The translations under genes were made by a program, and so were the position numbers. A stretch of DNA of 64,000 bases from Solibacillus sp. FSL H8-0523 (lineage in GTDB: Bacteria > Bacillota > Bacilli > Bacillales_A > Planococcaceae), in assembly GCF_038051985.1 (NCBI RefSeq), contig NZ_CP150291.1, positions 2,666,001 to 2,730,000 of the forward strand. The letters are read 5' to 3'. Below the pieces are notes generated by a model. That model had not been told where the DNA came from, did no database searches, and saw only the letters and a program-made list of their open reading frames with translations. The stretch's first letter is position 1. Each line of letters starts with the position of its first letter. Below, piece by piece: positions 1 through 64,000 of this stretch.

Positions 1-1226
1 AACTCAGATAATGCGCGGTTCATTTTTGCGATAGCTTCTTCACGTGTATCTGCGTGTACGATTAATTTTGCGACCATTGAATCGTAGTATGGTGGGATTG
101 TATAACCTGCATATACTGCAGAGTCAACACGTACACCGTAACCACCAGGAACAACGTAAGTGTCTACAGTACCAGCTGAAGGCATAAAGTTCTTGTATGC
201 GTTTTCAGCGTTAATACGGCACTCGATTGCCCAACCGTTGATTTTAATATCTTCTTGTTTGAATGGTAATTCAGCACCAGAAGCGATTTTTAATTGTTGT
301 TGTACAAGGTCAACACCCGTAATCATTTCTGTTACAGGGTGCTCTACTTGGATACGTGTGTTCATTTCCATGAAGTAGAATTTATCTTCTTGGTAATCAT
401 AGATGAACTCGATCGTACCAGCACCTTCGTAATTACAAGCTTTCGCTGCTTTCACTGCTGCTTCACCCATCTCAGCACGACGCTCTTCAGATAATGCTGG
501 AGATGGTGCTTCTTCTACAAGCTTTTGCATACGGCGTTGTACCGTACAGTCACGCTCACCTAAGTGCACAACATTGCCATGACCATCTGCTAATACTTGG
601 ATTTCACAGTGACGGAAGTACTCGATAAATTTCTCTAAGTAAACACCAGGGTTACCGAATGCCGCTGCTGCTTCTTTTTGTGTAATATCGATACCTTTTA
701 CAAGCTCTTCTTCTGAACGTGCCACGCGGATCCCTTTACCGCCACCACCAGCTGTTGCTTTAATGATGACTGGGTAACCGATTTTCGCTGCCCATTCTTT
801 ACCTGTTTCGATATCTGGCACAATACCAGTACCTGGAACTAAAGGTACGTTTGCCGCTTCCATTGTGTCACGAGCAACGTCTTTAATCCCCATAATTTTA
901 ATCGCGTCCGATGAAGGACCGATGAATTTAATACCTGCGTTTTCACAAGCTTCAGCAAATGCTGCGTTTTCCGCTAAGAAACCGTAACCAGGGTGAATGC
1001 CATCCACACCTGTTTTTTGCGCTACGCCTAAAACGGCTGGGAAGCTTAAATAAGAGTCTTTTGATAATTTTGGACCGATGCAATACGCTTCGTCAGCTAA
1101 TTTCACATGCAACGCATCTGCGTCAGCTTCAGAATATACTGCTACCGTTTGAATACCTAGCTCTTTACAAGCACGAATAATACGTACTGCAATTTCGCCT
1201 CGGTTTGCGATTAATACTTTTTTCAT
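1..1226 (-). CDS. accC: Biotin carboxylase subunit of acetyl-CoA carboxylase (3' end outside window)
   Basis: Carboxylates the biotin on AccB using ATP and bicarbonate, the first step of malonyl-CoA and fatty acid synthesis. The protein opens [20 protein letters not shown], the classic start of the family, and carries the ATP-grasp glycine-rich loop [11 protein letters not shown] near residue 165. The frame is open for 408 codons and runs off the left edge, so roughly the last 40 residues of a usual ~450 are missing. An AAGGAG ribosome site precedes the ATG. It lies 18 bases downstream of accB, as in the standard accBC operon. Identification is firm. Confidence 0.97.
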
Positions 1227-1244
1227 TGGTATGTGCGCTCCTTA

Positions 1245-1733
1245 TTATTCAGCTTTTACTAAGAATAAAGGTTGACCATATTCTACTAATTGGCCATCTT
1301 TTACTAAAATTTCTACGATTTCGCCTTTAATTTCAGCTTCGATTTCATTGAATAATTTCATTGCTTCTACGATACAAACGATTGACTCGTCGCCTACTTT
1401 ATCGCCTACTGCTACGAAAGCTGGTGATTCAGGGTTTGGAGACTGATAGAATGTACCAACCATTGGAGATGTGATTTTATGTAGTTCTGTTGTATCTCCT
1501 ACTGTTGCTGTTGGAGCTGGTGCCACTTCTGCTTTTGGTGCTGCTGGTGCTGCTACTGGAGCTTGAACTGGAGCTGGTGCTGCTTCAACTGCTTTTTTAG
1601 GAGCTACAACTTCCGTAACGCCATTTTTCTTTTTAAGTTTAACTTTTGCGCCATCTGCTTCGTACACGAACTCGTCAATTGAAGACGCGTCTACTAATTT
1701 GATAATTTCACGGATTTCTTGAACTTTGAACAT
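1245..1733 (-). CDS. accB: Biotin carboxyl carrier protein of acetyl-CoA carboxylase
   Basis: Carries the covalently bound biotin that shuttles carboxyl groups between AccC and the carboxyltransferase. The 162 residues show an N-terminal domain, an Ala/Pro-rich linker at about residues 45-75, and a C-terminal biotinyl domain with the EAMKL motif, the biotinylated lysine being residue 126. A GGGAGAG ribosome site precedes the ATG. First gene of accB-accC. In B. subtilis this pair also follows spoIIIAH, so the junction is conserved here. Confidence 0.97.
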
Positions 1734-1818
1734 TCTTAACTCTCCCTTTTAAAAAGTAATAATGAATACAAAAACTATTTTATAATTTTTCCGACTATTT
1801 TGAAATACTTATTTTTAT

Positions 1819-1846
1819 TTTATAGAAAAATTCGTATAAAACACAA
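1819..1846 (-). promoter_or_regulatory. Candidate sigma-A promoter for accBC
   Basis: On the minus strand TTGTGT (1841-1846) and TATAAA (1819-1824) are 16 bases apart, about 85 bases before the accB start, in an AT-rich 190-base gap after spoIIIAH. Such AT-rich sequence gives chance matches easily, so this is tentative. Confidence 0.35.
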
Positions 1847-1926
1847 CATTTCTATGTTAAAACAATGAATTTTCAACGAAACTGCTATATAACACATACA
1901 AATTATTGTATAATTATAGAAAATTT

Positions 1927-2466
1927 TTAATTAAAAGGCTCGGTGTTAACGGTTACATTTACATTATCATCCATTTCAGTGCGTACAATGTAGACAATAT
2001 CATTTGCTTGCTGTTTGGATACGATTTCATCTGACATGACCGTGACCGCGATTTTTTGTTCGTCAATTCGGACAAGTGCATCCGGATAGCCGAGTGATCG
2101 AATGAGCATCTCCAACATTGCTTCTGATGATTCTAATTTAATCAATTCCTCCATTTCATTAAATGCAGTATTTTTTTCCTCAGGTGTTAACTGGGCAGAA
2201 GCGATTTTTTGCGTTAATTGCTCGCGTAGCTGACTTCGTTTATTACCTTGCTCTAAACGTACTTGCTGAAACATTTCACTTTCTGACGTTACGGTTTGTG
2301 ACCCATCCTGACTTACTCCTAGTATTTCCGCTTCATCCAGCGTATTATTCGTAAAAATAGCAAGTAAATTCGGTGTATTTTTATCTTCAACTATAAAATA
2401 GACAGAAATTACTGCCACTAAACTCGCTAAAGTTAAGAACCAGACTGTTCGTTTTTTTACTTTCAT
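1927..2466 (-). CDS. spoIIIAH: Stage III sporulation protein AH
   Basis: SpoIIIAH is the mother-cell membrane protein that binds forespore SpoIIQ to form the channel ('feeding tube') across the two membranes around the forespore. The 179-residue product has a short basic N-terminus, one transmembrane helix (about residues 8-26), a Glu/Gln-rich helical stretch and a C-terminal YscJ/FliF-like ring domain (about 85-175) ending in VNVTVNTEPFN. It is shorter than the B. subtilis protein (about 218). Its start overlaps the spoIIIAG stop by four bases, so the genes are coupled. Last gene of the reduced spoIIIA operon. Confidence 0.93.
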   Translation of the reverse strand: MKVKKRTVWFLTLASLVAVISVYFIVEDKNTPNLLAIFTNNTLDEAEILGVSQDGSQTVTSESEMFQQVRLEQGNKRSQLREQLTQKIASAQLTPEEKNTAFNEMEELIKLESSEAMLEMLIRSLGYPDALVRIDEQKIAVTVMSDEIVSKQQANDIVYIVRTEMDDNVNVTVNTEPFN

Positions 2467-2849
2467 TTCGCTTCCTCCTTAGGTTGCATCGCCACGACTT
2501 GAATACGATGCATTGGTATTTGCAGTACGTTTCCTACCGTCTTCTTTAATAACAGCTGCACCTTCACATCATTTGCTCCCTGTGCCACAACCATGACACC
2601 CGTAATTGATTGTTGTTGTGTAACAGCTAAAAATTGTTGCTGTTTTTGCTGTTCATAATGAAAATAGACGAATACTTGTCCAACTCCTTCCATTTCACTT
2701 AGTATTTTTGCGAGCTGCTGTTCTGACGTGTCTGTCCGATCTGTCTGCTGCGAAAAATTCATGCTGAAGAAAATCACAATCCCAATAAGAAACATGACAC
2801 CTATAAATAAAGGACGACTTGCTTTTGGTTTATCCACATTTGTAAGCAA
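2463..2849 (-). CDS. spoIIIAG: Stage III sporulation protein AG, short form
   Basis: SpoIIIAG forms a large ring in the mother-cell membrane as part of the SpoIIIA-SpoIIQ complex. This 128-residue protein has one transmembrane helix (about 13-30), then the family's hallmarks EGVGQVFVYF and GVMVVAQGA and a C-terminal helix ending in HRIQVVAM, so the ring fold is recognisable. The B. subtilis protein is about 229 residues; the missing length lies mostly in the insert that forms the ring's beta-barrel. The start is a TTG with a strong AAGGGGG site 6-8 bases upstream. Confidence 0.88.
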   Translation of the reverse strand: MLTNVDKPKASRPLFIGVMFLIGIVIFFSMNFSQQTDRTDTSEQQLAKILSEMEGVGQVFVYFHYEQQKQQQFLAVTQQQSITGVMVVAQGANDVKVQLLLKKTVGNVLQIPMHRIQVVAMQPKEEAK

Positions 2850-2903
2850 CTACGCCCCCTTACTTCAGCTAATTCATCATAATGTATGAAGCGCTTCACT
2901 GTT

Positions 2904-3038
2904 TTATGCTAAAAGTGAAGCAATCGATGTTGTCAAAAGAAGATATAACGCTAACTTGACATATGCTTGCCATTCCTTTTCTTCAACAAAAATTAATAAG
3001 CTACTCCCAAGCAAAACAAATAAAAACAATTCAACCAT
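2904..3038 (-). CDS. spoIIIAF: Minimal SpoIIIAF-like membrane peptide (44 aa)
   Basis: This 44-codon frame (MVELFLFVLLGSSLLIFVEE...IASLLA) sits exactly where spoIIIAF belongs, between spoIIIAE and spoIIIAG. Two hydrophobic helices flank a short charged turn containing EEKEWQAYVKL, which matches the layout of the N-terminal membrane hairpin of SpoIIIAF (about 206 residues in B. subtilis). The whole soluble C-terminal ring domain is absent. A GGAGGGAG site overlapping the end of spoIIIAE lies about 12 bases before the ATG. It may be a functional mini-SpoIIIAF or a remnant; position and topology support the first name only moderately. Confidence 0.6.
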   Translation of the reverse strand: MVELFLFVLLGSSLLIFVEEKEWQAYVKLALYLLLTTSIASLLA

Positions 3039-3041
3039 GCG

Positions 3042-3953
3042 CTATGAGCTCCCTCCAATGGACATCTGAGTAAAAAAGATACACAGCAAGACAATAAATA
3101 CAATCGCAAATCCTAATAAGCCACTAATGGCACAAGCTACGAATAACGTTTTTCCTACATCATCAAAAAGCGAACTGATTCTCGCATTGGTAAAGGGTTC
3201 AATGACGGCTCCAATGAATTTAAAGGTAAGTGCATGTACTAATAAAATTGCCGCTGGTGCAAATGCTGCGCTAAATACGACTGCTAAAAAAGAGACGCCA
3301 ATAAAAGTAGAAACAAGCGATTGTGATTTTTGAAAAAATGAGAGCCCTTCTACAATTAGATTGCCAATCAGCGGGATATTTTGTTCAATCAGCTTTTTTA
3401 TAGGGGATTTAACTGCATCGTTAATTTGGATAAGTGCAGCACCGGAAAAGGTTAGAATAGAAGTCAGGGCGACAACAGACGCAATGATAAAGCTAAGAAT
3501 CGAGCTGCGTATTAACTCCGAAGCTTTGGCAAATGAAATGGCCGGGAAAATTTTTGTCGCCACATCAAGGAGTAGCGCCAGAATTAATGAAGGAATAAGT
3601 AGCTTCGTTGCCACAAATAATAAAAATTGGATAATCAATATCACAATTGGATTCCACGCAAGCAATGTAAAGACGGACTGCATCGTCAGTAGCATGAGTG
3701 ACAAAATCGGAATGACGGCGACGAAAAAGTGTTGTAAGAGCGAAATGAGTTCATACAGTACAACAAACGCCTCAATAACAGGCTGTGCAAAACTCACAAT
3801 AAATAGCAGAACAAACAACTGTTCAATTAATGCAGCTTCATTTGGTACGATCGCTACAAACAATAAATAGAGCCCGATATAAACCATGCTCATTAGGAGT
3901 AAGTGCGAAATCGATTGAAGTGGTGTTGCAAAAAGTTGCAAAAACGTCTCCAT
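3042..3953 (-). CDS. spoIIIAE: Stage III sporulation protein AE, short form
   Basis: SpoIIIAE is a polytopic mother-cell membrane protein of the SpoIIIA channel. This 303-residue version has about eight hydrophobic segments and the family's central amphipathic stretch (SPIKKLIEQNIPLIGNLIVEG). The chosen ATG overlaps the spoIIIAD stop (TGATG); an upstream start would invade spoIIIAD. B. subtilis SpoIIIAE is about 399 residues with an N-terminal signal peptide and extracytoplasmic stretch, both lacking here. Translationally coupled to spoIIIAD. Confidence 0.9.
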   Translation of the reverse strand: METFLQLFATPLQSISHLLLMSMVYIGLYLLFVAIVPNEAALIEQLFVLLFIVSFAQPVIEAFVVLYELISLLQHFFVAVIPILSLMLLTMQSVFTLLAWNPIVILIIQFLLFVATKLLIPSLILALLLDVATKIFPAISFAKASELIRSSILSFIIASVVALTSILTFSGAALIQINDAVKSPIKKLIEQNIPLIGNLIVEGLSFFQKSQSLVSTFIGVSFLAVVFSAAFAPAAILLVHALTFKFIGAVIEPFTNARISSLFDDVGKTLFVACAISGLLGFAIVFIVLLCIFFTQMSIGGSS

Positions 3954-4330
3954 CACGACAGCCTTTCCAATAATCGAAGTATTGTTTGAAAAGGTAGAAC
4001 GAGTTGATTCACCCAATACACTACAATGGTTAAGCGCACCGAGAGTGTAACAAGCACGGCATATGCTTCATATTCCAATTGTTCGAGTAATGCGCAAAAG
4101 ACTTCTTTACATAAAAATAACAGCGCCGTATACAAAAGCCCTTTACTATAGGGAACGTTTTGAAATAATGTCGCTAGCTGTTGCCAGAGCGGAAATAATT
4201 GCGTGCGCACGATAAATTGCAGCAAAATAAAAAAGAAAATGATAACAATTATCGGATGAAGCTTGTCAAATAATTGCTGTATAAATAGCAGCAGCACGAG
4301 CAATAAAACAGAGGCAAATAGCGTGACCAT
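3953..4330 (-). CDS. spoIIIAD: Stage III sporulation protein AD
   Basis: Small integral membrane component of the SpoIIIA channel, 125 residues (about 133 in B. subtilis). Four hydrophobic segments are visible, with LIVRTQLFPLWQQL-type and LLEQLEYEAYA stretches in the loops. The start overlaps the spoIIIAC stop by one base and its stop overlaps the spoIIIAE start, so AC, AD and AE are translated as a coupled set. Confidence 0.9.
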   Translation of the reverse strand: MVTLFASVLLLVLLLFIQQLFDKLHPIIVIIFFFILLQFIVRTQLFPLWQQLATLFQNVPYSKGLLYTALLFLCKEVFCALLEQLEYEAYAVLVTLSVRLTIVVYWVNQLVLPFQTILRLLERLS

Positions 4331-4539
4331 TAGTTAATTGCCATTAACCATTGGAAAAATAGCGCGATTTCTTGAAAAAATAGCTTTAAGAAACGTAGCA
4401 GCTCAAGCGTCATGTACAAATAGGCAACGAAAAATAAAAAATAGGAAAATTCCTTTTTACCAAGCTGTTCAAAAAATAGATGCAACAGGGCGATGACGAT
4501 GCCGACTCCTGCAACGCGCAGCACATCTTGTAATTCCAT
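4330..4539 (-). CDS. spoIIIAC: Stage III sporulation protein AC
   Basis: A 69-residue membrane protein with two hydrophobic helices joined by the family signature VAGVGIVIALLH...FEQLGKKEFSYF; the GKKE turn is diagnostic. Size equals the B. subtilis protein. An AAAGGAGG site precedes the ATG. It is the first gene of the operon here, whereas in other sporulators it follows spoIIIAA and spoIIIAB; the next gene upstream is a nitronate monooxygenase, separated by a terminator. Confidence 0.93.
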   Translation of the reverse strand: MELQDVLRVAGVGIVIALLHLFFEQLGKKEFSYFLFFVAYLYMTLELLRFLKLFFQEIALFFQWLMAIN

Positions 4540-4563
4540 TTTTGCGCGCCTCCTTTACGACAA

Positions 4564-4571
4564 ACTATATG
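4564..4571 (-). promoter_or_regulatory. Candidate sigma-E -10 element for the truncated spoIIIA operon
   Basis: The minus strand reads CATATAGT, one mismatch from the sigma-E -10 consensus CATACANT, about 27 bases before the spoIIIAC ATG and just after the upstream operon's terminator. No good sigma-E -35 element is seen at the right spacing, so this is tentative. Confidence 0.3.
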
Positions 4572-4600
4572 CAAAAGTCTGCTTTTTAAGCACAAAAAAA

Positions 4601-4631
4601 CTGTATGAAAAGGTTTCGTCTTTTCATACAG
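4601..4631 (-). terminator. Rho-independent terminator ending the catabolic operon
   Basis: Perfect 12-bp stem (CTGTATGAAAAG and its complement) with a 7-base loop. On the minus strand it is followed by seven T residues. It lies between the nitronate monooxygenase stop and spoIIIAC, so it separates the catabolic operon from the sporulation operon. Confidence 0.93.
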
Positions 4632-4645
4632 CTTCTAGAAATGGA

Positions 4646-5647
4646 TTAAAGCATACTATCGATAATATCCTGTACAGATGCTTCTCTTGCTAAATAACCG
4701 TTCTCACCCATCCATAATGATAAATATTCTGGCTTGTTTTGAATCGCACTTTCTTTGCGTATATGTAACGTTAAATAATGTTGAATTGGATAAGGCGCAA
4801 CTTTTGCATCCTTTAATTCTTCGGTAAATTTATTTTTGATGCCTCGCGCAAATTTACCTGTAAATGCTTTTGAAAGCGTTGTTGATTCCTGCTCTGATGT
4901 TAAGATAGCATTTTTATGCACTTGACTCGCCTTGCATTCATATGTTGTCATTAACGCTGTGCCAATTTGGACAAAATCTGCACCTAACGTAAACATATGA
5001 TCTGCGTGCTCTTTGTTCATAATGCCACCAGCTGCAATAATTGGAATTATTAATTGCTCTTTTGCTGTTTTCACAAGCTCAGCTGTTGAAACTAACACAA
5101 GCTCTTGTGTAAATGAGCCACGATGTCCCCCGGCTTCGCTTCCCTGTACAACAACTGCATCAAAACCTGCCGCTTGTACGGCAAGTGCTTCATCAATCGT
5201 TGTTGCCGTGCCGATTAAAAATACACCTTCATTTTTTAAACGATTCATTACTTCCTCAGATGGGATACCAAATGTAAAGGAAACAATTTTTACACCTTCG
5301 TCTAAAATCGCTTGGATTTGGCCTTCAAATACTTCTGTTGAAACAACCCGTTGCGTATCAGGAATACCTAAATCCTCATAAATCGGCTGTAATGCTGCAC
5401 GCGCATCCTGTAGCACACCTATGTCAATTCGAGGCTCTTCTTGTATAAATAAATTCACGCTAAAAGGCTTATCGGTAAGCGCTTTTACCGCTTGAATAAA
5501 TTTTTGAGTTTCAGCACCATTTAAATACCCTGCACCAACAGAACCTAACGCACCTGCTTCACAGCATGCTGCGACAAATGATGGTGTCGTAATCCCGGCC
5601 ATTGGGGCTTGAATAATTTTATGCTGTAACGTATAACCTGTCGTCAT
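4646..5647 (-). CDS. Nitronate monooxygenase family flavoprotein
   Basis: FMN-dependent TIM-barrel oxygenase of the nitronate monooxygenase (2-nitropropane dioxygenase) family. It opens with IIQAPMAGITTPSFVAA, and carries VVQGSEAGGHRG (phosphate and substrate region, about residue 170) and GADFVQIGTALMTT near residue 225. The 333-residue start (MTTGYTL) has an AAAGGTGG site just upstream. Last gene of the 11-gene catabolic operon. The same family includes FabK-type enoyl-ACP reductases; the surrounding catabolic genes favour an oxygenase or nitronate-detoxifying role, but the substrate is not readable. Confidence 0.82.
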   Translation of the reverse strand: MTTGYTLQHKIIQAPMAGITTPSFVAACCEAGALGSVGAGYLNGAETQKFIQAVKALTDKPFSVNLFIQEEPRIDIGVLQDARAALQPIYEDLGIPDTQRVVSTEVFEGQIQAILDEGVKIVSFTFGIPSEEVMNRLKNEGVFLIGTATTIDEALAVQAAGFDAVVVQGSEAGGHRGSFTQELVLVSTAELVKTAKEQLIIPIIAAGGIMNKEHADHMFTLGADFVQIGTALMTTYECKASQVHKNAILTSEQESTTLSKAFTGKFARGIKNKFTEELKDAKVAPYPIQHYLTLHIRKESAIQNKPEYLSLWMGENGYLAREASVQDIIDSML

Positions 5648-5728
5648 CTGATTTCCACCTTTACTATATGTAAATATTATTATGCGTTCATTATAGCAAT
5701 GTCTGGAGAATTTACAAATATAATACAA

Positions 5729-6550
5729 CTACTGTTTTGATCGTGGATCTAATAAATCACGCACAGCATTACTTAGCATGTATAACCCTAATACCATAAA
5801 CGTAATCGCAATCCCTGGCGCATATACATACCATGGTGCACTCGTCAAATAAGACTGTGAATCTTTTAGCATTCGCCCCCAACTAGGATCCGGTGGCTGA
5901 ACACCAAGTCCTAAATAGCTAAGGGCAGCTTCCGCTAACATCGCAGTAGCAAATGTAATCGTCGCCGCTACAATAATTTGAGAGGAAATATTCGGCAAAA
6001 TATGACGAAACATAATGCGTGGAGCTTTTGCGCCAATTAACTTTGCCGCTAATACATATTCCGCTTCACGATGTTGCACGAAGCCACTCCGTACGATACG
6101 AGCGATGCTTGGTATCGCAATGACACCGAGTGCGATAGACGTATTCACAATACCAGGACCAAAGATAGCTACGAGCATTAATGCTAAAATGATGCCGGGA
6201 AACGCCATAAGCGCATCTAAAATACGACTTAATACTTCGTCAGTCCAACCACCAAAATAACCGGCAATACCACCAATTAACACTCCAAATGTTACCCCGA
6301 TAGAAACTGTTATCACACCTACTAAAAAGGCTGTTTGTGTCCCTTTCATAATCCGACTAAAAATATCACGACCGAATTCATCTGTACCAAACCAATATGT
6401 GCCGTTCGGTGCTAGTAACTTTTGTGCAATATTCATTGCCGTCACATCATGAGGCGTGTAAAAAAAGCTTATAATCATAATTAGTAATAACCCACCAACA
6501 ATAACCGAGCCGATGAGCAAATTGAAATTTTTCAATAGTTTAGTAACCAA
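5729..6550 (-). CDS. Peptide-type ABC transporter permease (DppC/OppC family)
   Basis: Inner-membrane permease of a peptide/nickel-type importer, 273 residues. It has an N-terminal helix, the periplasmic motif YWFGTDEFGRDIFSRI that marks the DppC/OppC group, about six transmembrane helices and the permease loop LIGAKAPRIMFRHILPN (about 185) that docks the ATPase. The start is TTG behind an AAAGGTGG site. It follows the DppB-type partner by 15 bases and pairs with it in the membrane. Confidence 0.93.
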   Translation of the reverse strand: MVTKLLKNFNLLIGSVIVGGLLLIMIISFFYTPHDVTAMNIAQKLLAPNGTYWFGTDEFGRDIFSRIMKGTQTAFLVGVITVSIGVTFGVLIGGIAGYFGGWTDEVLSRILDALMAFPGIILALMLVAIFGPGIVNTSIALGVIAIPSIARIVRSGFVQHREAEYVLAAKLIGAKAPRIMFRHILPNISSQIIVAATITFATAMLAEAALSYLGLGVQPPDPSWGRMLKDSQSYLTSAPWYVYAPGIAITFMVLGLYMLSNAVRDLLDPRSKQ

Positions 6551-6565
6551 CCTTGCTCACCACCT

Positions 6566-7507
6566 TTAGCGAATTCGAATTCGTGGATCGATAACAGAAT
6601 ATAAAATATCAATGATAAAATTAATCGTTACAACTGCAATCGTAATATACATGACGATCCCTTGTACGAGTGGAAAATCACGGTTATTAATCGCCGTCAC
6701 TAATAGCTGCCCTACACCTGGAATTGAAAATACCTGCTCAACAATAATCGTTCCTGCCATTACCTCTGCTGTAATTAATCCGAAAACGGTTAAAATCGGT
6801 ATCATTGCATTTTTTAATACATGCTTGTACATAACGGTGCGTTCTACAATACCTTTACTGCGAATTGTCCGAACATAGTCAAGGCGGATTTGTTCTAAAA
6901 TCGACGTACGGACGTAGCGGAAATTAATCGCTATTTGTGGAATCGCAATGGTAATCGCAGGCAATAACAACGTGCTTAAAGCCCCTGTAATACTTATGGA
7001 CCAAGGTATGTAGCCACTAATTTTGAAAAAATCAACATTCATAGCGACATAAATAATAAGCATCATCCCTAGCCAAAATGAAGGAATAGCCATCCCAATT
7101 TGCGTTGCAGTTGATAGCGTTAAATCACTTAATTTATTTTGGCGACGTGCAGCAAACATCCCAAGTGGAAGTGACACGACACATACGATGAAAAGCGTAA
7201 TTGTTGCTAATGAAAGTGTAACTGGTAGTCGATCGAGCATTAAATCCATTACTGGCATTGAAAACCGAATCGAATTTCCTAAATCCCCTGTAAAAAGTCC
7301 TGTCATCCAATCAAAATATTGCACATATAGCGGGCGGTCCAAGCCTAGCTCAGACCGCAAGTTTTCAATTTGTGCAGGATCCGCCTCTGTGCCAAGCATT
7401 GTTAACACGGGGTCTCCAGGTAAAATTTGAAACACGCCAAATGTAATAAACGATACAAAAATAACAGTAACAATTAAGAGGACGAAGCGGCGTAGTAAAT
7501 AGTACAT
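6566..7507 (-). CDS. Peptide-type ABC transporter permease (DppB/OppB family)
   Basis: Second permease of the same importer, 313 residues. It opens MYYLLRRFVLLIVTVIFVSF, with the family's ILPGDPVLTMLG and LGLDRPLYVQYFDW near residues 30-65, six transmembrane helices, and the ATPase-docking loop RSKGIVERTVMYKHVLKNA near 220. It sits 17 bases downstream of the substrate-binding protein gene and 15 upstream of the DppC-type permease. Confidence 0.94.
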   Translation of the reverse strand: MYYLLRRFVLLIVTVIFVSFITFGVFQILPGDPVLTMLGTEADPAQIENLRSELGLDRPLYVQYFDWMTGLFTGDLGNSIRFSMPVMDLMLDRLPVTLSLATITLFIVCVVSLPLGMFAARRQNKLSDLTLSTATQIGMAIPSFWLGMMLIIYVAMNVDFFKISGYIPWSISITGALSTLLLPAITIAIPQIAINFRYVRTSILEQIRLDYVRTIRSKGIVERTVMYKHVLKNAMIPILTVFGLITAEVMAGTIIVEQVFSIPGVGQLLVTAINNRDFPLVQGIVMYITIAVVTINFIIDILYSVIDPRIRIR

Positions 7508-7524
7508 TACGCTTCAACCCTTTC

Positions 7525-9045
7525 TTAATTTGACATTTTCACTTCAGACATATCATGGAACCAGAATGGATACGATTTTAAACCTGATACCGCTTTATCT
7601 GTGCCCCAAATTACTTGGTAGTCTGCAATATAAACAGCCGCTGCTTCCTCTGTTAAAATGCTTTGTGCCTGCTTGAAGTACTCTACTTGCTTATCTGGAT
7701 CCGTTTCAAGTAATACTTCACTCATCGCTTTATCAAAGTTTGCATTGTTGAATCGGAAGAAGTTTTCACCATCGTTCGTTGAAATGTAATCATTTAAAAT
7801 TTCATAAGCAGATGGGCGACCTGTTAAATCGATAGCCGTCATTTCATAGTCACGACCGAAATACACACGCTCTAACCAAATACCCCATTCGACTACTTCA
7901 ATTTCAACATTAATACCGATTGCCTTTAAATTTTCAACGACAATTTGTGCAATGTTTCCATATATTGCGTTGTGAGATGATACCGTAATTTTTGTTGAGA
8001 AGCCATCCGCATAACCTGCTTCTGCTAGGAGCGATTTCGCCTTTTCAACATCAAATTGCCAAACGTCTACAAGCTTCTCATCATGGTATTTACCCATAGC
8101 TGGACTCATATTTGAGCCAAGTTTCACCGCTTGCCCGTTAAATACAGAGCTTATAATATCGTCTTTATTAATCGCCATTGCAATCGCTTGACGTACTTTC
8201 ACATTATTAAACGGTTCTTTCTCTTCATTAAATGTAACAACTAACGATGAGTTATTTTGCTGTTTCGTCGTATTAAATTCATCCGTTACTTCATCCATAC
8301 GCGCCCAAGGTACACCTGTTAAATCAACTTCATTTGCAAGTAACGCCATAATCGCCGCTTGATCATCTGATTGGAAGTTAAACGTTACTTTATTTAAATA
8401 CGGTAAACCGTCACGCCAGTAGTCTTCATTTTTCTTCAGCACTAAATTCATACCTGGAGCATATTTCTCATATGCGAAGGGCCCTGTACCGATTGGGTTT
8501 TCATTATGTTTGCCATCATTTGTAGCAGGTACAATACCTGATGTTAATGCTGTTAGTGCATATAAGAAGTTTGAATTCGGCTCTTTTAATGTAAATTTAA
8601 ATGTCTTATCGTCCACAACTTCTGTTGAAACGACATTATCAAAATTATTTTTCATTTTCTCTCCACCGTTTGTACCCATTAAACGATCAAACGTATATTT
8701 CACATCATCCACCGTTAAATCTGAACCATCATGGAATTTCACACCTTGTCGAATCGTAAATGTGTACTCTAACCCATCATCCGATACTTCATACTTTTCT
8801 GCTAACGCTTCTCGCAACGAGCCGTCAGTATTTGGAGCCATTAATCCTTCAAACATATTTAAAATCATTTGGAATGAAATCGACGCAGTTGCTTTATGTG
8901 GATCTAAAAAATCTGGATCATCATTTACACGCACGATAATTTCTTGCGCATCATCCCCTGAAGAGCTACTGTTTGTATTATCAGAACACGCTGCTAATAC
9001 AGCAGCAACTAACACCATTAAAAACAATAGAGCATATTTTTTCAT
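7525..9045 (-). CDS. Peptide-type ABC transporter substrate-binding lipoprotein (DppA/OppA family)
   Basis: Extracellular solute-binding protein, family 5, 506 residues. The signal peptide ends in the lipobox LAAC (lipidated Cys near residue 20). Then come an Asp/Ser-rich tether, LDPHKATASISFQMILNMF, and the family signature region KYEVSDDGLEYTFTIRQGVKFHDGS. It captures a peptide or peptide-like compound for the two permeases and two ATPases of this operon. The specificity (di- or oligopeptide, or another amide) cannot be read from sequence alone. Confidence 0.94.
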   Translation of the reverse strand: MKKYALLFLMVLVAAVLAACSDNTNSSSSGDDAQEIIVRVNDDPDFLDPHKATASISFQMILNMFEGLMAPNTDGSLREALAEKYEVSDDGLEYTFTIRQGVKFHDGSDLTVDDVKYTFDRLMGTNGGEKMKNNFDNVVSTEVVDDKTFKFTLKEPNSNFLYALTALTSGIVPATNDGKHNENPIGTGPFAYEKYAPGMNLVLKKNEDYWRDGLPYLNKVTFNFQSDDQAAIMALLANEVDLTGVPWARMDEVTDEFNTTKQQNNSSLVVTFNEEKEPFNNVKVRQAIAMAINKDDIISSVFNGQAVKLGSNMSPAMGKYHDEKLVDVWQFDVEKAKSLLAEAGYADGFSTKITVSSHNAIYGNIAQIVVENLKAIGINVEIEVVEWGIWLERVYFGRDYEMTAIDLTGRPSAYEILNDYISTNDGENFFRFNNANFDKAMSEVLLETDPDKQVEYFKQAQSILTEEAAAVYIADYQVIWGTDKAVSGLKSYPFWFHDMSEVKMSN

Positions 9046-9056
9046 TGAAATGCCTC

Positions 9057-10019
9057 CTATTTTCGGATACTTTCATAACTCTCAACATTTGCTAAACGCT
9101 TAGAACCTTTCACTGCACAAACGATTGCTTGCTCCATTGCTTCAATAGCAAACTGCCCTAAATAATCAAGTGGATATTGCTTTTCTCCTGTTCCTAGTAC
9201 AAAAATCGTATCCCCATCAAACATTGTATGCACTGGGTAAATAGTATGAGCAAGTGCATTATGCGTCAGCTGTGCAAGCTTTTTCGCTTCTGCTTTTGTC
9301 AACTTTGCATTGATGGCAACAGCACCAATTGTCGTATTAGCACCTGGCGTTGTTTGGACGTTTGCATTTTGCTTTAGTAAAGTGCAGCTATCCAGCCATT
9401 CCCCCGACGCATGATTGCGACTCCCTGCGATTGTTTCATTTGTTATAGGATCCTTTACATCTCCAACAGCATTGACCGCAACAATTGCACCCACAACTAA
9501 GTCATTCTCGCCTTGAATAGAGCTCGAGCCTAATCCCCCTTTCATAAAGTGTGCGATACCAGCCAATTTCCCAACAGTCGCGCCATAGCCAACGCCTACA
9601 TTGCCATTGTCAAAAGGACCAGTCATGGCACCTTGTGCAGCTTCATAACCCATTTCTTTTGTCGCGAATGCGGTCGAGCTACCAATCAGTAAGTCAAAAA
9701 TAACTGCTCCTGGTACGATGGGTATAGTTGCCACCTCAACAAATAAGCCAATTTGCTGTTCCGCCAAATATTTCATCACACCTGAAGCTGCTTCCAATCC
9801 GAAGGCACTACCACCTGCTAATGTAATCGCATGTACTTTTTCTACTCCGTTAATGGGATCAAGCGCATCAGTTTCACGCGTACCTGGTGCAGAACCACGC
9901 ACATCCACACCGCAAACAGCTCCATCCTTCGCTACAATGACTGTACAACCTGTCACACCCTGTTCATCAACGGCATGCCCGACTGTAATCCCTGCTACAT
10001 CGGTTATGTTGTTATACAT
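9057..10019 (-). CDS. P1 family (S58) self-processing aminopeptidase/amidohydrolase
   Basis: Member of the DmpA/BapA/NylC family of N-terminal nucleophile hydrolases, which cleave themselves into two chains and then hydrolyse N-terminal residues from peptides, beta-peptides or amide oligomers. Visible: ITDVAGITVGHA at the start, VRGSAPGTRETD near 40-51, LAGGSAFGLEAA near 68-78, and NTTIG with the expected self-cleavage between Asn228 and Thr229, making Thr229 the nucleophile. 320 residues, no signal peptide, so cytoplasmic. Its start overlaps the end of the DppF-type ATPase gene, so it probably acts on what the transporter brings in. Confidence 0.88.
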   Translation of the reverse strand: MYNNITDVAGITVGHAVDEQGVTGCTVIVAKDGAVCGVDVRGSAPGTRETDALDPINGVEKVHAITLAGGSAFGLEAASGVMKYLAEQQIGLFVEVATIPIVPGAVIFDLLIGSSTAFATKEMGYEAAQGAMTGPFDNGNVGVGYGATVGKLAGIAHFMKGGLGSSSIQGENDLVVGAIVAVNAVGDVKDPITNETIAGSRNHASGEWLDSCTLLKQNANVQTTPGANTTIGAVAINAKLTKAEAKKLAQLTHNALAHTIYPVHTMFDGDTIFVLGTGEKQYPLDYLGQFAIEAMEQAIVCAVKGSKRLANVESYESIRK

Positions 10020-10998
10020 CCGTTACTCCCTCCTCGTATAAAAAACAAGCGACTTGCTGCGCATCTGAACCTTGAAGAACCGGCTTCTGTTGCTGGCATT
10101 GCGGCATTACATGAGGACATCGCGTATGAAATACACAACCGATTGGCGGATTCATCAGATTAGGTAAATCTCCTTTTAAAGGAATTGTCTCTCGCTTTTT
10201 TGTGAAATCTATTACTGGAATGGCTTGAAGCAACGCCTTCGTGTAAGGATGCTTTGGTGTAGCAAATATGTTTTCCTTTTCACCGATTTCAACGATATTT
10301 CCTAAATACATGACTGCTACTCGGTCGCTAATATGCTTCACGACACTTAAATCATGCGAAATAAATAAATACGTTAAATCAAATTCTTCCTGCAAATCCA
10401 TCATTAAGTTCAGTACTTGTGATTGAACCGATACATCGAGTGCCGAAACAGGCTCATCACCAATAATAAACGCTGGATTAATCGCAAGTGCTCTTGCAAT
10501 CCCAATGCGTTGCCGCTGTCCACCTGAAAATTCATGCGGAAACTTATCGGCTGCATCTGCACGCATACCTACTTTTTCAAGAATTGTTAAGACGTGCTTT
10601 TGCCGCTCCTCTTTTGACATTGATAATTGAAGCTTCATTGGCTCTTGTAATATATCACCGACTCGCATGCGTGGATTAAGGGATGAAAACGGATCTTGGA
10701 ACACCATCTGCATCGCGTTTCGGTATTTTTGTAACTTGCTTCCTTTTAGCTTCGTAATAGGCGTATTGCGATAATAAATTTCTCCGCTCGTCGGCTCTGT
10801 TAACTTCAAAATTGTACGCCCAAGCGTTGATTTACCGGAGCCTGATTCTCCTACTACACCGAGTGTCTCCCCTTTATAAATAACGAGTGAAATATTATCG
10901 ACTGCTTTGACAACCTTTTTCTCCTCCTTCAAACTTTTTCGTTTTACAGGAAAATGTGTTTTCAAATTTTTCACTTCAATTAATATTTCACGCGTCAT
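10012..10998 (-). CDS. Peptide-type ABC transporter ATPase (DppF/OppF family)
   Basis: Cytoplasmic ATPase, 328 residues. Walker [10 protein letters not shown] (about 50), Q-loop [13 protein letters not shown], signature [15 protein letters not shown] (about 160) and Walker [13 protein letters not shown] are intact. The C-terminal oligopeptide-transporter extension has the Cys-rich [15 protein letters not shown] typical of Opp/Dpp ATPases (a likely iron-sulfur site). Overlaps the DppD-type gene upstream by 11 bases and the P1 peptidase gene downstream by 8. Confidence 0.95.
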
Positions 10999-11995
10999 AA
11001 GCAGTCACTTCCTTTTCTTTATATAAATGACAACGCACCATCTGACCATCTCCAAAAATTTTTTCAGAAGGTATCATGCGCTCACAAATATCCATCGCAT
11101 ACTGACAGCGAGGGGCAAAGCGACAGCCAGCTGGGAAGTTTAAAGGAGACGGTACGGTGCCTGGAATTGTAGGCAATCGTCGCTCGTTCGTTGCAATTGA
11201 TGGCATCGTTTGAAGCAGTGCCGTCGTATAAGGATGTTTCGGTTCAGTAAATATTCGTTCTACCGGGCCAGACTCAACAATTTGACCCGCATACATGATC
11301 ATCACCCGATCTGCTGTTTCTGCTACAACGCCCATATCATGCGTAATAAACAAAATGGATGAACCGTGTTCTTCTTTCATTTTCAGCATTAATCGTAAAA
11401 TTTGCGCTTGAACCGTTACATCGAGTGCAGTCGTAGGTTCATCCGCTAATAATAGTTTCGGATTGTTAGCCATTGCCATCGCAATCATAACGCGCTGCCT
11501 CATCCCCCCTGATAATTGGTGCGGATATTCATGAATTACTTTTTCGGCATTCGCTATGCCCACTTCCTTTAACATCAATAATGCGATGGCAAAAGCCTGC
11601 TTTTTATCCACTTGTTGATGTCGGCGAATTCCTTCAACTAGCTGACTACTAATTTTAAAGACTGGATCAAGAGACGTCATCGGTTCTTGAAATATCATCG
11701 ACATTTCATTGCCACGTACACTGCTCATATCATCTAGCTTCATTTGTAATAAATCTTTGCCATTCAACAAAATTTCCCCAGATGTAATGCGACCAGGCGG
11801 CATTTGTAAAAGGCGCATAATGGCAAGCGATGTCACACTTTTACCACTGCCTGATTCGCCTACAAGTGCCAACGTCTCCCCTTCAAATACTTGAAAGCTA
11901 ACCGCTTCGACAACATTCGCTTGCTTACCGTTTGCCAAATCAAACGATATCGATAAATTAGCGACTTGTAATACAGCTTTTTTGTGCTCGGTCAT
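10988..11995 (-). CDS. Peptide-type ABC transporter ATPase (DppD/OppD family)
   Basis: Second ATPase of the importer, 335 residues. Walker [12 protein letters not shown], signature [16 protein letters not shown] and Walker [15 protein letters not shown] are intact, and the C-terminal [15 protein letters not shown] cluster is present. GSGKSVTS rather than GSGKST and the SGGMRQR signature distinguish D-type from F-type subunits. Lies 7 bases after the aldehyde dehydrogenase gene and overlaps the F-type ATPase gene. Confidence 0.95.
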
Positions 11996-12001
11996 CGGCG
12001 A

Positions 12002-13447
12002 TTACCTCCCATGAACGTTGTAACGAATCGCGATATTTTTCATTTGCGTATAGTTACGTATTGCAACTAATCCCTTTTCTCGTCCGATTCCGCTCTTTTT
12101 ATAGCCTCCAAACGGCATTTGAATACCGCCCGCTGCACCGTAATTATTAATGAACACTTGCCCAGCCTTTATACGACTTGCCATGAAATGCGCGACGTCA
12201 ATATCGCGTGTCCAAACACCAGCTACTAACCCGTAATCTGTACTATTGGCAAGCTGTAGTGCTTCCTCTACCGTTTCAAATGTAAAAACAGTTAATACAG
12301 GACCAAAAATTTCTTCGACCGCAAGTGGATGCGTTACATCAAGTCCATCTACAATTGTGGGCTCCACATAATAGCCATCCTCATAGTTTTCTACACGTAA
12401 AGCTTTGCCGCCAATTAACACTTCACCATCGCGCTGCGCTAGCTCTAACAAGGCCGTAATTTTTTTGAATTGGTTCGCATTTAAGAGCGGACCCATATCT
12501 AAATTTTGCTCCCCTGCCCCAATGCGGATTTGCTGAAAGCGTTCAACAAGCTTCGCACAAAATGTTTCTTTGTATGATTTTTCAATTAATAAGCGTGCAC
12601 CTGCTGAACATGTTTGGCCTGCGTTTTGAATAATCGCACGCATAACCCCCTCAAGTGCAAGCTCCTCATTCACATCTGCAAATACAATGTTCGGTGACTT
12701 GCCACCAAGTTCTAACGTTACAGGTACAATGTTTTTAGCTGCTGCTTGCATAACAGCAATGCCTGTAGGTACGGAGCCCGTAAACGTTATTTGATGAATG
12801 CTTGAGTGACTCGATAAATAAGCCCCTACATCTTTACCAAACCCTGTCACATGCTGAATAATGCCTTTCGGTAGTCGCGCATTTAACCATTTCACTAGCT
12901 CATGCGTCGTTAATGGCGTATCTTCAGCGCTCTTAACAATTACTGCATTGCCTGTCGCAATCGCCGCGGCTACACTGCGTGAAGTAATTTGGATTGGATA
13001 ATTCCACGGCACAATATGTACTGTCACGCCAATGGGTTCCAATACGACCGCATTGAAAATCCCGTCTTCAATCGGAATTGTGTCACCCATTACTTTATCT
13101 GCCGCACCACCATAAAATTCAAAGTAACGTGCTGCCGCTTCAATATCGCCACGTGCTTGTTGTAATGGTTTCCCCACATCTAAGCTTTCCAACTGCGCAA
13201 AATGTTCCGCGTTTTGGCGAATAAATTGAGCAAGCTCCACTAATATTTGGCCACGCTCGAATGGCTTTACACTACGCCATTCCTCACTTTCAAAAGCCTC
13301 ATTTGCTATACGGACCGCGTCATCAATTTGTTCATTCGTTGCATTCGCAATTGTTACGAGTGGCTTCCCAGTGGAGGGGTTATAAACCGTTATTTTCTCT
13401 TCTCCCTCGACCCATTTACCATTTATACACATCGGAATATGTTCCAT
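12002..13447 (-). CDS. NAD(P)-dependent aldehyde dehydrogenase
   Basis: Oxidises an aldehyde to the acid. The 481-residue protein shows the Rossmann motif ITFTGSVPTGIAVMQAA, the catalytic glutamate in VTLELGGKSPNIVFAD (near 250) and the catalytic cysteine in NAGQTCSAGARLLIE (near 285), plus EEIFGPVLTVFTF near 380. It resembles betaine-aldehyde and gamma-aminobutyraldehyde dehydrogenases, but the substrate is not fixed by sequence. Lies 15 bases after the SDR gene, so an alcohol-to-aldehyde-to-acid route is possible. Confidence 0.9.
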   Translation of the reverse strand: MEHIPMCINGKWVEGEEKITVYNPSTGKPLVTIANATNEQIDDAVRIANEAFESEEWRSVKPFERGQILVELAQFIRQNAEHFAQLESLDVGKPLQQARGDIEAAARYFEFYGGAADKVMGDTIPIEDGIFNAVVLEPIGVTVHIVPWNYPIQITSRSVAAAIATGNAVIVKSAEDTPLTTHELVKWLNARLPKGIIQHVTGFGKDVGAYLSSHSSIHQITFTGSVPTGIAVMQAAAKNIVPVTLELGGKSPNIVFADVNEELALEGVMRAIIQNAGQTCSAGARLLIEKSYKETFCAKLVERFQQIRIGAGEQNLDMGPLLNANQFKKITALLELAQRDGEVLIGGKALRVENYEDGYYVEPTIVDGLDVTHPLAVEEIFGPVLTVFTFETVEEALQLANSTDYGLVAGVWTRDIDVAHFMASRIKAGQVFINNYGAAGGIQMPFGGYKKSGIGREKGLVAIRNYTQMKNIAIRYNVHGR

Positions 13448-13462
13448 CGTTTGTCACCCTTT

Positions 13463-14179
13463 CTATAAGCCGCGTCCACCATCGACATGAAGTGTCGTTC
13501 CCGTAATAATGTTTGATTGCTCTTGCAATAAAAAGCGCACTGCATTAGCAATATCTTGCGGTTCAATTAATCGACCGAGCGGAACCGAGGAAGCAAAAAT
13601 TTGTGCCTTCGCTTGCTCTACATCAGTACCTACTGCCGCAAATTGCCCAAGCATAGACGTGTTTGCCGGCCCTGGATGAATTGTGTTGACGCGCACATTA
13701 TAAGGAGCTAATTCAATTGCCATCGCTCTAGAAAAGCTTTCAGCCGCACCTTTAGACGCGATATATGCTTGAAGCCCTGGTCGAGGGCGTACAGCTGAAA
13801 TCGAAGCAATATTAATAATGACACCATCGTTTGCTTCTTTCATTTTCGGAACAACTGCTTTTGCTAATAAAAATAAGCTCTTTACATTGACGTTCATTAA
13901 TTTATCCCAATAATCAGCTGATACCTCTTCAATCGGTGTTGCGGCTTGTGCTAAGCCATGTACATTAATAAGTCCGTACACATTCGAAAGTGATTCGACA
14001 ATTGTTGTTATCTTTTCCTCATCGGTTACATCACATTGTTTATAATGAAAATTTGGCTGCTCGAGTGGCTGCTCTGTTGCTAAATCAAGTCCGACTACTT
14101 CATAATTTTCCATTAATAGCTGTTGAACAATTACTTGACCCATGCCACCAGCAGCACCTGTTACTATTACAGTTTTCAT
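13463..14179 (-). CDS. Short-chain dehydrogenase/reductase
   Basis: NAD(P)-dependent oxidoreductase of the classical SDR family, 238 residues. Cofactor motif TGAAGGMG near residue 8, NVHGLA in place of NNAG, catalytic Ser in NIASISAVRP, and catalytic YIASKGAAESF (Tyr and Lys) are present; the C-terminus ends TLHVDGGRGL. The ATG at 14179 has an AGAGGTG site 6 bases upstream that overlaps the end of the preceding gene. Member of the catabolic operon; substrate unknown. Confidence 0.88.
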   Translation of the reverse strand: MKTVIVTGAAGGMGQVIVQQLLMENYEVVGLDLATEQPLEQPNFHYKQCDVTDEEKITTIVESLSNVYGLINVHGLAQAATPIEEVSADYWDKLMNVNVKSLFLLAKAVVPKMKEANDGVIINIASISAVRPRPGLQAYIASKGAAESFSRAMAIELAPYNVRVNTIHPGPANTSMLGQFAAVGTDVEQAKAQIFASSVPLGRLIEPQDIANAVRFLLQEQSNIITGTTLHVDGGRGL

Positions 14180-14180
14180 A

Positions 14181-15254
14181 TTAGACACCTCTCATTTCAT
14201 AGCAGCCTTTTAAAGCCATGCAAATTGCTTCGCCCATTTGTTGCGTCGTTGCTGTACCGCCAATATCTGCAGTTTTCACTTCGCTTTGCGCTAACACTTG
14301 CTCAATCGCTTGCACAACAAGTTGCTCCAAATCAGGACGCCCAACATGCCCAAGCAGCAATGCAAGTGACCAAATTTGAGCAATTGGATTAGCGATGCCA
14401 CGCCCAGCAATATCAGGAGCTGAACCATGTACAGGCTCGAACATTGAGGGATACGTGCGTGTCGGATTAATGTTACCAGACGGAGAAAGTCCTAACCCTC
14501 CGATAATGGCCGATCCTAAGTCTGATAAAATATCACCAAATAAATTGGAAGCGACAACGACCTCAAATTCCTCTGGGCGTTCTACAAAGTAAGCAACGAG
14601 CGCATCGATATAATAACTTTTTAGTTGCAGTTGCGGATAGCGGCTCATCGTTTCTTGAACAATAGCATCCCAAAATTTCATTGTATGAGTGACCGCGTTC
14701 GATTTTGTTGCACTTGTTACCGTCGACTTTTTATATTTCAGCGCATAATCACATGCAGCACTCACAATATTAGCGATGCCTTCTTTCGTCATCACCGTAT
14801 TTTGTATCGCTAGTTCACGCTCTGTTCCACCGTATAACCGGCCACCGCTATTGGAATATTCACCTTCCGTATTTTCACGGAAAATAACGAAATCAATTGG
14901 TTCCTTTGTTGCAAGCGGTGAAGCAATACCTGGCAGCGATTTTACTGGTCGGAAGTTGACATATTGCTGAAACTGTTTACGAATAGGCATAATAAGCTCC
15001 CAAACGGTTACATCGTCTGGTACGCGTGCATCACCAATTGCACCAAATAAGATTGCATCATATTGTGCAAGCGTTTCCAGACCATCTTTCGGCATCATAC
15101 GCCCTGTTTGTAAATAATAGACGGAATCCCAATGAAACGTCATTGTCTCCACTTCAAGGGTTTTATCAAGCGTCTGCAATGTATCCAATACTGTTAGCGC
15201 CTGTTCCATTACTTCTGGACCAATGCCATCTCCTGGGATTACAGCAATTTTCAT
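14181..15254 (-). CDS. Tartrate/D-malate dehydrogenase-like (isopropylmalate dehydrogenase superfamily)
   Basis: Metal- and NAD-dependent beta-decarboxylating dehydrogenase, 357 residues. It opens MKIAVIPGDGIGPEVM. The segment FRENTEGEYSNSGGRLY followed by GTERELAIQNTVMT matches the tartrate/D-malate dehydrogenase branch rather than LeuB. The Asp metal ligands lie in ASNLFGDILSDLGSAIIGGLG. The start overlaps the M20 hydrolase stop (ATGA). LeuB itself cannot be excluded, but no other leucine gene is nearby. Confidence 0.83.
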   Translation of the reverse strand: MKIAVIPGDGIGPEVMEQALTVLDTLQTLDKTLEVETMTFHWDSVYYLQTGRMMPKDGLETLAQYDAILFGAIGDARVPDDVTVWELIMPIRKQFQQYVNFRPVKSLPGIASPLATKEPIDFVIFRENTEGEYSNSGGRLYGGTERELAIQNTVMTKEGIANIVSAACDYALKYKKSTVTSATKSNAVTHTMKFWDAIVQETMSRYPQLQLKSYYIDALVAYFVERPEEFEVVVASNLFGDILSDLGSAIIGGLGLSPSGNINPTRTYPSMFEPVHGSAPDIAGRGIANPIAQIWSLALLLGHVGRPDLEQLVVQAIEQVLAQSEVKTADIGGTATTQQMGEAICMALKGCYEMRGV

Positions 15255-16480
15255 TGGTCGTCACCTGCCAAAAATAATAATGCCGCTTTTCGATAAATTG
15301 CAGTTGTTTCCGCCAACTCTTCAATATCTACATATTCATTTATTTGATGTGGTATGTCACGATCCCCTGCGCCAATCGTTACAATCGGTATTCCGTGCAC
15401 ATGTAAAAATGTGCCATCTGTCGCCCCTGGTACACCATTATAAATTGGCTCCTTTTGTAGCACTTGTTTTACAGCATGATGCACTACTTCAACGATTGGA
15501 TTTGTTCGTTCTGTAGATGTAGCTGGTCGATTATCGAGCACCGTTAGTTCCACTTTAAAGTCAGGGTCGGATTCTTTCATACGGGCAATAATCGCTTCAA
15601 TTTTAGCTAGTAGCTCATCATGGTTTTGTGCCGGAACAGTTCGAATATCTAGCGTCGTCATACATTGATCCGGTATAACATTAATTTGAGCATCACCTAT
15701 TACAGGCGCCTGTAAAATTGTCGGAGTAATCGAAGGCCATTTCAGAAACGGGTCCTCTCCTAAACGCTCTTGCTCTTCCTTTTCTAGCTTCTCCATTTCT
15801 GTAATAAAGCGTGCCATACGCCAGTTCGGGTTAATACCGCTCCATGAAATCGCGCCGTGTGCCATTTTGCCATAAATATCGACGCGCAAGCGGATGGCGC
15901 CACGCTGTGCAATGCACACTTGGTTTTCTTCAGGCTCACAAATAATCGCCCCATCTACTCCATCTGCCCAGCCTTGTGCGATAAAATGCTTAATACCAAG
16001 CATAAGCCCTTCCTCATCACATGGAATGCATAAAATAATTTTACCTGTAAATTCTTCTTGATCGAGCAATATCGATTGTACAGCTGTAATCATGCATGCT
16101 AAGTTGCCTTTTGTATCATTTGTCCCACGACCATACATGCGTCCCGTAATGATTTCAGCGCCAAACGGGTCATAAGTCCATGCATCGCGGTTTCCTTCCG
16201 TAACAACATCCGTATGCCCTTCAAACAAAAGTGTTTTACCAGGCTTTTTTGAATCGATAATGCCAATGACATTTGGTCTACCTGGCGCTACCTCTTCCAT
16301 ATGCACTTCAATGCCTAAATTTAAATTCCGTAAATACTCGGCAACGTAATTTGCTACTTCCTGTTCATTTCCTTTGCCATCATTTCGAAAAACGCTTTCA
16401 ATTTGTACCAGCTTTTGTGTCAATGCAATGACTGTCTTTCGATCTCGTACATATGTTGCAGATTGTTTCGTATCAACCAT
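15251..16480 (-). CDS. M20 family metallopeptidase/deacylase (ArgE/DapE/CPG2 type)
   Basis: Two-zinc amidohydrolase, 409 residues. Zinc ligands are visible in LLFEGHTDVV (His/Asp near 95), YGRGTNDTKGNLAC (bridging Asp), PCDEEGLMLG (catalytic Glu pair) and GATDGTFLHVHGIP (C-terminal His). A lid domain lies between. Members remove acyl groups or C-terminal residues from small peptides such as N-acetylornithine or N-succinyl-diaminopimelate. First gene of the 11-gene operon, behind AGGGGTG and a CodY-like site. The precise substrate is unknown. Confidence 0.87.
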   Translation of the reverse strand: MVDTKQSATYVRDRKTVIALTQKLVQIESVFRNDGKGNEQEVANYVAEYLRNLNLGIEVHMEEVAPGRPNVIGIIDSKKPGKTLLFEGHTDVVTEGNRDAWTYDPFGAEIITGRMYGRGTNDTKGNLACMITAVQSILLDQEEFTGKIILCIPCDEEGLMLGIKHFIAQGWADGVDGAIICEPEENQVCIAQRGAIRLRVDIYGKMAHGAISWSGINPNWRMARFITEMEKLEKEEQERLGEDPFLKWPSITPTILQAPVIGDAQINVIPDQCMTTLDIRTVPAQNHDELLAKIEAIIARMKESDPDFKVELTVLDNRPATSTERTNPIVEVVHHAVKQVLQKEPIYNGVPGATDGTFLHVHGIPIVTIGAGDRDIPHQINEYVDIEELAETTAIYRKAALLFLAGDDQ

Positions 16481-16499
16481 ATGAACACCCCTATTTCTG

Positions 16500-16514
16500 A
16501 ATTTTCTGAAATAA
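16500..16514 (-). promoter_or_regulatory. CodY-like operator in the catabolic operon leader
   Basis: The plus strand reads AATTTTCTGAAATAA, matching 12 of 15 bases of the CodY box AATTTTCWGAAAATT. A second, weaker overlapping copy extends toward the start codon. It lies about 20 bases before the M20 gene ATG and just after a candidate -10 (minus strand TACAAT, 16527-16532). CodY represses peptide uptake and amino acid catabolism in Bacillales when branched-chain amino acids and GTP are plentiful, which fits the operon. Confidence 0.45.
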
Positions 16515-16800
16515 ATTAAAGGATTTATTGTAACACTGTTATATTCACCTTAATATTTGACATTACTTTAAATATTCCTTCTTTTATTTGGTTAATCACC
16601 ATAAAGTGGGGGATGACAAGATAAAGAATAAACGCCGCCTCGCGCTTGATTGCGCGCTCTTCACTTTATGACGAGTGTAAAACGAATGATTGGTGGGCCT
16701 CGCAAACGGCAATCAATCAAGTGAAATTTTATTAGAAAAAGCAACCCGACGTTACGGTGATAAACCTTTTAAAATCGGGTAGGAGAGTTTGTGGGCACAA
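16515..16800. other. Unexplained gene-free stretch between the catabolic operon and efp
   Basis: No convincing gene is present; the longest plus-strand frames are about 20-30 codons without good ribosome sites. Seen: an 11-bp palindrome TAACACTGTTA (16531-16541) at the presumed operon promoter; an inverted repeat CATAAAGTG/CACTTTATG around 16600-16680; and an inverted CTTGATTG/CAATCAAG pair near 16648-16722. A GC-richer patch (about 16630-16720) stands out from its surroundings. It may be a scar from loss of spoIIIAA/AB and insertion of the operon. Confidence 0.4.
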
Positions 16801-16804
16801 AAAA

Positions 16805-16833
16805 ACATGCTGAAGCAATTGCCTTCAGCATGT
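16805..16833. terminator. Bidirectional Rho-independent terminator after efp
   Basis: Perfect 11-bp stem ACATGCTGAAG/CTTCAGCATGT with a 7-base loop, flanked by an A-run on the left and a T-run on the right, so it can act in both directions. On the minus strand it ends the yqhR-aroQ-peptidase-efp transcripts. Confidence 0.92.
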
Positions 16834-16848
16834 TTTTTTGTTTTTATA

Positions 16849-17409
16849 TTATTGAGCACGTGAAACGTAAGAACCTTCAGTTGTGTTGATGATTAATTTG
16901 TCGCCTTCATTTACGAAGAAAGGTACGTTAACATATAAGCCCGTTTCCATTTTCGCAGGTTTCGTACCGCCTGAAGCCGTATCACCTTTAATACCTGGTT
17001 CTGTTTCAGCAACTTCAAGAACTACTGTGTTTGGTAATTCGATACCGATTAACTCACCTAGGTAAGATTGGATGTGAAGCTCCATGTTTTCTAATAAGTA
17101 TAATAACTCATCTTTAATTTGTACTTCATTTAATGTCGTTTGGTCATAAGACTCCATGTCCATGAATACGTGCTCGTCACCTTGTGCATATAAATATTGC
17201 ATTTTGCGGTTATCGATCATCGCTTTTTCTACTTTTTCACCAGCGCGGAATGTTTTTTCTGTTACGTTACCATTACGTAAGTTACGTAATTTAGAACGTA
17301 CGAATGCTGCACCTTTACCTGGTTTTACGTGTTGGAATTCTAATACGCGGAATAAGTTACCTTCTACGATAATTGTTAAACCTGTACGGAAATCATTTAC
17401 TGAGATCAT
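16849..17409 (-). CDS. efp: Elongation factor P
   Basis: Binds ribosomes stalled at proline runs and stimulates peptide bond formation. The 186 residues show the KOW-like N-terminal domain with [16 protein letters not shown] (modifiable Lys32 at the loop tip) and two OB domains, ending [24 protein letters not shown] site precedes the ATG. It follows the Xaa-Pro peptidase gene by 18 bases, as in B. subtilis, where spoIIIAA normally comes soon after. Confidence 0.97.
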
Positions 17410-17427
17410 GTGTTATTTCCTCCAAAA

Positions 17428-18486
17428 TTATAAAATAATTAATTTTTTATCCGAATGATTTAGGATTTCATTACCTGTTTCTGTGATTAAAATATCGTCC
17501 TCAATTCGAACGCCGCCCACGCCAGGAATGTAAGCACCTGGCTCAATTGTTACCGTCATATTTGGCTCTAACACCACTTCTGAACGGAAATTCAGTCCAG
17601 GACCTTCATGCACTTCTAAACCAATACCATGACCTAAAGAGTGACCAAATGCTTCGCCTAAGCCCTTTGACTTTAAATAATCGCGAGACACCGCATCGGC
17701 TTCCGCCCCCGTCATGCCAGGACCTACTTTTTCTAGCGCTAAAAGTTGTGATTCTAGCACAGCGTTGTACATTTCCACTAACTTTTCTGAAGGTTTTCCT
17801 ACAGCTACTGTACGTGTAATATCCGAAATGTAACCATTATAGTAAGCACCAAAATCAAGTGTTACAAAATCACCTGTTTCAATGATCTTTTTCGTAGCTA
17901 CTCCATGAGGTAACGCTGAGCGTAAACCACTGGCAACGATAATATCAAAAGATGAGCTTGTAGCACCTTGTTTACGCATGAAAAATTCTAATTCATTCGA
18001 TACATCAAGCTCGGTAATACCTGGCTTAATGAAATTTAAAATATGTGTAAATGCATTGTCTGCAATTTCACATGCAACCTTAATAATATTAATCTCTTCT
18101 TGACTCTTAATCAAGCGAATTTTTTCAATTAGACCTGAAAGTGGAACAAAATCAGCTTTTACAGCCGATTTATACACTTCATACGTACCGTAATGCATCG
18201 CATCTTTTTCGAAAGCTAGTGTTTTCACACCCATTGACGCCACTTGTTTTGCTACTTCTTCAAAGATTGTGCCTTTATGTTGTTCAATACGGAAATCCTT
18301 TACTTGTTCTGCTGCTTGCTCTGTATAACGGAAGTCTGTAATAAATACCGCGTCGTTTTGTGAAACGATGGCAACGCCCGCAGTTCCTGTAAAGCCTGTC
18401 ATATAACGGCGATTGTATTCGTTTGTAATTAAGATTGCATCGACATGGTTGTCAATTAATGCTTGACGTAATTTCGCTAATTTCAT
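17428..18486 (-). CDS. Xaa-Pro dipeptidase/aminopeptidase (YqhT-like, M24 family)
   Basis: Dinuclear metallopeptidase that cleaves next to proline, 352 residues. An N-terminal creatinase-like domain (1-125) is followed by the pita-bread domain with metal ligands in LDFGAYYNGYISDITRT (two Asp), GHSLGHGIGLEVHEGP (His), TIEPGAYIPG (Glu) and GVRIEDDILIT (Glu). The neighbours aroQ and efp match yqhT of B. subtilis. An AAAGGGG site precedes the ATG. Confidence 0.93.
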   Translation of the reverse strand: MKLAKLRQALIDNHVDAILITNEYNRRYMTGFTGTAGVAIVSQNDAVFITDFRYTEQAAEQVKDFRIEQHKGTIFEEVAKQVASMGVKTLAFEKDAMHYGTYEVYKSAVKADFVPLSGLIEKIRLIKSQEEINIIKVACEIADNAFTHILNFIKPGITELDVSNELEFFMRKQGATSSSFDIIVASGLRSALPHGVATKKIIETGDFVTLDFGAYYNGYISDITRTVAVGKPSEKLVEMYNAVLESQLLALEKVGPGMTGAEADAVSRDYLKSKGLGEAFGHSLGHGIGLEVHEGPGLNFRSEVVLEPNMTVTIEPGAYIPGVGGVRIEDDILITETGNEILNHSDKKLIIL

Positions 18487-18503
18487 AATAAGTATTCCCC
18501 TTT

Positions 18504-18932
18504 TTATTGTTGTAAAAACTTGCGCAATGCAAGTTCATAACCAAATGTACCAAGTCCACAAATTTGACCGATACATTCTGCTGCTAGCTTTGATTCATGG
18601 CGGAAAGCTTCGCGTGCATGAATATTTGAAATATGTACTTCGATTACTGGCACATCAACAGAAGCGATTGCGTCACGTAGCGCAATGCTCGTATGTGTGA
18701 ACGCGCCAGGGTTAAACACAACGCCGTTCACTTGTGTGTCAGCCGCCTCATGAATCCAGTCGATTAACTGTCCTTCATGATTCGATTGACGAAAATCTAC
18801 TGTAGCATTAAATTCAGCTACCAATTTTTCGCATTTATATTGAACATCGTCTAGCGTTTCAGAACCGTAAATCGCTGGTTCGCGCTTACCTAAACGATTT
18901 AAATTCGGACCATTTAAAACGAGTAATTTCAT
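18504..18932 (-). CDS. aroQ: Type II 3-dehydroquinate dehydratase
   Basis: Dehydrates 3-dehydroquinate to 3-dehydroshikimate, the third step of the shikimate pathway. The 142-residue protein begins [20 protein letters not shown], with catalytic Arg17 and Tyr22 on the mobile loop, and has [15 protein letters not shown] and the catalytic His100 in VIEVHISN. Typical size for the dodecameric type II enzyme. An AAAGGAG site precedes the ATG. Located 17 bases upstream of the Xaa-Pro peptidase gene. Confidence 0.96.
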
Positions 18933-19015
18933 TTTGGAGCGCTCCTTTTTTTCATAACTGACCTTTATTTTAACACAGAGTTTTCAGACTTCAATACTTT
19001 CGGCGCTCGAAATAG

Positions 19016-19411
19016 TCATTTGCGCATCGAATAGGCCGTTTCCGATAAAAAGCGCATTGAAATCAGTAATAATACAATAAATGGCACGGACAACTTTTTT
19101 ATCGACTGCCATTCAATAGGAAGATTTCGCACTTGCCATTCGATTAAGAGTGCAACAGCAATTCCAAAAATGAGCGACACCACAAACGGCGCTTGAAAAA
19201 AGGCAAACTGAAATAGATACATCAGTAAATAGGCCACAGCAAATAATATGAAAAACAGCACCATCCAGCAAGCAAGCGTTGTCCAATCTAGCTGATCATA
19301 CTTTTGTAAAAAGTGTACTGGATTCCATTTGATGAAGTGAAAGGCATGAAGCCCCTTTAAGCCAAGTGTTACAAATAGCGCAGCTACTAAAGCAGTAATT
19401 AATCTTTGCAT
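19016..19411 (-). CDS. yqhR: YqhR-like integral membrane protein
   Basis: A 131-residue protein with four hydrophobic segments (about 4-20, 45-70, 78-97 and 108-124) and no catalytic motif. Position between aroQ and the divergent yqhQ gene and the membrane topology match YqhR of B. subtilis, whose function is unknown. The ATG at 19411 is chosen because AAAGGGGA lies 7 bases upstream; a TTG seven codons earlier is in frame. Confidence 0.75.
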   Translation of the reverse strand: MQRLITALVAALFVTLGLKGLHAFHFIKWNPVHFLQKYDQLDWTTLACWMVLFFILFAVAYLLMYLFQFAFFQAPFVVSLIFGIAVALLIEWQVRNLPIEWQSIKKLSVPFIVLLLISMRFLSETAYSMRK

Positions 19412-19573
19412 AATTCGTCCCCTTTCATCCAACTAGTATGGGCAACGAAAAAAATTCCTATGCCGATGCGTAGTGCTTTTCTCTAAAATTTAGTACAATA
19501 TGAAAATGAAACTTGTATGACAGACTACTTAGGCAATTCATACAAAATAGATAAAGAGAGTGGTGTACATGAA

Positions 19574-20512
19574 GTGAGTAATAACGCGCCAGTATATGGT
19601 GGACAGGCGCTTTTAGAAGGTGTTATGTTCACAGGGCAAGATCACATGGTAACCGCAATTCGTCGAAATGATGATACGATTGATTATTTCCATGTAAAAA
19701 AAGAGAAGAAGCCTATCTATCAAAAGCTGAAGAAAATTCCGTTTGTACGTGGGGTCGTAGCATTAATTGAGTCTGCCGGCTTTGGTTCACGCCACCTCCA
19801 GTTCGCTTCGGACCGCTATGACGTAAATCCGGGTGAGGAAGAAGAAAACAGCGGCGAAGAACCATCAAAATTAATGATGATTTTAGGCGTTGCGGCAATT
19901 GGTGTGTTAACGTTTTTATTTAGCAAATTCGTGTTCACGTTAGTACCGATGTTTTTAGCAGAATTTCTAAAGCCATGGTTCCCTGGTAAAACAGTACAAA
20001 TTTTAATTGAAACAGGCTTTAAATTAATTTTATTACTAAGTTATTTACAAATTATTGCGATGACACCACTCATTAAGCGCGTATTCCAATACCACGGTGC
20101 CGAGCATAAAGTCATTAACTGTCATGAAGCAGGCTTAGATTTAACCGTTGAAAATGTCCAAAAGCAATCGCGCTTACATTACCGCTGTGGCTCAAGCTTT
20201 ATTTTATTCACAGTCATTGTCGGCATGTTTACGTATTTCTTCGTGCCGGTCGATCCGCTTTGGGTACGTTTAGTCAGCCGTATTTTATTAATTCCCGTTG
20301 TAATTGGGATTTCATTTGAAGTATTACAAGCAACGAACGCCGTGCGTGATATCCCAGGTCTCCGCTTCTTAGGCTACCCTGGTTTATGGTTACAGCTTCT
20401 TACAACAAAAGAGCCAAAAGATGAAATGGTTGAAGTGGCCATCGCATCATTTAACAAGCTACACGAAGTTGAAAAAAATCCTGAAATCGCGAAAACATTA
20501 GCACACGATTAA
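19574..20512 (+). CDS. yqhQ: YqhQ-like DUF1385 membrane protein
   Basis: DUF1385 protein. Hallmarks are YGGQALLEGVMF at the start, HGAEHKVINCHEAGLDLTVENV (His/Cys-rich, possibly metal-binding) in the middle and SRLHYRCGSSFILFTVIVG after it, with about four transmembrane helices. The GTG at 19574 gives MSNNAPVYGGQ, where family similarity begins, and has a GTGGTG site 8 bases upstream. An ATG at 19517 would add 19 residues but has no ribosome site and lies only about ten bases after a candidate -10 (TACAAT, 19494-19499). Transcribed divergently from yqhR. Confidence 0.88.
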   Translation: MSNNAPVYGGQALLEGVMFTGQDHMVTAIRRNDDTIDYFHVKKEKKPIYQKLKKIPFVRGVVALIESAGFGSRHLQFASDRYDVNPGEEEENSGEEPSKLMMILGVAAIGVLTFLFSKFVFTLVPMFLAEFLKPWFPGKTVQILIETGFKLILLLSYLQIIAMTPLIKRVFQYHGAEHKVINCHEAGLDLTVENVQKQSRLHYRCGSSFILFTVIVGMFTYFFVPVDPLWVRLVSRILLIPVVIGISFEVLQATNAVRDIPGLRFLGYPGLWLQLLTTKEPKDEMVEVAIASFNKLHEVEKNPEIAKTLAHD

Positions 20513-20518
20513 GGTTTT

Positions 20519-20546
20519 AGGGAATGTACTGAACTGTACATTCCCT
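20519..20546 (+). terminator. Rho-independent terminator after yqhQ
   Basis: A 10-bp perfect stem GGGAATGTAC/GTACATTCCC with a 6-base loop, followed by six T residues, directly after the yqhQ stop. Confidence 0.92.
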
Positions 20547-20587
20547 TTTTTGTGCACCAAATTATTTAGGCACTCGAACTATTTTCA

Positions 20588-20616
20588 TTGAGTTCTCGAA
20601 CATGATTTGGCATAAT
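20588..20616 (+). promoter_or_regulatory. Sigma-A promoter for the ABC exporter pair
   Basis: TTGAGT (20588-20593) and CATAAT (20611-20616) with a 17-base spacer, about 40 bases before the first ABC gene. AAGGAG lies 7 bases before its ATG. Confidence 0.6.
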
Positions 20617-20657
20617 AGAATTAAAATTCAGTTTATTCAGACGTAAGGAGTTTTTTC

Positions 20658-22373
20658 ATGAAAACCGTTTTACAATTTCTACGGCGCTACAAATGGCCTG
20701 CACTCATTGCATTTTTGTTAATGTTGTTAGAGCTTGCAAGTGATTTAATCCAGCCACTTTTTATGGCCAATATTATTAATAAAGGCTTACTAGAAGAAAA
20801 TTTACATAATGTTGCTTTTTGGGGAGGCAGTTTGTTTGTCTTAGCGCTGTTTTCATTTTTAAGCGGTGTTTTTAATTCCTTTTTCTCTTCACATGTTGCA
20901 CATAGCTTTGGCTTTGATTTACGTAAAGCACTGTATAGTAAAATTCAATCACTCACGATGGCTACTTATTTAACTTACCCTACTTCTGGGCTCGTTACCC
21001 GTCTCACAAGTGACGTGACACAAACGATGAACATCGTCTTTATGATGCTGCGAATTGCGATGAAAGCACCACTGATGGCGATTGGTTCAATTATTATGGC
21101 ATTTATCATCAATGCCAAATTAGCACTTATTTTATGTATCAGCTTTCCGTTTTTAGTTGTGTTTTTAATCTGGATGATCTCGATTGGGATTAAGCTATTT
21201 GCACAAGTACAGAATCGCTTAGATGGCGTGAATCGCCAGTTGCAAGAAGGCTTACAAGCTGTACGTTTAATTAAAGCGTATATGCGTGGCAACTTTGAAG
21301 CCGGTCGTTTCCAAACCGTTGCACAGGGCTTAAAGTTCGATACGATCAAAGCGACACGGGTGATGGAAATTGCGCTTCCGATTTTACAATTTGTGATGAA
21401 TGTCAGCTTACTTGTTGTCATTTGGGTTGGGGCCGATGCGATTCGTGCAAATGATATTTTAGCCGGTGATTTAGCGGCCATTATTAACTATGCATTCCGA
21501 ATGACGTCTGCATTCTCGATTTTCTCATTTATTATTATTGCTTACGCTCGCGCGAAAGCTTCTGCCGAACGTATCGAGGAAGTGTTACTTATTTCAGAAG
21601 GTACCGAAGAAATTCAAGAAACGAAGACACCTTTACTACAAGGCTTTGCAATTCGTTTTGAAGATGTGTCGTTCCACTATCCAAATGCAGCAGAAAACAC
21701 ACTAAACAATCTGTCATTTGACATTGCAAGTGGCGAAAAGATTGCGATTATGGGGGCAACAGGCTCAGGTAAGTCGACCATTTTACAACTAGTAGAGCGA
21801 TTTTACGCGCCAACTTCCGGAACGATTTATATTAACGAAAAAAATAGTAAAGATATTCCACTTCAACAGTTGCGTCAATCCATTGCCTATGTCCCGCAGC
21901 AATCACTGCTATTTTCAGGGTCGATCTTAGACAATCTGCGCTGGGGGCGTCAGGATGCAACGTTAGATGAAATCGTGGACGCTACAAAAAAAGCGCAAAT
22001 CCATCATTCCATTGAGTCATTTGAGCAGCAATATGAAACCGTGATCGGTCAGCGCGGTATTAACTTATCGGGCGGACAAAAGCAACGGTTAGCCATTGCA
22101 CGTGCCCTATTAAAGCCATCATCTTTACTTATTTTAGATGACAGTACATCCGCACTTGATGTGAATACGGAGAAAAAACTTTGGCAAACGCTCGACGAAG
22201 AACCGATGACCACGCTTGTCGTGACGCAAAAAATCCATACCGCGCAAACAGCAGATCGTATTTTACTTATCGATGAAGGTAAAATAAGCGGCTTTGGTAC
22301 CCATGAGGAGCTTTTACAAGCTAACGACTTATACGCAAAAATTGTTGCTTCTCAGCAGGAGGTGCTTGCATAA
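20658..22373 (+). CDS. ABC exporter half-transporter, subunit 1 (degenerate catalytic site)
   Basis: Half-size exporter, 571 residues: six-helix membrane domain (about 1-310) then an ATPase domain with Walker A GATGSGKST, signature NLSGGQKQRLAIARAL and Walker B LLILDDSTSALD. The residue after the Walker B Asp is Asp instead of the catalytic Glu, and the H-loop reads VTQKIHT rather than the usual His motif. These mark the non-hydrolysing subunit of a heterodimeric exporter (BmrC/D, LmrC/D, TM287/288 type). Its stop overlaps the next gene's start. Likely drug or lipid export; substrate unknown. Confidence 0.92.
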   Translation: MKTVLQFLRRYKWPALIAFLLMLLELASDLIQPLFMANIINKGLLEENLHNVAFWGGSLFVLALFSFLSGVFNSFFSSHVAHSFGFDLRKALYSKIQSLTMATYLTYPTSGLVTRLTSDVTQTMNIVFMMLRIAMKAPLMAIGSIIMAFIINAKLALILCISFPFLVVFLIWMISIGIKLFAQVQNRLDGVNRQLQEGLQAVRLIKAYMRGNFEAGRFQTVAQGLKFDTIKATRVMEIALPILQFVMNVSLLVVIWVGADAIRANDILAGDLAAIINYAFRMTSAFSIFSFIIIAYARAKASAERIEEVLLISEGTEEIQETKTPLLQGFAIRFEDVSFHYPNAAENTLNNLSFDIASGEKIAIMGATGSGKSTILQLVERFYAPTSGTIYINEKNSKDIPLQQLRQSIAYVPQQSLLFSGSILDNLRWGRQDATLDEIVDATKKAQIHHSIESFEQQYETVIGQRGINLSGGQKQRLAIARALLKPSSLLILDDSTSALDVNTEKKLWQTLDEEPMTTLVVTQKIHTAQTADRILLIDEGKISGFGTHEELLQANDLYAKIVASQQEVLA

Positions 22374-24169
22374 TGAAAATTTTCAACTATGAACGTGTCA
22401 TTACAAAAGAACAAATAAAACAGGCGAGTGGAAAAAAGAAAAAAGGAGCACGTGCTGAAAACTGGACGTATACGATTAAACGGATATTAGATTTCGTCGC
22501 AGAACAAAGGTCCTTACTGATCTTAGTTTTACTCTTAGTCGTTGCAAGCTCGGTGTTAGCATTAATTGGTCCATTTATTATTGGGCGATTAATTGACCGG
22601 TTTATTGATGGTGGCTCACTAAGCACACTCGATAATTGGCTGTACGGCCTTGCTGCGATTTACTTTTTATACGGCTTAGCGAGTTACTTCCAAAATTATT
22701 GGATGGTTGGCATTGCTCAGCAAACCGTGTACCGAATTCGTACGCAGCTCTATGAACATTTCTTTAAGCTACCGCTACGTTTCTTTGATAAACGAAAGCA
22801 CGGGGAACTCATGAGCCGTGCAACAAATGATATAGAAACGATTAGCTCCACGCTAAATAGTGCTTTCATTCAAGTTGTATCAAGTATTTTAACGTTAACT
22901 GGTACGGTTGCGGTTATGCTTTGGCTGAGTCCGCTGTTAACACTTGTCACGATGCTAATCATTCCCCTTATGTTTTACGGGATGCGCTGGATTACAAAGC
23001 GTACAAGCCTGTTATTTAAACAGCAACAGGCGGCGATTGGCGAAATGAACGGCCTGATTGAGGAATCGATTACAGGTCAGCATGTCGTAAAGGCCTTTTC
23101 GCAGGAACAGGAAATGCTACGTCAGTTCGATGAAAAAAATAACCGCATTCGTACAGTTGGCTTTTGGAGTTTAACTTACTCTGGCTTCATTCCAAAAGTG
23201 ATGAATACCTTAAACAGTTTAAGCTTTGCGATTGTCGCTTGTGTGGGGGGGATTTTCGCGTATTACGGTCAGATTTCCATCGGGACCATTATTATTTTCA
23301 CGGAATATGCGCGTCAATTCACACGTCCGCTAAACGACTTAGCGAACCAATTTAATACGGTATTGTCAGCACTTGCTGGGGCTGAACGTGTATTTTTAAT
23401 TTTAGATGAAGAAACTGACAAAGTAGACGGTAACAAAGTGATGTTATCAGGAGACGTTCGTTTTGACAATGTTTCGTTCCAATATGAAAAAGACGCTGTA
23501 AACCTTACTCTTTCAAAGGTTTCATTCAATGTGGAAGCCGGCCAATCCGTTGCCCTTATTGGACAAACGGGTGCTGGGAAAACAACAATTATGCAATTGT
23601 TAACCGGGCTATATGAAAAAACAGAAGGCCGTATTTTATTTGATGGAGTACCGATTGAGGAAATTTCAAAGGCTCATTTACGCGAACAAATGGCATTTGT
23701 CTTGCAAGATCCGTTTCTATTTGAAATGACCATTAGAGATAATATTCGTTATGGGAAGCTTGATGCGACAGATGAGGAAATAGTCGATGCTGCCAAAAAG
23801 GCAAATGCCCATAGCTTTATTGAAAAGCTACCAGATGGCTATGATACGGTCCTTTCAGGGGATGGCAGTCAAATTTCTCAAGGGCAAAAGCAGCTATTGT
23901 CTATTGCCCGTGCGTTTGTTGCCAACCCCAAAATTTTATTACTAGATGAAGCAACGAGTAGTATTGATACGGTTACCGAGCTGCATATCCAAGCCGCGCT
24001 TGAAAAACTGATGCAAAATCGTACAAGCTTCATCATTGCGCACCGATTAAACACGGTTGCGAAAGTGGATTATGTCATCGTCTTAAATCAAGGACAAATC
24101 GTAGAACAAGGTCCGCGCAAGCAGTTAATTGAACAACAAGGCGTATTTGGTCAAATGTTAAATGTATAA
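22373..24169 (+). CDS. ABC exporter half-transporter, subunit 2 (catalytic)
   Basis: Partner half-transporter, 598 residues. It has a basic N-terminal extension (KKKKGARAE), a six-helix domain and an ATPase domain with Walker A GQTGAGKTT, Walker B ILLLDEATSSID with catalytic Glu, and H-loop FIIAHRLNTV. Its signature is altered to ISQGQKQLLSIARA in place of LSGGQ. The two proteins thus supply one canonical and one degenerate ATP site, as in known heterodimers. The one-base overlap of stop and start (TAATG) indicates coupled, equal synthesis. Confidence 0.93.
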   Translation: MKIFNYERVITKEQIKQASGKKKKGARAENWTYTIKRILDFVAEQRSLLILVLLLVVASSVLALIGPFIIGRLIDRFIDGGSLSTLDNWLYGLAAIYFLYGLASYFQNYWMVGIAQQTVYRIRTQLYEHFFKLPLRFFDKRKHGELMSRATNDIETISSTLNSAFIQVVSSILTLTGTVAVMLWLSPLLTLVTMLIIPLMFYGMRWITKRTSLLFKQQQAAIGEMNGLIEESITGQHVVKAFSQEQEMLRQFDEKNNRIRTVGFWSLTYSGFIPKVMNTLNSLSFAIVACVGGIFAYYGQISIGTIIIFTEYARQFTRPLNDLANQFNTVLSALAGAERVFLILDEETDKVDGNKVMLSGDVRFDNVSFQYEKDAVNLTLSKVSFNVEAGQSVALIGQTGAGKTTIMQLLTGLYEKTEGRILFDGVPIEEISKAHLREQMAFVLQDPFLFEMTIRDNIRYGKLDATDEEIVDAAKKANAHSFIEKLPDGYDTVLSGDGSQISQGQKQLLSIARAFVANPKILLLDEATSSIDTVTELHIQAALEKLMQNRTSFIIAHRLNTVAKVDYVIVLNQGQIVEQGPRKQLIEQQGVFGQMLNV

Positions 24170-24175
24170 AAAAAG

Positions 24176-24205
24176 CGAATGCGCTAGATTATCTTAGCGC
24201 ATTCG
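24176..24205 (+). terminator. Rho-independent terminator after the ABC exporter genes
   Basis: An 11-bp perfect stem CGAATGCGCTA/TAGCGCATTCG with an 8-base loop, followed by TTCTTTTTTT. It overlaps the 3' end of the small minus-strand frame at 24184-24357. Confidence 0.9.
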
Positions 24206-24357
24206 TTCTTTTTTTCATTAATTAAAGTAACTGTACGACTATGCATAGCTTTCGTTATATTTTTTGTTAAATAACCGTGTAAAAAATCAGCAATCAACAC
24301 TTTCATAATCTGATAGATTTCGGCGTCTTCAGTTAGGTCGACATCAGTTAAACACAT
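24184..24357 (-). CDS. Small coupled gene after the anti-sigma factor (57 aa, unknown)
   Basis: A 57-codon frame whose ATG overlaps the anti-sigma gene's stop (TAATG), the arrangement of translational coupling. The product (MCLTDVDLTEDAEIYQIMKV...NECAKII) is soluble, acidic at the N-terminus and basic toward the C-terminus, with no family I recognise. Its 3' end runs through the exporter operon's terminator on the other strand. Could be a third component of the ECF locus or a chance frame. Confidence 0.4.
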   Translation of the reverse strand: MCLTDVDLTEDAEIYQIMKVLIADFLHGYLTKNITKAMHSRTVTLINEKKNECAKII

Positions 24358-25886
24358 TAATTCCCACTAACCAATGAATGAATTACTTTCCAGCCCATAT
24401 CAGTGCGCGACACTTTATATTGCCTTAAAATATGTTCTGATACAGGATCAGTAAACCGTAATTTGGACGCGTCTTTTGTTAGTTGCGCTAAGCCCATTTG
24501 GTAAATATCTTTCAGCAGATGATGTTTACTCGTGTTTTCCACTTGCTGTTGCCATTGTTTAAATGTTGGCACATCGGCTGTTTTGTCAAGTAAGGCATAC
24601 ATCACTTCATAGTCATCCACGTAGTTCGCATATAAATAGAGTCTGACAACTGTATTTACGGATACATCTTTTACGAGCGCATCCATAGTTGTGCGGTTAC
24701 GCTGTAATTGCTTAAAGAGCATTAATTCGTCAGCCGTTAATGTATGTGTAAGCTGCTTTAAATCATAGCCACGCACCGCGCCGACAATTTGCTCTTTTTT
24801 GATAATTCCCTGATAACCGTCACTTGCCCAATTGTCTGGAATGACGAGTAGTTCATCACGCGTTGGTTTGTCAAACTCTTTGGCTAACCCTTTATAAATG
24901 CCCGTATCCCCATCGTACGTTGGCCACGTATAAAAACGATTTTCGATTTCCTGGACATTACCTCTATTAACAAGTGTATCTTCTATTAAATGGATATCGT
25001 TGTTGTTCGTGCCTAAAATACGGGTAATTTGTAGCTCCCCGTTCTGCTCATAAGCAATGACATCCCCCACCTGATAGCTTCCCTGCGCATAATAATACGG
25101 GTCGATTATAACCGGGAACTGCGTATATTCTTCATTGCCACGATGCATCGTATTTTTTTCGTAGTGAATCGTTTGTAAGCTGCTGTTCACGGGGTCAATG
25201 ATGGGTACAACAGAATCAATACGTGTTTGAAATTCCCCTGCTAGGCGCTGCTTTTTGCCATTGATCACTTCATACACAGGTTTAAAATAGGAATTCTCGA
25301 AACTATACCACAGTCTTTGCCCCGCTTTTGTTTGCACAATCGTCGCTTCTTCATCACCTACTGAAATAGCCTCTACTTGTTCATTTCGAATGACGCCTAC
25401 AACTAACTGTCCTCGACCAATCGAAAATTTTGTAAGCGTTGGCAAGTATTTTTCGATTAAAACGATATGATCCTGATGTTCCCATGTTTTTTGTTGCTCA
25501 TTATACTGCCCAAATGCTAAATGGTACTGTGTTTCTCCGTCTATACTATCTTTTACAATGATAAAGCTATCATTTTGTAAGAGGACATGTCGTTTTTCAT
25601 GCAACACTTCCGCCTGTTGTTTATGATTGTAGTTCAGAAAGCTCTGTGCATACGTTTCACTCGGTTGTACTTGCTCCTTTTCAGATGTTACAAATGGCTC
25701 GGACTCTTGATCGCTTAGTAATAAAAACGAACCTGCCGCTAGTACCCCAACAACCGCCACTGCTGGCGCCCACTTGTTATTTTTGGGCTCTTTTGTCCGC
25801 ACCTTTTCTATAACCGCTCTTTTTTGTTGATCACTCAGCCCTCTTTTTGAAAGCAATTTATCACGCTCTTTTTGAAAGTCATTCAT
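24357..25886 (-). CDS. Membrane-anchored anti-sigma-like protein with a signal-peptidase-like segment
   Basis: A 509-residue protein overlapping the ECF sigma gene, hence its likely regulator. A charged cytoplasmic N-terminus (1-38) is followed by one transmembrane helix (about 40-57) and a large extracytoplasmic part. Residues around 255-310 (DPYYYAQGSYQVGDVIAYEQ, then LQITRILG and LIEDTLVNRG) look like the beta-core of S26 signal peptidases or LexA-type domains, but the catalytic Ser is not seen. The C-terminal 130 residues look like an NTF2-like or helical repeat region ending VSRTDMGWKVIHSLV. No zinc anti-sigma motif is visible. The stress sensed is unknown. Confidence 0.6.
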   Translation of the reverse strand: MNDFQKERDKLLSKRGLSDQQKRAVIEKVRTKEPKNNKWAPAVAVVGVLAAGSFLLLSDQESEPFVTSEKEQVQPSETYAQSFLNYNHKQQAEVLHEKRHVLLQNDSFIIVKDSIDGETQYHLAFGQYNEQQKTWEHQDHIVLIEKYLPTLTKFSIGRGQLVVGVIRNEQVEAISVGDEEATIVQTKAGQRLWYSFENSYFKPVYEVINGKKQRLAGEFQTRIDSVVPIIDPVNSSLQTIHYEKNTMHRGNEEYTQFPVIIDPYYYAQGSYQVGDVIAYEQNGELQITRILGTNNNDIHLIEDTLVNRGNVQEIENRFYTWPTYDGDTGIYKGLAKEFDKPTRDELLVIPDNWASDGYQGIIKKEQIVGAVRGYDLKQLTHTLTADELMLFKQLQRNRTTMDALVKDVSVNTVVRLYLYANYVDDYEVMYALLDKTADVPTFKQWQQQVENTSKHHLLKDIYQMGLAQLTKDASKLRFTDPVSEHILRQYKVSRTDMGWKVIHSLVSGN

Positions 25887-26391
25887 GTAGCCATCCCCTC
25901 CAATCTTCAGTTGATAGATGTACCCTTAATTTTTCACGCGCGCGTCTTAGTCTCGTTTTTACGGTATTATCCGACAAGCTAAGTAGCGTTGCGATTTCTA
26001 CTGTTGATAAATCCTCATAATAATAGAGCACAATGATTTCACGGTATTTCAGCGGTAATGCAAGCACATGCTGCATCAGTTCACTTTGCTCAATCGCACT
26101 ATGTAATTCATAGCTTTGCGCACTTTTTTGCGCTAATAGCTTGAGCCATATATTTTTACGTGACGTAAAGCTACGTAAATAGTCGTAACATTTATTAATG
26201 GTCATTTTCGTTAAGTAGGTTTTCACATGCGCACGCCTGTCGAATTGTTCAAATGTTTTAAAAAACTGTATAAATACGTCCTGCACAATATCTTCGGCGG
26301 TGCTTTCATTTTTCACGTACATAAAGCTAAGCTGAAGTAAATAAGGGCTATAGTGATCCATGTAGTGATGCATTTCTTCGTTTGATAACAC
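25879..26391 (-). CDS. ECF-type RNA polymerase sigma factor
   Basis: A 170-residue extracytoplasmic-function sigma factor. Region 2 reads YVKNESTAEDIVQDVFIQFF and KTYLTKMTINKCYDYLRS (core binding and -10 recognition). Region 4 reads ALPLKYREIIVLYYYEDLST followed by EIATLLSLSDNTVKTRLRRAREKLR (helix-turn-helix for the -35). The start is GTG behind AAAGGGGGG. The downstream membrane protein overlaps it by 8 bases and is its probable anti-sigma factor. Confidence 0.92.
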   Translation of the reverse strand: MLSNEEMHHYMDHYSPYLLQLSFMYVKNESTAEDIVQDVFIQFFKTFEQFDRRAHVKTYLTKMTINKCYDYLRSFTSRKNIWLKLLAQKSAQSYELHSAIEQSELMQHVLALPLKYREIIVLYYYEDLSTVEIATLLSLSDNTVKTRLRRAREKLRVHLSTEDWRGWLHE

Positions 26392-26416
26392 GCGTATCCC
26401 CCCTTTTCACTCCTTA

Positions 26417-26444
26417 GACGAAAGCTAACTTATTTTTCGGTTCA
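26417..26444 (-). promoter_or_regulatory. Candidate ECF autoregulatory promoter
   Basis: On the minus strand TGAACC (26439-26444) is followed after 18 bases by CGTC (26417-26420, continuing TAA), resembling the TGAAC/CGTC pattern of ECF promoters in Bacillus. It lies about 25 bases before the sigma gene GTG. The spacing is one or two bases long, so the call is tentative. Confidence 0.35.
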
Positions 26445-26515
26445 ATATTATGTATTTCTTTGAATTATTTTATAATTTCCACTACCATTAAAGTAAGCGA
26501 AAGGCAGGTTATGTC

Positions 26516-27214
26516 ATGACGACTATTTTAATTGTAGAAGATGAACAACAAATCGCACGTGTACTCGAGCTCGAACTATCGTTTGAAGGCTATGAAACGG
26601 TTGTTACACATACCGGAACAGATGGCTTACTTGCATTTCATGAACAACCGATCGATTTAATTTTACTCGATGTTATGCTTCCTGAAATGAATGGCTTAGA
26701 GGTCTTAAAGCGTATCCGTAAGCACAATGAAATGATTCCTGTCATTTTACTTACAGCAAAAGGTGAAATTCAAGACAAAGTAACCGGCCTCGATTATGGT
26801 GCCAATGATTATATTACCAAGCCGTTTGAATTTGATGAACTGCTTGCAAGAATCCGTGTGGCACTGCGCTTTTCAACTAAAGCACCACAAACAACTGAAC
26901 AGCAAATGACGTTTGAAGATTTGCAATTAAACGAACAAACCCGTGAAGTTTGGCGAGGCGGAAACTTAGTCGAACTCACACCACGTGAATTTGATTTACT
27001 CGTTCATTTGATGAAGCATCCAAAACTTGTGCAATCGCGCGAACAGCTATTAAATGCAGTGTGGGGCTATGATTATTTCGGCGATACGAATGTAGTTGAT
27101 GTCTATATTCGCTATTTACGTCAAAAGCTCGATCAACCCTTTAAGCTACCGTCACTCATTCACACTGTTCGCGGGGTTGGCTATGTTCTAAAGGAAGCGC
27201 TACATGAAACTTAA
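26516..27214 (+). CDS. OmpR-family response regulator
   Basis: Two-component response regulator, 232 residues. Receiver domain: VEDE (residues 7-10), phosphoacceptor Asp52 in ILLDVMLPEMNG, Thr in LLTAKGE and Lys in YITKPFE. A winged-helix domain follows (ELTPREFDLLVHLMKHP, VWGYDYFGDTNVVDVYIRYLRQKL, VRGVGYVL). The histidine kinase gene overlaps its end. The four 11-bp repeats upstream of 29150 are a candidate target. Phosphate-independent, as no pho gene is here; it resembles envelope-stress systems paired with PepSY proteins. Confidence 0.95.
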   Translation: MTTILIVEDEQQIARVLELELSFEGYETVVTHTGTDGLLAFHEQPIDLILLDVMLPEMNGLEVLKRIRKHNEMIPVILLTAKGEIQDKVTGLDYGANDYITKPFEFDELLARIRVALRFSTKAPQTTEQQMTFEDLQLNEQTREVWRGGNLVELTPREFDLLVHLMKHPKLVQSREQLLNAVWGYDYFGDTNVVDVYIRYLRQKLDQPFKLPSLIHTVRGVGYVLKEALHET

Positions 27215-28556
27215 AACAAAAATTAATGTTGTTTCCATTGTACTAACAATGCTGATTTTAATCAGTAGTTTTACGGGCATCTATTTTTTATACGAGCATG
27301 TCGCCATTACAACAGAAGCTGAGCAACTGCAGGCCCGTGCGATGGAATTGACAACCGCGATTAGCTCGCTTGAACAAACCGACGGAATCGATGCGGTTTT
27401 TCGCGCATATATTCCGACAGACGGCGCCATTATCGTACGTGATGCTGATGACAAAACGCTAATTCGTCTCCAAACAACGGCCGAGCAAATCGAATTTGAC
27501 CTAAAAGAAAACGAGCTTTTCACAGAAAAAAGATTGAACGGGATTCCGTACATTGCACTCGCTACGCCACTCATTTGGCCGGACGAACAAGTTGTGGAAG
27601 CGAAATTTATTCAGCCGTTGCCAACAATTACGGAAAACTTACAGCGCTTAATGATTATTTTGGTCGTCATGACGGTGCTCGCACTCATTCCGATTTATTT
27701 GGCCAGTCAATTACTCGTACGCTTAATTGTGAAACCGGTAACAAAATTAACAACAACGATGGAGAAAAATATTCAACAATCTAGTTTTGAACAGCTACCC
27801 ATTCAAAAAAGCTCCAATGATGAAATTATCCAGATGACCGCAACGTACAATTCATTGATGGCGCAGCTCGAAGATTTGCACGACAAGCAGCAGCAATTTA
27901 TCGGCAATGCTTCTCATGAGCTAAAAACACCGTTAACGGTCATTGAAAGCTATGCAAAGCTACTCAATCGACGTGGGACAGCGAATCAAGAAGTAACGGA
28001 TGAAGCCCTATCAGCCATCATCAACGAAAGTGCCAATATGAAAGGCTTAATCGAGCAAATGCTCGCCCTTGCGAAATCAGCTGAAACGGTAAAAATGAAC
28101 TTCCGTGAAATCGAGCTTTCTGCATTTTTACAAGCCATCGCGGTTAATTTCAAAACCGCTTATCACCGCGAAATTACAGTAGAGGCACCAGTTGTTCCAT
28201 TGGTCATAGATGAAGCGATGCTGAAACAGCTACTCTTTATTTTTATTGATAATGCGCGCAAATATAGCGAGGATGTTATTGAATTAGATGCTTCCGTAAA
28301 TCAACATGTACACATTCAAATTCGCGACTATGGCATCGGAATTCCAAATGAAGATTTACCTCATATTTTCAACCGATTTTATCGGGTTAATAAAGACCGC
28401 AACCGTAAAACTGGTGGCGTAGGAATTGGTTTATCCATTGCAACTGAAATCGCAAACCGCCTTCATGCAACCATCCAAGTCGAAAGCGAAGTCGGTCAAG
28501 GAACAACGATTCATATTACGCTGCCACTTCATGGAGGTGACATGCATGAAGCATAA
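27204..28556 (+). CDS. Membrane sensor histidine kinase
   Basis: Partner of the response regulator, 450 residues. Transmembrane helix 1 at about 9-30, an extracytoplasmic sensor of about 115 residues, helix 2 at about 148-172, HAMP domain, then the H-box FIGNASHELKTPLTVIES with phospho-acceptor His238. ATP-binding motifs follow: FIDNARKYSED (N box), IRDYGIGIPNEDLPHIFNRF (G1/F boxes) and TGGVGIGLSIA (G2). Overlaps the regulator gene by 11 bases and the PepSY gene by 11. Confidence 0.94.
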   Translation: MKLKTKINVVSIVLTMLILISSFTGIYFLYEHVAITTEAEQLQARAMELTTAISSLEQTDGIDAVFRAYIPTDGAIIVRDADDKTLIRLQTTAEQIEFDLKENELFTEKRLNGIPYIALATPLIWPDEQVVEAKFIQPLPTITENLQRLMIILVVMTVLALIPIYLASQLLVRLIVKPVTKLTTTMEKNIQQSSFEQLPIQKSSNDEIIQMTATYNSLMAQLEDLHDKQQQFIGNASHELKTPLTVIESYAKLLNRRGTANQEVTDEALSAIINESANMKGLIEQMLALAKSAETVKMNFREIELSAFLQAIAVNFKTAYHREITVEAPVVPLVIDEAMLKQLLFIFIDNARKYSEDVIELDASVNQHVHIQIRDYGIGIPNEDLPHIFNRFYRVNKDRNRKTGGVGIGLSIATEIANRLHATIQVESEVGQGTTIHITLPLHGGDMHEA

Positions 28557-29058
28557 ACTGGGCATAATCGTTGCGATTGTTGTCCTAACGATGGTTGTCT
28601 TTTTCGCTGTCAAGCAACTCACAATACCGAACGTATTATCGAAAAACGAAATCGTTACACAAATCGAGAAAAGCTATCAAGGCGAAATTCTTTCAATTGT
28701 TGAAAAACAAAAGAACTATATTGCGTCCTTTACGAAAGAGGGCTCGGTTTTTGAAGTGACGATTGACAGTGAAAATGGTCAGTTCTCTCATTTAACGCTC
28801 GTGCAAAAAAAGAATGAAGAACAACCAATCGAACAAACCATAGAAACAGAGCCTGAAGAAAATCCACCTATTTTAACCAAGCAACAAGCCATCGACATTG
28901 CGTTAAAAGAAGTGCCAGGTGAACTGGATTCTGTAGAATTTGAAAAAACGATGGACGGTGGAAATTATTTTGTTGAAATTGAACAAGGTGACAACGAAAT
29001 CATCGTGCAAATTCATGCGATTACTGGCAAAATGTTATCGATTCAATACGAGGATTAA
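28546..29058 (+). CDS. Membrane-anchored PepSY domain protein
   Basis: A 170-residue protein with one N-terminal transmembrane helix (about 5-24), a linker, and a C-terminal PepSY domain: LTKQQAIDIALKEVPGELDS, then YFVEIEQGDNEIIVQIHAITG. PepSY domains are extracytoplasmic modules often linked to sensor kinases or peptidase inhibition. The ATG at 28546 overlaps the kinase end, making a three-gene operon, and the protein may tune the kinase. Confidence 0.85.
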   Translation: MKHKLGIIVAIVVLTMVVFFAVKQLTIPNVLSKNEIVTQIEKSYQGEILSIVEKQKNYIASFTKEGSVFEVTIDSENGQFSHLTLVQKKNEEQPIEQTIETEPEENPPILTKQQAIDIALKEVPGELDSVEFEKTMDGGNYFVEIEQGDNEIIVQIHAITGKMLSIQYED

Positions 29059-29060
29059 TT

Positions 29061-29116
29061 TTCTCATCAAATTCTAATGTTTCTCTCAGACGCTTCTCAT
29101 ATTCGTTTTCTATACT
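29061..29116 (+). promoter_or_regulatory. Promoter with four 11-bp-spaced response-regulator repeats
   Basis: Four direct repeats TTCTCAT (29061-29067), TTCTAAT (72-78), CTCTCAG (83-89) and TTCTCAT (94-100) recur at exactly 11 bases, one helical turn. They are followed by the -10 TATACT at 29111-29116, and no proper -35 is present. This is the layout of an OmpR/PhoP-type activated promoter. It lies between the two PepSY genes and should respond to the regulator encoded at 26516. Confidence 0.65.
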
Positions 29117-29149
29117 AAGTATACAAACAACTTAAAGGAGCGAATGAAC

Positions 29150-29689
29150 ATGAACAAAAAATTGATTATTATCCCAACGTTATTAGTAGCAATCGGTGGT
29201 GGTGCTCTACTAGCACAAACCGACTATTTTGAAGCCGCGCTAGCCAATCCAACTGTAACTGCTGGCCAAGCAAAAGAGCTTGCATTAAAAGAAATAAACG
29301 GGGATATCATTAGTCTTGAATTTGATGGGGATGACCTACAGCCACACTATGAAATTGATGTGGTGAAAGACAATGAAAAAGTAGAGCTAAAGGTAGATGC
29401 TGCGAGTGGTGCTGTTAAAGTAACTGAACGTGAAATGATTCAAAAAAGCGTGACACAAGCATCTTCAGCGGTTTTACCCGTAACTAAAACTACAACGATT
29501 TCACAAGAGCAAGCGATGGACATTGCCTTAACAAAAGCAGCAGGTACCGTTACCGAAGTCGAGCTCGATGATGACAATAACGAACTTATCTACGAAATCG
29601 AAATCCGTAACGGGAAAATGGAGTATGATTTTAAAATCGATGCAGTTTCAGGAGCGATTGTAGAATATAAAGAGGACTTAGAAGATTAG
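29150..29689 (+). CDS. Exported protein with two PepSY domains
   Basis: A 179-residue protein with an N-terminal signal or anchor helix (LIIIPTLLVAIGGGALLA) and two tandem PepSY repeats: VTAGQAKELALKEINGDIIS at about 35-95 and ISQEQAMDIALTKAAGTVTE at about 120-175. The second ATG (29150) is preferred because AAAGGAG lies 9 bases upstream, while the first ATG is only 3 bases from it. Located just after the repeat operator, so probably the main target of the two-component system. Confidence 0.85.
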   Translation: MNKKLIIIPTLLVAIGGGALLAQTDYFEAALANPTVTAGQAKELALKEINGDIISLEFDGDDLQPHYEIDVVKDNEKVELKVDAASGAVKVTEREMIQKSVTQASSAVLPVTKTTTISQEQAMDIALTKAAGTVTEVELDDDNNELIYEIEIRNGKMEYDFKIDAVSGAIVEYKEDLED

Positions 29690-29697
29690 AAAAACAT

Positions 29698-29721
29698 ATT
29701 TCGCGTCAAATGGCGCGAAAT
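29698..29721 (+). terminator. Terminator after the tandem PepSY gene
   Basis: An 8-bp stem ATTTCGCG/CGCGAAAT with an 8-base loop, followed by the T-rich GATTTCTTTTCT. Confidence 0.65.
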
Positions 29722-29776
29722 GATTTCTTTTCTGATGTGGATTTCCTTGAAAAAAATTATACTTTCCTATCCACCT

Positions 29777-29818
29777 AAAAAGAAGGCATGAATCACGTTT
29801 CGATTCACGCCTTCTTTT
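29777..29818 (-). terminator. Terminator after the diguanylate cyclase gene
   Basis: A 17-bp stem with a 7-base loop. The only imperfection becomes a G-U pair in minus-strand RNA, and five T residues follow on that strand, so it serves the gene ending at 29889. Confidence 0.85.
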
Positions 29819-29888
29819 ATTTGGAGTGAATAGCCATTTTAGACACGTTAAATATTTAAACGCATACCTTATAGGTTTCCGTTGAAGA

Positions 29889-31664
29889 CTATATACCATA
29901 TTCAAACGTCACTCGATTTCGTCCATTTGTTTTCGAAATATACAAACGTTCATCCGCCAACTCTACTAAAGCAACCTCATTTTGATACACTTTATCCATC
30001 GTTAACTCCGCACCGCCAATACTAATCGTCACTATGCCTTCTGCACGCCCTAAATGTTCAAAGTTTGCACCTTTCACTAATAACCGAAGCGATTCCGCTA
30101 TTTGCCACGCACGCTCTTTTGAATAGTTCGGTAAAAGAAACACAAACTCTTCCCCACCATAGCGAGCAAATTTCACATCTTGTGGTAAGTTTCTCTGAAT
30201 AAGTTCAGTAATACTTTTTAATAATTGATCGCCCTGCACATGACCGTAACGATCGTTGTATTTTTTAAACTCATCAACATCCATCATCAGTAGACTTAAC
30301 ATATGTCCTTCACTAACAGCCTGTTTGTAATCTTGTGTCAGCCAGTCGTTAAATGTTAAGCGATTGTATATTCCTGTTAGCCCATCCCTAGTCGCTAATT
30401 GGGCTAGGCGATTATTGGCTTCTGATAACTCTTTTGTACGTTGCTGTACCTTGACGTCTAGTGTTTTGTTCATCTCCAATAAGTCGTTATTTAACTTTCT
30501 TACTTCAACTAATTGATTTGCGTATCGATTGCCGATGAAAAATAAAATAATGACCACGTTCGCTGCAATTGTAAAGAGCGACATTGGCGGAAAATTGATA
30601 ATGCCCATCCCACTAAGTAAATCAAAAATTAACCCTGTGAAAACAAATAACACACCTAAAAAGAGCGGTTTGGCCATTTGTATTTTTCGTTTTAACGCAA
30701 CGATAATAATGACTACACTATAAATGACAAATGCCATCATTAAATAAGAGGTATGGAAAAAGAGCGTCTGGAAGATAACCGGCTCTGTCAAAAGTGAAAT
30801 GAACGCCAATACACCTAAAATTGCCACACTGCCGTATATAATGATTTTTGAAGCTAGCTCTTTAAATAATAGGTAAATAAACCATACATAGAGTAAAAAT
30901 ACGACATTCGTCGAGATATACTCCAATTTCGTCGCCCAAACATACGAAATATCAAATGGCAATTCATGAAAAACAAACGGAACTGAAAATATAGCGCGAA
31001 CTGCTACACCTATACTAAATAAGCCAAATGTCAAAAGCATTTTTTCGCCTTTACCTAAAATGCCAATAACAAGCGCTAATAAACCAACAATAAGCACAAT
31101 ACTTGATACAAAGGACACAATCAGCCGTTCCAAATGATAATGATCACTCATTTCATGCCACTCACCTAGCTTGATACCACCTGAAAAGCCCCCACGAATA
31201 TGGTTAAAGCTCGATAATTGAATCGTAAGTTCTACTTGTTGTTGATCAAATGTTACGGGGAGTAGTGCTGGCTTTAAATCGGTCTCATGAGCTTGTTCAT
31301 TCGTCCCGACTTGACCTATTTCTGTTAACAATTGTCCATTTGCATATATTTTTAATGCCCCGTATACATAAGGGAGCTCGAGTGCTAGCACGTCCCCTAC
31401 ATAGTGCTGCGGGATTGTAATTTGTTTAATGAAAGTACCATACGTTGAAATTTCACCTGTAATCGCTTCAAATTCAATTGGTAAATCAACTAATTTACTT
31501 CCTTTTTGGTCATCTGGGTGAATTAGTAACTGTTGCTCATAAAACAACCAATCTTCATTTAGAGATTCAATAATATGACCATTACTAGAGGCGTATGCTT
31601 GCAGTGGTCCTATCTGCGAAAATATACATAAAAAAACAATTAATAAATTCTGCATAAATCGCAT
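29889..31664 (-). CDS. Membrane diguanylate cyclase (7TMR-DISM sensor plus GGDEF)
   Basis: A 591-residue protein probably making the second messenger cyclic di-GMP. Signal peptide; extracytoplasmic 7TMR-DISM-type jelly-roll domain (about 40-180); seven transmembrane helices (about 185-380); a coiled-coil with NNDLLEMNKTLDVKVQQRTK; and a C-terminal GGDEF domain with DGLTGIYNRLTF and the active-site loop RYGGEEFVFLLP. The active motif is intact, so it should be catalytic. The ATG at 31664 has AGAGGAGA upstream. Monocistronic; the sensed ligand is unknown. Confidence 0.9.
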   Translation of the reverse strand: MRFMQNLLIVFLCIFSQIGPLQAYASSNGHIIESLNEDWLFYEQQLLIHPDDQKGSKLVDLPIEFEAITGEISTYGTFIKQITIPQHYVGDVLALELPYVYGALKIYANGQLLTEIGQVGTNEQAHETDLKPALLPVTFDQQQVELTIQLSSFNHIRGGFSGGIKLGEWHEMSDHYHLERLIVSFVSSIVLIVGLLALVIGILGKGEKMLLTFGLFSIGVAVRAIFSVPFVFHELPFDISYVWATKLEYISTNVVFLLYVWFIYLLFKELASKIIIYGSVAILGVLAFISLLTEPVIFQTLFFHTSYLMMAFVIYSVVIIIVALKRKIQMAKPLFLGVLFVFTGLIFDLLSGMGIINFPPMSLFTIAANVVIILFFIGNRYANQLVEVRKLNNDLLEMNKTLDVKVQQRTKELSEANNRLAQLATRDGLTGIYNRLTFNDWLTQDYKQAVSEGHMLSLLMMDVDEFKKYNDRYGHVQGDQLLKSITELIQRNLPQDVKFARYGGEEFVFLLPNYSKERAWQIAESLRLLVKGANFEHLGRAEGIVTISIGGAELTMDKVYQNEVALVELADERLYISKTNGRNRVTFEYGI

Positions 31665-31837
31665 ACAAAGTCTCCTCTCGAAAAAAACAGGTAATTCGTC
31701 CATATCTTTTAGTTGAAAACTTTAGTATATCATAACTCCTTATTATGAAGTTACTGCATTTTATTATAATTATAATATTCTATTTATTGAGTAGTCTTTT
31801 TGATATGATAGACGGAGAATATTATAGAGGTGACATC

Positions 31838-32302
31838 ATGAATATAAAAAATGCGAATCGTTTATTCGTAATTATCGGTATTATTATTTTAGTCATTATC
31901 GGGCGCTTTGTATTAATGAATAATGAAGTTGTCGAAATGCCTACTGTGCAAGTTGTGACACAAACAGCTGTAATCCCTTCTTATGAAGGAAGCTATTGCT
32001 GGCATTCTAACGGAGAAAGTACTTGTGTCGATAAAGCCGCTCCTCATGAAATAATTGAGATGGGCAACGAGCCTTTTGTCAAAGTCGCTCCAGGGGAAAC
32101 CATTGAATTTCAATATAGCCAAAGCCCAACAAGCGTATCGATTCAGCAATGGGTTCAAAATTTTGACTATGAACAGATTGCTACAACGGTTCGCTTTACC
32201 GCGCCAAGCGAAAAAGGTACATACATCATTTCTAGCCTAGCTCGCTTTTCAAACGGTGATCGAACAGATACGATTGCCATCGAAGTCATCGGGAATAAAT
32301 GA
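31838..32302 (+). CDS. Membrane-anchored exported protein of unknown function
   Basis: A 154-residue protein: N-terminal transmembrane anchor (about 9-26, FVIIGIIILVIIGRFVL), then an extracytoplasmic domain with PSYEGSYCWHSNGESTCVDK (two Cys that could form a disulfide) and a beta-rich C-terminus (VAPGETIEFQYSQSP, VRFTAPSEKGTYIISSL). The ATG at 31838 has AGAGGTGA four bases upstream. No family function recognised; the beta-sandwich look is inference. Shares a bidirectional terminator with the chemoreceptor gene. Confidence 0.65.
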   Translation: MNIKNANRLFVIIGIIILVIIGRFVLMNNEVVEMPTVQVVTQTAVIPSYEGSYCWHSNGESTCVDKAAPHEIIEMGNEPFVKVAPGETIEFQYSQSPTSVSIQQWVQNFDYEQIATTVRFTAPSEKGTYIISSLARFSNGDRTDTIAIEVIGNK

Positions 32303-32313
32303 AGCATTAAAAT

Positions 32314-32352
32314 AAGCGAAGGCGCATCGATCTTTAGATGCTTCCTTCGCTT
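32314..32352. terminator. Bidirectional terminator between the exported protein and chemoreceptor genes
   Basis: Stem AAGCGAAGG/CCTTCGCTT with an inner GCATC/GATGC helix, followed on the plus strand by TTTTT. It separates two convergent genes. Confidence 0.82.
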
Positions 32353-32359
32353 TTTCAGA

Positions 32360-33841
32360 TTACGCTTTCACAGTGAATGCGCGTAACTCTATTTGTAGTT
32401 GTTCCATTTCATCTGCTGCGTTTGCAATCGACTTCATCATTTCATGTTCTTCATAGATCGATGCGGCAATTTCCTCTGTTGCTGCTGCATTTTCTTCAGA
32501 AATAGCCGATAGATTTTCCATTTGATTCATTGCCGTTTCCACAAGATCATTTGTTTGATGGATCAGTGTCATATCCTCTTGCAGCTTTTGTTGAATATTT
32601 TTAAAGGATAAATCGATACTTTCAAAAGCACCGCTAATCGCATTTAACGATGTAACACCTGAAGTTACAGCCGATTTTCCTTCATGCGCCTGACGCTGCG
32701 CAGCTGTTGAACGCTGTAGTAATTGCTCGGTTACAGCCGTTATATCGGTTGCAATCATTGCACTTTGCTCTGCTAGCTTTTTCACTTCATCTGCTACGAC
32801 AGCAAAGCCTTTACCATGCTCTCCTGCTCGTGCGGCTTCAATCGAAGCATTCAGCGAAAGTAGATTCGTTTGGTCAGCAATTGCCTTAATACCCACTAAC
32901 AAATCGTTCACTTTCGTTAAGCTTTCATGCATATTATCAATCGTTACGGTCGTTGTTTGAATCGTATCTTTTAGTGTGTGCAGATCCGTTGTTGCTTTAT
33001 GTACATGATTCTTGCTTGCCTGCATCACTTGTACCACTTCATCTGCTGAAGCAACCGTTGCCTCACTGGAATGTTTCGTGGTATTCATATTATTTTTCGA
33101 CTGGAGCATTTGATTGGTAATCTCATGAATCATTTCGGCTTCATTATGAATCGCTGATGCAATTTGTTGAGATGATTCGAGTACCGTCTCACTTACTTTA
33201 TTCATCGTATTGATGTTGTAATTCACATGGGTAACATTTTCCGCAAGCTGCGTTGAGCCCTGTTCAATTTTCGCTAACGTTTCTGCTAAATTCGCTAACA
33301 GTTCACTTGCTTGTTGCTCTTTTAATTGAGCATCTGTAATTAACTCACTACCCCATTTTACTAAACGATACAGCATATACAGACAACCCGTCACAATAGC
33401 ATACACCGTTAAGAAAACTGGGAAATTGGCGTTCTCCCCTAGAAATTGTGTTGGTGCTGTCACATATAGCGTCAGATAACAAACACTCACAATACCTCCA
33501 TACACGATAATTAGCTTTCTGCTAAAATACATCGCTGCCATCACTAGCGAAATAAATAAGATGTAATGCTTATTAACAGCATAACCATCTAAGTAAAATA
33601 AGGCCACTACAACTAATGTTGGAAGTATAGCAAAAATAAATCCTTTTAAATAATCTTGAATTTTCAGAAAATAATTGATAGTTGATAATACAATGACACT
33701 GCAGCCAGCAATTATATAGATTAACGCACCCGCTAAGCCATTTTTAAATAGTAATGGGGTAACGATTAATAACACCAAAATAATCGTTATCAATAAATTC
33801 AGTTGGTGTACCCAAATTCTTCTTTCATCGCGCTCTTTCAA
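32360..33841 (-). CDS. Methyl-accepting chemotaxis protein
   Basis: Chemoreceptor that controls CheA kinase activity, 493 residues. About six N-terminal transmembrane helices (12-195) replace the usual periplasmic ligand domain, so sensing is probably in or near the membrane. A long cytoplasmic coiled coil follows, with the hairpin tip [20 protein letters not shown] and [18 protein letters not shown], and Gln/Glu-rich methylation helices ending [19 protein letters not shown]. The start is TTG with GGAGGG six bases upstream. Ligand unknown. Confidence 0.92.
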
Positions 33842-33999
33842 GTAAATCCCTCCTATGTTTATTATAATTATTTTATAGTAATAATATTACAATCATTGAA
33901 AAAATATAGGACTATTTTATATAAATTTTATGTCCAAATAGGTAAATTGGATTTTAACGCTTTAAAAATAGAATAAAATGACATCAATTTGTAAAAAAA

Positions 34000-34025
34000 A
34001 GAGTTTCACAAAAATGTGAAACTCT
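34000..34025 (-). terminator. Terminator of the kynurenine operon
   Basis: An 11-bp perfect stem AGAGTTTCACA/TGTGAAACTCT with a 4-base loop. Eight T residues follow on the minus strand. It lies just after the kynB stop. Confidence 0.93.
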
Positions 34026-34034
34026 TTAGCTAGT

Positions 34035-34649
34035 TTATTTTTTCCGAATAACCGCACGTACCGGTGCACCGTCAGCTCCTTCAATTTTTAAAGGCAAGCA
34101 AATGAGGTCATAGAGGCCTGGCTCAATCTGACTCAGATCTAATCCTTCTATTATTTGAACATAGTGCTCATACAGTGCATGGTGTGCGGCTAACTCCTTA
34201 CTTGTTAACATGTCTACCGATGGATTGTCTACACCGAGCAGCACAACGCCGCAGTGTTTTAAAAACGAGGCAACGTCCGCAGCAATGACCGGAATAACTT
34301 CTGGGAACTGCTCACTTATCGCATCAACTGTTTTTAGTAACACACGGGCGACACCATGAAAATCAAACGACTGCAAAAAGCTTGCCGTAATCACCTCTAC
34401 CCCGCGACAATCAATGACCACACAATCGCCAATAAACGTATTGACATCTAGTTGCTCGATTGTCGGTGCACTATTGTTAAAGTGAAACGGTGCATCAGCG
34501 TGGGTGCCGGTGTGCAGTGACGTTTCGATTTTGCCGATGTTCACTGAACCCGTTTGCTGTTTTGTGTAAGCTAGCCCAAATGAAAACGCGGTGTCTCCTG
34601 GCCAATTTGGCATCCCAGTTTTCATTGTTTGTGTAATATCAATCCACAT
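34035..34649 (-). CDS. kynB: Kynurenine formamidase
   Basis: Hydrolyses N-formylkynurenine to kynurenine and formate, the second step of tryptophan degradation. The 204-residue cyclase-family protein has the metal motif SLHTGTHADAPFHF (His46, His50, Asp52, His56) and opens WIDITQTMKTGMPNWPGDT. Last gene of kynU-kynA-transporter-kynB, 13 bases after the transporter gene. Context makes the assignment firm. Confidence 0.94.
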   Translation of the reverse strand: MWIDITQTMKTGMPNWPGDTAFSFGLAYTKQQTGSVNIGKIETSLHTGTHADAPFHFNNSAPTIEQLDVNTFIGDCVVIDCRGVEVITASFLQSFDFHGVARVLLKTVDAISEQFPEVIPVIAADVASFLKHCGVVLLGVDNPSVDMLTSKELAAHHALYEHYVQIIEGLDLSQIEPGLYDLICLPLKIEGADGAPVRAVIRKK

Positions 34650-34662
34650 GCATGTTCACTCC

Positions 34663-36009
34663 TTAGTATTGAAAAACTAAATAACCAAGTACGACCACGA
34701 TGACTGTCGGTACAACAAATGTCATAAGGAAGCGATATGTTTTATAGAAACCTTCACCCATTTTACTTCCTTCAAGCAACTCTTTTTTCACGATGTTTTT
34801 ATCCATAATATACATAATGAAAATCGCAATGAGTAAATTGCCGATTGGTAAAATGACATTCGACACCACAAAGTCCGTAAAGTCAAAAATGCTGCGACCA
34901 AAAATGGATACATCCCCCAATGTGCTATACGTTAAAGTTGATGGAATTGACGCAATAAACACGAAAACCCCAATGATTACCGTAATTTTGGCACGCGAAA
35001 TCTTCCACTTCTCGACAACCGCAGCCACGATAATTTCATACATACTAAATGCAGATGTTAACGTTGCAAATAAAAATAAAATTAAGAACAGTGCTAAAAA
35101 TAGCTCACCAAAGGGCATTTGAGAAAATGCAGCCGGTAGCACCATAAATAGTAACGGTGGACCACTTGCGACTTCTAGATCAAATGCAAACACGACAGGG
35201 AAGATTGCTAGCCCTGCTAAAAACGATACAAAAATACTTAAGCCAACTACTGATCCTGCTGCATTCGGCAAGCTGACATCCTTTTTCAAGTACGAGCTAT
35301 ATGTAACAAGACATGAAAACCCGACCGCCAATGCAAAGAAAGATTGCCCTAGCGCATATAAAATCGATTCTCCTGTAATGTTCGTGAAGTCAGGGTATAA
35401 GAAGAATTTAATGCCTTCCATTGCCCCATCTAACGTCACCGCACGTACGACTAAAATAAAGAACATCACAAATAGTAGCGGCATCATAAATTTGTTCGCT
35501 TTTTCAATACCATTTTGAACACCAAGTGCAATCACGACTACGTTCGCAATCGTAAATAACGCAAGACCTAGTAACGCAATCCACGGTGTGCCTGTTACCT
35601 GGCCAAAAAATGCACCGGGATCTGTATTTGGATCAATGACATTGCCAACAACTGACACGCCACTATAGACAAAAATCCAGCCCCCTACGACGCTGTAAAA
35701 CGATAGTAGTAAAAAACAGCCGATAATACCTAATTTTCCAATCCAAGCCCACACTTTCGTATTTGGTGCCAGCACCTTATACGCCGTTACAGCTTCCTTT
35801 TGTGCTGCACGTCCGATGACATACTCCGATAACAGCATCGGTAAACCAATTAATAACGTTAGTACAACGAAAATTAAGAAGAATGCGCCGCCTCCGCTTT
35901 GACCCGCGACGTATGGCATTTTCCAAATTGCCCCGAGCCCAATCGCTGCACCGGCTGACGCTAATACAAATCCTAATTTACTTGACCATTGTCCTTTACT
36001 CTTCTCCAT
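34663..36009 (-). CDS. Sodium-dependent transporter of the NSS/SNF family (probable tryptophan uptake)
   Basis: Sodium-coupled amino acid symporter of the LeuT/TnaT fold, 448 residues and about 11-12 transmembrane helices. The first helix has the sodium/substrate signature ASAGAAIGLGAIWKMPYVAG, followed by GQSGGGAFFLIF; helix 6 carries YALGQSFFALAVGFSCLVTY. Because it lies between kynA and kynB, tryptophan or kynurenine is the probable substrate; this is inference from context. Starts 33 bases after kynA. Confidence 0.88.
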   Translation of the reverse strand: MEKSKGQWSSKLGFVLASAGAAIGLGAIWKMPYVAGQSGGGAFFLIFVVLTLLIGLPMLLSEYVIGRAAQKEAVTAYKVLAPNTKVWAWIGKLGIIGCFLLLSFYSVVGGWIFVYSGVSVVGNVIDPNTDPGAFFGQVTGTPWIALLGLALFTIANVVVIALGVQNGIEKANKFMMPLLFVMFFILVVRAVTLDGAMEGIKFFLYPDFTNITGESILYALGQSFFALAVGFSCLVTYSSYLKKDVSLPNAAGSVVGLSIFVSFLAGLAIFPVVFAFDLEVASGPPLLFMVLPAAFSQMPFGELFLALFLILFLFATLTSAFSMYEIIVAAVVEKWKISRAKITVIIGVFVFIASIPSTLTYSTLGDVSIFGRSIFDFTDFVVSNVILPIGNLLIAIFIMYIMDKNIVKKELLEGSKMGEGFYKTYRFLMTFVVPTVIVVVLGYLVFQY

Positions 36010-36042
36010 CTAACTCACTCCACTCAACTTGTCTAGTCTAAA

Positions 36043-36900
36043 CTATAATGTCGTTCTTAAATCCCAGAGCTCTGGGAAGAAACGATGATCAAGCACTTGA
36101 CGTAAATAGTTCACACCAGAGGAGCCACCAGTGCCTACTTTAAAGCCTATAATGCGCTCAACCGTTTTCATATGACGGAAACGCCATTGCTGCAAACTAT
36201 CTTCAATATCGACAAGCTTTTCAGCTAACTGATATAAATCCCAGTACGTATCGATATTTTCATAGACGGTTTTCCAGGCAGCTGCAACAGAGTCGTCACC
36301 ATTATATACTACCGAAAAATCACGATTTAGCAATGCAGGATTTACCTTTAACCCCGCTTTCGCTAGTGCTGCAATTGCCACATCATAAATACTTGGGGCC
36401 ATATATGCGTTTTTTAGCTCGTTTAAAATGGCTTCGTCTTTTTCATAAATTTTTAAAATATGCTTACTTTTATAGCCGAGCGCAAACTCAATTTGGCGGT
36501 ATTGATAGCTTTGAAAGCCAGATGCCTTACCGAGTGCATCGCGGAACTGTAAATACTCAGCCGGTGTCATGGTCGCGAGGACATCCCACGCTTGGATGAT
36601 TTGCTGTTGAATTTTTGAAACCCTGGCCAGCATTTTAAACGCCGGCTGCATATTTTCTTGCTGAATTGCTTGAATCGCCGCTTGTAATTCATGAATAATA
36701 AGCTTCATCCATAATTCGCTTACTTGATGAATGATTAAAAATAACATTTCATCATGATGATCAGATAGTCGGTTTTGACTCGACAAAATCGCCTCTAAGC
36801 CTAAATATTCCCCGTACGTCATGTCGTTTTTAAAATCGGTATGAATCCCTTTTTCCGCACGGACCTTTTGTTCTAAATCAGAAATTGATTTTTTGTCCAT
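36043..36900 (-). CDS. kynA: Tryptophan 2,3-dioxygenase
   Basis: Haem enzyme that opens the indole ring of tryptophan to N-formylkynurenine, the first and rate-setting step. The 285-residue sequence has [33 protein letters not shown] (distal pocket), [14 protein letters not shown] and [20 protein letters not shown] (haem-ligand His within), all diagnostic. The ATG at 36900 has GGGGGAG five bases upstream. Between kynU and the transporter gene. Confidence 0.97.
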
Positions 36901-36912
36901 CAAGTCTCCCCC

Positions 36913-38172
36913 TTAGGCAATCACATCTCGTTTATTTTCATACGTTTCATACATTTTTTCCGTCATAATTGTTTTTAAAATTTGTACGGCTTGCCAAACT
37001 TCTGTAAACGAATTGTACAAGGCAACAGGTGCTAAACGAATGCCATTTGGTGCGCGAAAATCAGGGACAACCCCTGCAGTTTTCAATGCTTTACAAACTC
37101 GCGCTGCTTCCTCGTGCACTAAAAACAAATGCCCCCCGCGTGTTGCATCTTGTGGGTTACCAAACGTAAACGTATTCGGTATTTCCTGGGTAATACAATC
37201 CATCATAAACTGTGTGAGCTGAAGTGATTTCGCACGAATGGCTTCAATACCGACTTCATTGAACAACTCAAGTGAGCCCGCAATCGGGGCCAGGCTCAAT
37301 ACATGGGGTGTTCCGATTTGATACGCACCGGCATCACGCGCTTGTGTAAGTGTAATATCTAAATCAAATTGCTTTGTTTTATCTGAACCAAACCAGCCTG
37401 CTAAGCCCGGTGCAGTACCGAAATGCTTTTCATGCACGAAAAGTCCCGCAACTGATCCAGGCCCTCCGTTTAAATGCTTGTAGTTGCACCAAAACGCAAA
37501 GTCCGCGCCAATGTCGTGTAACTGATGCGGTATCGAGCCGATCGAGTGACAAAGATCAAAGCCCACTAAAATATTCTTTTCATGCGCGGCTTTTGTAATG
37601 GCCTGTAAATCAAGCACTTGCCCGCTACGATAAAGAACCGCTGGCAACACCGCGACCGCCACATCCTCTGTCATGGCTGAGATGATGTCCTCTGTTGTCA
37701 GTGTTTGCCCGTCCTGTGAAGCTACTAATTTCATATGTTCTTTTGATAGATTATGTAGCGCTAACTGACTTTGAATTGCATATAAATCCGACGGGAAATT
37801 TAATTCATCGGCTAAAATTTTATTTTTTGTGTCTGTTGGTTTAAAAAACGTTGCGAGTAGCTGGTGGAGGTTTGTTGTTGTAGAACCCGTTAATACGACT
37901 TCTTGTTTTTTTGCGCCTACTAGTGGTGCACATAGTTCCCCTAAATTTTCCGAGAAGTAATACCACGGTTGTTCCCCAGCCGTCCAGCCATCAATGCCAT
38001 GTTCTTTCCATGAATGGAGTAAGGCTAACACAGTCGTTTCTGCGCGCTTTGACAGGAGCCCGAGTGAATTCCCATCTAAATAAATTTGGCCCGGCTGCTT
38101 GTAAAACTCTGCGGCGTACTGCTTTAGTGCATCTTTTTTATCAAGTTGTTGTGCGGTTTCCATTGTCATCAT
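36913..38172 (-). CDS. kynU: Kynureninase
   Basis: PLP enzyme cleaving kynurenine to anthranilate and alanine. The 419-residue protein shows [33 protein letters not shown], and the PLP-lysine motif [19 protein letters not shown] (Lys within [10 protein letters not shown]). The ATG at 38172 follows AAAAGGG and lies about 25 bases after the predicted transcript start; a longer frame would begin upstream of the promoter. First gene of the operon. Confidence 0.96.
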
Positions 38173-38201
38173 CGACTCACCCTTTTTTCGTTGGTCATTT
38201 A

Positions 38202-38230
38202 ATCGTACGAGGAAATCCATCCATTGTCAA
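38202..38230 (-). promoter_or_regulatory. Sigma-A promoter of the kynurenine operon
   Basis: On the minus strand a perfect -35 TTGACA (38225-38230) and TACGAT (38202-38207) are separated by 17 bases. This places the transcript start near 38195, before the kynU ATG at 38172. No operator is obvious. Confidence 0.72.
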
Positions 38231-38258
38231 AGTATTCTGAACTATAAAACTAAAAAAA

Positions 38259-38277
38259 CAGCTCTGTAACTGAGCTG
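38259..38277 (-). terminator. Terminator after the second ECF operon
   Basis: Stem CAGCTC/GAGCTG with a 7-base loop; the minus strand continues with seven T residues. It ends the sigma factor and partner transcript just upstream of the kyn promoter. Confidence 0.85.
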
Positions 38278-38283
38278 CTAATC

Positions 38284-39168
38284 TTATACCTGGGTAAATA
38301 AAAATACATACGATGGTATTAGTAGTGCGACATTGATAAATCGTAATTTACGCCAGCCATTATTGTCATGCTTTTGCTCAATCGCAATACTAATCGCTGC
38401 AAAAATGAAGCCGATGACATAGAGCCAGCCGATATGAATAGTTGCTGTACCACTTATACCGCCCATAAACATAAAGAAGATGACAAACATATAGCAAACC
38501 AACGCAATGCTTTGCTTATAATCCGAATGCATCGGCAGCTTTCGTTTTGGGTCGCTTGGAACGCGCATCTGTTTATCAATATACCAATTGCCACCAAATA
38601 ATAAAAAAACGATTCCCCCAAATAGCACGTACTGCCAACCGCTTGGCTTTGTGTGCATTAAATAAAGAACGATATTATCTTCGGCTAATCGATAATACGC
38701 CTCTGTATCCAAGTCCTTTAAATAGATCGTACCCCCTTCTATATATTCAGTTAACACACGTTGTTCCCCGTTACTATAGTTCAGGCGATACGTTTTATAT
38801 GCATCTTGCGGCACATAAGGCGCTGTTAACGGTTCTAATGCCTCGATAGCAGCTTGCATCATGTCCATCTCTTCCTCGTCTGTTGACCGTTTCACCCCGA
38901 TATAGTAAATCGATTTGGGATCGCTCTCACCATCTTTGAATAGCACCTCATATAAATAAGGATCAGATGAAAGGTTCGTTTCGCGATCACTGACAGGCAT
39001 CGTTGCCACTAAAAACAGTACAAGCAGCACCATTGAAAATGCCACAGCCGGTACTTGCCAGTAAAACGGCTTTTTGTTTAGCCGCTGATTGATTTGTTCA
39101 AAGTCTTTTTGCTTCTCGGCCTCGTCTACACGTATCGGCTTTAATTTTTGTAGCTTGTCTTCAATCAT
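38284..39168 (-). CDS. Probable membrane anti-sigma partner of the second ECF sigma factor
   Basis: A 294-residue membrane protein overlapping the ECF sigma gene. A charged cytoplasmic N-terminus (IEDKLQKLKPIRVDEAEKQK) with no zinc motif is followed by a helix at about 40-60, an extracytoplasmic domain (about 61-185, with VLTEYIEGGTIYLKDLDTEA) and four more helices to the end. The ATG at 39168 has GGAGG eight bases upstream. The role as anti-sigma factor is inferred from gene pairing, not from a recognised domain. Confidence 0.6.
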   Translation of the reverse strand: MIEDKLQKLKPIRVDEAEKQKDFEQINQRLNKKPFYWQVPAVAFSMVLLVLFLVATMPVSDRETNLSSDPYLYEVLFKDGESDPKSIYYIGVKRSTDEEEMDMMQAAIEALEPLTAPYVPQDAYKTYRLNYSNGEQRVLTEYIEGGTIYLKDLDTEAYYRLAEDNIVLYLMHTKPSGWQYVLFGGIVFLLFGGNWYIDKQMRVPSDPKRKLPMHSDYKQSIALVCYMFVIFFMFMGGISGTATIHIGWLYVIGFIFAAISIAIEQKHDNNGWRKLRFINVALLIPSYVFLFTQV

Positions 39169-39637
39169 CACGCTCACCTCCTAATAATGCACGCAACGCC
39201 TTCAGTCCGCGCGCTGTATCATTTTTCACCTTAGCCTCGGTCGTGTTTAAAATTTGTGCGGTTTCCTTCACAGAATATTGCTCAATGTAGCGCAAAATGA
39301 CGGCTTCTCGGTAGTTCGTTTTAATTTGCTGTAATGCCGTGTACAACACTTCGTTTTCCGCGTTTTGTAGCACCACTTCTTCAGGAAGCAACGTATGTGC
39401 AATCGGTTCTTTTTTTAGTGTGAAAAAGCCGATTAACTTTTTCCTACGATAATGATCGTATACAAGATTGCGAGCAATTTTTAATAAATAGAGACGCTCA
39501 TTTGTGTCATAATTTTTTTGATAATAGCGGTAAAAGGTTTCCTGTAGTAAATCATGCGCTAGATGGCGGTCGTTCGTTAAATAAAGTATGTATGTATAAA
39601 TCGCATCATAATGCGTATCAAACACGTTTTTTCGCAA
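39161..39637 (-). CDS. ECF-type RNA polymerase sigma factor (second)
   Basis: A 158-residue sigma factor. Region 2: YDAIYTYILYLTNDRHLAHD, LLQETFYRYYQ and LLKIARNLVYDHYRRKK. Region 4: QIKTNYREAVILRYIEQYSV followed by KETAQILNTTEAKVKNDTARGLKALR. The TTG at 39637 is chosen because AAGGAGGG lies 5 bases upstream; a longer in-frame start at 39679 lacks a site. Overlaps its probable anti-sigma gene by 8 bases. Confidence 0.88.
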   Translation of the reverse strand: MRKNVFDTHYDAIYTYILYLTNDRHLAHDLLQETFYRYYQKNYDTNERLYLLKIARNLVYDHYRRKKLIGFFTLKKEPIAHTLLPEEVVLQNAENEVLYTALQQIKTNYREAVILRYIEQYSVKETAQILNTTEAKVKNDTARGLKALRALLGGERDD

Positions 39638-39728
39638 AGTATCCCTCCTTCTTAGTTGTATAGACGAGTGAAGCATCATTTGGAATCAGTTGATTTTAAA
39701 TTTTCTGCGAATTTAATCAAAAAGAAAA

Positions 39729-39751
39729 CCTGAACACGTAACATGTTCAGG
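39729..39751 (-). terminator. Terminator after the small basic protein gene
   Basis: An 8-bp perfect stem CCTGAACA/TGTTCAGG with a 7-base loop, followed on the minus strand by TTTTCTTTTT, directly after the gene ending at 39759. Confidence 0.88.
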
Positions 39752-39758
39752 CAATTCA

Positions 39759-39941
39759 TTACACACCCATTTTGCGGCGCGTGTTACTCGTTTTCTTTGT
39801 TTGTTGACTCTTCATTTGTTTCGTTGACGTATCACCTTTAAGGTTGTTGTTACCGCCACCCGCTTTATTTTTCTTTGCTTCTAATTGTTGCTTAACTAAT
39901 TCTTGTAAGCTTAATTTTTTCTTTTCTGTTTGCTCAGACAT
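39759..39941 (-). CDS. Small basic protein of unknown function (60 aa)
   Basis: A 60-residue hydrophilic, lysine-rich protein (MSEQTEKKKLSLQELVKQQL...TRRKMGV) with a Gly/Asn linker in the middle and no hydrophobic segment, so cytoplasmic and possibly nucleic-acid-associated. It has its own promoter, an AAAGGAGG site and its own terminator, which supports it as a real gene. No named family recognised. Confidence 0.7.
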   Translation of the reverse strand: MSEQTEKKKLSLQELVKQQLEAKKNKAGGGNNNLKGDTSTKQMKSQQTKKTSNTRRKMGV

Positions 39942-39974
39942 GAGACAAACCTCCTTTAACTAGCATGTTCTCTA

Positions 39975-40003
39975 AGTATAAGCTACTCTGGCTTGTTTTG
40001 TAA
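39975..40003 (-). promoter_or_regulatory. Sigma-A promoter of the small basic protein gene
   Basis: On the minus strand TTACAA (39998-40003) and TATACT (39975-39980) are 17 bases apart, about 34 bases before the ATG, within the short gap after the DUF4085-like fragment. Confidence 0.65.
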
Positions 40004-40009
40004 AAGAAA

Positions 40010-40294
40010 TTACGATAACCAGCGTATTTTTACATCTTGGTCAAGTAATCCAAGCTTGTCAAAATGCTCCGCGATGACTTGCATAAACATTTCTTCATGT
40101 ACTTCTAGCTGAATGACGCGTAGCACACGGTTCACTACCGGAGCAGCCTGTTGATCGATTTCAAACATTGTATTAAACGCGCGCACACGTAAAGCCTGGT
40201 CTGTGCTTAACGCGGCTTCTTCAAGTTCCTCAAGTGGCACCATTTCACTAAAGTGAGCATAGGGGTCTTCGTGTATCAGAGTAAATACGATCAA
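40010..40294 (-). CDS. C-terminal part of a DUF4085-like protein, out of frame with its N-terminal part
   Basis: A 94-codon frame overlapping the end of the upstream frame by 47 bases. The upstream frame reads DRIYSDT and then garbles; this frame continues with EDPYAHFSEMVPLEELEEAA and RAFNTMFEIDQQAAP, which reads like a natural continuation. Removing one base near 40271 would join them into one protein of about 350 residues. No ribosome site stands before its own ATG. Probably the 3' half of a frameshifted gene. Confidence 0.55.
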   Translation of the reverse strand: MIVFTLIHEDPYAHFSEMVPLEELEEAALSTDQALRVRAFNTMFEIDQQAAPVVNRVLRVIQLEVHEEMFMQVIAEHFDKLGLLDQDVKIRWLS

Positions 40295-41066
40295 TCACCT
40301 GCTCAGTCGTCTTTCCAAGCCACTTAGTATCGCTATAAAACCCATCCGCGCGTTGTTCAATATTTTGCACATCGACTGCCACAAATTCATGATTTTCAAC
40401 AATAAAGTAGTTAAGTGTCGGTGTTAAATCTTGAAGATATTCCCTAACATCCGTATATCGCTCGCGCTCAGCATACGCTTTTGGACGAAATACAAATCGA
40501 ACTTCTACCTCTTGAAATACAATCGTCCACTGTTCATAGGGATGCCCTGATAACACACGCAGTGCATAACCTGATCCTATCTCAACTAGCTCATCATATA
40601 CGTAATCCCGCGCTAATTCGCCTGTTTCCACCGCACCTTTAAACGTCAGTTGAATCATTGCCTTAGATGTAAAGCCCCCACTCATATCTAAAAATAGCGT
40701 CACTTCATCGTCGGCACGCACGACCTGAACAATTTCCCCGTCATGTAACGAATCATTAAACACCTCGCCTGCATGTTGTTCAAACTTCGCTGAAAGCAGT
40801 ACGCGCTTTTTATAAATCGACTCGCGTTTTGTTTGGTGTGCGGCGATGACCCCTTCACACCACTTTAAATACTCGCCCCACTGATTTCCACTATGTAAGT
40901 TACCTAAATCAATCGCCTCGTGAAAGCGCGCTGGAATCCACTGCTTTTCACGAGCTAGCTCCTGGATTATTTCCTTCATGAAATCTGGTTCCACATCGCC
41001 CTCCGGAAAATACGCCATATGTGCAACATCTGATTGGTGCTGTGTTTCAAGTGATAAATAAAACAT
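40248..41066 (-). CDS. N-terminal part of a DUF4085-like protein (frameshifted)
   Basis: A 272-codon frame. The interior has NDSLHDGEIVQVVRADDEVT and LDMSGGFTSKAMIQLTFKGA followed by charged beta-strand patterns, resembling DUF4085-type cytoplasmic proteins of Bacillus; I am only moderately sure of the family. The last residues (RRPLCSL) look like out-of-frame sequence, because the other frame carries the sensible continuation. GAGGAGG precedes the ATG. Function unknown. Confidence 0.6.
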   Translation of the reverse strand: MFYLSLETQHQSDVAHMAYFPEGDVEPDFMKEIIQELAREKQWIPARFHEAIDLGNLHSGNQWGEYLKWCEGVIAAHQTKRESIYKKRVLLSAKFEQHAGEVFNDSLHDGEIVQVVRADDEVTLFLDMSGGFTSKAMIQLTFKGAVETGELARDYVYDELVEIGSGYALRVLSGHPYEQWTIVFQEVEVRFVFRPKAYAERERYTDVREYLQDLTPTLNYFIVENHEFVAVDVQNIEQRADGFYSDTKWLGKTTEQVIDRIYSDTRRPLCSL

Positions 41067-41112
41067 GAAAGACCTCCTCGCTATGTTTCACTCATTATAC
41101 ACCAAAAGCCTC

Positions 41113-41823
41113 CTACAAATTGTAAGAGACTTCCTGTGCTTTATCATTGAAATAATAGCCGATTCCACTTTTTGTTTTAATCCATTTTGGGGAGCTCGGT
41201 TGCTCTTCTATTTTTTCTCGCAGTCTACGAATATGTACATCGACCGTACGCTTATCGCCCTTTGTAAAATCGAGCATTTCAATAATATCTTCACGCGATT
41301 TAATATCCCCCGGCTGCTCGAGTAAATGCAGCAGTAATTTAAATTCACGCTTCGTTAACGGAATCTCCACGTCTTCTTTGTAAATTTTAAACATGACCAA
41401 ATCCACTTTAAATGGACCCATGACAAGCTCTGACACACGTGTTTTGTGTAGCTGCTCTTTTTCATAGCGCTTTAAATGAATGCGGAGACGCGTCAACAGT
41501 TCGCGAAAGCCAAACGGTTTCCGAATGTATTCGGTAGCACCCATTTCAAGTGCGAGCACAACATCAAGTTCATCTGTTTTTGTACTCATCATCACAATTG
41601 GGATATCAAATTGGTAACGAATCTGACGACAAAGCTCCTCGCTTTCAATATCCGGCAACGTACCGTCTAGCAAAATGGCATCTGGTTGAAATTGCATGAG
41701 CGCTTCGATTACGTGACGTCCCGTTTTTTCAACGCGTACGTCATAACCGTCCTTTATTAAATGCAGCTGTAATAAGTTCACTAAATTCTCATCATCTTCA
41801 ACGACTAATAGTTTTTTCGTCAT
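41113..41823 (-). CDS. OmpR/PhoP-family response regulator at the end of the pst operon
   Basis: A 236-residue response regulator: acidic pocket VEDDE (8-12), phosphoacceptor Asp53 in LLDGTLPDIE, MSTKTDELD and YIRKPFGF, then a winged helix (ITLTKREFKLLLHLLEQP-like, KGDKRTVDVHIRRLREKIEE, KTKSGIGYYF). It lies 18 bases after phoU and shares its strand. No histidine kinase gene follows, so its partner, if any, is encoded elsewhere. A PhoP-like role is suggested by position; it could be a divergent regulator. Confidence 0.9.
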   Translation of the reverse strand: MTKKLLVVEDDENLVNLLQLHLIKDGYDVRVEKTGRHVIEALMQFQPDAILLDGTLPDIESEELCRQIRYQFDIPIVMMSTKTDELDVVLALEMGATEYIRKPFGFRELLTRLRIHLKRYEKEQLHKTRVSELVMGPFKVDLVMFKIYKEDVEIPLTKREFKLLLHLLEQPGDIKSREDIIEMLDFTKGDKRTVDVHIRRLREKIEEQPSSPKWIKTKSGIGYYFNDKAQEVSYNL

Positions 41824-41841
41824 TAAGGATTCCTCGCTTCT

Positions 41842-42495
41842 CTAGTTTAAATCGAATAACTGTCCTTTAATAAAGTAAGCTGTAGATTCAGCCATATTTG
41901 TAATATGATCGGCCGCACGCTCAACAAAGCGGTTGATGAATAATAACTGTACAGCCTGCTCTGTGTCATGTGGATGTTCTGCGATATAGCTTGTCAGCAC
42001 CGCATAATTTTGGTGATTTTTTTCATCCACCTTATCATCTAACTCACCGACTGCTTTTGCTAACGCAATATCCTCTTCAATAAACGCCTGCATCGCTTTC
42101 TTCAGCATATCCATTGAAATATCTTTCATTTCAACAATACTTGTTTTCGGAATAATGGATTCCGTTTTATTGATTTTTACGGTTGCCTTTGCGGTATTAA
42201 CAGCAAAGTCGGCAATACGTTCAATATCAGAAGACATTTTAATCATACTGACAATACGGCGCAAGTCGCGTGCAACCGGCTGTTCCTTTGCCATTAGCCA
42301 AATCGCCATTTGGTTAATTTCGTTTTCAAGCTCGTCTATATACGTATCCTCTTCAATAATATCTAACGCTAACGACATATCTTGCTTTTGAAGTGCGGTG
42401 AACGACTTTTCCATCGCAACAACCGTCAAATCAACCATCTCTACCATCTTGTTTTGCAGTTCAAGCATGTTTTTCTCAAAGTTTTCGCGAATCAT
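41842..42495 (-). CDS. phoU: Phosphate transport system regulator PhoU
   Basis: A 217-residue all-helical protein with two PhoU repeats, each with a metal-binding acidic motif: EDTYIDELENEINQMAIWLM in the first and ELDDKVDEKNHQNYAVLTSY in the second. It modulates the Pst transporter and pho signalling so that excess phosphate is not imported. Behind a GGGGGAA site, 15 bases after pstB. Confidence 0.95.
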   Translation of the reverse strand: MIRENFEKNMLELQNKMVEMVDLTVVAMEKSFTALQKQDMSLALDIIEEDTYIDELENEINQMAIWLMAKEQPVARDLRRIVSMIKMSSDIERIADFAVNTAKATVKINKTESIIPKTSIVEMKDISMDMLKKAMQAFIEEDIALAKAVGELDDKVDEKNHQNYAVLTSYIAEHPHDTEQAVQLLFINRFVERAADHITNMAESTAYFIKGQLFDLN

Positions 42496-42510
42496 CAGTA
42501 GTTCCCCCTC

Positions 42511-43326
42511 TTATCCGAAACGGCCTGTTACATAGTCTTCTGTACGCTGGTCTTTAGGTGTTGAGAAAATAATATTTGTGTCATCAAACTCAACCACTTC
42601 CCCGTTTAAGAAGAATGCTGTTTTATCACTAATACGCGCAGCCTGTTGCATGTTATGCGTTACGATGACGATTGTGTAATCCTTTTTCATTTGTGTAATT
42701 AATTCTTCTACTTTTAACGTTGAAATTGGGTCAAGTGCACTTGTTGGCTCATCCATTAAAATCACATCCGGCTTCATCGCAATGGCACGTGCGATACAAA
42801 TACGCTGTTGCTGACCACCAGAAAGGCCTAATGCTGATGATTTTAATCGATCCTTTACTTCATCCCAAATTGCCGCACCACGTAGTGATTCTTCCACAAT
42901 GCCATCAAGTGTCTTTTTGTTTTTTATCCCCTGCATACGCGGACCATAGGCAACATTATCATAAATGCTCATTGGGAACAGGTTTGATTTTTGGAATACC
43001 ATGCCGACTTTTGTACGTAGCTTAATGACATCATTTGATTCGTAAATATTTTCCTTGTCAATGTGGATATTGCCAATCACACGCACCCCATCAATCAGAT
43101 CGTTCATGCGGTTTAACGTACGTAAAAACGTTGATTTACCACAGCCTGAAGGGCCGATTAACGCTGTCACTTCCTTTTCTTTAATGTCTATATTCACATT
43201 AAATAATGCTTGTTTTTCACCGTAAAATAAATTCAAATCATTTACTTGAATTTTCGTTTCCTGTGCCTCCGCAAAAGCCGTTGTTGATGTATTAAAAATC
43301 GCTGCTTCTGATACAATCATAGTCAT
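42511..43326 (-). CDS. pstB: Phosphate ABC transporter ATPase PstB
   Basis: Powers high-affinity phosphate uptake. The 271-residue protein has the PstB opening [18 protein letters not shown], Walker [10 protein letters not shown], the family segment [16 protein letters not shown], signature [16 protein letters not shown] and Walker [16 protein letters not shown]. An AAGGAGC site precedes the ATG. Between pstA and phoU. Confidence 0.97.
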
Positions 43327-43339
43327 TAGTATTTGCTCC

Positions 43340-44164
43340 TTAATAATCTGCCTTGTTTAATTTTTTGGAAATATACGTCGCTGACAAGTTCAGCACTAAA
43401 ATAATCACAATTAACACAATCCCGACTGCTGCTGCTAATCCAATATCCCCGGCCTCTTGCGTCACTAAATACGAATGTACAGTAAGTGTACGTGCAGATG
43501 AGAAAATACTCGATGGCATCGCTGCTACCGTACCTGCTGTTAAGAAAATCGCTGCGGATTCCCCGACAATACGGCCAATCGATAAAATAATCCCCGATAA
43601 AATCCCCGGCATCGCGCTCGGTAAAATCACCTTTAATAACGTTTGTAATTTCGTTGTGCCTAGTGCAAGTGACCCTTCACGGTAAGTCGCTGGCACGGTT
43701 TTTAATGCTTCTTCCGTTGTACGGATAATTACTGGTAATACGATAATTGTTAACGTTAAGCTTGCTGCGATGATAGACATCCCAAGCTTTAAAATGGCTA
43801 CGAAGAATACCGCACCGAATAATCCGTAGATAATTGATGGAATTCCTGTTAAGCTTTCCGTTGCGTAACGGATAATACTCACTAAACGCCCTTGCCTCGC
43901 GTATTCATGCAAATAAACAGCTGCTAAAATCCCGATTGGTGTTGCGATAAGCAGTGAAATTAAAATCATTAAAATCGTTGTGACGATCATCGGGAAAATT
44001 CCGCCGCCACCTGATGGCGAATAATCTCCGAAAATAAAATCAAAGCTAATATATGAAAATCCTTTGTAAAAGATATAACCGACAATAACGACTAATACCG
44101 CAACCGATACAAACGCTGAAGCCCATAATAAGCCGCGCATAATATTATCTTTCGTTTGACGCAT
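43340..44164 (-). CDS. pstA: Phosphate ABC transporter permease PstA
   Basis: Membrane permease, 274 residues and six helices. Characteristic motifs are [49 protein letters not shown] and [19 protein letters not shown] (ATPase-docking loop). The ATG at 44164 follows the pstC stop with AAGGGAG eight bases upstream; an earlier start would overlap pstC. Confidence 0.96.
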
Positions 44165-44165
44165 A

Positions 44166-45080
44166 TTATTTAGCTCCCTTCGCTGTAATGCGTGATAGCA
44201 CAAAGTTTAATAACAAGATGAATGAGAATAACACAATCCCTGTGGCAAATAGCATTTCCTGATGCGTACCTGCCGCGTAACCCATTTCAAGCGCGATATT
44301 CGTCGTTAAAGGACGCACCGAATCGGTTAAGCTTGTCGGTAAAATAAGGGAGTTCCCGGCTACTAAAATCACGGCCATCGTTTCCCCTAGCGCGCGACCA
44401 AGGCCTAACACAATCGCCGCCATAATACCGGACTTTGCTGCTGGTACAACAACTTTAAAAATCGTGCCAATTTGTGAGACCCCTAGTGCTAATGAGCCTT
44501 CACGATACGTTTTCGGCACCGCGCGAATTGCTGTCTCTGCTACGGTTACAATCGTTGGCAGCATCATAATCGCTAGTACTAAAATAACGGCGATTAAACT
44601 TTGTCCTCGTGCTAAGCCTAAGTTGTCTTGTAAAAACGGTACGATAATCGCTAAACCGAACACCCCGTATAATACTGAAGGAATACCGGCTAATAACTGA
44701 ATCGCAGGTGATACAATTTTCGCCACCGACTTTGGTGCGATTTCAGCTAAGAAAATCGCTGTTAATAATCCGATTGGTACCCCGATCACAAGTGCCCCGA
44801 TTGTTGCATAAATCGATGCCACGATCATTGGGAAAATCCCGAATTTGTCCTCTGATGGTACCCAGTCGCTACCGAAAATGAAATCGTAGAAGCTATAGCC
44901 ACCTGTTACAAATGGATTGGCCCCTTTATAAAATACGAAGCCGACAATCAACAATAAACTAACTACTGACAGCAACGCACACGCTAAGAAAATTTTTGAT
45001 GATAGGCTTTCTAAAAAATATTTACGTTTATTACCCTTGCTTATTTGCTCTTGTACGTCTTGATCTCTTTGTGTTGCCAC
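44166..45080 (-). CDS. pstC: Phosphate ABC transporter permease PstC
   Basis: Partner permease, 304 residues and six helices. Motifs: FIFGSDWVPSEDKFGIFPM, LGVPIGLLTAIFLAEIAPK-type stretch, LLAGIPSVLYGVFGLAIIVP and [19 protein letters not shown]. The GTG at 45080 is the preferred start because GGAGG lies eight bases upstream. Between pstS and pstA. Confidence 0.96.
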   Translation of the reverse strand: MATQRDQDVQEQISKGNKRKYFLESLSSKIFLACALLSVVSLLLIVGFVFYKGANPFVTGGYSFYDFIFGSDWVPSEDKFGIFPMIVASIYATIGALVIGVPIGLLTAIFLAEIAPKSVAKIVSPAIQLLAGIPSVLYGVFGLAIIVPFLQDNLGLARGQSLIAVILVLAIMMLPTIVTVAETAIRAVPKTYREGSLALGVSQIGTIFKVVVPAAKSGIMAAIVLGLGRALGETMAVILVAGNSLILPTSLTDSVRPLTTNIALEMGYAAGTHQEMLFATGIVLFSFILLLNFVLSRITAKGAK

Positions 45081-45103
45081 AGTTATTTCCTCCAAGCCCA
45101 CAT

Positions 45104-45925
45104 TTATTTCGTTACCGGAATTGCTCCTGCAGATTCCACAATTTTTTGTCCATCACTGCTTAAAATAAAGTCCATAAATTTCGTTGCTGCTTCCGGTACT
45201 TCTTTCTCATGTACAAATAAGAATGGTCGAGATAATTCATAGTTCCCGTCTAGTACATTTACTGCTTTCGCCTCAACACCGTTAATGGCTAATGCTGAGA
45301 CCGTTTCATCGATATATTCAAATGAGATAAAGCCCACTGCGTGTTTATTTGTTGCAACAGTTGTTTTAATATTCCCATTTCCACTCGCAACAATCGCATT
45401 GCGGATAAGTTGACCTGATTCGTAGCCAACAATTTCTTGGAATGCATCACGAGAACCTGAACCATCCTCACGTGATACGACAACGATCTCCATGTCTTTT
45501 CCACCAAGCTGTTTCCAGTTTGTCACGTCACCTGTGAAAATCTGCTTCACTTGCTCCATCGTAATATCCTTTACCGGGTTCGATGGATGCGTAACAACCA
45601 CAATCCCATCATAAGCAATGACTAACTGTTCAATCCCCGTATCGATTTCCTCTTGCTTTAAATCGCGTGAACTCATACCGATTTGGGATACGCCGTTAAT
45701 TGCGTTCGTAATACCCGCTGATGAGCCGATTTGGTTAATTTCAATTTTGACATCTTCTGTTTTTTCATATTTAATGGCTAATTTCTCTGCTAAAGGTCCA
45801 ACAGATGTAGAACCTGATATTGTAACTAATTGTCCGCCACTTGAGCCGTTTGATTCTCCACCACACGCTGCAAGTAGCATGATTGTAAATGCGAATGTAA
45901 TCATAGTAATTGTCTTTTTCAACAC
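45104..45925 (-). CDS. pstS: Phosphate-binding lipoprotein PstS
   Basis: Extracellular phosphate receptor, 273 residues. The signal peptide ends in the lipobox LLAAC. Phosphate contacts lie in SGSTSVGPLAE, IGMSSRDLK and REDGSGSRDAFQEIV, the standard PstS binding loops. The GTG at 45925 follows GGAGG by eight bases. First gene of pstSCAB-phoU, behind three 11-bp-spaced Pho-box repeats. Confidence 0.96.
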   Translation of the reverse strand: MLKKTITMITFAFTIMLLAACGGESNGSSGGQLVTISGSTSVGPLAEKLAIKYEKTEDVKIEINQIGSSAGITNAINGVSQIGMSSRDLKQEEIDTGIEQLVIAYDGIVVVTHPSNPVKDITMEQVKQIFTGDVTNWKQLGGKDMEIVVVSREDGSGSRDAFQEIVGYESGQLIRNAIVASGNGNIKTTVATNKHAVGFISFEYIDETVSALAINGVEAKAVNVLDGNYELSRPFLFVHEKEVPEAATKFMDFILSSDGQKIVESAGAIPVTK

Positions 45926-45985
45926 GAAGTCATCCTCCAAGCATTTTCTATCTGCCTTAACAATAACGCCCTAGTTTTAATGCTC

Positions 45986-46013
45986 TGTATGAAACGTGTA
46001 AACCTTCTGTAAA
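45986..46013 (-). promoter_or_regulatory. Pho box upstream of pstS
   Basis: On the minus strand TTTACA (46008-46013), TTTACA (45997-46002) and CATACA (45986-45991) repeat exactly every 11 bases. This matches the TT(A/T/C)ACA repeats bound by PhoP in Bacillus, about 60-90 bases before the pstS start, so phosphate starvation probably induces the operon. Confidence 0.7.
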
Positions 46014-46255
46014 TTGTGAAGATGCCAATAAATTAATAGAGAAAAAGGAACTTTATTTTCGGAATAATTAAATAAAAATTGTCTTTTTGTTAAAATTTAG
46101 CGTATTTTTGTAAATACGACGCGAAATTTGATGTTTATTTTGTCATATTTCAGAAAGTTGATTCATAAATATGATGAAATATTGAGCAAAACATAGCGCA
46201 ATTCTTATTGAATTGGGAATTTCTCATTTTTAGTATAAATTTTCCGAAAAGTTTG
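46014..46255. other. Gene-free AT-rich spacer between the pst operon and the DUF2071 gene
   Basis: Together with the Pho-box regions this is part of a 443-base divergent intergenic region. It is very AT-rich, with no frame of useful size and no RNA structure that I can identify. It probably holds only regulatory sequence. Confidence 0.5.
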
Positions 46256-46272
46256 TTTACATTTGATTTACA
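46256..46272 (+). promoter_or_regulatory. Possible second Pho box, upstream of the DUF2071 gene
   Basis: Two perfect TTTACA hexamers (46256-46261 and 46267-46272) on the plus strand repeat at 11 bases; a third copy at 46286-46291 is out of phase. They lie about 45 bases before the DUF2071 gene's -35. Two repeats are fewer than usual for PhoP, so this is tentative. Confidence 0.38.
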
Positions 46273-46318
46273 AAGCCTTGGATTCTTTACAATGTCGCAA
46301 TTTTCGCCATGACAAGTT

Positions 46319-46346
46319 TTGTTTCACGTTCCAAATGTTGTATAAT
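46319..46346 (+). promoter_or_regulatory. Sigma-A promoter for the DUF2071 gene
   Basis: TTGTTT (46319-46324) and the perfect -10 TATAAT (46341-46346) with a 16-base spacer, about 23 bases before the ATG. AAGGAAG serves as ribosome site. Confidence 0.6.
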
Positions 46347-46368
46347 TACTCCAAGGAAGTGACTGACT

Positions 46369-47136
46369 ATGGGAAACACTGAAAAAAATAAGTGGGATGA
46401 TCGTCATCGTCCTTGGCCTGTCCCGAATTTACCTTGGACGATGAAACAAACTTGGAGCGATCTGTTATTTGCGCATTATCCAGTTCAATATGAGGTATTA
46501 CGTAAACTTGTGCCTGATGTACTGCCTCTAGATTCCTATAATGGGGTGTGTTGGGTTGGCGTTGTGCCATTTCGTATGTCGGGGGTTAGCCTGCGCGGAT
46601 TGCCGCCTATCCCAGGAACAAGTGAATTTCCCGAACTCAATGTTAGGACCTACGTAACACTCGATGGAAAGCCTGGCGTGTATTTTTTTAGCTTGGAAGC
46701 TGCGAATTGGCTAGCTGTTAAAGGAGCGAAAACTGGCTATCACTTACCCTATTGGTATGCGGATATGGAGATTCAAAACAAAGGGCAAAACATTAAATTT
46801 ACAAGTAAGAGAAGACAAGATCGAACGATAAAATTAGCCTGCAGCTACCGCCCCACTTCACAGCCATTTCAAGCAGCGAAAGGCTCTTTTGAGGAATGGT
46901 TGGTCGAGCGATACTGCTTCTACACGTTAAATTCGTCAGGCGTTCCCCTACGCTGTGATATTTTGCATGAGCCTTGGGTTTTGCAAGAGGCAGAAGCAGA
47001 GTTTTCAACCAATTCCATATTAGCTAAACAAGGGATTACGGTTGAGAGTGATGTTCCAATCTTACACTTTGCCAAAAAGATCGACATACGCGCTTGGCCT
47101 TTAGTTCATCATGCCACGAACCGTTTTCATATGTGA
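46369..47136 (+). CDS. YqjF-like DUF2071 protein
   Basis: A 255-residue DUF2071 protein. Family hallmarks are WTMKQTWSDLLFAHYPVQYE near the start, GVCWVGVVPFRMSGV near 58-72, PELNVRTYVTLDGKPGVYFF near 90-110 and HEPWVLQEAEAEF near 200. Distantly similar to acetoacetate-decarboxylase-like folds; function unknown, soluble and cytoplasmic. Divergent from pstS and possibly under the same regulator. Confidence 0.88.
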   Translation: MGNTEKNKWDDRHRPWPVPNLPWTMKQTWSDLLFAHYPVQYEVLRKLVPDVLPLDSYNGVCWVGVVPFRMSGVSLRGLPPIPGTSEFPELNVRTYVTLDGKPGVYFFSLEAANWLAVKGAKTGYHLPYWYADMEIQNKGQNIKFTSKRRQDRTIKLACSYRPTSQPFQAAKGSFEEWLVERYCFYTLNSSGVPLRCDILHEPWVLQEAEAEFSTNSILAKQGITVESDVPILHFAKKIDIRAWPLVHHATNRFHM

Positions 47137-47161
47137 GCGCCGATAACTACGAAAACGACAA

Positions 47162-47204
47162 AAACCGAAATTTCCTTCTTTTAAAAGATAGGAAATTTCG
47201 GTTT
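47162..47204. terminator. Bidirectional terminator between the DUF2071 gene and nrdJ
   Basis: A 14-bp perfect stem AAACCGAAATTTCC/GGAAATTTCGGTTT. The 15-base loop contains a second palindrome, TCTTTTAAAAGA. T-runs lie on both sides, so it serves both convergent genes. Confidence 0.92.
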
Positions 47205-47236
47205 TTCTATTTTATAAGCAACGACAAGTTGCTAGC

Positions 47237-49807
47237 TTACAGGCCACATTTTAGCTGTGCGCCACAGTTTGTACATGTGTTACAGCCACCCATTTCTTCT
47301 ACTGTCCCTTGACGACAGACTGGGCATGTATTGCCGACCTCTGAACCAATTGTTACGTCTGTATCTGTTAGCGGCTTAATTGTATCTACCAACACGACTT
47401 GACGCTTCACTTGTTCCTCAGTTTGCTTTAATTCTTCAAATTCTAATTGCTCATCCGAAGAATTTGATTCTTCTGCTTTTAATGTTAATACTTGTGTATC
47501 ACGAGAGCCGTCTACGTATACCGTTCCGCCTTTCGCGCCACCATTGTAAAGACGCTCGTACACTTTTTGCACTTGCTCCACACCGTAACCTTTTGGTGCG
47601 TTTACTGTTTTTGAAATCGATGAATCGATCCAGTTTTGGATGATGCATTGCACATCGGCATGTGCCTCTGCTGAAAGCTCCATTGATGATTTGAACCAGC
47701 TTGGTAAGTTTTGCTCATCCACGCCTGGGTTTGCATCTAAATATTCTTTTACGATCTCTGCCTTTACTTCAATAAACTTACCTAAACGACCTGAACGGTA
47801 GTAGGTAAAGCTGAAGTATGGCTCAAGTCCTGTTGCAACTCCGACCATCGTACCTGTAGATCCCGTGGGAGCAACCGTTAATAAGTGTGAGTTACGAATA
47901 CCATTTGCAAGAACGCCCTCGCGAATGTGCTGTGGCATTTTTTTCATAAAGCCTGTATTAATAAACGCTTCACGTAAACGTGCTGTTTCTGCCTCTGTTT
48001 CACCTTCAATGAATGGGAAACTTCCGCGCTCTTCAGCAAGCTCAATAGATTGTTCATACGCTGCTGTTGCAATCGTTTTGAAAATCTCATCAACTAGCTC
48101 ATTACCTTCATCCGAACCATACTCTTTTTCACAATAGATTAAAAGATCGGCTAAGCCCATTACACCTAGACCAACACGACGTTCGCCAAGTGCTTGCTTT
48201 TTATTATCTTCTAAGAAGTAAGGTGTTGCGTCGATTACGTTATCTTGCATACGCACGCCGACTTTCACCGTCTCACGTAATGCGTCGTAATCCACTGTTT
48301 TTGTTTCTTTGTTTGCAAACTTCGCTAAGTTTACCGCAGCTAAGTTACAAACTGAATATGGTGCTAGGGGTTGTTCCCCACATGGATTCGTCGCAACAAC
48401 TTGTTGACCATAAGCTTTGGCGTTTGTCATGTCGTTGGCGTTATCAATGAAGAAAATTCCTGGTTCTGCTGCATAGGTTGCGCAGACGTTAATTAAGTTC
48501 CATAACTCTTTCGCTTTAATGGTGCGGTATGTGCGAACTGGGTAGCCAAGCTTTTCCCACTCACGAACATCGCCCACTTCATGCCATTTTTCGTTATAGT
48601 CAATCATCTGAGCTGGTGTGTAATTCGCTACATCTGGGAAGCGTAACGGGAAGTCTGCATCCTGCTCTATCGCATCCATAAATTCTTTTGTCAGCGTAAC
48701 TGAAATATTCGCGCCCGTTAAGAAATCTGGGTTGTGTACTGAATACGTCCCACCATCACGAAGCTTTGTTTCCGCGTCGCGAATAATCGCTTCACTAAAG
48801 CCACCTAAGCCTTCAATATTTTTAAAGTTAACAATCCCTTGATACATCGCGTCTTCTTGTTGCGATAAAGGCTTGAATTTTAATTTTTCTTTCGCTAAAC
48901 GAATGATTGATTCATCATTTGTATTTTCAATTAAATAACGTAAAATACGTGGATTTTGCATTTTTGAAATAATGAATTCCACGATATCTGGGTGCCAGTC
49001 AGCTAACATAATCATTTGTGCCCCGCGACGACTCCCGCCCTGTTCCACAAGATGTGTCAGCTTTGCAATATCATCAAGCCAGCTTACTGAACCACTTGAT
49101 TTACCATTAACACCGCGCGCTAATGTGTTACGTGGACGAAGCGTTGAACCGTTCGTACCAACACCACCACCGCGACTCATGATTTCCATAACTTGCTTAC
49201 GGTGATCACTAATGCCTTCGCGTGAATCTGCTACAAATGGCATAACGTAACAGTTAAAGAACGTTACTTCCGTTTCCGAACCCGCGCCGTATATAACACG
49301 GCCTGCAGGAATGAAGTTTAACGCGACTAACTGCTCATAAAACTTCTCAAACCATTCTTGGCGTTTTTCTTCTGTTTTTTCAACAGCCGCTAAGCCTGTT
49401 GCGTTACGCTTAGCAATTTGCTCATAATAAATTTCAAGCGGCTTTTCGATAATATCTAACGAACGTTCAATTACCCCTGTCGTTTGCCCATCACCATCTA
49501 ACACATGGCGGTAATCTTCTTCTATTAGAATCTTCGCTGATTTTTTTTCGTGATTAATCGATTGAATAATTCCTAGACCACGTGCTGGGAATTTCGGATC
49601 TTGTTTGACCGTTAAGACAACAAAATCTCCTGCTTTTAATGTTTTCTTTTCCGTATCTTTAAAAGAATAACGGTCAATCATGACAAGACGAGAAACACCT
49701 TTATGCGTAATGTGCATATCCGAAGTAATCGGATGCACTTGCGGAAATTGTTCGATATCTTGATTTAATTGATTGACTGGGATAGATTGTTTAACAACAC
49801 TTACCAC
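47237..49807 (-). CDS. nrdJ: Adenosylcobalamin-dependent (class II) ribonucleotide reductase
   Basis: Makes deoxyribonucleotides using coenzyme B12 instead of a diiron or glycyl radical. The 856-residue protein has an N-terminal beta-rich domain (about 30-115), FFNCYVMPF (substrate-site Cys), NPCGEQPLAPYSVCNL (active-site loop), and APTGSTGTMVGVATG. The C-terminal Cys-rich tail has cysteines at 828, 831, 842, 845, 848 and 854 (zinc ribbon plus redox pair). Oxygen-independent, so useful at low oxygen. Preceded by a NrdR box. Confidence 0.95.
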   Translation of the reverse strand: MVSVVKQSIPVNQLNQDIEQFPQVHPITSDMHITHKGVSRLVMIDRYSFKDTEKKTLKAGDFVVLTVKQDPKFPARGLGIIQSINHEKKSAKILIEEDYRHVLDGDGQTTGVIERSLDIIEKPLEIYYEQIAKRNATGLAAVEKTEEKRQEWFEKFYEQLVALNFIPAGRVIYGAGSETEVTFFNCYVMPFVADSREGISDHRKQVMEIMSRGGGVGTNGSTLRPRNTLARGVNGKSSGSVSWLDDIAKLTHLVEQGGSRRGAQMIMLADWHPDIVEFIISKMQNPRILRYLIENTNDESIIRLAKEKLKFKPLSQQEDAMYQGIVNFKNIEGLGGFSEAIIRDAETKLRDGGTYSVHNPDFLTGANISVTLTKEFMDAIEQDADFPLRFPDVANYTPAQMIDYNEKWHEVGDVREWEKLGYPVRTYRTIKAKELWNLINVCATYAAEPGIFFIDNANDMTNAKAYGQQVVATNPCGEQPLAPYSVCNLAAVNLAKFANKETKTVDYDALRETVKVGVRMQDNVIDATPYFLEDNKKQALGERRVGLGVMGLADLLIYCEKEYGSDEGNELVDEIFKTIATAAYEQSIELAEERGSFPFIEGETEAETARLREAFINTGFMKKMPQHIREGVLANGIRNSHLLTVAPTGSTGTMVGVATGLEPYFSFTYYRSGRLGKFIEVKAEIVKEYLDANPGVDEQNLPSWFKSSMELSAEAHADVQCIIQNWIDSSISKTVNAPKGYGVEQVQKVYERLYNGGAKGGTVYVDGSRDTQVLTLKAEESNSSDEQLEFEELKQTEEQVKRQVVLVDTIKPLTDTDVTIGSEVGNTCPVCRQGTVEEMGGCNTCTNCGAQLKCGL

Positions 49808-49862
49808 CAGATAAGCCCCCTTTTGAACGATTTAATAATTTTAAAGTTCCCAACAAAAACGA

Positions 49863-49892
49863 GAATCAAACACTATATATTGTGTTTGATTC
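49863..49892. promoter_or_regulatory. NrdR box within a longer dyad upstream of nrdJ
   Basis: ACACTATATATTGTGT at 49870-49885 matches the NrdR box consensus, so NrdR probably represses nrdJ when dATP is high. It sits inside a larger dyad with 11-bp perfect arms (GAATCAAACAC and its complement, 49863-49892). This is flanked by T-rich sequence on both strands, like a terminator. A degenerate second box may lie near 49900-49914; NrdR normally needs two. Confidence 0.75.
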
Positions 49893-50059
49893 TTTTTAAC
49901 TATTCTATATGTGGGGATGATTTTATTTACTTAAAAAAGATTACAACAGATTTTATTTTCATACAAGGGCTTGATTTTTTTTAAATTTCGGCAATCGCAC
50001 GTATATCAACGTTTCGAGACACAAATTTTTTTTTACAAAAAATAAAACACACGTTCGTT

Positions 50060-50893
50060 TTACTTTTTATAATTCCATTCGTCTGTCCCATATTTAGTTT
50101 TCATTAATTGTTCAACATATTGTTCTTGATTTTCAGTTAATTCATATGGAACGAGTTCAATAGCAAGCGCTTCTTTAAAACCATTTGAAAAGGCCTCGAC
50201 ACATTGTTCCATTGAAAAGGGTGTGTCCACAAATTGATTCATTGCTACCGCTTTTTCTGGTAGTTTCTTACGCATACGCTCTTTCGCTTCATCTGATTCA
50301 AAGTTAAATACTGAAAGTAATAGCTCTTCATCTAAATCAAGTAATATCGCACCATGTTGTAAAATAACACCCTTTTGACGCGTTTGTGCACTGCCTGCCA
50401 CCTTCTTCCCTTCGACAACAAGCTCGTACCAGCTTGGTGCATCAAAGCAAACTGCGCTTTTGGGTTTTTTCAAATCATCTAATTGCTGCTTTGTCTCAGG
50501 CACGCTAAAATACGCCTCTAAGCCAAGCTTTTGGAATCCTAGTAAAATCCCCTCACTAATGACGCGGTATGCTTCTGTCACCGTTTGAGGCATATCAGGG
50601 TAGCTTTCCGTTACGATGACCGAGTACGTTAACTCTTGATCGTGTAAAACCGCGCGTCCACCGGTAGGACGACGCACAAAACCTAACTGATTTTTTAACA
50701 CATTTTCTAAATTAATATCCTTATGTACTTGCTGGAAATAGCCGATTGATAATGTTGCAGGATCCCACTCATAAAAACGAATAACTGGCGGAATTTCCCC
50801 TGCACTATGCCAATCTAACAACGCTTCATCTAATGCCATATTATAAGCTCCGGTTTTTGGACCTGAATTGATAAAATACCATTGTTCTTTCAA
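50060..50893 (-). CDS. lipM: Octanoyltransferase LipM
   Basis: Transfers octanoyl from acyl carrier protein to a lipoyl-domain protein (GcvH in B. subtilis), starting lipoic acid synthesis. The 277-residue protein has [36 protein letters not shown], the catalytic Cys149 in [15 protein letters not shown] and the Lys of [12 protein letters not shown]. The start is TTG with GAGG close upstream. Its nearness to the glycine cleavage operon fits GcvH as acceptor. Confidence 0.94.
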
Positions 50894-50993
50894 AATTTCC
50901 TCGCCTCCAACTATTCATTTTAACAAACTGACTCGACTAACTCTAGTTCTTCTCTTATAATAGAAAGTACAGAAAGAAAGGGGCAACAACACT

Positions 50994-51377
50994 GTGACAA
51001 TTTTATACACAATTCTCGTTATCCTAGTAGTAATCGTCGCGTATATCGTGATCAACTCAATGCGCTTAAAAAAAGCGGTAACCAATTTAACACAAGAGCA
51101 ATTTATCGAAGGCTATCGTAAAGCGCAATTAATCGACTTACGTGAACCAAAAGAATTCGAAGCGGGCCATATTCTAGGCGCGCGTAACATCCCAATGACG
51201 CAGTTAAACACACGTCATAAGGAAATCCGTCCAGACCTACCAGTATACCTATACTGTCAAAACTCTGGTCGTAGCGCACGTGCAGCGCTAACATTAAAGA
51301 AAAAAGGTTATACACAAATTTCCCAATTACAAGGCGGCTTTAAAACTTGGACGGGTAAAGTAAAATCTAAAAACTAA
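50994..51377 (+). CDS. Membrane-anchored rhodanese domain protein (YqhL-like)
   Basis: A 127-residue protein: N-terminal transmembrane helix (about 3-22) then one rhodanese domain with LIDLREPKEFEAGHILGARN and the active-site loop YCQNSGRSARA (catalytic Cys near 95). Rhodaneses move sulfane sulfur between thiols. The start is GTG behind AAAGGGG. Transcribed divergently from lipM, matching yqhL next to yqhM in B. subtilis. Confidence 0.9.
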   Translation: MTILYTILVILVVIVAYIVINSMRLKKAVTNLTQEQFIEGYRKAQLIDLREPKEFEAGHILGARNIPMTQLNTRHKEIRPDLPVYLYCQNSGRSARAALTLKKKGYTQISQLQGGFKTWTGKVKSKN

Positions 51378-51383
51378 TTTATA

Positions 51384-51410
51384 AAAGCTCTCTAGCATGT
51401 AGAGAGCTTT
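51384..51410 (+). terminator. Terminator after the rhodanese gene
   Basis: An 11-bp perfect stem AAAGCTCTCTA/TAGAGAGCTTT with a 5-base loop, followed by a T-run. Confidence 0.92.
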
Positions 51411-51481
51411 TTTCTATGGCTAATTATGAGTTTCTACTATTATATATCCAAATTGTTAGAAGTCTAACCTCCGCAAAGAAA

Positions 51482-51511
51482 AAAGAGTCAGAAGAAACAC
51501 TCTGACTCTTT
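51482..51511 (-). terminator. Terminator of the glycine cleavage operon
   Basis: An 11-bp perfect stem AAAGAGTCAGA/TCTGACTCTTT with an 8-base loop. The minus strand continues with a T-run, just past the gcvPB stop. Confidence 0.9.
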
Positions 51512-51520
51512 AATTTCCAA

Positions 51521-52999
51521 TTAAACTTGTACAGTTTCAGCTTTTGTATAACGTAAAATCGGTGTACGTGCCGCACGTGTCTCATCTAAACGATTTACCA
51601 CAGTTGTATGAGGTGCTTCTTGTACTAATGCTGGATTGTCGATTGTTTCTTGTGCAATTTGAATCATTGCATCACAGAATGCATCTAATGTTTCTTTAGA
51701 TTCTGTTTCAGTTGGCTCAATCATGATGCCTTCTTCCACGTTCAGTGGGAAGTAAACTGTTGGTGGGTGATAGCCAAAGTCTAACAGGCGTTTTGCAATG
51801 TCAAGCGTACGTACGCCAAGTTTTTTCTGACGACGACCTGATAAGACGAATTCATGCTTACAGTGACGGTTGTATGGTAAATCAAAGTGCTCTTCTAAAC
51901 GACGCATCATGTAGTTGGCATTTAATACCGCATATTCTGTTACCGCTTTTAATCCGTCTGGACCCATTGAACGGATGTATGTGTATGCACGAACGTTGAT
52001 ACCGAAGTTGCCGTAGTAAGGCTTCACGCGACCAATTGTTTGTGGACGGTTGTAATCAAAGTGGAATGTACCGTCTTCTAATTTCACGAGTACTGGTTTT
52101 GGTAAGAATGGAATTAAATCTGCTTTCACCCCTACTGGACCTGAACCTGGGCCACCGCCACCGTGTGGACCTGTGAATGTTTTGTGTAAGTTTAAGTGTA
52201 CGCAGTCAAAGCCCATATCGCCAGGACGTGCCTTACTCATTACGGCATTTAAGTTAGCGCCATCATAATAAACTTTACCGCCGACACCGTGAACGATTTC
52301 AGCCATTTCTAAAATATTTTCTTCAAATAAACCAAGTGTGTTCGGGTTTGTTAACATTAATGCTGCTGTGTCAGGACCTACAACACGGCGTAAATCATCT
52401 AAGTCTACTAAGCCGTCTTCATTTGATTTAATAGTAATTGTTTCAAAACCTGCAACTGTAGCAGAAGCTGGGTTTGTACCGTGCGCTGAGTCAGGAACGA
52501 TGACTTTGTTACGGTGGCCTTCGCCATTTGCTTCGTGGAATGCACGAATCATCATCAGTGCTGTCCACTCACCGTGTGCACCTGCTGCGGGTTGTAGCGT
52601 TACTTCATCCATCCCTGTAATTTCTTGTAGAGATGTTTGTAGGTCATATAGTAATTCCATTGCACCTTGAGCTGTAGACTCATCTTGTAATGGGTGGATA
52701 TTAGCAAAGCCTGAGAAACGTGCAACCGATTCATTGATTTTTGGATTGTACTTCATCGTACAAGAACCAAGTGGATAGAAGCCTGAGTCTACACCGTGGT
52801 TACGGCGAGAAAGTGCTGTATAGTGACGCATAATATCTAGTTCTGATACTTCTGGTAGTTCGGCTGCTTCCGAACGTACTAATTCAGCAGGTAAAAGTTC
52901 TGTAAGATCGAAATCAGGTACATCTAACGGTTCTAAATTATAGCCAACGCGACCTGGTTTTGTAATTTCAAAAATAAGTGTCTGGTTTTCGTTAAGCAT
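51521..52999 (-). CDS. gcvPB: Glycine dehydrogenase (decarboxylating) subunit 2
   Basis: PLP-binding subunit of P-protein, which decarboxylates glycine and passes the aminomethyl group to lipoyl GcvH. The 492-residue protein has [51 protein letters not shown] and the PLP lysine in [20 protein letters not shown]. The ATG at 52999 overlaps the gcvPA stop by 8 bases with GGGGG upstream. P-protein is split in two genes, as in other Firmicutes. Confidence 0.97.
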
Positions 53000-54338
53000 T
53001 GTAAGCCCCCATCTCCGCAACTAGTGCATCAATTTCTTCTTTTGTACGAACTTCAGTAACTGCGATTAACGCATGGTTTGCTAATTCTGGGTGCACTCGA
53101 CCTAAATCAAAACCACCGATAATCTCTTTTTCGATTAACGCTTTGTTCATTTCAGTAACGTTAGCACTTGTTTTCACAACGATTTCGTTGAAGTGTGCAC
53201 CTTGGTAAACAACTTCAAAACCTGCTGCTTCAAATGCATTTTTCGCATAACGTGTTTTTACGATGTTTTGTTTTGCCATTTCTTGCATGCCTTGTTTGCC
53301 AAGTGCTGTCATGGCAACAGAAGCTGCTAATGCAAGTAACGCTTGGTTTGAACAGATGTTAGAAGTCGCTTTATCACGACGGATATGTTGCTCACGTGCT
53401 TGTAATGTTAATACGTACCCACGACGGCCATCTTGGTCCACTGTTTCACCAACTAAACGACCTGGTACTTTACGCATTAATTTGTTTGTTACAGCGAAGA
53501 AACCACAGTGAGGACCACCGAATGCCTCTGCGATACCAAATACTTGTGCATCACCAACTGTAATGTCGGCACCTAATTTACCTGGAGGTGTTAAGACACC
53601 AAGTGCTAATGGGTTAGCCGATACAATGAATAACCCTTTTGCATCATGTGTAATATCCGCAAGTGGCTGTAAGTTTTCAATTTGACCAAAGAAGTTTGGA
53701 TATTGCACGATAACGCCCGCTGTTTGATCGTCAACTAAGCCTTTTAACGCTTCGATGTCTGTTACACCGTCTTTTGTTGGGATCGTAATGACTTCGATTG
53801 ATTGACCGTATGCATACGTTGTTACTACGTCTTTATATTCTGGGTGTACAGCACCAGATACAAGAAGCTTTTTACGACGCGTATGACCTGCTGCTAGCAT
53901 TCCCGCTTCTGCAAGTGATGTACCGCCATCATACATAGAAGAGTTTGCTAAATCCATGCCTGTTAGCTCAGCAATCATTGTTTGGAATTCGAAAATTGCC
54001 TGCAATTCTCCTTGAGAAATCTCAGGTTGGTATGGTGTATACGCTGTGTAAAACTCAGAACGAGAAATCACGTGGTCTACAATTACTGGCTTGTAGTGGT
54101 TGTAAACTCCTGCACCTAAAAATGATACGTTTGTTGCTGTATCTTTATTTTTTGCTGCTAATTGTGCTAATTCTTTCATTAAAGCTGCTTCTGATTTTGC
54201 TGGTTTAATCTTATACTCGCCTTTAAAGCGTACTTTTTCAGGAATGTCTGCGAAAAGCTCATCAATTGTAGCAACGCCAATCGTTGCTAACATTTCTTGT
54301 TGATCAAGTTCTGTCATTGGTAAATAACGATGTTTCAT
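52992..54338 (-). CDS. gcvPA: Glycine dehydrogenase (decarboxylating) subunit 1
   Basis: Partner of GcvPB, homologous to the N-terminal half of full-length P-protein but lacking the PLP lysine. The 448 residues include [17 protein letters not shown] at the start, [38 protein letters not shown] and [17 protein letters not shown], all diagnostic. Between gcvT and gcvPB. Confidence 0.97.
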
Positions 54339-54401
54339 TACATAACCCTCTTTTCAAAAGTTTTATTTGGTGGATATGAAAATATAACTTTTCAATGTTT
54401 T

Positions 54402-55502
54402 CTAACTACGTTTATAAAATGGTTTTTCAACGATTACAGCTTTTGCGAGCTTTCCGCGAATTTCAACTTCTACTTCAATTCCGACTTCCGCGAATGTTGC
54501 GTCAATTAAAGCTAAACCGATGTTACGCTTCGTCATTGGTGATTGTGTACCTGTTGTTACGAGTCCAATTTGTGTACCGTCTTTGAACACTTTATAGTCA
54601 TGACGAGGAATCCCTTTGTCAATCATTTCAATACCAACAGATTTACGTGGTAAGCCCTTTTCTTTTAATTCGATTAAGGCTTGCTGCCCGATAAATTGTG
54701 GATCTTTCGCTAATTTCACCGCAAAGCCAATACCAGCTTCAAGTGGTGTAATATCTTTTGATAATTCTTGACCATATAATGGTAAGCATGCTTCAAAGCG
54801 AAGTGTATCACGCGCACCAAGACCTGCTGCGACAACACCTTTGTCTTTACCCGCTTCTAAAATTTGATTCCAAAGTTCAGCAATTGCTGACGGTGTACCG
54901 TAAAGCTCAAAGCCGTCTTCACCTGTATAACCAGAGCGAGATACAAGCACTGAATGACCACCAATGACTACGTTATCTTGGAATTTGAAATATTTAATTG
55001 TTGTTAAATCTGTTTCTGTTAACGTTTGTAGTACTTCTTCAGATAAAGGACCCTGCAATGCGATTTGGGCATAGTCAGCTGATGCATTTGTTAAGGTAAC
55101 ATTGCCTTCTACATGCTTTTGTAGCCACTCGAAATCTTTTTCGATATTCGCTGCGTTGACACAAAGTAAATAGCGGTTTTCTTCTAAACGATATGTTAGT
55201 AAATCGTCTACAACTCCACCAGTTTCATAGCACAGGGCACTATACTGTGCACCGCCAATAGCGATTTTTGAAATATCATTTGATAACATTTTTTGTAGGT
55301 AATTAAGCGCATCTGTACCTTCTACAAAAATTTCGCCCATATGCGATACATCAAAAAGGCCTGCGCGATTACGAACAGCATCATGCTCATCTTTAATCGA
55401 TGAAAATTGAACCGGTAACTCCCAGCCACCAAAATCAATTGTTTTGCCACCGTATTTTGCGTATTCATCAAAAAGGGGTGTTCGTTTTAATTCGTTTGTC
55501 AT
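54402..55502 (-). CDS. gcvT: Aminomethyltransferase (T-protein)
   Basis: Moves the one-carbon unit from GcvH to tetrahydrofolate and releases ammonia. The 366-residue protein has [32 protein letters not shown] (catalytic Asp), [15 protein letters not shown] and a C-terminal beta-barrel ending VEKPFYKR. The ATG at 55502 has AAGGAGG upstream; a longer in-frame start would extend through the riboswitch terminator. First gene of gcvT-gcvPA-gcvPB. Confidence 0.97.
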
Positions 55503-55566
55503 GTTCAAGTCCTCCTTATTCATATGTAAGTTTTGTAACAATTCAGATTTTAAATCCCACAAAAAA

Positions 55567-55601
55567 GGACAGACGAATCCCGTTACCGAGATTCTCTGTC
55601 C
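55567..55601 (-). terminator. Expression-platform terminator of the glycine riboswitch
   Basis: Stem GGACAGA plus GAATC pairing with its complement (one bulged base), followed on the minus strand by six T residues. Glycine binding should keep this hairpin from forming and allow gcvT transcription. Confidence 0.85.
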
Positions 55602-55800
55602 TTGCACCTGAAAGTTACACCTATTATTGATATTCGATCACATAATAGGCTTTCCCCGTGGGTGGCTGTCTTGTACTAATACAGCGCTCTCCAGAGTTGC
55701 GTCCAATACGAGTCTTTTTGCCTGAGAGATTCATAGCCCTTGCTATTTGCTCCTTCGGCGACGTGACATCACGTTCTCTCCCCGCACCATCATCCGCGTT
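55600..55800 (-). ncRNA. Tandem glycine riboswitch (gcvT element)
   Basis: Two adjacent aptamers on the minus strand. The first (about 55715-55795) shows GGGGAGAGA, GCCGAAGGAGCAA and CTCTCAGGCAAAAAGAC. The second (about 55602-55712) shows CTGGAGAG, ACGGGGAAAG and AACTTTCAGGTGCAAGGACAG. These are the conserved cores and linker of the glycine riboswitch. It is followed by a terminator and then gcvT, so glycine switches the operon on. Confidence 0.93.
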
Positions 55801-55801
55801 A

Positions 55802-55922
55802 GCTTTAATTTGTTAAATTGGTAAGATTACTCTTAGCAATATCCTAACATTGAATGCCATAAAAACGCAAACATTTTTTAAATTAACTTCAAACACGAAT
55901 AATTATCGATATTATGCGCATT
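55802..55922. other. Gene-free upstream region of the glycine riboswitch
   Basis: AT-rich sequence between aroK and the riboswitch. It should hold the gcvT promoter, but no pair of hexamers stands out. No terminator for aroK is visible here. Confidence 0.4.
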
Positions 55923-56435
55923 TTATTCGCATTTAAGACGATTTACCTGGAATGCAATGTATTCGACAATTTGACGTAATGTACGGCCAGCTGTTAACAC
56001 TTGGATATGGCCTGCTTCACGATAAAATTTACGTCTGTTATTGTACAGTTGCTCTAATTCTTGTTCGGTAGAATTTTGAACAATTGGACGATTTTTATCG
56101 TTGCGGATACGCATGTAGATATCGTCAAACTTTGCATCCAAGAAAAACACAAGCCCTGTACGGCGCATGATTTTTCGATTTTTCTCGCTGATTGCTACAC
56201 CGCCACCCGTGGCTATAATGCATGCTTCATTCCGAAACCTTTGTAAAAATTCTGTTTCAATTTCACGGAAACGCGTTTCCCCGTACTTTTCAAAGATTTC
56301 TGGAATCGTCATTCCCTGTTGTCGAACGATTTCATGGTCCATATCATAGTACGGCATTTTTAAGTAATAACTTAAACGTCTACCGATTGCACTTTTTCCG
56401 CATCCCATAAATCCAACTAAATATATTTTTCGCAT
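55923..56435 (-). CDS. aroK: Shikimate kinase
   Basis: Phosphorylates shikimate in the aromatic amino acid pathway. The 170-residue protein opens MRKIYLVGFMGCGKSAIGRR (Walker A), then YDMDHEIVRQQGMTIPEIF (shikimate-binding Asp), ETRFREIETEFL, ATGGGVAISE and the lid RNDKNRPIV. The ATG at 56435 has AAGGTG six bases upstream. Directly follows comGG. Confidence 0.94.
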   Translation of the reverse strand: MRKIYLVGFMGCGKSAIGRRLSYYLKMPYYDMDHEIVRQQGMTIPEIFEKYGETRFREIETEFLQRFRNEACIIATGGGVAISEKNRKIMRRTGLVFFLDAKFDDIYMRIRNDKNRPIVQNSTEQELEQLYNNRRKFYREAGHIQVLTAGRTLRQIVEYIAFQVNRLKCE

Positions 56436-56474
56436 GCCAATCACCTTCTTCTAGTTACGAACTGCTCAAACCTT

Positions 56475-56681
56475 TTACTCACTACTTAGTATGTTTATCG
56501 TAGCACGAACGTAAATAGATTCCAATCCATTATAGATTTTTAATTGGCTTAAATATGCATTTATATAATATAAAACAGCTCCTGTAACAATAAATAATAA
56601 AAATATGGCCATTAAAAACAGGATTCCCCGTTCATTATTCAGGTAACGGCAATACAAGAATTCTTTCACGTAGTTTCCCAT
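56475..56681 (-). CDS. comGG: Shortened ComGG-like pseudopilin
   Basis: Last gene of the comG operon by position. The product has NERGILFLMAIFLLFIVTGA, the hydrophobic N-terminus of a minor pseudopilin, and ends 30 residues later (RATINILSSE). B. subtilis ComGG is about 124 residues, so the globular C-terminal domain is missing. The start is uncertain: the frame overlaps comGF by 47 bases and no clear ribosome site is seen; a TTG at 56648 or later is possible. Could be a degraded gene. Confidence 0.6.
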   Translation of the reverse strand: MGNYVKEFLYCRYLNNERGILFLMAIFLLFIVTGAVLYYINAYLSQLKIYNGLESIYVRATINILSSE

Positions 56682-57087
56682 CCGCTGTCACTACTTTCAT
56701 GATAATTTCATTACCTAGCTGCTCGTATTGCAATTGTTTTGCAAAAGGAAGCATTGTTTCATTCCCTCCTAAATTTGAACGCTTTCGTATATGTTCAGTT
56801 GGAAGTTCAAAAAAGAACGTTCGATTTTCCTCATCACCTATTGGTTTAAATGCCAGCCTTCCAGACGTTATAACGGCTCCTGAAAGCGAATTTTGATTGT
56901 ATTGCTGCATGTCATAGACAAATAACTCCCAATTGACATCATGTTTTATTTGATTGATATCCTGTATTTCGCGTATCCATATAATAATGAGTACGCTAAT
57001 CGAGGAAAATAAAACGAGGACAATTAGTTGTAACAAGCTTTCTAGCAAAGTAAACCCTTGCTCATTGATTGATCTTGTTAAACGCAT
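56635..57087 (-). CDS. comGF: Minor competence pseudopilin ComGF
   Basis: A 150-residue pseudopilin-like protein: short N-terminus and methylation-type motif QGFTLLESLLQLIVLVLFSS, then a globular part (VYDMQQYNQNSLSGAVITSG, NRTFFFELPTEHIRK). It belongs to the transformation pseudopilus that pulls DNA through the wall. Overlaps comGE by ten bases. Confidence 0.88.
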   Translation of the reverse strand: MRLTRSINEQGFTLLESLLQLIVLVLFSSISVLIIIWIREIQDINQIKHDVNWELFVYDMQQYNQNSLSGAVITSGRLAFKPIGDEENRTFFFELPTEHIRKRSNLGGNETMLPFAKQLQYEQLGNEIIMKVVTADGKLRERILVLPLPE

Positions 57088-57380
57088 AATTCCTTATTCA
57101 CCCCATCGATTTCATACGTAACACATATTGTACCCTCAGCGAAGTACCACGTATAAAACATGTCATCAATTTGTTGCTGTCCGTTTACTTCACCGTATCG
57201 CTTATATTTCAGGGCACCATTAAATGCGACTTCCGCGGCATGCGCTTGTTTTTGCTTGACTATTACCTGCTGCTTCATATTAACCGTCAACGGGATGAGT
57301 GTCGACGTTAGAAAAAATAGGATGACGAGTGCTAGCAGCGTATCTACAAGTGTTAGTCCCTTCTGGTATTTCCCCGACAT
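57078..57380 (-). CDS. comGE: Minor competence pseudopilin ComGE
   Basis: A 100-residue pseudopilin with KGLTLVDTLLALVILFFLTS as its N-terminal hydrophobic helix and a small globular end with two Cys (GTICVTYEIDGVNKELCV). The ATG lies 13 bases after GGGAGG. An unusual feature is the 101-base overlap with the comGD reading frame. Confidence 0.85.
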   Translation of the reverse strand: MSGKYQKGLTLVDTLLALVILFFLTSTLIPLTVNMKQQVIVKQKQAHAAEVAFNGALKYKRYGEVNGQQQIDDMFYTWYFAEGTICVTYEIDGVNKELCV

Positions 57381-57843
57381 TTTTCGGAATCAACCTCCCT
57401 TTCCCGATATTTAACGAATAACTATAATATTTCCCGTTCAAATGATAGGACATGCTTCCGGCACTATTGACGTTACCATTTGGTCGAAATGAGATTCTAT
57501 AATTACTTGTCGAAATGAAGATTCTCATCCCTTTTGGTAACGTTTGTTCAAATAAGATTTCGCCTTGATCTGCATAATGCTTTACTCGGATCATCTGGCA
57601 ATTAATTACCTGAATTTCATATCTCGATTTTGACTCAATTGACTTTACTTGCGCTAATCGAATAAGCACTTCAGTTTGGTCAATAATTTGTTCATTTGTA
57701 TAATTTGTCAATTTTTCTGTTGTAACATATAACAGTGAGCTGCTAATTACCATAAATATCGCCAGGACAACAAGCATCTCAATCAGTGTAAAGCCGCGCT
57801 CGCTACTTACAAATTTACTCACCACTAGGCGTTGTTTCTCCAT
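57280..57843 (-). CDS. comGD: Competence pseudopilin ComGD with C-terminal extension
   Basis: A 187-residue pseudopilin: prepilin motif ERGFTLIEMLVVLAIFMVIS (cleaved by ComC after the Gly) and a globular domain with SFRPNGNVNSAGSMSYHLNG, typical of ComGD. Family members stop shortly after the strand YSLNIGKGRL; here the frame reads on about 40 residues through the start of comGE. The tail (CRYAASTRHPIFSNVDTHPV) does not resemble protein of the family. Overlaps comGC by 29 bases. Confidence 0.85.
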   Translation of the reverse strand: MEKQRLVVSKFVSSERGFTLIEMLVVLAIFMVISSSLLYVTTEKLTNYTNEQIIDQTEVLIRLAQVKSIESKSRYEIQVINCQMIRVKHYADQGEILFEQTLPKGMRIFISTSNYRISFRPNGNVNSAGSMSYHLNGKYYSYSLNIGKGRLIPKNVGEIPEGTNTCRYAASTRHPIFSNVDTHPVDG

Positions 57844-58165
57844 CGGTTTTCTCGGGCTCTTTTTTAACTGGACCTTTTACGACTCCACCTACAATTGTAA
57901 TCTTTTCATCATTTGGACATTTCGGCTCTTTGTCGTTAATATAGCCATCTTTAAGCAAAACATCGACCGAGGTCGGATATGTTCGGTTATTTAATTTGTA
58001 CGCCTCAACTTGTCCTTGAAGCATCAGAACATAGGCATCACAGCCTTTTTCATCAATTGTCGCAAAATGCTTTGACACGTTTGGAATCGTTACTAAAATC
58101 AAAATCGAAATAATAAATAGCACAACTAACATTTCTACGAGTGTAAAACCCTTTTCATTTTTCAT
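57815..58165 (-). CDS. comGC: Major competence pseudopilin ComGC
   Basis: Main subunit of the transformation pseudopilus, 116 residues. Prepilin cleavage motif NEKGFTLVEMLVVLFIISIL at the N-terminus, then a helix and the Cys-containing globular part (DEKGCDAYVLMLQGQ, PKCPNDEK; the pair may form the family disulfide). A charged low-complexity tail rich in Lys, Glu and Pro follows. Lies 12 bases after comGB. Confidence 0.94.
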   Translation of the reverse strand: MKNEKGFTLVEMLVVLFIISILILVTIPNVSKHFATIDEKGCDAYVLMLQGQVEAYKLNNRTYPTSVDVLLKDGYINDKEPKCPNDEKITIVGGVVKGPVKKEPEKTDGETTPSGE

Positions 58166-58177
58166 TTGCTCACCTCA

Positions 58178-59254
58178 TTAAATAAAATCAATCACGTCAT
58201 ACATCGGTAATAAAATACTTAAATACGCGGCAATGACACATACCGCAATGACAATAAATAGTAACGGTTGAATGACGGCTAATAATTGCCCAATCCACTT
58301 CTCCATCTTTTCATCTAGTAATTCACAATATAAAATTAACTCTCTCCCTAATAGGCCACTTGCTTCTCCGTGCGCGATGAAGTGTTCAAATTTCGGATAA
58401 AAATAGCCGACTGCTTTTACAGCGTGGGCAAGGGAATCGCCAAATACGATGCGTTGCTGCAAAACCTGCGCGATATAAGCCATTTGCTTTTGATGCTGTT
58501 GTAGCTTTAAATGCTCAAATGCCTGCTGCAACGATAACCCCGCTAACAATAAGTTGCCAAGATTGCGCGAAAATTGGCGTGTTAGTAGCAATTGCCACAC
58601 TAAGCTTACATAGGGGATTCGAAATAATAATGTCAATTGTAAATCCACACGTTTCTTTTTCACATACAGCACAAAGCAAAATAAGAAAAGTGCAACAGAG
58701 AATAAAAAAATAACAATCATATCTGGGATGTGTAGAAAAAATGTAGACCACTCAATACTTGTAGTTGTTGCTTCATTGACGCGAGAGGTTAATACAGAGG
58801 ACATATTCGGCAAAAAATACGTACGGAATGCTAGAAATAAACACAGTAAAAAGCCGAATAAAAGCACTGGATACGATAAGACTTTGATTAATTTTGATTT
58901 TGCCATTTGCTGAAAGATTAACTGCTTTGCAACTAATTGGATTGTTTCGTTTAATCGACCCGATACTTCGGCTAATTCAACAGATACTAAATATTGTTTA
59001 TCTAACCCTAAATACATAAACACCTGCGTGACATTGCCCCCATTATGCAAAATCGATTTCACTTGTTGTTGTACGGGCAGATAGTCTTTCACGTGATAGG
59101 GCAATAGCATTTCAATACTGTGGACAAATGTGTAGCCTTCATTTAGTAATATAGCCATCCGTTCAAGTAAGGTAGGTAATTCAGCCGCCTTAATCACCGC
59201 CTTTTGAAACATTGGCTTGTTCCAAACAACAGCTTTAAATAGTGGTATGTTCAT
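58178..59254 (-). CDS. comGB: Competence pseudopilus platform protein ComGB
   Basis: Polytopic inner-membrane platform of the GspF/PilC family, 358 residues, that works with the ATPase ComGA. Two GspF domains: LPTLLERMAILLNEGYTFVH at about 27-120 and QFSRNLGNLLLAGLSLQQAF at about 225-345, with helices near 120-145, 170-195 and 330-355. The ATG at 59254 has GGGAGG five bases upstream. Overlaps comGA by 20 bases. Confidence 0.94.
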   Translation of the reverse strand: MNIPLFKAVVWNKPMFQKAVIKAAELPTLLERMAILLNEGYTFVHSIEMLLPYHVKDYLPVQQQVKSILHNGGNVTQVFMYLGLDKQYLVSVELAEVSGRLNETIQLVAKQLIFQQMAKSKLIKVLSYPVLLFGFLLCLFLAFRTYFLPNMSSVLTSRVNEATTTSIEWSTFFLHIPDMIVIFLFSVALFLFCFVLYVKKKRVDLQLTLLFRIPYVSLVWQLLLTRQFSRNLGNLLLAGLSLQQAFEHLKLQQHQKQMAYIAQVLQQRIVFGDSLAHAVKAVGYFYPKFEHFIAHGEASGLLGRELILYCELLDEKMEKWIGQLLAVIQPLLFIVIAVCVIAAYLSILLPMYDVIDFI

Positions 59255-60248
59255 AGGCACCTCCCAGCAAACTGTTTATTTGCCCAGCTAGAGTATCTTT
59301 AATTGGGATGGAATAATTCAAATTGTTACGCGTGGCTTCAAGTGCGGTAGTTAATTCATTTTGATGAAGCAACTCGAATACTGCTTTATAACTGCCTTCA
59401 TGATCGATTAATGTTTGCGCAATGACCGCACGCAATGTTTGGCGCATTTCTTCATAAGAAATGGACAAATCATGCAACCGAAATAAACAGTTCACAGTAT
59501 CTTTTGCATGAATTGTTGAAATGACTAAATGACCTGTCAAAGCCGATTCCATCGCAATTTGTGCCGTTTCCTTATCACGGATTTCCCCAATCATGATAAC
59601 CTCTGGTGAGTGACGAAGGATGGCTTTTAATCCTGAAGCATACGTAATTCCAGCTTTTTCGTTTACTTGAATTTGCAAAACTTCAGGTTGCGTACTTTCA
59701 ACGGGGTCTTCCAAGGAAATAACATGGCGATTTAACACGCTCGCACAATGATGGACTAAAGAATATAACGTCGTTGTCTTACCACTCCCTGTCGCACCAC
59801 TCACTAAAATAAGACCACTCTGCTGTTGTAACAAACCATTTAGTTGAACTGCACTTTGAGAAAAGTGACATAATACATCAATAGGCAATGTATAGTTTTG
59901 ACGGAGCACACGAATTGCTAAACTCTCTTTTTGATAGGCTGAAGGTAAGGTTGACACTCGAAAGGAATAGTCGTAGTCATAGAAATTTTGTTGAAAGGCA
60001 CCACTTTGAGGTTTTCGTTTTTCACTAATATCTAGGGAGGATAAAAATTTAAAATACGATATCATTCGATTCGCCAGCTCTGTTGGAATTTGCTCGACTT
60101 TTTGAAAGCAACCGTATTTCCTGTACATTAATTGATAATAGTCTTTTCTTGGCAGTACATGAATATCTGAGGCCTGGTAATCAATCGCTCGTTGTAAAAG
60201 CTTGATACACTTTTGTTCAAGTATAGATTCTTGCTCGATATCCCCCAC
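59235..60248 (-). CDS. comGA: Competence pseudopilus assembly ATPase ComGA
   Basis: Hexameric GspE/PilB-type ATPase, 337 residues. N-terminal part with IDYQASDIHVLPRKD; then LDISEKRKPQSGAF, Walker A SGATGSGKTTTLYS, Asp box VISLEDPVES, Walker B PEVIMIGEIRDKETA and His box HLVISTIHA. The start is GTG with AAGGG almost adjacent. First gene of comGA-GB-GC-GD-GE-GF-GG; two candidate ComK boxes lie upstream. Confidence 0.95.
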   Translation of the reverse strand: MGDIEQESILEQKCIKLLQRAIDYQASDIHVLPRKDYYQLMYRKYGCFQKVEQIPTELANRMISYFKFLSSLDISEKRKPQSGAFQQNFYDYDYSFRVSTLPSAYQKESLAIRVLRQNYTLPIDVLCHFSQSAVQLNGLLQQQSGLILVSGATGSGKTTTLYSLVHHCASVLNRHVISLEDPVESTQPEVLQIQVNEKAGITYASGLKAILRHSPEVIMIGEIRDKETAQIAMESALTGHLVISTIHAKDTVNCLFRLHDLSISYEEMRQTLRAVIAQTLIDHEGSYKAVFELLHQNELTTALEATRNNLNYSIPIKDTLAGQINSLLGGAYEHTTI

Positions 60249-60310
60249 TCCCTTCTTTTAAAGTTAACGCAAGTATAATAGAATACCAATAAAAAGAGAA
60301 TTATAATCCC

Positions 60311-60355
60311 AATAATTTCTTTTTATGTGAAAATTTCATGGTAAATTGACAATTT
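60311..60355 (-). promoter_or_regulatory. Candidate ComK-binding boxes of the comG promoter
   Basis: Two AT-boxes resembling the K-box AAAA-N5-TTTT: AAAT-TGTCA-ATTT (60343-60355) and AAAA-GAAAT-TATT (60311-60323), 19 bases apart. This is close to the 18-base class of ComK sites. A possible -10 TATACT follows about 30 bases before comGA. The first box overlaps the TTGACA of the divergent regulator gene. Confidence 0.4.
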
Positions 60356-60374
60356 CAAATGATCATCATGTAAA
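60346..60374 (+). promoter_or_regulatory. Candidate promoter of the SufR-like regulator gene
   Basis: A perfect -35 TTGACA (60346-60351) and TGTAAA (60369-60374) with a 17-base spacer. It overlaps the proposed ComK box on the opposite strand. Confidence 0.4.
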
Positions 60375-60420
60375 ATAAGAACAAGCTTTCATTTTTAATG
60401 AAATGATTGGAGGTGAAAAA

Positions 60421-61119
60421 ATGCAAGATTCAATTAAAATTACAAGTACACTAGCAGATGAAACACGCTTTTCCATTTATGAGTTTATGTTACAACATAA
60501 AAAATACGTGAGCGTTCAGGAAATTTCCGATGAATTTGGCATCCATTCAAACGTCGCTAGATTACACTTAACAAAGCTCGCTGAAATCGGTGCTATATCA
60601 GCTGAATTTTTAAAAACAGGAAAAGGCGGGCGACCCGGACGCGTTTATCGTATTAAACAAGAAGGCATTCATCTAAGCTTTCCACGGCGAGACGCTTCTT
60701 CCCTTTTAAAGTGGTCCTTGCAATTAATTTCCCAATTAGGAGATGAGGCGCTAGAACAAGCAAAAATAATTAGCTACGAAGACGGGCGGCAAATGATGCA
60801 AAAACTCGTCGCAAGTCATAAAAATCATCACACATTACTTTTTGATGACAAGCTAACACTATTAACAAACAGCGCCAAATTAATTGGCTATATCCCAGAA
60901 GTGCGTAGCAACAGTAATTCGAAATCATTACATTTTTCTATTTATAACTGCCCGTTTCATGATCAACTAACGAATCATGCTGAGATTGTTTGTCAATTAC
61001 ATGAATCTTATTTGCGTGGACAAGTAGATGCATTGTTTGAACTCAACGAATTTACACAAATTGAGAACATGCAGCACCAATGTGATTTTTGTAACTATAC
61101 AATCGAAGTTCACAATTAA
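60421..61119 (+). CDS. SufR-like helix-turn-helix regulator with a cysteine cluster
   Basis: A 232-residue regulator. The N-terminal winged helix reads TSTLADETRFSIYEFMLQ and VQEISDEFGIHSNVARLHLTKL, with the wing KTGKGGRPGRVYRI. The C-terminal domain carries NCPFHDQLTNHAEIVCQLH and HQCDFCNY, four cysteines that could bind an iron-sulfur cluster or metal as in SufR-type sensors. The ATG at 60421 has GGAGGTG upstream. Divergent from comGA. The ligand and targets are unknown. Confidence 0.78.
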   Translation: MQDSIKITSTLADETRFSIYEFMLQHKKYVSVQEISDEFGIHSNVARLHLTKLAEIGAISAEFLKTGKGGRPGRVYRIKQEGIHLSFPRRDASSLLKWSLQLISQLGDEALEQAKIISYEDGRQMMQKLVASHKNHHTLLFDDKLTLLTNSAKLIGYIPEVRSNSNSKSLHFSIYNCPFHDQLTNHAEIVCQLHESYLRGQVDALFELNEFTQIENMQHQCDFCNYTIEVHN

Positions 61120-61163
61120 TGGAAAAAACATGCGATTGTCACAACTCTTCCATAAGTTCCAGT

Positions 61164-61192
61164 TTACATTGTTCAGAACATTGGCTTATAAT
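61164..61192 (+). promoter_or_regulatory. Sigma-A promoter for the DUF2626 gene
   Basis: TTACAT (61164-61169) and a perfect TATAAT (61187-61192) with a 17-base spacer, about 45 bases before the ATG. Confidence 0.6.
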
Positions 61193-61237
61193 AGATGAGA
61201 GATTAGTCTATTTTACGTAAAAGGAGGGAAATTCTAC

Positions 61238-61480
61238 ATGAGCAATATGTATAAAGTTATGGCATTTTGGACAGCTATTTTCGCCGTTATGTTCTACCTT
61301 GGTGGTATGAACGAGGTTTCGCTATTATTCATAGGTAATACAGGATTATTTTTATTATTAGGCTTCTTAAATCTGTCTGAACGCATGTATCTATACATTT
61401 TTGGAGCTTACTTAACTGTTTTCTTCGCAGGATTCACGTATTTTACTACGTTTATGCACACTCCCGGTGGAGGACACTAA
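61238..61480 (+). CDS. DUF2626 small membrane protein (YqgY-like)
   Basis: An 80-residue protein with three hydrophobic helices and a short HTPGGGH tail. The sequence (MYKVMAFWTAIFAVMFYLGG) and gene order next to the YqgX-like hydrolase match the DUF2626 family of Bacillales. AAGGAGGG precedes the ATG. Function unknown. Confidence 0.88.
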   Translation: MSNMYKVMAFWTAIFAVMFYLGGMNEVSLLFIGNTGLFLLLGFLNLSERMYLYIFGAYLTVFFAGFTYFTTFMHTPGGGH

Positions 61481-61487
61481 TAAAAAA

Positions 61488-61510
61488 ACGACTGCGCAAG
61501 TTGCAGTCGT
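61488..61510. terminator. Bidirectional terminator between the DUF2626 and YqgX-like genes
   Basis: An 8-bp stem ACGACTGC/GCAGTCGT with a 7-base loop, flanked by A6 and T7 runs that extend the pairing. It serves both convergent genes. Confidence 0.9.
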
Positions 61511-61522
61511 TTTTTTATTTCA

Positions 61523-62167
61523 TTAAAATCCATTTAAAAACGGATTTTGGTTTATTTCGGCAGCTGGTGTTGTATAGTTACCGTGGCCTGGATAAATAAT
61601 TGTGTCTTCAGGTAAAGCTAATAACTTGTTATGAATTGATTTTAATAACACATCCATCGAGCCCCCGATTAAATCTGTTCGTCCTACGCTACGCTCAAAT
61701 AATGTATCCCCAACAATTGCAAAACCGTCCTCTTCAAATATAAATGAGACACTTCCTGGAGAGTGCCCTGGCGTATGTGCCACTTTAAACGTAAAGTCGC
61801 CTATTGTCAGACTTCCTTCTTTACGAAGAATATGCTCCTCACTTGGGGCGTTCACCGTGTAGTTTGGCAGCTCTGCATATTTACCTGAACCATTTTTCAG
61901 TGGGTCTGCTAACCAACTCACTTCTTTTTCATGCACATAAAGTGGTAGGTCAAACACCTCACGCAAGGCATCAACTGCCCCAATATGATCAAAATGGGTA
62001 TGTGTTAATAAAATCGCTAACGGCTTTAACCCCTTGCTACGAAGTTCTTTTACTAAACGTGCCCCTTCTTCACCTGGATCAAAAATTAAACAATCTTTAT
62101 TTTTATTGCTAACAATATAACAATTCGTTTGGACTGGGCCAAGCGAGTATGTGCGTACACTATACAT
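61523..62167 (-). CDS. Metallo-beta-lactamase-fold hydrolase (YqgX/glyoxalase II-like)
   Basis: A 214-residue binuclear metal hydrolase: LLTHTHFDHIGAV (HxHxDH), AHTPGHSPGSVSF (third His ligand), IVGDTLFERSVGRTDL (bridging Asp) and YPGHGNYTTP (last His). It resembles glyoxalase II-type thioesterases; in Bacillus such proteins are linked to bacillithiol-dependent detoxification, but the substrate here is inferred. The ATG at 62167 has GAGGTG six bases upstream. Confidence 0.9.
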   Translation of the reverse strand: MYSVRTYSLGPVQTNCYIVSNKNKDCLIFDPGEEGARLVKELRSKGLKPLAILLTHTHFDHIGAVDALREVFDLPLYVHEKEVSWLADPLKNGSGKYAELPNYTVNAPSEEHILRKEGSLTIGDFTFKVAHTPGHSPGSVSFIFEEDGFAIVGDTLFERSVGRTDLIGGSMDVLLKSIHNKLLALPEDTIIYPGHGNYTTPAAEINQNPFLNGF

Positions 62168-62340
62168 GATCGTCACCTCAAAAATTATTTTTTATACCGC
62201 TACTAGTGTACCATGACTAAATCGTTCATATAAACGTCATTTTTAGTTCTCGACAAACGAAAAGGAAACATTTACAATTAAGAAGAATATTGTTACGACA
62301 TTATTTGGAAACTAATGTTGAGAGGAGTGTCAATTTTTTC

Positions 62341-62520
62341 ATGAACTTATTAATGGTTATTTTTGGCTTAATCGCAATCTTTGGCGTAGTTGGCATATTC
62401 CAATCAATCAAACAAAAAAACATCTTAGCCGTAGTGTTTAACGCAGCGACTGCAGGTGTATTTGGTTGGTTCGTTATTATGACGATTATTAATCAGGGCT
62501 ACCCACCAGTAGCTCACTAA
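62341..62520 (+). CDS. DUF2759 small membrane protein (YqgW-like)
   Basis: A 59-residue protein with two hydrophobic helices and the segment QSIKQKNILAVVFNAATAGV followed by VIMTIINQGYPP, matching DUF2759. The ATG at 62341 is where family similarity begins; GAGGAG lies 13 bases upstream, a long spacing, so the start is not certain. Function unknown. Confidence 0.8.
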   Translation: MNLLMVIFGLIAIFGVVGIFQSIKQKNILAVVFNAATAGVFGWFVIMTIINQGYPPVAH

Positions 62521-62527
62521 TTTTTAG

Positions 62528-62571
62528 AAAAGACATCATTTCACGCCACAAAGCGAGAAATGATGTCTTTT
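62528..62571 (+). terminator. Terminator after the DUF2759 gene
   Basis: A 15-bp perfect stem AAAAGACATCATTTC/GAAATGATGTCTTTT with a 14-base loop, followed by a T-rich tract. Confidence 0.9.
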
Positions 62572-62610
62572 CTTTTATCAGTGGTTTTACAACACTACAA
62601 CTAAAACACA

Positions 62611-62639
62611 AAAAGCGCCTCCACATGGGAGACGCTTTT
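62611..62639 (-). terminator. Terminator after the lipoteichoic acid synthase gene
   Basis: A 12-bp stem that pairs completely in minus-strand RNA with one G-U pair, loop of 5 bases, followed by TTTTTG on that strand, directly after the gene's stop. Confidence 0.85.
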
Positions 62640-62640
62640 G

Positions 62641-64000
62641 TTATTTTTCATCAACGATTAAATTACCTGTTTTCACATCATAAAAACGTAGTAAATCACC
62701 ATTAATAATTTGATCTGAATAACCGAGTTCAACTGTAGCACGCTCGATATACGGCTCACAATTTACTAGGTCCGTTTCTTCGCCTGTTGCACGGTCATAG
62801 CATACCTCGCCTGCATAGACTACCTTATCTGTAATGAATCGACCATCACGGAAAATAACGAAGTCTTCATGCTCTTCAGAGAAAAGATCAGCTCCAAGTT
62901 GCATATCCTTTGATGTATCAATCCCCAGTAAGTGTAATAATGTTGGACGTAAATCTAATTGACCTGAAACATCGTCCATCACTTGTCCATCATTTGAGCC
63001 CGGAATGTGCACATATAGTGGCACAGCTTGTAAGAGCGCGCTGTCATATGGCGTAATTTCTTCTTTACCTAAATATTGCGCCATTGCTTTATTATGGTTT
63101 TCAGAAATCCCGTAGTGGTCGCCATACATGACAATAATCGAATTATCATATAACCCTTGTTCTTTTAAATCATCGAAGAATTCTTTTACCGATTCATCTA
63201 AGTAGCGAACCGTTTGGAAATAACGATTTAATGTAGCTGAGTTTGAATCAAATTCATTAATCATCATATCTTCTGGATCTAAATAGAACGGATAATGGTT
63301 TGTTAATGTGATTAAACGACTATAAAACGGCTGTGGCATGTCTTTCATAAGTGCCGCTGATTGCTCGAAGAATGGAATATCCTTTAAGCCCCAGTTTACA
63401 GAGTTTTCATCGTTTACATCATATGATTCGATATCATAAAAGTTGTCTAAATTAAATGAGTTGTAAATCATATCACGGTTCCAAAATGACTTATTGTTGG
63501 CGTGCATAACGTTTGAATAGTACCCATTTTCTCCCACTTTTTCAGCAAATGAATTGTACGTATTTTCACCATGTGTGAAGAATACCGCACCGCGACCTAA
63601 GCCAAATAATGAATTTTCAAAAATAAATTCCGAGTCAGATGTTTTTCCTAACCCTGTTTGATGATAAAAATCATTGAAATAATACGTATCCTTATCCTGC
63701 GTTAATTCATTTAAAAATGGTGTGACAACTTCCCCATTCATCTCATTGTTTATAACGAAGGTTTGTAACGATTCAAGTGACACGACAATGACGTTACGCC
63801 CCGCGTATTTCCCAAACATTTCAGCGTTCGGTTCCGCTTGGTTCGCACGCACGTAGTTGTTCACTTCGACTAATTCACTTCCATCTGCTAATGCACGCTG
63901 CGCAGATGATTTTGATTGCACATATACATCATATAAATGATAGTTATACGTACCAATGTTTTTCACAAGTAGCTCACGGTCAAATGCACGTGTTAGTAAC
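62641..64000 (-). CDS. ltaS: LtaS-type lipoteichoic acid synthase (5' end outside window)
   Basis: Polymerises glycerol phosphate from phosphatidylglycerol onto a lipid anchor, building lipoteichoic acid. The window holds the extracellular sulfatase-like domain: [24 protein letters not shown] (metal Glu), [17 protein letters not shown] (catalytic Thr), [12 protein letters not shown] and [14 protein letters not shown] (metal Asp/His). The frame is open to the right edge, and the missing N-terminus should contain five transmembrane helices. A paralogue (YfnI, YqgS or YvgJ type) is possible; yqgS lies in this neighbourhood in B. subtilis. Confidence 0.9.

Follow-up and report, generated by a model that had tools for sequence, protein, structure and literature searches.

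A reduced spoIIIA operon without SpoIIIAA and SpoIIIAB in Planococcaceae, probably still encoding a working complex

The spoIIIA operon of Planococcaceae (Caryophanaceae in the NCBI taxonomy) probably encodes an ancestral, stripped-down but still working mother-cell-to-forespore complex, as judged from sequence. The absence of SpoIIIAA (AA) and SpoIIIAB (AB), with SpoIIIAF (AF) also counted as lost, was in print in 2012 and 2021 (PMC3533761; PMC7924749); new, as far as our literature search went, is that it forms one part of a family-wide reduction that also takes in AF, SpoIIIAG (AG) and SpoIIIAE (AE). We worked from the window, a 64,000-nt stretch of a Solibacillus-like genome of one contig (4.14 Mb; Solibacillus sp. 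FSL H8-0523), in which the original prediction had read a spoIIIA operon that starts at spoIIIAC, without spoIIIAA and spoIIIAB. That reading held: the operon is spoIIIAC-AD-AE-AG-AH, and a stub of AF (mini-AF) was seen in addition (Table 1).

Table 1. Features of the spoIIIA region, in window positions
Feature	Position	Strand	Evidence and remarks
Nitronate monooxygenase gene	4646..5647 (ATG 5647, stop 4646)	minus	PF03060 E 1.4e-83; directly upstream of AC
Terminator-like hairpin, nitronate monooxygenase gene/spoIIIAC interval	4596..4636	minus	1 found vs 0.4 expected in shuffles
Sigma-E-like -10 box CATATAGT	4564..4571	minus	32 nt ahead of spoIIIAC
spoIIIAC, 69 aa, first gene of reduced operon	4330..4539	minus	TIGR02848 E 2.4e-8, 34 bits
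spoIIIAD, 125 aa, strongly diverged	3953..4330	minus	PF06686 E 0.011, below cut-off
spoIIIAE, 303 aa, without N-terminal extension of outgroup AE	3042..3953	minus	PF09546 E 9.3e-20
mini-spoIIIAF, 44 aa, N-terminal membrane part only	2904..3038	minus	ORF and family profile
spoIIIAG, 128 aa, TTG start, membrane helix and ring-building domain	2463..2849	minus	TIGR02830 E 9.7e-14, below cut-off
spoIIIAH, 179 aa	1927..2466	minus	PF12685 E 4.7e-23
accB, usual downstream neighbour of spoIIIA	1245..1733	minus	neighbourhood scan
efp, usual upstream neighbour of spoIIIA	16849..17409	minus	neighbourhood scan; ~12 kb from AC

The same prediction placed spoIIIAC directly behind the terminator of an unrelated operon, and a terminator-like hairpin does lie between it and a nitronate monooxygenase gene. 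That gene, which falls in the range up to position 5647, is outside the spoIIIA system; it also occurs between efp and AC in loci L002-L004, L120 and L126. On the other side, accB and then accC follow spoIIIAH. Both efp and accB flank spoIIIA in 11 of the 12 family regions scanned (L123 has accB only), and comparison of the efp-AC interval among relatives, as the original prediction had proposed, found AC directly after efp in five genera (gap ~160-415 bp), the position expected for AA and AB. The remaining spoIIIA genes stay together across the family. The motif CATANNNT, which we take to be the sigma-E -10 consensus, occurs at most 50 nt ahead of AC in 60 of 61 family loci, against a mean of 2.6 and a maximum of 9 in 500 single-base shuffles; the scan scored the -10-like box only. 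These loci comprise the window, L002-L004 and L013-L069, with three genomes entered twice (L002/L069, L003/L055 and L004/L056), hence 58 distinct loci. The sample is not random because loci were picked by AE score (L013-L042, the best-scoring matches) or to cover all genera (L043-L069).

To ask where AA and AB might be, we ran profile searches over the window's genome and 250 genomes of the order, all of one family. No match to either protein passed the cut-off, whether in the own genome, where AB had no match at all, or among the 250, which speaks against the suggestion that the two genes had moved elsewhere. The sole AA-profile match in the own genome, at 24 bits, is the transcription terminator Rho (TIGR00767, 669 bits), and three weak AB matches among the 250 genomes, in open frames of 340, 464 and 2955 aa, were also rejected. 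An assembly gap can be dismissed because AA fails to reach the cut-off even in single-contig genomes of several genera that do have AE (e.g., G002, G003, G004, G038, G069, G154 and G159). Across the 250 genomes, AE is present in 184 and SpoIVA in 188 (184 over cut-off); comparison of the listed rows by eye showed SpoIVA in every one of the 184 genomes with AE. In a sample of 279 genomes of the class, with rows again compared by eye, full-length AF was found in 178 and AA passed its cut-off in 175, with the 26 members of this family contributing to neither count; AE exceeded its cut-off in 178 genomes outside the family. A scan of named genomes for AE found only three close relatives.

Reduced spoIIIA sets have been tabulated for Lysinibacillus sphaericus, Solibacillus, Sporosarcina and others of the same family, likewise without AA and AB (PMC3533761; PMC7924749). 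They score AF as absent, and here and there AD and AG too, whereas we find AF as a conserved stub and AD and AG present but changed. According to the 2012 paper, the L. sphaericus genome was unreliable and was set aside (PMC3533761); the 184 genomes that have AE but no AA are now in line with it. Jeotgalibacillus malaysiensis is listed with AA and without AC and AE (PMC7924749), a type of set that was not seen in our sample.

The family resembles the canonical SpoIIIA-SpoIIQ system of B. subtilis (spoIIIAA-AH) in the order of its genes (AC-AD-AE-AF-AG-AH), in the flanking efp (upstream) and accB (downstream), and in having the AG ring-building domain, AH and a candidate SpoIIQ-like partner gene. 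It differs in lacking AA and AB and in the form of AF, AD, AG and AE. AF is, by its sequence, shrunk rather than lost, its N-terminal membrane part being conserved as a stub of ~44-59 aa immediately after AE. The mini-AF reading frame is present in 61 of 61 loci, spanning 13 genera, with a standard start in 50; the 11 loci where the frame lacks a standard start codon are of genus g6, and in one of these (L018) a stop follows two codons after the ATG. Although mini-AF by itself has no Pfam match, the profile built for the family matches full-length AF over residues 3-47 (probability 94.9, E 4.8e-8). A chance likeness between membrane helix pairs was rejected, as outgroup AC, AD, AE, AG and AH and a reversed mini-AF alignment gave probabilities of 0.2-0.9. 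PF09581, the profile for full-length AF with its soluble ring-building domain, matched nothing in the 26 genomes of the family within the class sample.

The membrane proteins AC, AD and AE are present in order, AD being assigned by a weak profile match together with position. Protein-family matches for the window's AC and AD fall below the curated cut-offs (57 bits for TIGR02848); AC is nevertheless 50-93% identical to that of the window among the 16 matches listed, from 13 genera. All 61 loci have an ORF of 117-138 aa where AD is expected, and profile comparison with outgroup AD proteins, taken from the 8 outgroups out of 10 in which the chosen ORF reached at least 125 aa, gave a probability of 66 (E 5.6e-5). 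For AE, 6-47 residues precede the first conserved block in the 61 family loci versus 93-117 in 10 outgroups, an N-terminal loss of ~80-100 residues. We claim no fold for AE because the comparison of its model yielded no match at E <=0.001 (best E 1.0).

The trimming extends to the ring proteins. Between strands 1 and 2 of the AG ring domain, 54 family proteins have 16-34 aa versus 63 aa in 10 of 10 outgroups (counted at the 54 loci where the script pattern found AG, with the other 7 uncounted), so that most of the 63-residue stretch is missing. AG matches SpoIIIAG in PDB 5wc3 (E 3.4e-6), and AH matches PDB 3uz0 and 3tuf (E 5.3e-16 and 2.2e-15). The predicted AG structure has a helix-strand-strand-helix-strand topology and resembles rings of type III secretion and flagellar systems, with matches to the Salmonella needle complex (E 3.8e-4), PrgK domain 2 (E 9.9e-4), SpoIIIAG 5wc3 (E 1.3e-3) and FliF rings, all at modest TM-scores (0.43-0.47 by query). 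The stretch mostly lost from family AG is presumably where SpoIIIAG makes its upright beta-barrel. Both FliF and SpoIIIAG rings are described as having a large upright beta-barrel (PMC8270960).

The six remaining spoIIIA genes are under purifying selection, with dN/dS well below 1. Between the window and S. palustris, values were 0.03 for AC, 0.14 for AD, 0.12 for AF, 0.23 for AG and 0.14 for AH, and AE gave 0.05 against L065; some pairs were looser (AF up to 0.29, on two changes, and AG up to 0.37). The own genome also carries SpoIVA (E 7.6e-158), SpoIID, SpoIIGA, SigE and SigG (below the TIGR02850 cut-off and over that of NF006071), and an M23-domain gene adjoining SpoIID is SpoIIQ-like by position and domain. 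That the operon is decaying in a lineage losing sporulation, as the original prediction allowed, is thus highly improbable: all six genes have dN/dS <0.3 in window pairs and frames are open across 13 genera, even if AE and SpoIVA are both missing from 6 of 19 sampled genera and, in genus g2, three genomes without AE show weak SpoIVA matches only. SpoIVA co-occurrence, low dN/dS, the sigma-E-like -10 box and the retained sporulation genes all make the remnant operon look functional. With no AA or AB over cut-off and a remnant that looks functional, relocation and decay are both unsupported; of the three options originally offered, a channel that works without AA and AB appears to fit best, and the loss itself stands, although it had been published before.

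That a complex should work without AA is unexpected because B. subtilis needs AA and its ATPase motifs: single deletions of AA, AB, AE or AG are reported to bring sporulation to 0.001-0.003% (PMC12720343), and the motifs are reported as needed (PMC2703783). L. sphaericus, without the same spoIIIA genes, is described as spore-forming (PMC3533761). The B. subtilis requirement would favor replacement of AA by another ATPase, leaving the complex ATP-driven, and the first candidate is ComGA, the competence pilus ATPase of AA's type II/IV secretion superfamily. In G115 and G172, the protein ranking second against the AA profile proved in both cases to be ComGA (NF041000, 340 and 344 bits; cut-off 300 bits; PF00437 E 1e-84), so at least two family genomes have it. 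B. subtilis has ComGA alongside AA, however, so its presence alone says little. AB, the soluble domain of AF and the N-terminus of AE are likewise reduced or gone, a pattern that suggests the dropping of a module more than the exchange of one part, and we consider replacement unlikely.

The reduced channel may be driven by diffusion, an ion gradient or another ATPase. In a scheme without a dedicated ATPase, AC, AD, AE and mini-AF would make up the mother-cell membrane core, AG and AH would build rings across the gap, and SpoIIQ would meet these rings from the forespore side; small molecules would then pass by diffusion or an ion gradient, and this passage might be enough to sustain late forespore gene expression. 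We put forward such a conduit, feeding the forespore with the motor module as an add-on, tentatively, at somewhat short of even chances. A remnant that moves no molecules, kept only as a zipper (AH and SpoIIQ) and scaffold in engulfment, would account for the retention of AH and the SpoIIQ-like gene, and SpoIIM was not found in the own genome, which might make another engulfment aid more needed. But AH and SpoIIQ alone would suffice for a zipper, whereas AC, AD and AE, membrane proteins by sequence, are clearly constrained, with dN/dS of 0.03-0.14 for pairs that include the window, and AC keeps good conservation over 13 genera, making this explanation quite doubtful.

The nature of SpoIIIA-SpoIIQ is described as still debated, with a secretion machine, a feeding tube and a zipper as the proposals (PMC12720343). 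The family is a natural test of the need for an ATP-burning motor in the spore-feeding channel. Gene tables in which AF and AD are scored as absent are corrected, and the family shows which components are lost or kept as a set: the ATPase and AB are dropped, along with the soluble domain of AF and most of the AG insert, while the membrane core, AF stub and trimmed ring proteins are kept, in living strains that could be used for testing transport without a motor. If the proposed reading is true, the secretion-system-like motor would be an add-on to the spore-feeding channel and not its essence.

Throughout, AA to AH denote SpoIIIAA to SpoIIIAH and their genes. On the minus strand of the window, spoIIIAC, AD, AE, a 44-codon frame, AG and AH are followed by accB and accC, confirming the predicted absence of AA and AB from this operon. 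A profile match identified the upstream neighbor of AC as a nitronate monooxygenase gene, with a terminator-like hairpin between the two. The original range takes in this unrelated gene at its upper end; the observation itself stands.

Coordinates of the features discussed (window positions unless stated otherwise)
Feature	Position	Strand	Remark
spoIIIA operon, range as first drawn	1927-5647	minus	nitronate monooxygenase gene at upper end
Block separating efp from the nitronate monooxygenase gene	5729-16480		~11 kb
Second sigma gene	1,175,476 (own genome)

We then asked whether AA and AB lie elsewhere. The genome is a single contig of 4,144,207 bases, and its closest named relatives by AE identity are Solibacillus palustris (84%), S. 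merdavium (71%) and S. faecavium (70%). NCBI taxonomy places Solibacillus in the Caryophanaceae, a family also named Planococcaceae (PMC6971209). The AA profile (TIGR02858, cut-off 281 bits) gave one match in this genome, at 24 bits and far below the cut-off; the gene is Rho (TIGR00767, 669 bits), and we rejected it as AA. The AB profile (PF09548) had no match whatever in the genome. Among 250 genomes of the order, including this one and all from one family (19 genera), neither AA nor AB exceeded its cut-off in any. Judged by these profiles, the relocation that the original prediction had allowed for is not supported.

The loss extends across the family. We sampled 279 genomes across the class, including 26 of the family: AA was over cut-off in 175 and full-length AF (PF09581) in 178, with none among the 26 for either, and AE (PF09546) was over cut-off in 196, including 18 of the family. 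Outside the family, AE and AF were each positive in 178 genomes, the same set in both cases, and every one of these matched the AA profile at E 1e-64 or better (rows compared by eye). AE without AA was confined to the family in this sample. AE matches reached E 1e-65 or better outside the family, compared with E 1e-18 to 1e-37 inside, the exception being G487, a non-family genome with an additional match below cut-off (E 4.5e-4). Separately, G290, a 280-contig assembly from another family, had a strong AA match (E 2.4e-116) and no AE match. By older bounds of the family, Jeotgalibacillus malaysiensis is an exception, with AA present and AC and AE missing (PMC7924749).

To see how the genes were lost, we compared the interval upstream of AC. 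In five genera, AC comes about 160–415 bp after pepP and efp, and in an outgroup operon (L109) AA and AB occupy the efp-AC interval. In the window's genus, and likewise in two further genera, this gap holds the nitronate monooxygenase gene; in another region scanned (L123), no efp was found near AC. The simplest reading would be a single in-place deletion of AA and AB before the family split, with insertions later. The window additionally carries a block (see table) whose frames read as an M20 peptidase, dehydrogenases, an aldehyde dehydrogenase and peptide ABC transport; it is absent at that place in S. palustris, S. merdavium and S. faecavium.

To determine what remains, we examined 61 loci of the family, which represent 58 distinct genomes and the 13 AE-positive genera, and compared them with 10 outgroup operons in which spoIIIAA-AH is complete. 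Directly after AE, 50 of the 61 contain a frame of 44–59 codons starting with ATG, GTG or TTG (mini-AF), whose start overlaps the AE stop by an identical four bases in 32. A mini-AF profile aligned to residues 3–47 of full-length AF (probability 94.9, E 4.8e-8), while controls (outgroup AC, AD, AE, AG and AH, and the reversed stub against AF) gave probabilities of 0.9 or less; therefore, the membrane part of AF is retained and its soluble domain is gone. The remaining 11 loci, all of genus g6 (L016, L021, L022, L023, L028, L029, L032, L036, L039, L041 and L018), have the frame with no ATG, GTG or TTG heading it. The g6 frame is conserved, at 52 codons as read (dN/dS 0.09–0.34). Ten g6 loci have ATAA or ATAG at the AE-stop/AF-start overlap, compared with ATGA in many other loci, and AUA is their apparent start; L018 carries an ATG, with a stop codon two codons further along.

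Other components are trimmed as well. From the first strand to GVLVVA, AG spans 63 residues in 10/10 outgroups, compared with 16–34 in the 54 family AGs counted; the missing stretch is presumably the barrel-forming part. In B. subtilis, the SpoIIIAG ring bears an upright beta-barrel (PMC8270960). The structure predicted for the window's AG combines one membrane helix with a domain of helix-strand-strand-helix-strand order (mean pLDDT 78.5), and the scores of its matches to the rings of PrgK, FliF and SpoIIIAG are modest. AE has 6–47 residues ahead of its first conserved block in the 61 loci, compared with 93–117 in outgroups. An ORF of 117–138 aa occupies the AD place in 61/61 loci, with weak similarity to outgroup AD (probability 66, E 5.6e-5).

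We next considered whether this remnant is decaying, as would be expected if sporulation were being lost. Within the genus (window versus S. palustris or L065, a family locus of the same genus), dN/dS estimated by simple counting was 0.03 for AC, 0.12–0.14 for AD, 0.06–0.12 for AF, 0.23–0.26 for AG and 0.13–0.14 for AH; AE gave 0.05 against L065 only, the other pair being saturated. Maxima among all ten pairs tried were 0.29 (AF) and 0.37 (AG). A CATANNNT box, which we take to fit the sigma-E -10 consensus, precedes AC by no more than 50 nt in 60/61 loci, at 29–35 nt in 59 of them; 500 single-base shuffles averaged 2.6 such loci and never exceeded 9. The genome has SpoIVA, SpoIID, SpoIIGA, SigE and SigG. 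An M23-domain gene adjoining SpoIID fits a SpoIIQ candidate, and the second sigma gene may be SigF. SpoIIM had no match (TIGR02831), in agreement with its published loss in the family. Endospores are described for some Solibacillus species (PMC6971209), and Sporosarcina strains of the same family sporulate, with 25/66 B. subtilis spore genes found (PMC5930826). Together, the low dN/dS, the box, the sporulation genes and the sporulating relatives make decay unlikely in the window genome.

Across the 250 genomes, AE is retained where sporulation genes are retained and missing where those are missing. AE was present in 184 genomes (13/19 genera), and SpoIVA, a spore-coat base gene, in 188 (184 over cut-off; 13/19 genera). 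Comparison of the listed rows placed SpoIVA in all 184 AE-positive genomes and left four with SpoIVA and no AE: G001, G037 and G240 (genus g2) and G231. The three g2 genomes have weak SpoIVA matches, G003 of that genus keeps both genes, and g2 may be losing sporulation. G231 has strong SpoIVA (E 1.6e-163) in an assembly of ~160 contigs, and its missing AE may be an assembly gap.

Parts of this loss have been reported. A 2012 paper listed spoIIIAA, AB, AD and AF as missing in Lysinibacillus sphaericus C3-41, although this strain is known to form spores, and put that genome aside as unreliable (PMC3533761). In 2021, AA, AB and AF were described as missing in spore-forming Lysinibacillus, Solibacillus, Sporosarcina, Rummeliibacillus and others, the authors regarding the mechanism as still to be worked out (PMC7924749). 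In the open-access literature searched, we found no report that joins the AF stub and the shortened AG and AE into a single pattern.

Sporulation of B. subtilis falls to 0.001–0.003% when AA, AB, AE or AG is lost (PMC12720343), and the ATPase motifs of AA are needed (PMC2703783). A replacement ATPase could serve the family, the first candidate being ComGA, a secretion ATPase of the SpoIIIAA superfamily present in at least two genomes (G115 and G172), though we consider this unlikely; a pure zipper role for the remnant seems slightly less probable still. Judged from sequence, the family has lost the motor, AB and the soluble domain of AF, other parts are trimmed and the remainder is under selection. 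Most likely, the reduced channel works without a dedicated ATPase, in which case it would be passive or gradient-driven.
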